Source of the DNA: a virus
DNA: 22,426 nt
Strand: one strand, 5' to 3'
Virus record (IMG/VR): IMGVR_UViG_3300025849_000248
Coordinates: 1 to 22,426 of that record
Below the pieces are notes generated by a model. That model worked only from the letters and a program-made list of their open reading frames with translations, was not told the origin of the DNA and ran no database searches. Every line of letters begins with the position of its first letter. The first letter of the stretch is position 1. Shown here piece by piece: positions 1 to 22,426 of this stretch. Made by a program: the position numbers and the translations under genes.

Positions 1-479
1 TACAAAACTACAACAAGTTAGGGGAAGCTCTTTATCAACAACAATCATTAAAAGAAACTGCAAAGTCTCTATCACAGATAGCAGAAATGGCAGCAACACA
101 CACGGTTCAAGAAACTGAAGATTGGTTTGACAAAGTTACGGTAACTCGTAATATGAAAGAATTAACAAATCATTCAAAATCATTTTCAAAGATTGCTGAA
201 GAAGCATCATCAGTTCAACAAAGATTGGCTGGACTATATGAAGATATGGGTAGTATCTTAAATCGTTACTATGATATTCCAGAAGGCGCTGAACAAGTAG
301 ATAAAGATGAAGAAAATAAAGATTCAATTGAAGAAGGTGATTACCAAGCATTCTTCAAAAAAGCAATGAAGAAATTTGGAATTTCTGCACCAGACGAATT
401 AGGTTCAGATGAAAAGAAAAAGAAATTCTTCAACTATGTAGACAAAAGCTATAAAGCAAAATCAGAAGGTAAGAGATAA
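1..479 (+). CDS. Partial protein of unknown function (5' end outside window)
   Basis: The frame is open from base 3 and reads through the first internal ATG (base 87), which has no ribosome binding site, so the gene starts upstream of the window. About 159 residues are visible, mostly polar and alpha-helical in character, with glutamine- and lysine-rich stretches and an acidic patch (around GAEQVDKDEENKDS). The C-terminal ~45 residues form a compact module (FFKKAMKKFG ... FFNYVDKSYKAK). I recall similar tails on proteins of other marine phages but cannot confirm this here. The stop codon overlaps the next start as TAATG, so the two genes are translationally coupled. In T4-like phages the stretch before the scaffold gene usually holds portal, protease and small head proteins, so a head or prohead role is possible. 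I do not recognise a specific function. Confidence 0.75.
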   Translation, partial: QNYNKLGEALYQQQSLKETAKSLSQIAEMAATHTVQETEDWFDKVTVTRNMKELTNHSKSFSKIAEEASSVQQRLAGLYEDMGSILNRYYDIPEGAEQVDKDEENKDSIEEGDYQAFFKKAMKKFGISAPDELGSDEKKKKFFNYVDKSYKAKSEGKR

Positions 480-991
480 TGAAACTTAAATCACTATTAT
501 CAGAAGCAAGTTTAAAAGTATTAGAAAGAAAGTTTGGTGAGCCATTACCAACACTTGAAGATACCACTCGTGCATATCGTTTGAAAAAGGAAGAAGAAGT
601 AAAAGAAGGTGAATTACCACCTGCACTTAAGAAAGCAATAGCTAAGAAAAAGGGTGAAGAAGATGATTCTAAACCTAAAATGACAAAAGAAGACATAGAA
701 AATTTCAATAAAGAAGTAGACACGGAAGATTTATGGAAATTGGTGTCAGGCCCTAAAGGTATTAATCTAATTGTTAAAAATATAACAGGTGAAATAGTCA
801 GATTAGTAACTAAAGTGAAACGAAATGTCTTAGATGATTTGCGTGGTGATGAATACAAAAGTCATAGACGAGAGTGGAAAAAATTAGAAAAAGAAATTTA
901 CGAACAAGAAAAAGCTTGTCAGCGTGCAGCTTATGAATTATATGACCTTGGTAAGAAGTATGCTAAATGGGTTGAGTCCGTAAAGAAATAA
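479..991 (+). CDS. Putative internal head protein with prohead-protease leader
   Basis: A 170-residue protein with no family I recognise. Its N-terminus reads MKLKSLLSE then AS. This resembles the short capsid-targeting leaders of T4 internal proteins (MKTYQEFIAE then A in IPIII), which are cut after Glu by the gp21 prohead protease; the site type is a Leu/Ile two or three residues before Glu, followed by Ala or Gly. If so, about nine residues are removed and the mature protein is packed inside the head, perhaps ejected with DNA. The middle (residues ~35-75) is rich in Lys and Glu. The C-terminal third is strongly charged, probably helical and coiled-coil-like (REWKKLEKEIYEQEKA). It sits in the head cluster between an unknown protein (1-base overlap) and bS21. 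The internal-protein role is inference from the leader and position. Confidence 0.6.
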   Translation: MKLKSLLSEASLKVLERKFGEPLPTLEDTTRAYRLKKEEEVKEGELPPALKKAIAKKKGEEDDSKPKMTKEDIENFNKEVDTEDLWKLVSGPKGINLIVKNITGEIVRLVTKVKRNVLDDLRGDEYKSHRREWKKLEKEIYEQEKACQRAAYELYDLGKKYAKWVESVKK

Positions 992-1006
992 CAGAAAGAG
1001 GTTACT

Positions 1007-1207
1007 TTGATAAAAGTAGAAGTCCGCAAAGGACAATCAGTAGACAAAGCACTTAAAATATTTAAACGTAGAGTTAAAGATAGTGGTATAATGTTCGACT
1101 TGAAAGAGCGTTCATTTTACAAAAAGCCGTCGGCAATCAAACGTGAACAAAGAAATAAAGCAAAGTTAAGAGCTAAATACGAAAAATTAAAAAATCAAGA
1201 AGATTAA
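1007..1207 (+). CDS. rpsU: Ribosomal protein bS21 homologue, phage-encoded
   Basis: A 66-residue basic protein with the whole bS21 fold signature. It has a short beta start (IKVEVRKGQSVDKALKIFKR, compare IKVRENEPFDVALRRFKR in E. coli), a Gly near residue 27, then ERSFYKKPSAIKREQR (compare RREFYEKPTTERKRAK) and a Lys/Arg-rich helical tail. E. coli bS21 is 71 residues, so this is full length. bS21 binds the 30S platform near the anti-Shine-Dalgarno end of 16S rRNA and assists mRNA selection. A phage copy could replace the host protein and favour phage messages, which here have strong AGGAG sites. The start is TTG with AAAGAGG five nt upstream; no better start exists. Phage-borne bS21 genes are known, including in pelagiphages. 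A terminator follows directly. Confidence 0.93.
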   Translation: MIKVEVRKGQSVDKALKIFKRRVKDSGIMFDLKERSFYKKPSAIKREQRNKAKLRAKYEKLKNQED

Positions 1208-1235
1208 AAATATACACACTTTGTATGTTTTTTTT
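1208..1235 (+). terminator. AT-rich intrinsic terminator after bS21
   Basis: ATACA (1212-1216) pairs with TGTAT (1222-1226) around loop CACTT. The stem can extend outward through T-G and A-T pairs into the A-run at 1206-1210. Eight T residues (1228-1235) follow. The stem has little GC, so strength is uncertain, but it sits between the bS21 stop and a promoter motif, where an end of transcription is expected. Confidence 0.5.
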
Positions 1236-1243
1236 CTACAAAC

Positions 1244-1256
1244 TTGATATTTATAA
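1244..1256 (+). promoter_or_regulatory. Late-promoter-like motif before scaffold/capsid operon
   Basis: TTGATATTTATAA, a member of the motif set found at 4309, 5041, 9305, 13980, 14341, 17767 and 19539. It lies just after the bS21 terminator and about 123 nt before the scaffold ATG, leaving a long leader. Read on the minus strand it contains TATAAATA, the T4 late promoter, but that direction would give antisense transcription. Its consistent placement before plus-strand genes favours forward use. Confidence 0.55.
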
Positions 1257-1266
1257 TTAAATAAAT

Positions 1267-1342
1267 ACACTATCGTATTATTCAATACATCATATAGTGT
1301 AACCGATTAAAACTAATCTAATTATAGTTACCAATAACTATA
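1267..1342 (+). promoter_or_regulatory. Hairpin-rich 5' leader of scaffold/capsid mRNA
   Basis: Three consecutive inverted repeats fill the leader. (1) ACACTAT 1267-1273 pairs with ATAGTGT 1294-1300, enclosing GTATT 1275-1279 and AATAC 1284-1288. (2) GATTA 1305-1309 pairs with TAATC 1314-1318. (3) A perfect 8-bp stem TATAGTTA 1323-1330 pairs with TAACTATA 1335-1342 around CCAA. The ribosome site GGAG (1356-1359) stays unpaired. The arrangement resembles leader structures that stabilise abundant late mRNAs; that role is inference. Confidence 0.5.
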
Positions 1343-1366
1343 TTGAATCCAAAACGGAGAAATTAA

Positions 1367-2581
1367 ATGGATGATTTATTAAAAGACGCTATTGCGGATG
1401 CAAAGGCAGTTAGAGAAACTGCATTAGCAAACGCTAAAATAGCACTTGAAGAAGCATTCACACCACGTTTGCAATCAATGTTGTCAAGAAAAATCCAATC
1501 TGAAATGGAAGATGCTGATGAAACTGAAGATGCCGAAGAAAGAGGCATGTCAGAAGAAGAAGCAGAAGAAATGATGGATAAAGACGAAATGGAAGCAGAA
1601 GAAATGATGGACAAGGATGAAATGGAAGACGCAGAAGAAATGAAAATGGACGCTGAGGAAGAAATGGATGCCGAGGAAATGATGGACGCTGACGAAATGG
1701 AAGATAAGGATGAAATGGAAGACGCAGAAGAAGAAGAGAAGATGGACGAAACTGAAGATAAAGACGAAATGGAAGACGAAATGTCTGAAATGGAAGATAA
1801 AGACGAAGAAGAGAAAATGGACGAAGCTGAAGATGCGGAAGAAGAAGACGAACTTGACTTGGAATCAGTTCTTAGAGAATTAGAAGCCGACTTAAAAGAC
1901 GCTGAAGAGGAAGAAGAAAAAATGGACGAAGAAATGTCAGACAAAGACGAAGAAGAAAAAGTCGATGAAAATGACGTATCATCAGATATTGGAAAAGCTG
2001 ATAACAAGGTTGCTGATAAAGCAAATGATTCATCATCAGTAGGACAAGGTCCTGAATCTGAAGGTTCAGATAAGAAAGCTGGAGCAGAACTTGGCGACCA
2101 TAAAGTCGTTAAGGAAGTTGAAGACAAAGAAGAGGGCGATGATATCGACCTTGACGAAGTCTTAAAAGCACTATCTGAAGAAGAAGACGCTGAAGAAGAA
2201 GCAGACAAAGTGGAAGAGCTTAAAAAAGAAATACAAGAAACTCGTAGTGTAGTAAAATTCATGCGAGCAAAATTAAACGAAGTTAATTTATTGAATGCTA
2301 AACTATTGTTTTCGAACAAATTGTTTAGAGCATTTGGACTTAACAACAACCAGAAATTAAAAGTTGTTGAAAACTTTGACAGAACTAAAAACTTAAGAGA
2401 GGTTAAATTGGTTTACGCTACATTAGCAGAATCATTTAAAAGCCCTAAAAAATTAAGTGAGTCAGTTTCTAAAGGTTCAAGTTCAAAACCAACTCGTTCT
2501 ACAAAACCAGCAAAATCGCAGGTATTGTCAGAAGGAAATGAGTTAAAAGCAAGATTCAAGAAATTAGCAAACATACTTTAG
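1367..2581 (+). CDS. Prohead core scaffolding protein (T4 gp22-like)
   Basis: A 404-residue protein directly before the capsid gene, the position of gp22 in T4. The N-terminus is helical (MDDLLKDAIADAKAV ... EEAFTPRLQSMLSRKI). Residues ~45-190 are an extremely acidic low-complexity region built from Asp/Glu/Met/Lys units such as EMEDKDEMEDAEE. The C-terminal part is again ordered (KKEIQETRSVVKFM, NEVNLLNAKLLFSNKLFRAF, FDRTKNLREVKLVY), the kind of sequence seen in prohead core proteins of marine T4-like phages. Such scaffolds shape the prohead and are then degraded by gp21. A candidate cut site VLSE then GN lies 15 residues before the C-terminus. It is longer than T4 gp22 (269 residues), mainly through the acidic region. 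The start ATG has GGAG seven nt upstream, and its stop overlaps the capsid gene's ribosome site. Confidence 0.8.
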   Translation: MDDLLKDAIADAKAVRETALANAKIALEEAFTPRLQSMLSRKIQSEMEDADETEDAEERGMSEEEAEEMMDKDEMEAEEMMDKDEMEDAEEMKMDAEEEMDAEEMMDADEMEDKDEMEDAEEEEKMDETEDKDEMEDEMSEMEDKDEEEKMDEAEDAEEEDELDLESVLRELEADLKDAEEEEEKMDEEMSDKDEEEKVDENDVSSDIGKADNKVADKANDSSSVGQGPESEGSDKKAGAELGDHKVVKEVEDKEEGDDIDLDEVLKALSEEEDAEEEADKVEELKKEIQETRSVVKFMRAKLNEVNLLNAKLLFSNKLFRAFGLNNNQKLKVVENFDRTKNLREVKLVYATLAESFKSPKKLSESVSKGSSSKPTRSTKPAKSQVLSEGNELKARFKKLANIL

Positions 2582-2591
2582 GAGACTAATC

Positions 2592-4244
2592 GTGAGTAAA
2601 TTAAATTCAATCGAGTCTTTGATGGACGGATATAATCCACAAAGACAACTATTAGAACAAACTCGTCAGTTAGTGTCAAAATGGGAACCAACAGGTCTTT
2701 TAGAAGGTATAGAAGACGAAACTAAAGTTCACGGAATGGCAGTATTGCTTGAAAATCAAGCAGGACAGTTAATCCAAGAAGCTTCAGTTACTGGTGGACA
2801 AAATGCAGAAGAATGGTCAGGCGTAGCCCTACCATTAGTACGTAGAATCTTTGGTGAATTAGCAGCACAAGAATTTGTGTCAGTTCAACCAATGAACCTA
2901 CCTTCTGGACTTATTTTCTATCTTGACTTCAAATATGGTACAGCCCAAACAGGCAACCATACTGAAAACTCAGATGTATATGGTAATACATCAGGGTCTA
3001 ACACAGACGCATCCGGTGGTTTATATGGCGCCGGTAAATTCGGATATTCAATTAATGACAAAGCAACAGCAGCCTTAGTAATTCACGCATCAAACATTGA
3101 TGCTGATGAATTCACTTCAGGTTCAGTTTCTTTCGAAGACGTTGATTTCGAACCAGACCTATCAGCTTCAGTTGCATTAGGTAACGCAGCAGATGATGGT
3201 CTTATGAAGATTACAACATCAACATTAGCATACACAAATGCTGATACAGACGGAGTTAGAGCATTCTCTATCTCAGGTTCTGGTTTTGATGAATTCTTCC
3301 CAGCTTACACTAAATTCGACAAGGTTAATTCAAGAATTAGCTTTGTTGTTAAAAAATCAGTAGCTAGTGCACCGGTTAACGCAGTGATTAAATATCACGC
3401 ACAACCAAGCACAAATTACAGCAGAACTGATTTTGAAGCTACAGCAACTCAAACAGACGCAAACCCTGAAACTGATATTGATATACCAGAATTAGATATT
3501 GCGTTAAAGAGTATTCCGATAATCGCAAAAACTCGTAAGTTAAAAGCAGTCTGGACTCCAGAACTTGCTCAAGACTTAAATGCATACCATTCAGTTGACG
3601 CAGAAGCAGAGTTAACATCACTATTAAGTGAGTACATTTCAATGGAAATTGACTTAGAAATTCTTGATATGTTGATGGCTAACGCTTCAGCTAAAACAGA
3701 AAATTGGTCAGCAAGAGTTGGACACGAATATGATTCTGCCAGTGGTACATTCATTGAACAGAGTGGTGCTTCAAATGCTTACACAAAAGGTGACTGGTTC
3801 CAAACACTTGGAAACAAAATCCAAAGCGTAAGTAACGCAATTCATCAGAAAACACTTAGAGGTGGAGCTAACTTTATAGTAGTATCACCTGAAACTGCAA
3901 CAATCTTAGAATCAATTCCAGGATATGCAACAAGTGCAGATGGTGACGCAACAGCAAATCAATTTGCTATGGGTGTACAAAAAGTAGGGGCAATTAATAA
4001 CAGATACACTGTTTATAAAAACCCTTATATGTTAGAAAACTCAATCCTTGTAGGATTTAGAGGTTCTAACTTCTTAGAAACAGGCGCGGTATATGCACCA
4101 TATGTTCCTATGATAATGACACCATTAGTATACGACCCTAAGAACTTCACTCCAAGAAAAGGTGTGATGACTAGATACGCTAAGAAGATGGTTCGTCCTG
4201 AATTCTATGGTAAAGTCGTAGTTGCTGATGTAAACTTCGTGTAA
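2592..4244 (+). CDS. Major capsid protein (T4 gp23-like)
   Basis: A 550-residue protein (T4 gp23 has 521) with the typical start KWEPTGLLEGI, MAVLLENQAGQL, the EEWSGVALPLVRRIF segment and VSVQPMNLPSGLIFYLDF, equivalent to VQPMNSPTGQVF in T4. It forms the hexamers of the icosahedral head. QLIQE then ASVTGG matches the T4 gp21 cleavage site FLTE then AEIGG, so processing is predicted after Glu63 (Glu65 in T4). The C-terminal half has the conserved FIVVSPETATIL and the closing region MTPLVYDPKNFTPRKGVMTRYAKKMVRPEFYG. The start codon is GTG, with AGGAGA overlapping the scaffold stop codon. A strong UUCG terminator follows 34 nt after the stop. Residues ~100-290 carry Ser/Gly/Asp-rich stretches, probably a variable surface insertion. 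Confidence 0.95.
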   Translation: MSKLNSIESLMDGYNPQRQLLEQTRQLVSKWEPTGLLEGIEDETKVHGMAVLLENQAGQLIQEASVTGGQNAEEWSGVALPLVRRIFGELAAQEFVSVQPMNLPSGLIFYLDFKYGTAQTGNHTENSDVYGNTSGSNTDASGGLYGAGKFGYSINDKATAALVIHASNIDADEFTSGSVSFEDVDFEPDLSASVALGNAADDGLMKITTSTLAYTNADTDGVRAFSISGSGFDEFFPAYTKFDKVNSRISFVVKKSVASAPVNAVIKYHAQPSTNYSRTDFEATATQTDANPETDIDIPELDIALKSIPIIAKTRKLKAVWTPELAQDLNAYHSVDAEAELTSLLSEYISMEIDLEILDMLMANASAKTENWSARVGHEYDSASGTFIEQSGASNAYTKGDWFQTLGNKIQSVSNAIHQKTLRGGANFIVVSPETATILESIPGYATSADGDATANQFAMGVQKVGAINNRYTVYKNPYMLENSILVGFRGSNFLETGAVYAPYVPMIMTPLVYDPKNFTPRKGVMTRYAKKMVRPEFYGKVVVADVNFV

Positions 4245-4277
4245 GTTAACATTAACAATTAATACTATAAGAAAAAG

Positions 4278-4299
4278 CCCCACTTCGGTGGGGTTTTTT
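4278..4299 (+). terminator. Strong terminator after major capsid gene
   Basis: CCCCAC (4278-4283) pairs with GTGGGG (4288-4293) around the very stable tetraloop TTCG, followed by TTTTTT (4294-4299). An A-run precedes the stem. It separates capsid transcription from the next one-gene unit. Confidence 0.92.
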
Positions 4300-4308
4300 C
4301 GTTGTATA

Positions 4309-4320
4309 GATACTTATATA
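4309..4320 (+). promoter_or_regulatory. Late-promoter-like motif, GATACTTATATA variant
   Basis: GATACTTATATA sits 10 nt after the capsid terminator T-run and about 115 nt before the next start codon. It matches the consensus GATA(T/C)TTAT(A/T)(A/T) shared by eight intergenic sites. A transcript starting here would begin with the hairpin leader at 4337-4403. Confidence 0.5.
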
Positions 4321-4336
4321 CGAGAGATTATTTCCA

Positions 4337-4403
4337 ACCCTGGCGACGGATGTCGTGGGTATTGTAATCTACAATTAAAGGTTGAGGGAAGCAGGAAATC
4401 CCC
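4337..4403 (+). promoter_or_regulatory. Structured leader with mini-ORF before decoration gene
   Basis: ACCC 4337-4340 pairs with GGGT 4357-4360, and after a TG bulge GCGAC 4343-4347 pairs with GTCGT 4352-4356 around GGAT. Then ATTGTA 4361-4366 pairs with TACAAT 4370-4375. A weaker GGGA 4386-4389 / TCCC 4399-4402 pair follows. The first hairpin contains a five-codon frame MSWVL-stop (4350-4367). The local GC content is above that of the flanking intergenic DNA. I could not match it to a known riboswitch or ribozyme. Confidence 0.45.
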
Positions 4404-4423
4404 TTGACGTATGGAGAAAAGAA

Positions 4424-4954
4424 ATGGCAAACGTAAGTAGAACAAGTCTTAAAAGTGTACTACGAAGAAGTAACGCAAATTATATGGATAATTTATGTGA
4501 TTCAGTAGCAACTTTATCAGACTCAAACACATTTACCGACTTCATCGCAACTGCAGATGACAAGGGATTGCAAATAGGAACAGCAGGTATATCAGGTTTA
4601 GGAGCCTCATTACAAACTACTGGAACTATCGCAATCGCTGATGATAGTGTACAAGTTGGAAAATATTGTACAGTATCAGCTGATGCTCAGACACTAACAT
4701 TACCATCCGTGGTAGTTGGTGCTTCTTTCATCATCGTTAACATCGCAGCAGATGGCGGTGCCCTACTAACTATTTCACCACAATCAGGTGATAAGTTCTT
4801 AGTCGATATTGCAGGTGCAGCAGGAACAGATAATAAAGATATTATCAATACCAAAGCTACACAAAAACAATACGACTATGTTCACTTAGTTGGATTATCA
4901 GCAGATGGTTGGTTAATTCACGATATTCGTGGAACTTGGGTAGACCAAGCATAA
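4424..4954 (+). CDS. Probable capsid decoration or head-surface protein
   Basis: 176 residues from ATG 4424, chosen because GGAG lies seven nt upstream; an in-frame TTG at 4382 lies inside the structured leader and has no ribosome site. The N-terminus is basic and helical (ANVSRTSLKSVLRRSNANYM). The rest is Gly/Ala/Thr/Val-rich and probably all-beta (IADDSVQVGKYCTVSADAQ, TLTLPSVVVGASFIIVNI, WLIHDIRGTWVDQA), a style common in phage surface and fibre domains. No specific family is recognised. It lies directly after the major capsid gene and is isolated by its own promoter motif and by terminators on both sides. That fits an abundant virion protein made independently of the capsid operon, as T4 Soc and Hoc are. 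The decoration role is inference; a short head fibre is an alternative. Confidence 0.6.
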   Translation: MANVSRTSLKSVLRRSNANYMDNLCDSVATLSDSNTFTDFIATADDKGLQIGTAGISGLGASLQTTGTIAIADDSVQVGKYCTVSADAQTLTLPSVVVGASFIIVNIAADGGALLTISPQSGDKFLVDIAGAAGTDNKDIINTKATQKQYDYVHLVGLSADGWLIHDIRGTWVDQA

Positions 4955-4996
4955 TTTTAATTAGTCCTGAAACTAATTACAATTAGAAGAAAAAGG

Positions 4997-5023
4997 CCCC
5001 CTATTTTTATAGGGGGTTTTTTT
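4997..5023 (+). terminator. Strong terminator after decoration gene
   Basis: CCCCCTAT (4997-5004) pairs perfectly with ATAGGGGG (5009-5016) around TTTT, followed by seven T residues (5017-5023). An A-run precedes the stem, so it may also work in reverse. Confidence 0.92.
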
Positions 5024-5040
5024 ATACAAAAGTTTAATTA

Positions 5041-5053
5041 TTGATATTTATTA
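5041..5053 (+). promoter_or_regulatory. Late-promoter-like motif before neck genes
   Basis: TTGATATTTATTA, 47 nt before the gp13-like ATG and 18 nt after the preceding terminator. It belongs to the eight-site motif set and probably drives the neck/fibre operon 5088-9289. Confidence 0.55.
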
Positions 5054-5087
5054 ATGTATATACAATTACTATTAATAGGAGATTTTA

Positions 5088-6242
5088 ATGGCTACAGAAG
5101 CAGTATGGCCAGGTTCTGGTTCCGCAGTAAGTGGAACGACACCTTTTGGGTTATATGATACAGATTCAGACTTTCAAACAGAAGCTCCACAATTCGCAAC
5201 TTGGTGTGCAAGACGATTAGGTTATCCAATAACCGCAGTCGAACTCCAAGATTCGCAATTTTATGCTTGTTTGGAAGAAAGTGTATCGGAATATAGTGCC
5301 CAAGTCAATCAATTTAACATTCGTGACAACTTATTACATTTAAGAGGTCAATCAACAAGTTCAAACTTCACTCACAAACGAGTAAAACCAACATTATCTG
5401 AAACAATATTTATTTCAGAAGAATATGGACAAGAAGCATTAGTTGGTGGTTCAGTTGATGTAAAGAGAACTGCAGTTTCAGTTAATTCAGGTAGTCAAAC
5501 CTATGACTTAAATGCTTTAATTGCAGACGCAAGTCAAAGTGGAGAAAGTATTGAAGTTAAACGTGTCCATTATGAATCAACACCAGCAGTAAATCGTTAT
5601 TTTGACCCGTATGCAGGAACAGGCTTTGGAACACAAAATATGATAGATGGATTCGGTATGGGTAATATGTCACCGGCAATTACTTTTGTATTACAACCTA
5701 TTTATGCAGATTTATTACGAGTTCAAGCAATTGAATTTAATGACCAGATTAGAAAATCTGCTTATTCATTTGAACTTCGTAACAATCAATTAAGATTGTT
5801 TCCGATTCCAACTGAATCAGGTTCATTATGGGTTGAATACATAAAAACTTCCGATAGAGATAATCCTTTGAGAACACGATATAGTGGTTCAAATGATGTA
5901 GTATCTGATTACTCAAATGCAAAATATGATTTTATGGTTTACAAACAAATCAATGATGTGGGTAAACAATGGATTAGAAAATTTGGATTTGCACTATCAA
6001 AAGAATTATTGGGTATTGTTCGTAGTAAATACGGAACTATTCCAATTCCAGGTTCAGAAGTTAGTTTAGATGGAGATACATTGAGAGCTGAAGCAACTGC
6101 CGAAAAAGAACAATTAATGGAACAATTAAGAGAAACACTTGAACAAACAAGTCGTAAGGCATTAATGGAAGCTTCAAAAGACGAAAGTGATTTTGAACAA
6201 GAGAAGTTAAAGAAAGTGCCTTATCCACTTTACATAGGATAA
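5088..6242 (+). CDS. Neck protein (T4 gp13-like)
   Basis: 384 residues (T4 gp13 has 309). The N-terminal part has the gp13-type signature: a short peptide, then ATWCARRLGYPITAVELQDSQ followed by a helix (ACLEESVSEYSAQV), comparable to the LG-x-P-x-x-x-VELTD region of gp13 relatives. The middle holds a beta-rich domain (SETIFISEEYG, VDVKRTAVSVNSGSQTYDL) and a Gly/Met-rich loop (GFGTQNMIDGFGMGN). The end is charged and helical (EKEQLMEQLRETLEQTSRKA). In T4, gp13 and gp14 form the collar that closes the filled head and receives the tail. The start has AGGAG six nt upstream. It is first in a tight operon with gp14- and gp15-like genes in T4 order, which supports the call. Confidence 0.75.
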   Translation: MATEAVWPGSGSAVSGTTPFGLYDTDSDFQTEAPQFATWCARRLGYPITAVELQDSQFYACLEESVSEYSAQVNQFNIRDNLLHLRGQSTSSNFTHKRVKPTLSETIFISEEYGQEALVGGSVDVKRTAVSVNSGSQTYDLNALIADASQSGESIEVKRVHYESTPAVNRYFDPYAGTGFGTQNMIDGFGMGNMSPAITFVLQPIYADLLRVQAIEFNDQIRKSAYSFELRNNQLRLFPIPTESGSLWVEYIKTSDRDNPLRTRYSGSNDVVSDYSNAKYDFMVYKQINDVGKQWIRKFGFALSKELLGIVRSKYGTIPIPGSEVSLDGDTLRAEATAEKEQLMEQLRETLEQTSRKALMEASKDESDFEQEKLKKVPYPLYIG

Positions 6243-6246
6243 GATA

Positions 6247-6729
6247 ATGCCAAGATATTATCCCAAAAAAGATTTAGATACGATTGAAAAATTTAATCGA
6301 GAACTACTCGGTGAACCAAACATTTCAAATGATGGAATCATAGACCAGTTTGTAATTCTTTACAGAACATCAGTTTATGAAACCGACACCAATATGTATG
6401 GAGAAGCATCAGAGGGTAAAGTTTATCAAACACCAGTAAAATTACCTTGTGTAGTTACAGCTGGAGATTTTGATTTTAACTATACTGATTTCGGACCAGA
6501 TAATTCACAAACCGTAACATTTGCTTTTCAACGAGCATACTTAGTAGAGGTTAATTTAAAGCCAGATATAGGTGATATATTACAATGGAACGATGGTTAT
6601 TTTGAAGTAAAATCATATAATGAAAATCAATTAGTAGGTGGAAACACAGATAACAGTCATTCAATTATTGTTGAAGCAAATTTAACAAGAATGCCAACAA
6701 CCAACTTAGAAGAATATAGAGGATTCTAA
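6247..6729 (+). CDS. Neck protein (T4 gp14-like)
   Basis: 160 residues, shorter than T4 gp14 (256). The middle has NMYGEASEGKVYQTPVKLPC, and the C-terminal half has IGDILQWNDGYFEVKSYNENQLVGG. The latter parallels the gp14 segment EGDLIYFPMDNSLFEI...DPFYQLG. gp14 completes the neck with gp13 before tail joining. The gene starts four nt after the gp13-like stop with AGGA six nt upstream, and its stop overlaps the next ATG as TAATG. The order 13-14-15 is the T4 order. The protein is reduced to the core and lacks the C-terminal extension of T4 gp14. The family call rests on short motif resemblance plus synteny. Confidence 0.65.
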   Translation: MPRYYPKKDLDTIEKFNRELLGEPNISNDGIIDQFVILYRTSVYETDTNMYGEASEGKVYQTPVKLPCVVTAGDFDFNYTDFGPDNSQTVTFAFQRAYLVEVNLKPDIGDILQWNDGYFEVKSYNENQLVGGNTDNSHSIIVEANLTRMPTTNLEEYRGF

Positions 6730-8405
6730 TGCCAAGAAGAGAAAAACCGATACCAAGAAGTCAACGAATTAGTTTTAATCGTGGGACAAAAGTCAGTCGT
6801 AATTCGCCTGGAGCAAAAGATAATGTAAAAAACTTTACAGTTGGTATTATGGATATGGATAGTTCTATCTTATATTACTTTAATGAAGTAATCAAACCAG
6901 AGGTAGAAGTCAATAAAGAAAAGGTAAAGGTTCCTTGTTTGTACGCATCACCAGAACGATGGGTCGCAATGCAAACACACGGATATCTCAGAGATAAAAA
7001 AAGACAAATTATTACACCATTAATTGTTTACAAAAGAACATCAATGTCAAAAAATACAGATATCTCTATTGATAAATTAGACGCAAACAAACCAACACAA
7101 TTTTATTCGTTTGAGAAAAAGTTTACTCAACAAAATCGTTATGATAAATTTAGTGTATTACAGAATTTAAGTCCTGGAAAAGAATTTTTTAATGTAACAA
7201 TGCCAGATTATGTAACTCTAACTTATGAGTTTACAATTTGGACAAGTTACATAGAACAGATGAATCAGATAGTTGAGAAGATTAATTATTCTGATGGTGC
7301 ATATTGGGGTGAGCCAGGTAAAATGAGATTTAGAACTTCAATAGAAACTTTTACTGATGCGAGTGAAATTGAGGGTGAGAAGTTAATCAAAACTACATTT
7401 GGAGTTACACTATATGGATATATCTTACCAGAACAATTTGATAATCGAAACACAACACAAAAATATTTAACACCAAAAAAACTTATTATAAAGGAAGACG
7501 CAGATACAGAATTCCTAAAGGGAGATACTTCAAGTGGAACTTCTGCAACTGATGTAACATTTAAAGATGTATTCGGAATATCAGTCGGTAATTCATTTAT
7601 ATTAAGTCAAGGGACAGGTGTAACAATATCTAATAGTGGTCAATCATTTGATGGTTCAACAGCATTAACACAGCAAATATCTATTGGACAACCCGTCGCA
7701 CCAACTGATAGTGTAACTTTTAATCAAGTTACAGCAAGTGGAGCATTCAAAATAGGTGAAGATTCTACGGTTTACACCGAAACAGGTATAAGTGGTAGTA
7801 TAGATATCACGGGTTCGTTTGCAACAACAGGTGATTTAACTGTTCAAGGTGATACAACAATTGCAGGAACATTAACGGCAAATGAATTCCACACAACATT
7901 TACTTCAGCATCAATTATATTTGCAAGTGGTTCAACACAATTCGGTGATACCATTGATGATACACACGAGTTTACAGGTAGTATGGATGTAACGGGTTCA
8001 TTTAAGTTAAATGGACATACAATAAATGAAATATCAAATGATACGAGTTTAACAGACGGAAGTGCAACAGCAGTAACAACTGAGAATGCAGTAAAGACAT
8101 TTATTGATACTGAAGTTGGTTCAGTTCAAACATATTTAAGAAAGAATTTTTTCAAATCATCAGCAAGTGTAACGAATGCCACAACAGCAAGTTTTACAGC
8201 AGTAACGGCTTCGGCACCAACAGGATATACAGCAACATCTGAAAATGATTTTGTGTTCTTTATCAATGGACAATATATGGAACACAACGCTTTAGCAATA
8301 CAACAGAAAGGTAGTTCATTAGAATTACACGTAGCGACAGGAAGCATAGGATATATTTTAGAAAGTGATGATGAGATTTTAAGCATTGGTAAATTTAATT
8401 CATAG
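6729..8405 (+). CDS. Tail completion protein (gp15-like) fused to fibre-like domain
   Basis: 558 residues; T4 gp15 has 272. Residues 1 to ~255 resemble gp15, the ring that caps the tail and holds sheath and tube: YYFNEVIKPEVEVNKEKVKV then PCLYASPERW parallels LFSNIQIKRQLES...VPITYASKEHF, and TLTYEFTIWTSYIEQMNQIV parallels MIYELSIFTRYEDDMFQIV. From about residue 258 the sequence changes to Gly/Ser/Thr-rich fibre repeats: ISIGQPVAPTDSVTFNQVTA, FGDTIDDTHEFTGS and a closing globular part (NDFVFFINGQYMEHNAL ... GKFNS). That second half is paralogous to the whole next protein. It would project a fibre-like domain from the neck, where T4 carries fibritin whiskers. The frame runs without interruption across the junction. 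The fused architecture is seen; the whisker role is inference. Confidence 0.75.
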   Translation: MPRREKPIPRSQRISFNRGTKVSRNSPGAKDNVKNFTVGIMDMDSSILYYFNEVIKPEVEVNKEKVKVPCLYASPERWVAMQTHGYLRDKKRQIITPLIVYKRTSMSKNTDISIDKLDANKPTQFYSFEKKFTQQNRYDKFSVLQNLSPGKEFFNVTMPDYVTLTYEFTIWTSYIEQMNQIVEKINYSDGAYWGEPGKMRFRTSIETFTDASEIEGEKLIKTTFGVTLYGYILPEQFDNRNTTQKYLTPKKLIIKEDADTEFLKGDTSSGTSATDVTFKDVFGISVGNSFILSQGTGVTISNSGQSFDGSTALTQQISIGQPVAPTDSVTFNQVTASGAFKIGEDSTVYTETGISGSIDITGSFATTGDLTVQGDTTIAGTLTANEFHTTFTSASIIFASGSTQFGDTIDDTHEFTGSMDVTGSFKLNGHTINEISNDTSLTDGSATAVTTENAVKTFIDTEVGSVQTYLRKNFFKSSASVTNATTASFTAVTASAPTGYTATSENDFVFFINGQYMEHNALAIQQKGSSLELHVATGSIGYILESDDEILSIGKFNS

Positions 8406-8413
8406 GAGTGATA

Positions 8414-9289
8414 ATGGGTGCACCTGAATTTCAATATAAAAATCCATTAATATTAGAGTTAGGAAATGGAGTTAGTGGAAGTGTAAACGGAGAAAGTTTT
8501 ACATCTTCTTCTCGTGAGATACAGGGTAATATTGATGAAACCGTAACTCTTAATATTGGACAAGCAGTAGAAACAACTTCTAATGTCACATTTAACAATC
8601 TTTCAAGTTCAGCAGAAGTTAAGATTGGTGACAATAGTTTATTGTTGGGTGATGGATTTATTAGTAGTTCAAATAGTGTGGTAGCACATACGGGTAGTGT
8701 TGTTATCACTGCAAATGTAACTGCACCATCAATGACTTTAAATGGTAAACTAACTGCACCTGACTTTGAAGTAAGTGTAACGGGCTCAACCACATTATTT
8801 GATAGTGGTTCAAGTAGATTCGGTGATAGTTTAGATGATACTCACGTAGTATCGGGTAGTACAGGTCTATCGGGTTCATTTGGATTAAACGGAACAAGTG
8901 TAAGTGAAATATCAAATGATATAACATTAGCAGGTAGTAATGCCAGTGGATTAACAACTGAAAATGCAGCAAAGGAATATTTAAACACAACATTAGATTC
9001 ACCCACAAGACTGGCATATTTAAGAAAGTCATTTGTTCATACGGGAAGTTTTACAAATTCAGAAACTTCAAGCTTTAATGCAATTACGGCATCGGCACCA
9101 AGTGGAGTGACTTCTACGACCGAACAAGATTTTATGTTTTTTATTAATGGAATGTTAATTGAAAACGATGCTTTGACAATAAATCAAAAGACATCAACAA
9201 ATTTAGAGTTAAGATTAGATACAAGTGGATTAGGATACGAATTAGAATCAGATGATGAAGTCATAGGGTTTGGTAAATTTAATTCATAG
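8414..9289 (+). CDS. Neck or fibre protein, paralogue of preceding C-terminal half
   Basis: 291 residues from ATG 8414, with AGGAG five nt upstream; the GTG at 8408 is part of that ribosome site and is rejected as start. The N-terminus (MGAPEFQYKNPLILELG) differs from its neighbour. Afterwards it aligns through its length with residues ~280-558 of the upstream protein: LNIGQAVETTSNVTFNNLSS, the module FGDSLDDTHVVSGS, LNGTSVSEISNDITL, TENAAKEYL, YLRKSF, FNAITASAPSG, DFMFFINGMLIENDAL, YELESDDEVIGFGKFNS. The two probably arose by duplication. A structural role near the neck or on a fibre is inferred; the two might form mixed trimers. I do not recognise a named family. Confidence 0.7.
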   Translation: MGAPEFQYKNPLILELGNGVSGSVNGESFTSSSREIQGNIDETVTLNIGQAVETTSNVTFNNLSSSAEVKIGDNSLLLGDGFISSSNSVVAHTGSVVITANVTAPSMTLNGKLTAPDFEVSVTGSTTLFDSGSSRFGDSLDDTHVVSGSTGLSGSFGLNGTSVSEISNDITLAGSNASGLTTENAAKEYLNTTLDSPTRLAYLRKSFVHTGSFTNSETSSFNAITASAPSGVTSTTEQDFMFFINGMLIENDALTINQKTSTNLELRLDTSGLGYELESDDEVIGFGKFNS

Positions 9290-9304
9290 TAAATTAAGAA
9301 ATTA

Positions 9305-9315
9305 GATATTTATAA
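9305..9315 (+). promoter_or_regulatory. Late-promoter-like motif before giant fibre gene
   Basis: GATATTTATAA, 33 nt before the fibre ATG, in the only untranslated gap of this stretch. It is part of the eight-site motif set and has the shortest leader of the set. Confidence 0.5.
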
Positions 9316-9337
9316 GTAGGAAAAATAAAAGAGAAAT

Positions 9338-12300
9338 ATGGCCGATTTAAAATCAAAACAAATTAAATTCCCCTTAACGGGGACGAGTGTAGTATCGAGT
9401 TCAGCACAAATAGCTACTGACATTAGTGGTTCTTTTGTCGCAGATAGTGGTAGTTTCTCAACAAGAATAACAACTGCAGAAACCGAATTAGGAAATACAC
9501 TCGTATCGAGTTCAGCTCAAATAGCTGACGATATTAGTGGTTCATTATCTACCGCAGCAGTTGTGGGATTGGGTGCAAGTATAGTATCAGCATCTGCACA
9601 ATTGTCCACAGACATAAGTGGTTCATTTGTAGCACCAAGTGCCAGTTTCTCAACGAGAGTTACAACCGCAGAATCTGAATTAGGAAATACCTTATTATCA
9701 GGTTCAGCTCAAATAGCTGACGATATTAGTGGTTCTTTGTCCGCAGCAGCGATTGTTGGGTTGGGAGCAAACTTAGTATCGGCATCCGCACAAGTAGACC
9801 ACGACTCTACAACAAATTTCGTAGCAAACGAACACATAGACCACACATCAGTTAGTATTACTGCAGGAGCAGGTTTAACGGGTGGTGGAACAATAGCATC
9901 CACAAGAGATATCGCAGTCGGCGCTGGAACAGGTGTTACGGTAAATGCTAACGATGTCGCTATTGGACAGGCAGTAGGAACAACTTCCAATGTTAAATTT
10001 AATCATATTACAGGTAGTGGAAATATTAGTGGTAGTGTTGCAGGAAACATTTTAGGATACAAGTCTGGTTCATTTACTTATTTAGAAACATCAGCAGACA
10101 TCAGTTCAAGTGGAACAGGTTCATTTGGAAACTTATCAGTAGGTGGTGGTGGTGGAATTACAATTGATGAAATAACAACATCAGGAACTGCTTCATTAGC
10201 AAGTATAAAGTTATCAGGCGAAAGTAGTCATATTAGTGGTAGTTTGGGTGTTATTACAGGATTTGCACAAGCAAATATAACGTCAGCTTCACTTGACTAT
10301 GCAGATATTGAGGGTGATGTAACGGCTTCTAAATTATACGGAACCATAGGAACAGCAACTCAAGCCACAATAGACCACGATTCATTGGCTAATTTCGTTT
10401 CGGACGAACACGTTGCACACGGAGATGTAAGTATAGTAGCTGGAACAGGATTGACTGGCGGTGGAACAATCGCAGCAAACAGAACTTTAAATGTTGTAGG
10501 TGGAACAGGTGTAACGGCTAACGCAAATGATATAGCAATTGGACAAGATGTTGCCACAACAGCAAATGTATTATTCAATCACATTAGTGCAAGTGGAAAC
10601 GTCAGTTCAAGTGGAACAGGTTCATTTGAAAGATTAGAAGTAGGCGGTGGTGGTGGAATCTCTCTTGAGACGGTAACCGCAAGCGACACGGGTTCATTTG
10701 CAAGTATAAAATTATCAGGAGAATCTGGTCACATTAGTGGTAGTTTAGGATTAATTACAGGATTTAAAAATATTGAAGGAACTTCAGGCTCATTCAGTTA
10801 TGTAGAAACAACAGGAAATATAAGTTCAAGTGCTAGTGGTTCATTTTTAAACATTTACGCTGATGACAATATAAACGCAACAAATTTATACGGAACAGTA
10901 TTAACAGCAACACAAGCCACAATAGACCACGATAGTTTAGCAAATTTCGTAGCAAACGAACACATAGACCATACAAGTGTAACAATGACAGCTGGGGCAG
11001 GTCTAACAGGTGGTGGAACAATTGCCGCAACAAGAACTCTTGCAGTAGGAGCCGGAACAGGTGTTACGGTAAATGCAAATGATGTAGCGATTGGACAGGC
11101 GGTAGCAACTGATTCAGATGTAGAGTTCGCAACTATAACCACAACAGGAAATATTACCGCACAAGGTGATATTATAGCAGAAAATTATATAGTAAGTTCT
11201 TCAGTAACTCATCTAACTTCATCAGCAATAAGTGGTTCAAGTATATTCGGAGACACACAAGACGATACACATCAATTTACAGGTTCAGTATTTGTAAGTG
11301 GTTCAACATTTAATGTTACAAGTAATGGTAGTGTAAGTTCAAGTAATAGTGGTTCTTTCTTAAATGTAAAGGCAGCTAATAATGTAAACGCAACAAATTT
11401 ATACGGAACCGTGTTGACGGCAACTCAAGCAACAATAGACCACGATAGTTTAGCAAACTTCGTCGCAGACGAACACGTAGTTCACGGTGACGTAAGTGTT
11501 ATAGCAGGAACTGGCTTAACAGGTGGTGGTACAATCGCAGCAAACAGAACTTTAAATGTTATTGGTGGAGATGGTATAACTGCAAATGCAAACGATATAG
11601 CAATTACAGCAGCCCAAACAACAATCACATCAGTATTAGCAGAAGATTTAAAAATAGGTGAAGATGCTCAAACAAAAATAGATTTTGAAACCTCAAATGA
11701 AATACACTTTGATGTTAATAATTCAGAGTTATTAAATTTAGTAGGTGCTAAGATTAGTGGTTCACAAGCATCAACAGGTTCATTTGGTAGTTTAGTAACA
11801 GATGCCAATGTCGGTATCGGTGAGGCAAATCCAAGTGTAGCATTAGAAGTAATCGGTAGTATTAGTGGTAGTCAAAGTGGTTCTTTCTTAAATGTAGACA
11901 TTACAGATAACTTAGGAGTCACGGGTAAATTTACATTACCTAACATTACAGATGTATCAGCGTCTATCGCAAGTGCGGTAGCAGGTGGTGATGATATGGG
12001 TAACCATACAGCAACACAAGATTTAGATATGGACGGAAATGATATCTTTGATATAGGACATATTAGTTCAAGTGGTAATATTAGTGGTAGTGCAGGAGAT
12101 ATATTAGGATTTGATAGTTTATCAATAGTTTCATCAGGTTCATTTGGAACTAATTTAGGTGTAGGTACAACAACACCAGCAGAATCACTTGAAGTTATTG
12201 GTGCGGTTAGTGCAAGTACAAGTGGTTCATTTTTAAACATTGACGCTCCACATATCTTAGCAACAAATGTTCACGGAACAATTTTAACAGCAACACAGGC

Positions 12301-13975
12301 AACGATTGACCACGACTCATTAGCAAACTTCGTCGCAGATGAGCATGTAGCTCACGGAGACGTAAGTGTTGTAGCAGGAGCAGGATTAACTGGTGGTGGA
12401 ACGATAGCCGCTAATAGAACTATCAATGTAGTTGGTGGAACTGGAGTTACAGCAAATGCAAATGACATAGCAATTGGTCAAGACGTAGCAACAACTGCTA
12501 ATGTAACATTCAATCACATCAGTGCGAGTGGTAATATTAGTGGAAGTGCAGGTAGTTTCTTAGGATTTGATTCAGGTTCGTTCAATACCAATTTAGGTAT
12601 TGGAACTTTAACACCAGCAGAATCCTTAGAGGTAATCGGAGCAGTAAGTGCAAGTACAAGTGGTTCTTTCTTAAACATTGAATCGCCAGATATTAAGGCG
12701 ACACGTGTTCACGGAACAATTTTAACAGCAACACAGGCAACGATTGACCACGATAGTCTGGCAAATTTCGTAGCAAACGAACACATAGACCACTCAGCAG
12801 TATCAGTTGTAGCCGGAGCAGGATTAACAGGTGGTGGTACAATCGCAGCAAACAGAACTTTAAATGTTGTCGGTGGAGATGGTATAACTGCAAATGCAAA
12901 TGATATAGCTATAACTGCCGCACAAACAACTATCACTTCAGTATTGGCAGAGGATTTAAAACTTGGAGAGGACGCACAAACCAAGATTGACTTTGAAACC
13001 GCAAACGAAATTCACTTTGATGTAAACAATATTGAAACATTTAATATGGCAGGTCTACAACTTAGTGGTTCACAAGCATCAACAGGTTCATTCGGAAGTG
13101 TGGTAACAGATGCCAATATAGGTGTCGGAGTAGCAAATCCGAAAACAAGTATAGAGGTAATCGGAAGTGTTAGTTCGAGTGCAAGTGGTTCGTTCTTAAA
13201 TGTAGACATAACAGACAATCTACACATAGCCAATGATATTAAATTAATTGATAATGGAAATGTTTTATTTGGTGCAGATAATGATATGAACATAACCCAT
13301 AACGGAACAGATTCATTCATAGACAATTATAAAGGTCATTTAAACCTAAGAACTCAAGACGCTGATAAAGATGTAATATTATCTTCTGATGATGGTTCTG
13401 GTGGGTTAACTGCATATCTAACATTAGATGGTAGTACAAAGACATTGGAAGCTGCAGTTCCAACAAATTTCGCAGCAACATCTTCACACGCATCAATAAA
13501 ATTAAATCACGCAGGTCATTTAAGTGGTAGTTTAGGAACAATAACAGGTATAAAACAAGCAAATATTACATCTGGTTCACTTGATTACATAAATGTAACA
13601 GGACTAATGACAGCATCAGGTCTTGAAACAAGTGGTGATGTTATAGCATTTGGTTCATCTGATAGAGGATTGAAAGATGATATTAAACCAATTGAAAATC
13701 CATTAGAAAAAATGGAAAAGATTGGTGGTTATACATTTGTATGGAATGGTAAACAATCCACATATAAAGGAAAAGACATTGGTGTCGTAGCACAAGAAAT
13801 ACAATCAGTTTTACCAGAAATTGTAGCAACTCGTGCTAACGGATACTTAGGTGTCAAGTATGAAAAGATTGTTCCATTACTAATAGAAAGTATTAAAGAA
13901 AACACAAAACAAATAAAAGAATTAAAACAAGAAATCAATGAAATTAAAGAGAATTGTGATTGTTTGAACAAATAG
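9338..13975 (+). CDS. Giant repetitive tail fibre with S74 chaperone domain
   Basis: 1545 residues. Residues ~15-150 hold four short repeats of the type SSAQIADDISGSF alternating with TRITTAETELGNTL. Six copies of a ~70-residue module follow (DHDSLANFVANEHIDH ... AGAGLTGGGTIAANRTLNV ... GVTANANDIAIGQ), starting at residues 154, 346, 530, 701, 991 and 1137, with shorter ISSSGTGSF-type linkers between. Two copies carry an extra domain (SVLAEDLKIGEDAQTKIDFE). The module FGDTQDDTHQFTGS is shared with the two upstream genes. Residues ~1441-1545 are a peptidase S74 intramolecular chaperone: SDRGLKDDIKPI, then DIGVVAQEIQSVLPEIV, YEKIVPLLIESIKE and a coiled coil. Ser1441 and Lys1446 have the Ser/+5 Lys spacing of the self-cleaving dyad. 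The chaperone drives trimer folding and then cuts itself off. Role: host attachment; the exact position on the virion is not shown. Confidence 0.88.
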   Translation: MADLKSKQIKFPLTGTSVVSSSAQIATDISGSFVADSGSFSTRITTAETELGNTLVSSSAQIADDISGSLSTAAVVGLGASIVSASAQLSTDISGSFVAPSASFSTRVTTAESELGNTLLSGSAQIADDISGSLSAAAIVGLGANLVSASAQVDHDSTTNFVANEHIDHTSVSITAGAGLTGGGTIASTRDIAVGAGTGVTVNANDVAIGQAVGTTSNVKFNHITGSGNISGSVAGNILGYKSGSFTYLETSADISSSGTGSFGNLSVGGGGGITIDEITTSGTASLASIKLSGESSHISGSLGVITGFAQANITSASLDYADIEGDVTASKLYGTIGTATQATIDHDSLANFVSDEHVAHGDVSIVAGTGLTGGGTIAANRTLNVVGGTGVTANANDIAIGQDVATTANVLFNHISASGNVSSSGTGSFERLEVGGGGGISLETVTASDTGSFASIKLSGESGHISGSLGLITGFKNIEGTSGSFSYVETTGNISSSASGSFLNIYADDNINATNLYGTVLTATQATIDHDSLANFVANEHIDHTSVTMTAGAGLTGGGTIAATRTLAVGAGTGVTVNANDVAIGQAVATDSDVEFATITTTGNITAQGDIIAENYIVSSSVTHLTSSAISGSSIFGDTQDDTHQFTGSVFVSGSTFNVTSNGSVSSSNSGSFLNVKAANNVNATNLYGTVLTATQATIDHDSLANFVADEHVVHGDVSVIAGTGLTGGGTIAANRTLNVIGGDGITANANDIAITAAQTTITSVLAEDLKIGEDAQTKIDFETSNEIHFDVNNSELLNLVGAKISGSQASTGSFGSLVTDANVGIGEANPSVALEVIGSISGSQSGSFLNVDITDNLGVTGKFTLPNITDVSASIASAVAGGDDMGNHTATQDLDMDGNDIFDIGHISSSGNISGSAGDILGFDSLSIVSSGSFGTNLGVGTTTPAESLEVIGAVSASTSGSFLNIDAPHILATNVHGTILTATQATIDHDSLANFVADEHVAHGDVSVVAGAGLTGGGTIAANRTINVVGGTGVTANANDIAIGQDVATTANVTFNHISASGNISGSAGSFLGFDSGSFNTNLGIGTLTPAESLEVIGAVSASTSGSFLNIESPDIKATRVHGTILTATQATIDHDSLANFVANEHIDHSAVSVVAGAGLTGGGTIAANRTLNVVGGDGITANANDIAITAAQTTITSVLAEDLKLGEDAQTKIDFETANEIHFDVNNIETFNMAGLQLSGSQASTGSFGSVVTDANIGVGVANPKTSIEVIGSVSSSASGSFLNVDITDNLHIANDIKLIDNGNVLFGADNDMNITHNGTDSFIDNYKGHLNLRTQDADKDVILSSDDGSGGLTAYLTLDGSTKTLEAAVPTNFAATSSHASIKLNHAGHLSGSLGTITGIKQANITSGSLDYINVTGLMTASGLETSGDVIAFGSSDRGLKDDIKPIENPLEKMEKIGGYTFVWNGKQSTYKGKDIGVVAQEIQSVLPEIVATRANGYLGVKYEKIVPLLIESIKENTKQIKELKQEINEIKENCDCLNK
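9797..12920 (+). repeat. Six-copy protein-coding repeat inside the fibre gene
   Basis: Copies of a ~200-nt unit start at 9797, 10373, 10925, 11438, 12308 and 12746. The protein is strongly conserved (DHDSLANFV, AGLTGGGTI, NANDIAI), but many third codon positions differ: the same Asp-His-Asp-Ser-Leu is written GACCACGATTCATTG, GACCACGATAGTTTA and GACCACGACTCATTA. This points to old duplications kept by protein selection, with homology left for recombination. Copies 4 and 6 are the most alike in extent, because both continue into the extra TSVLAEDLK domain. Confidence 0.85.
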
Positions 13976-13979
13976 TTTT

Positions 13980-13990
13980 ATACTTATATA
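13980..13990 (+). promoter_or_regulatory. Late-promoter-like motif, ATACTTATATA variant
   Basis: ATACTTATATA, 40 nt before the coiled-coil gene. It shares the C-containing variant with the site at 4309. It begins five nt after the fibre stop codon, and no terminator separates them. Confidence 0.45.
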
Positions 13991-14019
13991 TAACTTAAAT
14001 AATATATTAAGGAGTTACA

Positions 14020-14307
14020 ATGGCAAAGAAAAAAGAAATAAAATTCACAAAAGAAGAGATGAACTCATTATCAGATTTGAGAAATTCTTTTGCTCAACTT
14101 GAATTATCATTGGGTAAAGTAGAAATAGCCCGTATTCAATCAGAGCAAAGAATGGAACAACTCGTAAATGAAAAACTTCGTTTAGAAACTCAACTTAATG
14201 ATATACAGAATAATGAAAAAATTCTTGTACAATCATTAAATGAGAAGTATGGTGCAGGAAATTTAAATCCTGATACCGGTGTATTCACGCCAAACGAAAT
14301 AAAATAA
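14020..14307 (+). CDS. Small coiled-coil protein of unknown function
   Basis: 95 residues, highly charged and almost entirely helical up to residue ~75. Heptad-like spacing of hydrophobics runs through FTKEEMNSLSDLRNSFAQLE and LVNEKLRLETQLNDIQNNEK. It ends in a short conserved-looking tail (NEKYGAGNLNPDTGVFTPNE). Proteins of this build (acidic/basic coiled coil, KYG motif, a D/E-T-G-x-(V/F) tail) are, from memory, frequent in marine T4-like phages next to structural genes, with no assigned function. GGAG lies five nt upstream of the ATG. It sits alone between two promoter motifs, in front of the sheath gene, so it may be a virion or assembly component. Confidence 0.7.
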   Translation: MAKKKEIKFTKEEMNSLSDLRNSFAQLELSLGKVEIARIQSEQRMEQLVNEKLRLETQLNDIQNNEKILVQSLNEKYGAGNLNPDTGVFTPNEIK

Positions 14308-14329
14308 TCACTCTTGTAAGTGACTTTTG
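14308..14329 (+). terminator. Weak terminator-like hairpin
   Basis: TCACT (14308-14312) pairs with AGTGA (14319-14323), followed by CTTTTG. The stem is only five bp and the T-run is short, so this is a weak candidate placed right after the stop codon and just before the sheath promoter motif. Confidence 0.3.
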
Positions 14330-14335
14330 ACAAAG

Positions 14336-14363
14336 TTGTATGATATTTATTCTTACCATACAA
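14336..14363 (+). promoter_or_regulatory. Late-promoter-like motif inside an inverted repeat
   Basis: TGATATTTATT (14341-14351) lies 43 nt before the sheath ATG. Inverted arms TTGTATG (14336-14342) and CATACAA (14357-14363) flank it, one of which overlaps the motif. This is the only motif site with such arms, which could be a protein-binding palindrome or an mRNA 5' hairpin. Confidence 0.5.
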
Positions 14364-14384
14364 TTTTAATTTAGGAGAAAAATA

Positions 14385-16775
14385 ATGGCCGAAAGAATAG
14401 TAAGTCCTGGTGTTTTTACCAGAGAAAAAGATTTAACATTCTTACCACAAGGAATTAGTGATATCGGAGCAGCTTTAATAGGCCCAACAGAAACGGGTCC
14501 AGCATTTGTTCCAACAATAGTTCGTAATATGGGTGAGTTTGAAACAATCTTTGGTAAAGAAAATCAAGATTTTTATGTTCCTTTTACAGCGAAGCAATAT
14601 CTTCGTAGTGCAGGAACAGTAACAATAGTCCGTGTTTTAGGATTAGGTGGATACGCAAATGACACTATCACATTAGGTATTAGTGGTTCATTTGGACACA
14701 AAGTTGCAGCAGTTCTTAAACCTTCACGAGGCGCGACAGACCCAGACGCAACAGAATTAGCAGGGCCTACAAGTGCTTCAATCGTAATGGGAATACCTTC
14801 ATCAAGCGCATTCCAATTAGCACTTGACCCAGATAATAATGGTAGTAAAACAACATACTCATTATCATTTGATTCAAGTTCAGCTGATTACATTACAAAA
14901 GTATTTAGTGAAAACCCACAAGACGCAAACAACGAAGTTTATGTATATTCCAACTTCCAAAACACACAAAATGCAGCAGGCGCAAATGACGTAGTGACTG
15001 TAAATAGTGGTAGTGATGAATTGTTCTCATTTGATTACAATGTAGCAACTACACCTTTCATACAATCACAAAAAGTTAATTCCGCAAGAACAAGTTTATT
15101 TAAAGTAAATACTCGTTCACACGGAAGTAATATGAATTCAAAATATAGAGTCGGTATTTCTAATGTGAAACGAGCAGTTGATGTTGCTGGTTCAGATTAC
15201 GGAACATTTGACTTACAAGTAATAATCAATGACCCAACTAGCGTAGATGATGGAATAGTATTAGAAAACTTCCAAAATCTAACCTTTGATGAAGATAGTG
15301 TAAACTTTTTACCAAGAGCAATTGGTGATAAAAATACAACAATCGATTCACAAGGTAAGTTAACTCACAATGGAGATTATCCGAATCAATCACAATACAT
15401 TTTTATTAGTAATTATGATAATTTAACAGGTATTTCAGAAGAGTTAGTTCCTATGGGATTTGATAAAGTATTACAACCACACAACACTACACTTGGAATT
15501 ACTAGTGGTAGTACAATAGCAATGACTTTCCCATCTTGTTCATTTGTTGGAGCAACAAGTGGAGCAGGACAGAAAAATAATCGTGGAACATTTGACCAAA
15601 ATGTTTACTACGGATTTGATTTCAATAGTAAAGATAGTCAAAACTATTTGAAACCATTACCAACAAGTGCAGCAAATGGTAACAATGTAACTATGAGTTT
15701 GGAAGACGCATTTGGTAACGATGACGCTTCTATATTGGGAACAACATTCTCAAATGGAACAGAAAATCTATCATTATCAGATTCAGATTACAGACAATTA
15801 AAGTTCGCAGTTCCTTTTCAAGGCGGTTTTGATGGTTCAAATCCAGCAACTGAAAGAAAAACAGGAACAGACATTGTGGCAGGAAATACACAAGGGTTTG
15901 ATTTAAGTTCAGCAACAGCAACAGGTTCGTTAGCATATGTTAGAGGAATCAATGCAGTATCTAATCCAGACGAGTTTGATATTAACTTGTTAGCAATTCC
16001 AGGTGTTATACACCAATTGCACCCAAGTGTAACAAATCACGCAATTGATAAAGTAGAAGATAGAGCAGATTGTTTCTTTATCTTGGATGGTTCATCTTAT
16101 GGAAGAACAATTCAAGGAGCAAAAGACGATGTTAAAGCTCTTGATTCAAACTACGTTGGAACATATTATCCTTGGATAAAAATCTTGGATAGTGTTAAAG
16201 GTAAACCAACGTGGGTTCCACCTTCAGTAGTTCTACCGGGAGTATTTTCAAATTCTGATAGAATAGGACAAGAATGGTTCGCACCAGCAGGTCTAAATCG
16301 TGGTGGATTAACAGAAGTGTTAGAAGCACAAACAAGACTAACCAACTTAGAAAGAGATGATTTGTACGAAAATCGTATTAATCCTATCGCAACTTTCCCA
16401 GGTCAAGGTGTGGTCGTGTTTGGACAAAAGACACTACAAGCTAAACCAAGTGCTTTAGATAGAATCAACGTAAGAAGATTATTGATTAACTTGAGAAAGT
16501 TCATCGCATCATCTTCAAGATTCTTAGTATTTGAACAAAACACAAGTCAAACAAGAAGTCGTTTCTTGAATATTGTAAATCCATATATGGAACAAGTTCA
16601 AGCAAATGCCGGACTGACAGCGTTTAGGGTGGTAATGGACGAAAGTAATAACACTCCAGATGTTGTGGATAGAAACCAATTAGTTGGTCAGATATTCATA
16701 CAACCAACCAGAACAGCTGAATTCATAGTCTTAGATTTTGTAGTACAACCTTCAGGCGCATCATTCCCTGAATAA
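14385..16775 (+). CDS. Contractile tail sheath protein (T4 gp18-like)
   Basis: 796 residues (T4 gp18 has 659). The N-terminus has the sheath hallmark SPGVFTREKDLTFLPQG followed by DIGAALIGPTETGPAFVPT and a conserved region ending TVTIVRVLGLGGY. The C-terminal domain has the typical order LPGVFSNSDRIGQEWFAPAGLNRGGL, then NRINPIATFPGQGVVVFGQKTL, VRRLLINLRKFI, LVFEQNT and the closing FIVLDFVVQPSGASF. This domain forms the interlocking strands that let the sheath contract. The middle (~100-450) is variable and Ser/Asn-rich, probably surface-exposed insertions that explain the extra length. The gene has its own promoter motif, with AGGAG ten nt before the ATG, and a strong terminator after it. In T4 the tube gene follows directly; here two inverted genes intervene. 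Confidence 0.95.
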   Translation: MAERIVSPGVFTREKDLTFLPQGISDIGAALIGPTETGPAFVPTIVRNMGEFETIFGKENQDFYVPFTAKQYLRSAGTVTIVRVLGLGGYANDTITLGISGSFGHKVAAVLKPSRGATDPDATELAGPTSASIVMGIPSSSAFQLALDPDNNGSKTTYSLSFDSSSADYITKVFSENPQDANNEVYVYSNFQNTQNAAGANDVVTVNSGSDELFSFDYNVATTPFIQSQKVNSARTSLFKVNTRSHGSNMNSKYRVGISNVKRAVDVAGSDYGTFDLQVIINDPTSVDDGIVLENFQNLTFDEDSVNFLPRAIGDKNTTIDSQGKLTHNGDYPNQSQYIFISNYDNLTGISEELVPMGFDKVLQPHNTTLGITSGSTIAMTFPSCSFVGATSGAGQKNNRGTFDQNVYYGFDFNSKDSQNYLKPLPTSAANGNNVTMSLEDAFGNDDASILGTTFSNGTENLSLSDSDYRQLKFAVPFQGGFDGSNPATERKTGTDIVAGNTQGFDLSSATATGSLAYVRGINAVSNPDEFDINLLAIPGVIHQLHPSVTNHAIDKVEDRADCFFILDGSSYGRTIQGAKDDVKALDSNYVGTYYPWIKILDSVKGKPTWVPPSVVLPGVFSNSDRIGQEWFAPAGLNRGGLTEVLEAQTRLTNLERDDLYENRINPIATFPGQGVVVFGQKTLQAKPSALDRINVRRLLINLRKFIASSSRFLVFEQNTSQTRSRFLNIVNPYMEQVQANAGLTAFRVVMDESNNTPDVVDRNQLVGQIFIQPTRTAEFIVLDFVVQPSGASFPE

Positions 16776-16802
16776 TTGAACTCTTAATTAGAGAAGAATA
16801 AG

Positions 16803-16831
16803 AAAAACCCCCAAGAAATTGGGGGTTTTTT
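16803..16831. terminator. Bidirectional terminator between sheath and inverted genes
   Basis: CCCCCAA (16808-16814) pairs with TTGGGGG (16819-16825) around a GAAA tetraloop. It is flanked by AAAAA on the left and TTTTTT on the right, so it gives a U-tail in both directions. It can end the plus-strand sheath transcript and the minus-strand transcript from the inverted genes. Confidence 0.92.
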
Positions 16832-16861
16832 GTGTATGATAAAGAAGGAAAAAAATATTGA

Positions 16862-16937
16862 GAGTTCCAAATAAGTAGTCACTCACAACCCACTAAACCG
16901 ATTCCAAATTATCGTAGTCATCGGCAACCCACGAATC
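16862..16937 (-). ncRNA. Tandem stem-loop element, two covarying copies
   Basis: Two units, 37 nt apart, lie between the minus-strand gene's stop and the terminator. On the plus strand, unit A is stem GAGT 16862-16865 / ACTC 16881-16884 around TCCAAATAAGTAGTC, followed by ACAACCCAC. Unit B is stem CCGAT 16898-16902 / ATCGG 16920-16924 around TCCAAATTATCGTAGTC, followed by CAACCCAC. Loop and flank are conserved while the stem bases change in compensating fashion, the mark of a selected structure. Unit B can alternatively pair GATTC 16900-16904 with GAATC 16933-16937. The likely transcript is the 3' UTR of the minus-strand gene, where each unit begins GUGGGUUG; plus-strand use is not excluded. 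I could not match it to a known RNA family. Confidence 0.5.
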
Positions 16938-16940
16938 TAA

Positions 16941-17336
16941 TTACTTAGGATAGATAGTAAATGTATCAGCGTATTCAGCCAAACAATAACCTTGAGCTCT
17001 ATTATAGCCGTAATGTGTTTTACTACAACCCCTATACTTAATTCTAAAATTGCCAGTTATCATCATAGCCCTAACCACAGGATTCCACCTTAATCTCATC
17101 GGAATACCTTTCCACAAAGCTTGTTCGTTATCAGGAGCCAAGTAGTCATTTAAGACAAAAGCCGGTTGTTCTTGATTAGCTTCATACAATTCCATAGGAT
17201 TATGTGCATATTGATAGACATTCATAGTAAATGTCCTATTGTCATAACCAAAAGCTCTCGGAACTTGTGTATCAGCAAAATCTCTCATATAAATACCCTC
17301 GGTATCAGTTGTAATTATTTCATTATTTTCAATCAT
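16941..17336 (-). CDS. Hypothetical protein in inverted cassette (131 aa)
   Basis: 131 residues from ATG at 17336. This start is chosen because AAGGA lies about seven nt upstream, and because an earlier in-frame ATG at 17360 lies only nine nt from the -10 box and would be almost leaderless. The N-terminus is acidic (MIENNEIITTDTEGIYMRDF). The C-terminal half is aromatic and basic (GNFRIKYRGCSKTHYGYNRA), with cysteines at RGCSK and GYCLAEY; it ends DTFTIYPK. There is no signal peptide or membrane segment. I do not recognise the family. It is read against all neighbouring structural genes from its own sigma70-type promoter, as expected for an accessory or early-expressed cargo gene. The tandem stem-loop element and bidirectional terminator follow it. 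Confidence 0.75.
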   Translation of the reverse strand: MIENNEIITTDTEGIYMRDFADTQVPRAFGYDNRTFTMNVYQYAHNPMELYEANQEQPAFVLNDYLAPDNEQALWKGIPMRLRWNPVVRAMMITGNFRIKYRGCSKTHYGYNRAQGYCLAEYADTFTIYPK

Positions 17337-17368
17337 TTTGTTTCCTTTATCAATTATCATTACACTAT

Positions 17369-17397
17369 AATATAGTAAATCTTTTCATTAATGTCAA
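17369..17397 (-). promoter_or_regulatory. Sigma70-type promoter for the 131-aa gene
   Basis: On the minus strand TTGACA (17397-17392) and TATATT (17374-17369) are separated by exactly 17 nt: a perfect -35 and a 5/6 -10 box. The start codon with ribosome site lies 33 nt beyond the -10. The block 17341-17400 is a near repeat of 17641-17700. Confidence 0.85.
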
Positions 17398-17406
17398 GCT
17401 TTTTCT

Positions 17407-17631
17407 TTACATTTCTAAAGAATCTAACCACTCTTCTATTTCGTCGTGGGTCATTCTTCCGTCTTCTTCAAGAGCTTCTCTTTGTTCTTGTCTTGTTTGT
17501 GGTCTACCCATATTGTAGACTGGTCCAATGCCAGTTTCGGCTTGGAATTCTTGGTCGTGTTCAGGTAGATTACCTTGATTTCTTTGGTTCTCATAACTCA
17601 TACAACCCATAGCAAATGTTGCCATATCCAT
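17407..17631 (-). CDS. Hypothetical protein in inverted cassette (74 aa)
   Basis: 74 residues, acidic, Gln/Glu/Met-rich (MDMATFAMGCMSYENQ, RQEQREALEEDGRM), ending in a helical acidic segment EIEEWLDSLEM. No membrane segment, no recognised domain. AGGA lies ten nt before the ATG, a slightly long but usable spacing. It has its own sigma70-type promoter and is followed, only ten nt after its stop, by the -35 box of the next minus-strand promoter. No hairpin terminator is seen between the two genes, so read-through is likely. Both are probably small accessory genes expressed at a different time from the surrounding late genes. Function unknown. Confidence 0.65.
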   Translation of the reverse strand: MDMATFAMGCMSYENQRNQGNLPEHDQEFQAETGIGPVYNMGRPQTRQEQREALEEDGRMTHDEIEEWLDSLEM

Positions 17632-17665
17632 AATTAGTTTGTCCTTTCATTAATCATTACAATAT

Positions 17666-17694
17666 AATATACTATATTCCATTGCCAATGTCAA
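17666..17694 (-). promoter_or_regulatory. Sigma70-type promoter for the 74-aa gene
   Basis: On the minus strand TTGACA (17694-17689), a 17-nt spacer and TATATT (17671-17666). Identical boxes and spacing to the promoter at 17369-17397, with shared flanks (GCTTGACATT before; ATA then TGTAATGAT after the -10), indicating a duplicated promoter cassette. Confidence 0.85.
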
Positions 17695-17766
17695 GCTTTA
17701 TTTTAAAAAACTTCAATAAAACTTCTAAAACTATATCATATTAAAGATTCACTTTTTTCAAGTTTC

Positions 17767-17780
17767 TTATATTTATTATT
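17767..17780 (+). promoter_or_regulatory. Late-promoter-like motif before tail tube gene
   Basis: TTATATTTATTATT, 47 nt before the tube GTG start. It belongs to the motif set although the usual leading G is replaced by T. It restarts plus-strand late transcription after the inverted cassette. In reverse it reads AATAAATATAA, so a minus-strand role upstream of the cassette cannot be excluded. Confidence 0.5.
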
Positions 17781-17814
17781 GTATTAAGAATAAACTCTTT
17801 ATAGGAGAAGAAAA

Positions 17815-18303
17815 GTGGCTGAATTACTCGACCCAAATGATATATTTTTTACGCCGTTTGAACCAAAAGTGGCAAATCGTTTCGTTATGGAAATTGACGG
17901 AATACCAGCATATTTAGTTAAAACAATGGCAAGACCTTCAATAACTTTTGAAACTATCACACTTGACCATATTAATGTCAAGAGATATGTGAAAGGTAAA
18001 GCAGCTTGGCAACCAATTACAGTAACATTGTATGACCCAATCGTTCCATCAGGAGCACAATCGGTTATGGAGTGGGTAAGATTACATCACGAATCAGTAA
18101 CAGGTCGTGACGGATATTCTGATATGTATAAGAAAGATATTACTTTCAATGTATTAGGACCAGTTGGTGACAAAGTAGAAGAATGGACATTAAAGGGTGC
18201 ATTTATTCAAACAGCAGATTTTAGTGATATGGATTATTCTGCAAACACAGTAGCAGAAGTATCATTAACACTTCAATACGACTACGCAATACTACAATTC
18301 TAA
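17815..18303 (+). CDS. Tail tube protein (T4 gp19-like)
   Basis: 162 residues, essentially the length of T4 gp19 (163). It has the tube-protein pattern: ANRFVMEIDGIPAYLVKTMARPSI near the N-terminus, then the beta strands ITFETITLDHINVKRYVKGK and WQPITVTLYDPIVPSGAQ, a WVRLHH helix, ITFNVLGPVGDKVEEWTLKGAFI, and a closing EVSLTLQYDYAIL. It polymerises into the inner tube through which DNA passes. The start is GTG with AGGAG seven nt upstream; no ATG alternative lies near. It follows a promoter motif and begins the downstream tail/baseplate operon. Confidence 0.94.
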   Translation: MAELLDPNDIFFTPFEPKVANRFVMEIDGIPAYLVKTMARPSITFETITLDHINVKRYVKGKAAWQPITVTLYDPIVPSGAQSVMEWVRLHHESVTGRDGYSDMYKKDITFNVLGPVGDKVEEWTLKGAFIQTADFSDMDYSANTVAEVSLTLQYDYAILQF

Positions 18304-18315
18304 AGGAGAAAAATT

Positions 18316-18531
18316 ATGTGGGCTATGTTTAAAGACAACAACGATGTTAACGAAAAAGCAGTAATAGGATTTGCTTCATTCGCAGTTATGACCTTATTTG
18401 CGATTGTTGATTTAGCTACAGGAATATGGGGTCAAGATTTAGTTATAAATGATATGGTATACAATTCGTTTGTATTCGTAACATTAGGTTCTTTCGGTAT
18501 CGCAGGTGCTGAAAAGATAATGAAAAAATAA
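18316..18531 (+). CDS. Small two-TM membrane protein, holin-like
   Basis: 71 residues with two clear hydrophobic segments: about 15-37 (AVIGFASFAVMTLFAIVDLA) and about 47-65 (VYNSFVFVTLGSFGIAG). A charged N-terminus (MFKDNNDVNEK) precedes them and a basic C-terminus (EKIMKK) follows. Size and topology fit class II holins, which form inner-membrane lesions for lysis, but many unrelated small phage membrane proteins look the same and no endolysin is in view. It lies 12 nt after the tube gene with AGGAG seven nt upstream, so it is co-transcribed with late tail genes, as a holin would be. An alternative is a membrane protein that helps tail or baseplate assembly. Confidence 0.7.
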   Translation: MWAMFKDNNDVNEKAVIGFASFAVMTLFAIVDLATGIWGQDLVINDMVYNSFVFVTLGSFGIAGAEKIMKK

Positions 18532-18565
18532 TAAGTTATTAATCTTAAATAATCAAGGAGTAAAA

Positions 18566-19339
18566 ATGGCTGAAAATCAGTATGGATTTCCTACTGAGGT
18601 TCTATCTTTACCATCACAGGGTTTATTATATCCTGAAGATAGTCCTTTGCGTAGTGGAACAATAGATGTCAAATATATGACAGCAAAAGAGGAAGATATC
18701 TTAACTTCCACAAATCTAATTAATCAAGGTGTAGTAATTGACAAACTTTTAGAAAGTATAATTGCTAATCCAAAAGTTAAATTAAACGATATGTTAGTTG
18801 GTGATAAGAATGCACTAATGGTTGGAACTCGTGTCTTAGGGTATGGTAAAGCTTATGATATAACATTACTTGACCCAGATACTCGTGAAAGAGTAGAACA
18901 TAGTGTAGATTTAACAACACTAAATAATAAAAAAATAGATGAAACAGTATATGAAAATGGAAATAAATTTCTATTTGAAACACCAAATTCTAAACGAGTA
19001 ATTGAATTTAAATTATTAACTCATAAAGATGAAGAAGAAATAAGAGAAACATTGAAAGATTATGCAAAGGTTGAAAAACTAACAGGAGTATCTCAAAACT
19101 TATCTACTCGTATAAAACAATCAATTATATCAGTTGATGAAAATACAGATAGAAAGTTTATTAGTGATTTCGTTAATGATGAGTTTTTAGCACTTGACGC
19201 AAGAGCATACAGAAAGTATGCAGATTCTATCACACCCGACATTGAGTTGAAGTTTGACTACACGAGTCAAACAGGGAACCAACATAAGTTGGATGTCCCA
19301 CTCGGGATTGAATTTTTTTGGCCAGCCGCCGGAGAATAG
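18566..19339 (+). CDS. Baseplate hub assembly protein (T4 gp26-like)
   Basis: 257 residues (T4 gp26 has 208). The N-terminal block LPSQGLLYPEDSPL, then VKYMTAKEEDILTS and QGVVIDKLLESII, is the typical opening of the T4-type baseplate/tail assembly family. Residues ~80-125 (NALMVGTRVLGYGKAYDI) and the helical middle (THKDEEEIRETLKDYAK) follow. The end reads LGIEFFWPAAGE. gp26 relatives are thought to act like tail assembly chaperones before tube growth. AAGGAG lies five nt before the ATG. The 3' end overlaps another frame resembling gp51, the T4 neighbour of gene 26. A T7 run and GC-only hairpin at the overlap suggest that some ribosomes shift into it. Confidence 0.82.
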   Translation: MAENQYGFPTEVLSLPSQGLLYPEDSPLRSGTIDVKYMTAKEEDILTSTNLINQGVVIDKLLESIIANPKVKLNDMLVGDKNALMVGTRVLGYGKAYDITLLDPDTRERVEHSVDLTTLNNKKIDETVYENGNKFLFETPNSKRVIEFKLLTHKDEEEIRETLKDYAKVEKLTGVSQNLSTRIKQSIISVDENTDRKFISDFVNDEFLALDARAYRKYADSITPDIELKFDYTSQTGNQHKLDVPLGIEFFWPAAGE

Positions 19340-19535
19340 GGCGGCCATACACGAAGAACTCTTCAACATCGCATATTATGGTAATGGGTTCAGTCACAAC
19401 GAACTCTACAATATGCCAGTCCCTTTAAGAAAATTCTATGGTAGAAAACTTGTAGAAGCTAAAAAGAAAGAAGCGGACTCATACAAAAAATCTCAAGATT
19501 CACAAATAGCTCGTCCAGCGTTCCAAAAATCTTAA
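19254..19535 (+). CDS. gp51-like baseplate assembly frame, likely frameshift product
   Basis: The open frame contains HEELFNIAYYGNGFSHNELYNMPVPLRKFYGRKL and a Lys-rich tail, the short helical domain I associate with T4 gp51, which lies next to gene 26 in T4. The frame overlaps the gp26-like gene by 86 nt in the +1 (equivalently -2) frame. Internal starts (TTG 19254, ATG 19293) have no ribosome site, so independent initiation looks poor and the exact start is unsupported. A +1 shift at the T7 run (19313-19319) would give a ~322-residue fusion: gp26 residues 1-251 followed by GQPPENRAAIHEE and onward. This mirrors the G/GT tail chaperone pairs of other tailed phages. The alternative is a one-base homopolymer error in the assembly. 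Confidence 0.65.
   Translation: MTTRVKQGTNISWMSHSGLNFFGQPPENRAAIHEELFNIAYYGNGFSHNELYNMPVPLRKFYGRKLVEAKKKEADSYKKSQDSQIARPAFQKS
19313..19345 (+). promoter_or_regulatory. Putative programmed frameshift signal
   Basis: Seven T residues (19313-19319) read as TTT TTT TGG in the gp26 frame. Five nt later a GC-only stem GCCGCC (19325-19330) / GGCGGC (19340-19345) encloses a nine-base loop holding the gp26 stop TAG (19337-19339). A Phe-tRNA on TTT 19316-19318 can re-pair perfectly one base forward (+1), or two back (-2), entering the gp51-like frame. A GC-only stem is striking in this AT-rich DNA. Confidence 0.6.
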
Positions 19536-19538
19536 AAC

Positions 19539-19553
19539 TTGATATTTATTATT
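19539..19553 (+). promoter_or_regulatory. Late-promoter-like motif before tape-measure genes
   Basis: TTGATATTTATTATT begins three nt after the gp51-like stop; its core at 19541 is 37 nt before the next ATG. Member of the eight-site motif set, nearly identical to the site at 5041. Confidence 0.55.
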
Positions 19554-19577
19554 GAGTAATTACACTCGGAAAAAACT

Positions 19578-19814
19578 ATGAACAGAAAATTTGTAAAAGA
19601 AAATAAACAACTTGTCAGAGAATTTCTCGGAAGGATACTAGGTAAAGTATTGGTTGGAAAATTACATCGTGATTTAAAAAATGACCCAATCATAAAACAG
19701 ACTAAAGTTAATATCCAAAAAATAGAAAAACAAATGATGGACAAGATTGAAAAGAAAAGAAAGCAAGACCCTGACTTTGCTAAAAAGTTAGCAAAAGCTA
19801 TCGCTTCCGCTTAG
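19578..19814 (+). CDS. Small basic helical protein of unknown function
   Basis: 78 residues, rich in Lys and Arg (NRKFVKENKQLVREFLGRIL, DKIEKKRKQDPDFAKKLAKA), predicted helical, possibly amphipathic, without a membrane segment. Only a weak ribosome site (GGA nine nt upstream) is visible. It occupies the place of T4 genes 27 and 28, between gp51 and the tape measure gp29, but is far too small to be the gp27 hub. A role in tape-measure or hub assembly is possible from position alone. It has its own promoter motif and is 43 nt before the tape-measure start. Confidence 0.65.
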   Translation: MNRKFVKENKQLVREFLGRILGKVLVGKLHRDLKNDPIIKQTKVNIQKIEKQMMDKIEKKRKQDPDFAKKLAKAIASA

Positions 19815-19857
19815 TTTCAAACATTTAAATACTTAACAACAATCACTTAGGATAACA

Positions 19858-21285
19858 GTGGCAAAAGAAAAACCAAATGTATTAACTATGTCTGAGGACG
19901 AATTATCATCATTTTTTGGTGGTATGACGCCTCAACAAATCGTTAAATTTGTAAAAGATACTAAGAAAGAAATTGCAACTTTAGCTCAATCAGGAGCTGA
20001 AAGTGCCAAAGCAGAACTTAAACTCAGAAAAGATATTCTTGAAACAGTAGAAACAGAATACGATATAAAAGAAGATTCCAAAGACTTGGCTTCGGAAGTT
20101 ATGAATATGGAACTTCAAGCTGCCGGCATAACCAAGAAAGCAGCAGACCAAGCAAAACAATTAGGTGAAAGTATAAAAGATACAGTGGAAGCCATACCAG
20201 TTGTTGGTCAAGGACTTTCATCATTCTTTAATTTAGATGAGTTAGGAATGATTATTCAGAAACAAGTTTTAGGTGGATTCCAAGGTTTAACCAATATGAT
20301 TAAAGGACCTGGAACTACATCAGCAGGTATCTTTAATACTGTATTGACAGCAGGTATCGGAGCATTAGTAGCACTTATAGTTTTAGCGGTAGCAGCAATC
20401 GCTGGTGCAGCGATAAAAGTCAGAAATCTGGCAAAAGAATTAGGAACTTCAATGGCTCAAGCAAAAGACTTAGCCAAAGAAACCACATTAGCTGGATTAA
20501 TGTTAACAGGAACTGGTCAAGACGCTGAAGGTATTGGAAAAGAATTGATAGATACTTTCGGAACGTTGAACGCTGTTCAAGCCGATAACATTAGGGATAT
20601 TGGATTTTTAGCAACAAGATTTGGTGCAGCATCCAAAGACATTATTACTTTCCAAAAGTCATTATCGGATACATTCGGAGTATCGGTTGACCAAAGTGAA
20701 CAAATTGTTAGAAATGTCGGTAAATTAGCAGAAGCACAAGGTGTAGCAGCTGGTAGAGTTATAGAAGATATAGCAGCAAATACTGAAAAGTTTGCTGAAT
20801 TTGCAAAAGGTGGCGCAGATGGATTTGCACAAGCAGCAATTGAAGCTGCAAAGATTGGAACTAACTTGTCCGCAGTTCTAGGAGCAGCAGATAAATTATT
20901 AGATTTTGAATCAAGTTTGACAGCAGAATTTGAAGCACAAGTCATAACAGGAAAATCCTTTAATCTTGAAAAAGCAAGACAATTAGCACTAAACAATGAA
21001 ATTGGAGCATTAGCACAAGAACTACAAGCACAAGTAGGTTCACTTGGTGATATTCAAGCTATGAATGTTCTTGAAAGACGTTCATTAGCTCAAGCAATCG
21101 GAGTATCAACCAACGACTTAATGAAAATAGCTCGTGGTGAACAGGCAGACGCACAAGAAACCGTACAAGATAAAATAGACCAAACAAACAAAATATTAAT
21201 AGCTGGATTCGACGAAGACAAAGAAAAGATGGACGAACTAATCAGTACAACAGCAGCAAACAGTTCAAAAACATTATACGAATAG
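19858..21285 (+). CDS. Tail tape measure protein (T4 gp29-like position)
   Basis: 475 residues, Ala/Lys/Glu-rich and mostly helical, with one strongly hydrophobic stretch at about 161-187 (GALVALIVLAVAAIAGAA), the usual make-up of tape measures. Residues ~30-110 are coiled-coil-like (IVKFVKDTKKEIATLAQ). Residues ~205-420 form a globular-looking region (DTFGTLNAVQADNIRDIGF, LSDTFGVSVDQSEQIVRNVG, EAQVITGKSFNLEKARQLAL). T4 gp29 has 590 residues, so this predicts a somewhat shorter tail. It lies inside the tube, sets its length and may insert into the host membrane at ejection. The start is GTG with AGGA in front. It follows gp26/gp51-like genes and precedes a gp48/54-like gene, as in T4. No sequence motif is diagnostic; composition and context decide. 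Confidence 0.75.
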   Translation: MAKEKPNVLTMSEDELSSFFGGMTPQQIVKFVKDTKKEIATLAQSGAESAKAELKLRKDILETVETEYDIKEDSKDLASEVMNMELQAAGITKKAADQAKQLGESIKDTVEAIPVVGQGLSSFFNLDELGMIIQKQVLGGFQGLTNMIKGPGTTSAGIFNTVLTAGIGALVALIVLAVAAIAGAAIKVRNLAKELGTSMAQAKDLAKETTLAGLMLTGTGQDAEGIGKELIDTFGTLNAVQADNIRDIGFLATRFGAASKDIITFQKSLSDTFGVSVDQSEQIVRNVGKLAEAQGVAAGRVIEDIAANTEKFAEFAKGGADGFAQAAIEAAKIGTNLSAVLGAADKLLDFESSLTAEFEAQVITGKSFNLEKARQLALNNEIGALAQELQAQVGSLGDIQAMNVLERRSLAQAIGVSTNDLMKIARGEQADAQETVQDKIDQTNKILIAGFDEDKEKMDELISTTAANSSKTLYE

Positions 21286-21293
21286 GATGAAAA

Positions 21294-22426
21294 ATGGCAC
21301 TAATTGATTTAAAAACGAACTTAGCAAATCTTAAAAATGTAGATAATATTGATAATACATATCAAGATGGATTTACACCTAATCGTAAAACAAAATCACC
21401 TACTGAATTTAAGAACAATACTTCACAACTTGGAACAGGAGAAAATGTAGATTACGATAGAAAAGATTTATCTACCGAAAGAATTAGTAGTGCCGAATCC
21501 AATTACGATAAATTCAAGCCAGATAATGGACAATTTATTCAAAAGGATATCGGTGAAAGATATCGTAATACCAACGCAGATGGTGGTTTATTCAGAGGTG
21601 GTATAGCACTACAAGCAGAAAGAACCTTAGAAGACGCAAAACGAGTCGGTAAATTCTTAGGAACATCAAAAGGAAAAATATTTACACTAAAACAATTTTA
21701 TCTACAATCTCAAAACGCAAGTAAAAATACAAGAATTTATAATCCATTATCTTTACTCGTAAGTCTACCAAACAATATATCACAACAAAGACACGTTAAT
21801 ACGGGTGATGGTTCACTTGGTGGATTTCTCGGTGGACTTATTGGGTTCCCGAGTAAAGGCAAATCGGGTGAAGGTGCAGTAACACTTTTTAGTAAAGATA
21901 GAAAGAAAAAGTTACAAGTTAGTTATGGTGGTAAAAGAAGTCAATTGCTAAAATTTGATGATGATAATGAACTACCAGAAGATTTCATAAAATTTAGAAT
22001 AAGAGATGCGGTGAATGGTAAGTGGATAATCTTTCCAGCGTTGGTAAGTGGTATCACAGACAACTCATCACAATCACCAACGGCAATAAATTACATTGGA
22101 AGACCAGATTCAGTTTATGTTTATGGAACAATGGATAGAACAATTGGATTCAATTTAAAAGTCGTTGCACTAAACAAAGGTGATATAGAAACAATATGGG
22201 AAAAGGTAAATTATCTAAAAGGATTAGTACAACCACAATTTAAACAATTCTTCACAGATAACGAAGATACTAAATTGTTAAATCCGAATGATATAAATAC
22301 AAGACCCGTAGCACCAATCATATATTTGACTATTGGTGATATGTTTGTTAATACACCAGGATTTTTCAAATCAGTTAACATAACGATTCCTGATAATACT
22401 AATTGGGAATTAGAAAAGGAGTTACA
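21294..22426 (+). CDS. Baseplate tube-cap protein (gp48/gp54-like), truncated by window
   Basis: 377 residues are visible and the frame is open at the window end. The N-terminal ~130 residues are polar and probably disordered (NLANLKNVDNIDNTYQDGF). From about residue 220 a structured part appears: PEDFIKFRIRDAVNGKWIIF, YIGRPDSVYVYGTMDRTIGF, FNLKVVALNKGDIETIWEKV, YLKGLVQPQF, then PVAPIIYLTIGDMFVNTPGF and FFKSVNITIPDNTNWEL. The alternation of a YxYxxT-R-xxF strand with a W-xKVNYLxGLxxP helix is, from memory, typical of the proteins that follow the tape measure in T4-like phages; gp48 and gp54 cap the baseplate and start tube growth. AGGA lies six nt before the ATG, overlapping the tape-measure stop. 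gp48 and gp54 cannot be told apart here. Confidence 0.65.
   Translation, partial: MALIDLKTNLANLKNVDNIDNTYQDGFTPNRKTKSPTEFKNNTSQLGTGENVDYDRKDLSTERISSAESNYDKFKPDNGQFIQKDIGERYRNTNADGGLFRGGIALQAERTLEDAKRVGKFLGTSKGKIFTLKQFYLQSQNASKNTRIYNPLSLLVSLPNNISQQRHVNTGDGSLGGFLGGLIGFPSKGKSGEGAVTLFSKDRKKKLQVSYGGKRSQLLKFDDDNELPEDFIKFRIRDAVNGKWIIFPALVSGITDNSSQSPTAINYIGRPDSVYVYGTMDRTIGFNLKVVALNKGDIETIWEKVNYLKGLVQPQFKQFFTDNEDTKLLNPNDINTRPVAPIIYLTIGDMFVNTPGFFKSVNITIPDNTNWELEKEL

Follow-up and report, generated by a model that had tools for sequence, protein, structure and literature searches.

What is encoded by two similar units that lie, 37 nt apart, between the stop codon of an inverted gene and a terminator in a phage genome, and what could such an element do? 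In the present study, this question was addressed in a 22.4-kb IMG/VR virus record (the window, 22,426 nt), which belongs to a marine T4-like phage according to its tail genes; a tblastn comparison put its sheath protein at 48% identity with the one from Microcystis phage Mel-JY01. A sequence-only reading of the locus had described two units with a shared loop and flank and with stems that differ and still pair. Direct reading of the letters found both units exactly so: on the plus strand, the first is GAGT-TCCAAATAAGTAGTC-ACTC-ACAACCCAC and the second is CCGAT-TCCAAATTATCGTAGTC-ATCGG-CAACCCAC. Their placement between the stop of the inverted gene (TAA 16943-16941) and a 12-bp inverted repeat was also confirmed, and they are the only pattern matches in the window. 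That reading had taken covariation within one locus as strong evidence of selection, which was too much: two copies are weak evidence alone, and the simple fold of the region was no better than that of shuffled sequences on either strand (z about -0.3 each). Since the local evidence in the window is weak, the proof of the element has to be comparative. Two simpler descriptions were rejected: a plain hairpin has no support from folding energy and does not account for the conservation of flank and loop, and a coding repeat is contradicted by the out-of-frame 37-nt spacing and by stops between the units.

Further copies were searched for with two patterns. The strict pattern, TTCCAAATN{1,8}GTAGTCN{2,12}CAACCCAC (that is, TTCCAAAT-(1-8)-GTAGTC-(2-12)-CAACCCAC), was found in 46 viral stretches, one of which (L075), being GC-rich, within an ORF and with a broken stem, is probably a chance match. 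The relaxed pattern GTGGGTT-(3-10)-GACTAC-(1-5)-ATTTGGA, written for the other strand, matched at least 119 IMG/VR viral stretches and, when reversed, none. Long contigs usually carry one locus each. No copy was found in INPHARED phages by blastn. The strict pattern yielded a single match (Ureibacillus) among 84,980 bacterial and archaeal genomes, which is of the order expected by chance, and a host element was therefore rejected; as the prokaryote scan used the strict pattern alone, a looser form of the module may occur in host tmRNA. In the Rfam scan of the units, no family matched at the gathering score, nor up to E 5 in the window, in line with the earlier statement that no recognised RNA family has this pattern, and the module appears to be undescribed in the open papers covered by our literature search. 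Thus the proposal of a selected RNA structure survived a search that could have returned no further copies or homologues with unpaired stems; it was borne out by copies in other viruses and by their covariation.

Read on the minus strand, the motifs GUGG and CUAC are complementary and flank one strand of the variable stem. Each unit is therefore an H-type pseudoknot with two interlocked stems, S1 and S2, backed by covariation. The earlier stem-loop description was right that the variable stems pair and wrong in taking them for a hairpin with a conserved loop, for it is the flank and the loop that pair with each other through GUGG/CUAC. The consensus is XGUGG-L1-S2-(GA)-CUACY-NNAUUUG(GA)-S2', with the first-class form XGUGG-L1-S2-GA-CUACY-NNAUUUGGA-S2'; S1 is almost invariant and S2 covaries freely. 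The second class is without the GA and without the final GA of L3, and its stems differ wholly (S2 of CCUUUU/AAAAGG, GGGUUU/AAACCC, GGGAUUU/AAAUCCC and others). Because pseudoknots cannot be written in a covariance model, explicit descriptors with reversed-sequence controls were used; the descriptor gave 0 matches in 1.35 Mb of reversed sequence, and a looser one gave 4 control matches.

The scans imposed neither S2 pairing nor X-Y pairing. Against shuffles, which overstate significance because the units are related, all four inner S2 pairs were formed in 88% of 51 distinct units (26% on average and 41% at most after shuffling), and the outer pair of S1, X-Y, was formed in 78% (42% shuffled). 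An alignment of 24 distinct units had 93.6% of its pair cells paired, with changes on both sides in 41 cells (13 in shuffles) and a covariation of 0.425, compared with 0.140 in shuffles (0/500 as high) and at most 0.071 with the partner slid. Both the control with the slid partner and the variety of pair types depend less on the independence of the units: X-Y occurs as GC, UA, CG, AU and GU, and the fourth S2 pair as CG, AU, GC and UA. As the inner S1 pairs show almost no variation and the search pattern already contained them, the case for S1 rests on the outer pair, on one compensatory change (GGCGG/CUGCC in L203, second class) and on the strand signal of G-U pairs. Among the non-Watson-Crick pairs of S2, read on the minus strand, G-U outnumbers A-C by 49 to 11, and S1 contains a conserved G-U pair; these pairs place the RNA on the minus strand, which is also the strand of the upstream gene. 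The coordinates are collected in Table 1. S2 of unit A can be extended to UUGUGAGU/ACUCUCAA with one U-U mismatch, and its counterpart in L061, UUGAGAGU/ACUCUCAA, is perfect.

Table 1. Features of the locus in the window, with positions counted from the first letter of the record
Feature	Position	Strand	Basis or remark
Tail sheath gene	14385..16775	+	PHROG 23, E 8e-78; neighbour, outside the element
Bidirectional intrinsic-terminator-like hairpin	16803..16830	.	12-bp inverted repeat, 4-nt loop
Unit A, H-type pseudoknot	16858..16894	-	sequence, descriptor matches, L061 comparison
Unit A, S1	AGUGG 16894-16890 with CUACU 16878-16874	-	sequence
Unit A, S2	GAGU 16884-16881 with ACUC 16865-16862	-	sequence
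Unit B, H-type pseudoknot	16897..16933	-	sequence, descriptor matches, covariation
Unit B, S1	CGUGG 16933-16929 with CUACG 16917-16913	-	sequence
Unit B, S2	GCCGAU 16925-16920 with AUCGGU 16902-16897	-	sequence
Unit B, L3	AUAAUUUGGA	-	sequence
Minus-strand carrier gene, 139-aa ORF	16941..17360	-	ORF
Sigma-70-like promoter, TTGACA-17-TATATT	17369..17397	-	11/12 consensus positions; consensus match only
Tail tube gene	17815-18303		window annotation

On the minus strand, the promoter-like site and the carrier gene are followed, after a spacer of 7 nt, by pseudoknot B and then pseudoknot A; next come a stretch rich in U and the terminator-like hairpin, which is common to this unit and the tail sheath gene. 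Of the roles offered by the sequence-only reading, that of a 3' UTR element of the inverted gene agrees with this layout, as the units follow its stop and precede the terminator. The carrier gene probably starts at 17336, where AAAGGA precedes it, and would then encode 131 aa. It has 58 relatives among viral contigs; PHROG and Pfam gave no match for the product of the 139-aa ORF, and structure prediction of the 131-aa protein gave a poor model and no fold match. The minus unit looks self-contained and of early type, opposite a late structural operon, the earliness being suggested by the type of promoter. The other window neighbours of the units are the tail tube gene and genes without assigned function. 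A second small minus-strand ORF (74 aa, 17407-17631) has a TTGACA-17-TATATT site of its own at 17694-17666.

Outside the window, the module was met in three settings: in mRNA 3' UTRs of unrelated genes, in arrays near tRNAs or manA RNA, and as the last pseudoknot of one-piece phage tmRNAs. It follows the stop codon by 3-10 nt in at least three unrelated genes (139-aa, 82-aa and 131-aa), usually by 7-10 nt after the 82-aa and 131-aa genes, and after the 139-aa gene beside the tail sheath the spacers are 3, 7 or 34 nt. In all 44 cases of a 139-aa or 82-aa gene no more than 1.5 kb from an array, the gene stood upstream and on the same strand (44/44). Other arrays, of up to three knots (three in L122), have their own promoter-like sites and stand beside tRNAs or upstream of manA RNA. 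The cassette ends are alike at several unrelated sites (5' AATTCGTGG, 3' ACTCTCAAA).

The sheath-adjacent site also records changes in the presence of the cassette. When loci were retrieved by the 139-aa protein and not by the RNA, both occupied and empty 3' UTRs were found, with the same terminator, and the cassette was missing in 18 of 66 distinct 139-aa genes. L026 and L027 have proteins identical at 116/119 residues and differ by the whole cassette. On the tree of the 66 distinct proteins, a sample in which occupied loci are over-represented since some were fetched via the RNA, presence and absence need 9 changes, at least six of them forced by well-supported branches. Thus, the cassette seems to have been gained or lost at least six times at this site; instead of insertion and loss, recombination between gene and UTR could also account for the pattern.

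In tmRNAs of related phages, the identical module GUGGGUU-S2-GACUACYNNAUUUGGA-S2' forms the last pseudoknot, in the place of PK4b, directly before the ACUAAG that is the 3' strand of helix 2, and another small pseudoknot precedes it. A pk4a-pk4b tandem is known in one-chain cyanobacterial tmRNA (PMC1168896). The second class also occupies the tmRNA place in L217, L222, L224 and L234 (separate scan), and the two sequence classes interchange in arrays and tmRNAs alike. Because both classes occur in both settings, which is the best sign of it, tmRNAs and arrays appear to draw on one pool of modules. The earlier view that no known RNA family has this pattern thus holds for Rfam, which gave no match, but not for these tmRNAs, in which the same module fills the PK4b place. 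The link is best described as the kinship of a part, and the window's element is judged not to be a tmRNA: ARAGORN found 0 genes in the window, the Rfam tmRNA models gave none at the gathering score or up to E 5, and a tRNA-like domain, a tag reading frame and helix 2 were all not found near the window's copy. The carriers are related, since the sheaths of tmRNA-bearing G005 and of array-bearing contigs are 57-81% identical to that of the window. Each long contig examined had either a tmRNA with the module or an array, never both (RF00023 search; contigs may be incomplete), which is a hint of mutual exclusion. HTVC008M, a Pelagibacter phage, has an alpha-type two-piece tmRNA at 145103-145414 (RF01849, 83.8 bits, above the cut-off); the module is absent from HTVC008M and Melnitz, which have the 82-aa gene and this type of tmRNA.

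As for function, the reading that we favour, and hold tentatively, is that the tandem pseudoknots are a 3'-terminal stabiliser, built from modules that are interchangeable between tmRNA and the cassettes of T4-like phages. A rigid knot at the 3' end would slow 3'-to-5' exonucleases, and an early mRNA or stable RNA bearing it would thereby live longer; mature minus-strand 3' ends would then fall just past ACUCUCAAA. The proposal is modelled on tmRNA, where pseudoknots 2-4 have roles in folding and maturation and are interchangeable (PMC3968760). The tmRNA is the only setting with a known role, and the arrays are located at the ends of RNAs or in the company of stable RNAs. Since tmRNA and unrelated 3' UTRs share the invariant bases GUGG/CUAC, GA and AUUUGGA, these would serve tertiary contacts of the knot and not a gene-specific signal. 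Besides its place in tmRNA, the module has a second role in this group of T4-like phages, in cassettes of one to three knots that follow genes or stand beside stable RNAs. It may be regarded as a pseudoknot of the tmRNA type that has become a transferable 3' module of mRNAs. Several points stand against a stabiliser. The 3' end is already guarded by the intrinsic terminator hairpin, which may make a second block superfluous; the cassette is absent from many close relatives (the 18 genes above); several arrays lie upstream of manA RNA or tRNAs, away from mRNA 3' ends; and the marked conservation of bases in L1 and L3 would fit a site for a protein or ligand just as well.

A wider proposal, possible but doubtful, is that marine T4-like phages share a pool of swappable pseudoknots, recombining among tmRNA genes, mRNA 3' UTRs and tRNA-linked arrays, as a mobile and general stabiliser or handle. 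If true, this would be a previously undescribed mobile RNA domain serving phage RNAs in bacteria, where, as in phages, 3' UTR elements common to several genes are rare. tmRNA pseudoknots are usually regarded as private parts of tmRNA; with the module both inside tmRNA and, apart from it, after unrelated genes, their solo action becomes testable. The module also opens the question of how phages protect or tag early transcripts, and it can be used to search for the many marine-phage non-coding RNAs missing from Rfam.

The main rival to a stabiliser is that a protein of phage or host, or a small molecule, binds the element and thereby regulates the carrier RNA, or that the element is a decoy which titrates such a factor, with tandem copies for cooperative binding. 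We consider it unlikely, while the invariance of the loop bases across unrelated contexts and the tandem arrangement agree with it, and ribosomal protein S1 is known to contact the tmRNA pseudoknot ring (PMC3968760). A candidate partner would be the 82-aa protein, whose predicted structure is an SH3/Tudor/KOW-like barrel (pLDDT 81; best PDB match E 0.013) and whose gene is found, in the same orientation, upstream of 14 of the 64 distinct arrays. However, most arrays, the window's included, are without this gene nearby, the gene occurs in phages without the module (HTVC008M and Melnitz), and it is hard to see how an element placed after a stop could switch the upstream gene at the level of transcription or of translation initiation. 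The 82-aa family is common to T4-like phages of SAR11 and OM43 and often stands beside arrays; its sites include L061, L063, L065, L199, L208, L210 and others, HTVC008M 29739-29993 and Melnitz 39790-40062.

The gain and loss of the cassette, with at least six changes, and its similar ends at several unrelated sites would also suit a selfish or REP-like sequence that moves through the intergenic sites of phages and brings its carrier no benefit. We regard this as quite unlikely, given that compensatory changes preserve the stems, that the units are always in sense to a nearby 139-aa or 82-aa gene, that the module is used within a working RNA, the tmRNA, that a long contig usually has one locus and not many, and that terminal repeats and a mobilising gene were not seen. 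Very unlikely, in our view, is a relic of tmRNA, left in phages that lost the gene and retained its last pseudoknot. The shared module, the related carriers shown by tail sheath genes and the separation of tmRNA and array in the long contigs examined agree with such a descent; yet the other tmRNA parts were not found near the window's copy, the arrays have gone on to form tandem copies and a second class and so are under selection of their own, and a relic speaks to origin and not to function, in contigs that are incomplete. The spacing of 3-10 nt after the stop also resembles retroviral readthrough signals. A recoding signal that causes readthrough or delays termination is nevertheless extremely improbable: spacers of 7 and 3 nt put the downstream sequence in different frames, other relatives have 34 nt, the extensions are short and unconserved, and the tRNA-associated and tmRNA copies have no preceding stop codon. 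With neither frame nor spacer conserved, stop-codon readthrough was rejected.

Several named systems can be compared with the element. One-piece tmRNA (RF00023; cyanobacterial type, PMC1168896) has the same module before helix 2 with another pseudoknot ahead, whereas the window's units stand in tandem in an mRNA 3' UTR without tRNA-like domain, tag frame or helix 2. Among published architectures, STAXI comes closest, a candidate RNA with a small pseudoknot in two or three tandem repeats (Weinberg et al. 2010, PMC2864571); the window has two such knots and L122 up to three. It differs in sequence, the window repeats are without UUCG tetraloops, and ssb, topoisomerase, antirestriction and integrase neighbours were not met in the window. 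The Rfam scan, whose library presumably includes the published STAXI motif, gave no STAXI match in the window and L122, whether at the gathering score or with the limit widened to E 5. The upstream pseudoknots of tymo- and tobamovirus 3' UTRs (Rfam TYMV_upPK) are likewise H-type, tandem or single, and placed between stop and 3' end; the match was at chance level (13.8 bits, E 4.8) and the resemblance is of layout only, as the window belongs to a DNA phage and has a terminator and no tRNA-like 3' end. The manA RNA (RF01745) comes from the same kind of marine phages and in other contigs often lies about 430 nt downstream of arrays; it was not found in the window by Rfam and does not overlap the pseudoknots. 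A riboswitch or 5' leader would call for a 5' UTR location and an expression platform, while the units follow a stop and precede a terminator.

Other structured-looking elements were seen around the arrays. T-arm-like hairpins (GTAAGGTTCGAATCCTTACCATTAA), not called by ARAGORN, lie close to the array in L061, L212, L220, L230, L231 and L072 and possibly represent a tRNA-like domain; as a general feature beside arrays, such a domain was rejected, being limited to a few loci. Directly 3' of the array in L112, L135, L145, L177, L198, L201, L208, L210 and L214, there is a second conserved element, TTGGGGAATAGATAGTTAGACTATACCGCTGGACT..ACTCTGGATTCCCCAA, with a GGGGAAU/AUUCCCC stem; Rfam gave no match for it in L112, L135 and L177. 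In L008, L016, L024-L026 and most sheath-locus arrays, unit A is replaced after unit B by a two-hairpin module, formed by GGGTTATGTAGNGTTTCACGANNTTAGAAACAACC and a hairpin with compensating stems (TTGTGAGTT/AACTCTCAA, TTTAGAGTT/AACTCTGAG, GGTGATTT/AAATCACC). Upstream of the arrays in L122, L169, L187, L223 and L225, a conserved AAGTGTCTAAGGGCGTAAAGACAC is found, in several loci with an upstream GCCCGAC that could form a GCCC/GGGC pseudoknot. A further pseudoknot-like module upstream of arrays, GAGACGGGCTTCGAGTCTCTGAAATCGAAG in one form and AGGACGGGCTTCGAGTCCTTGAAATCGAAG in another, has a compensating stem.
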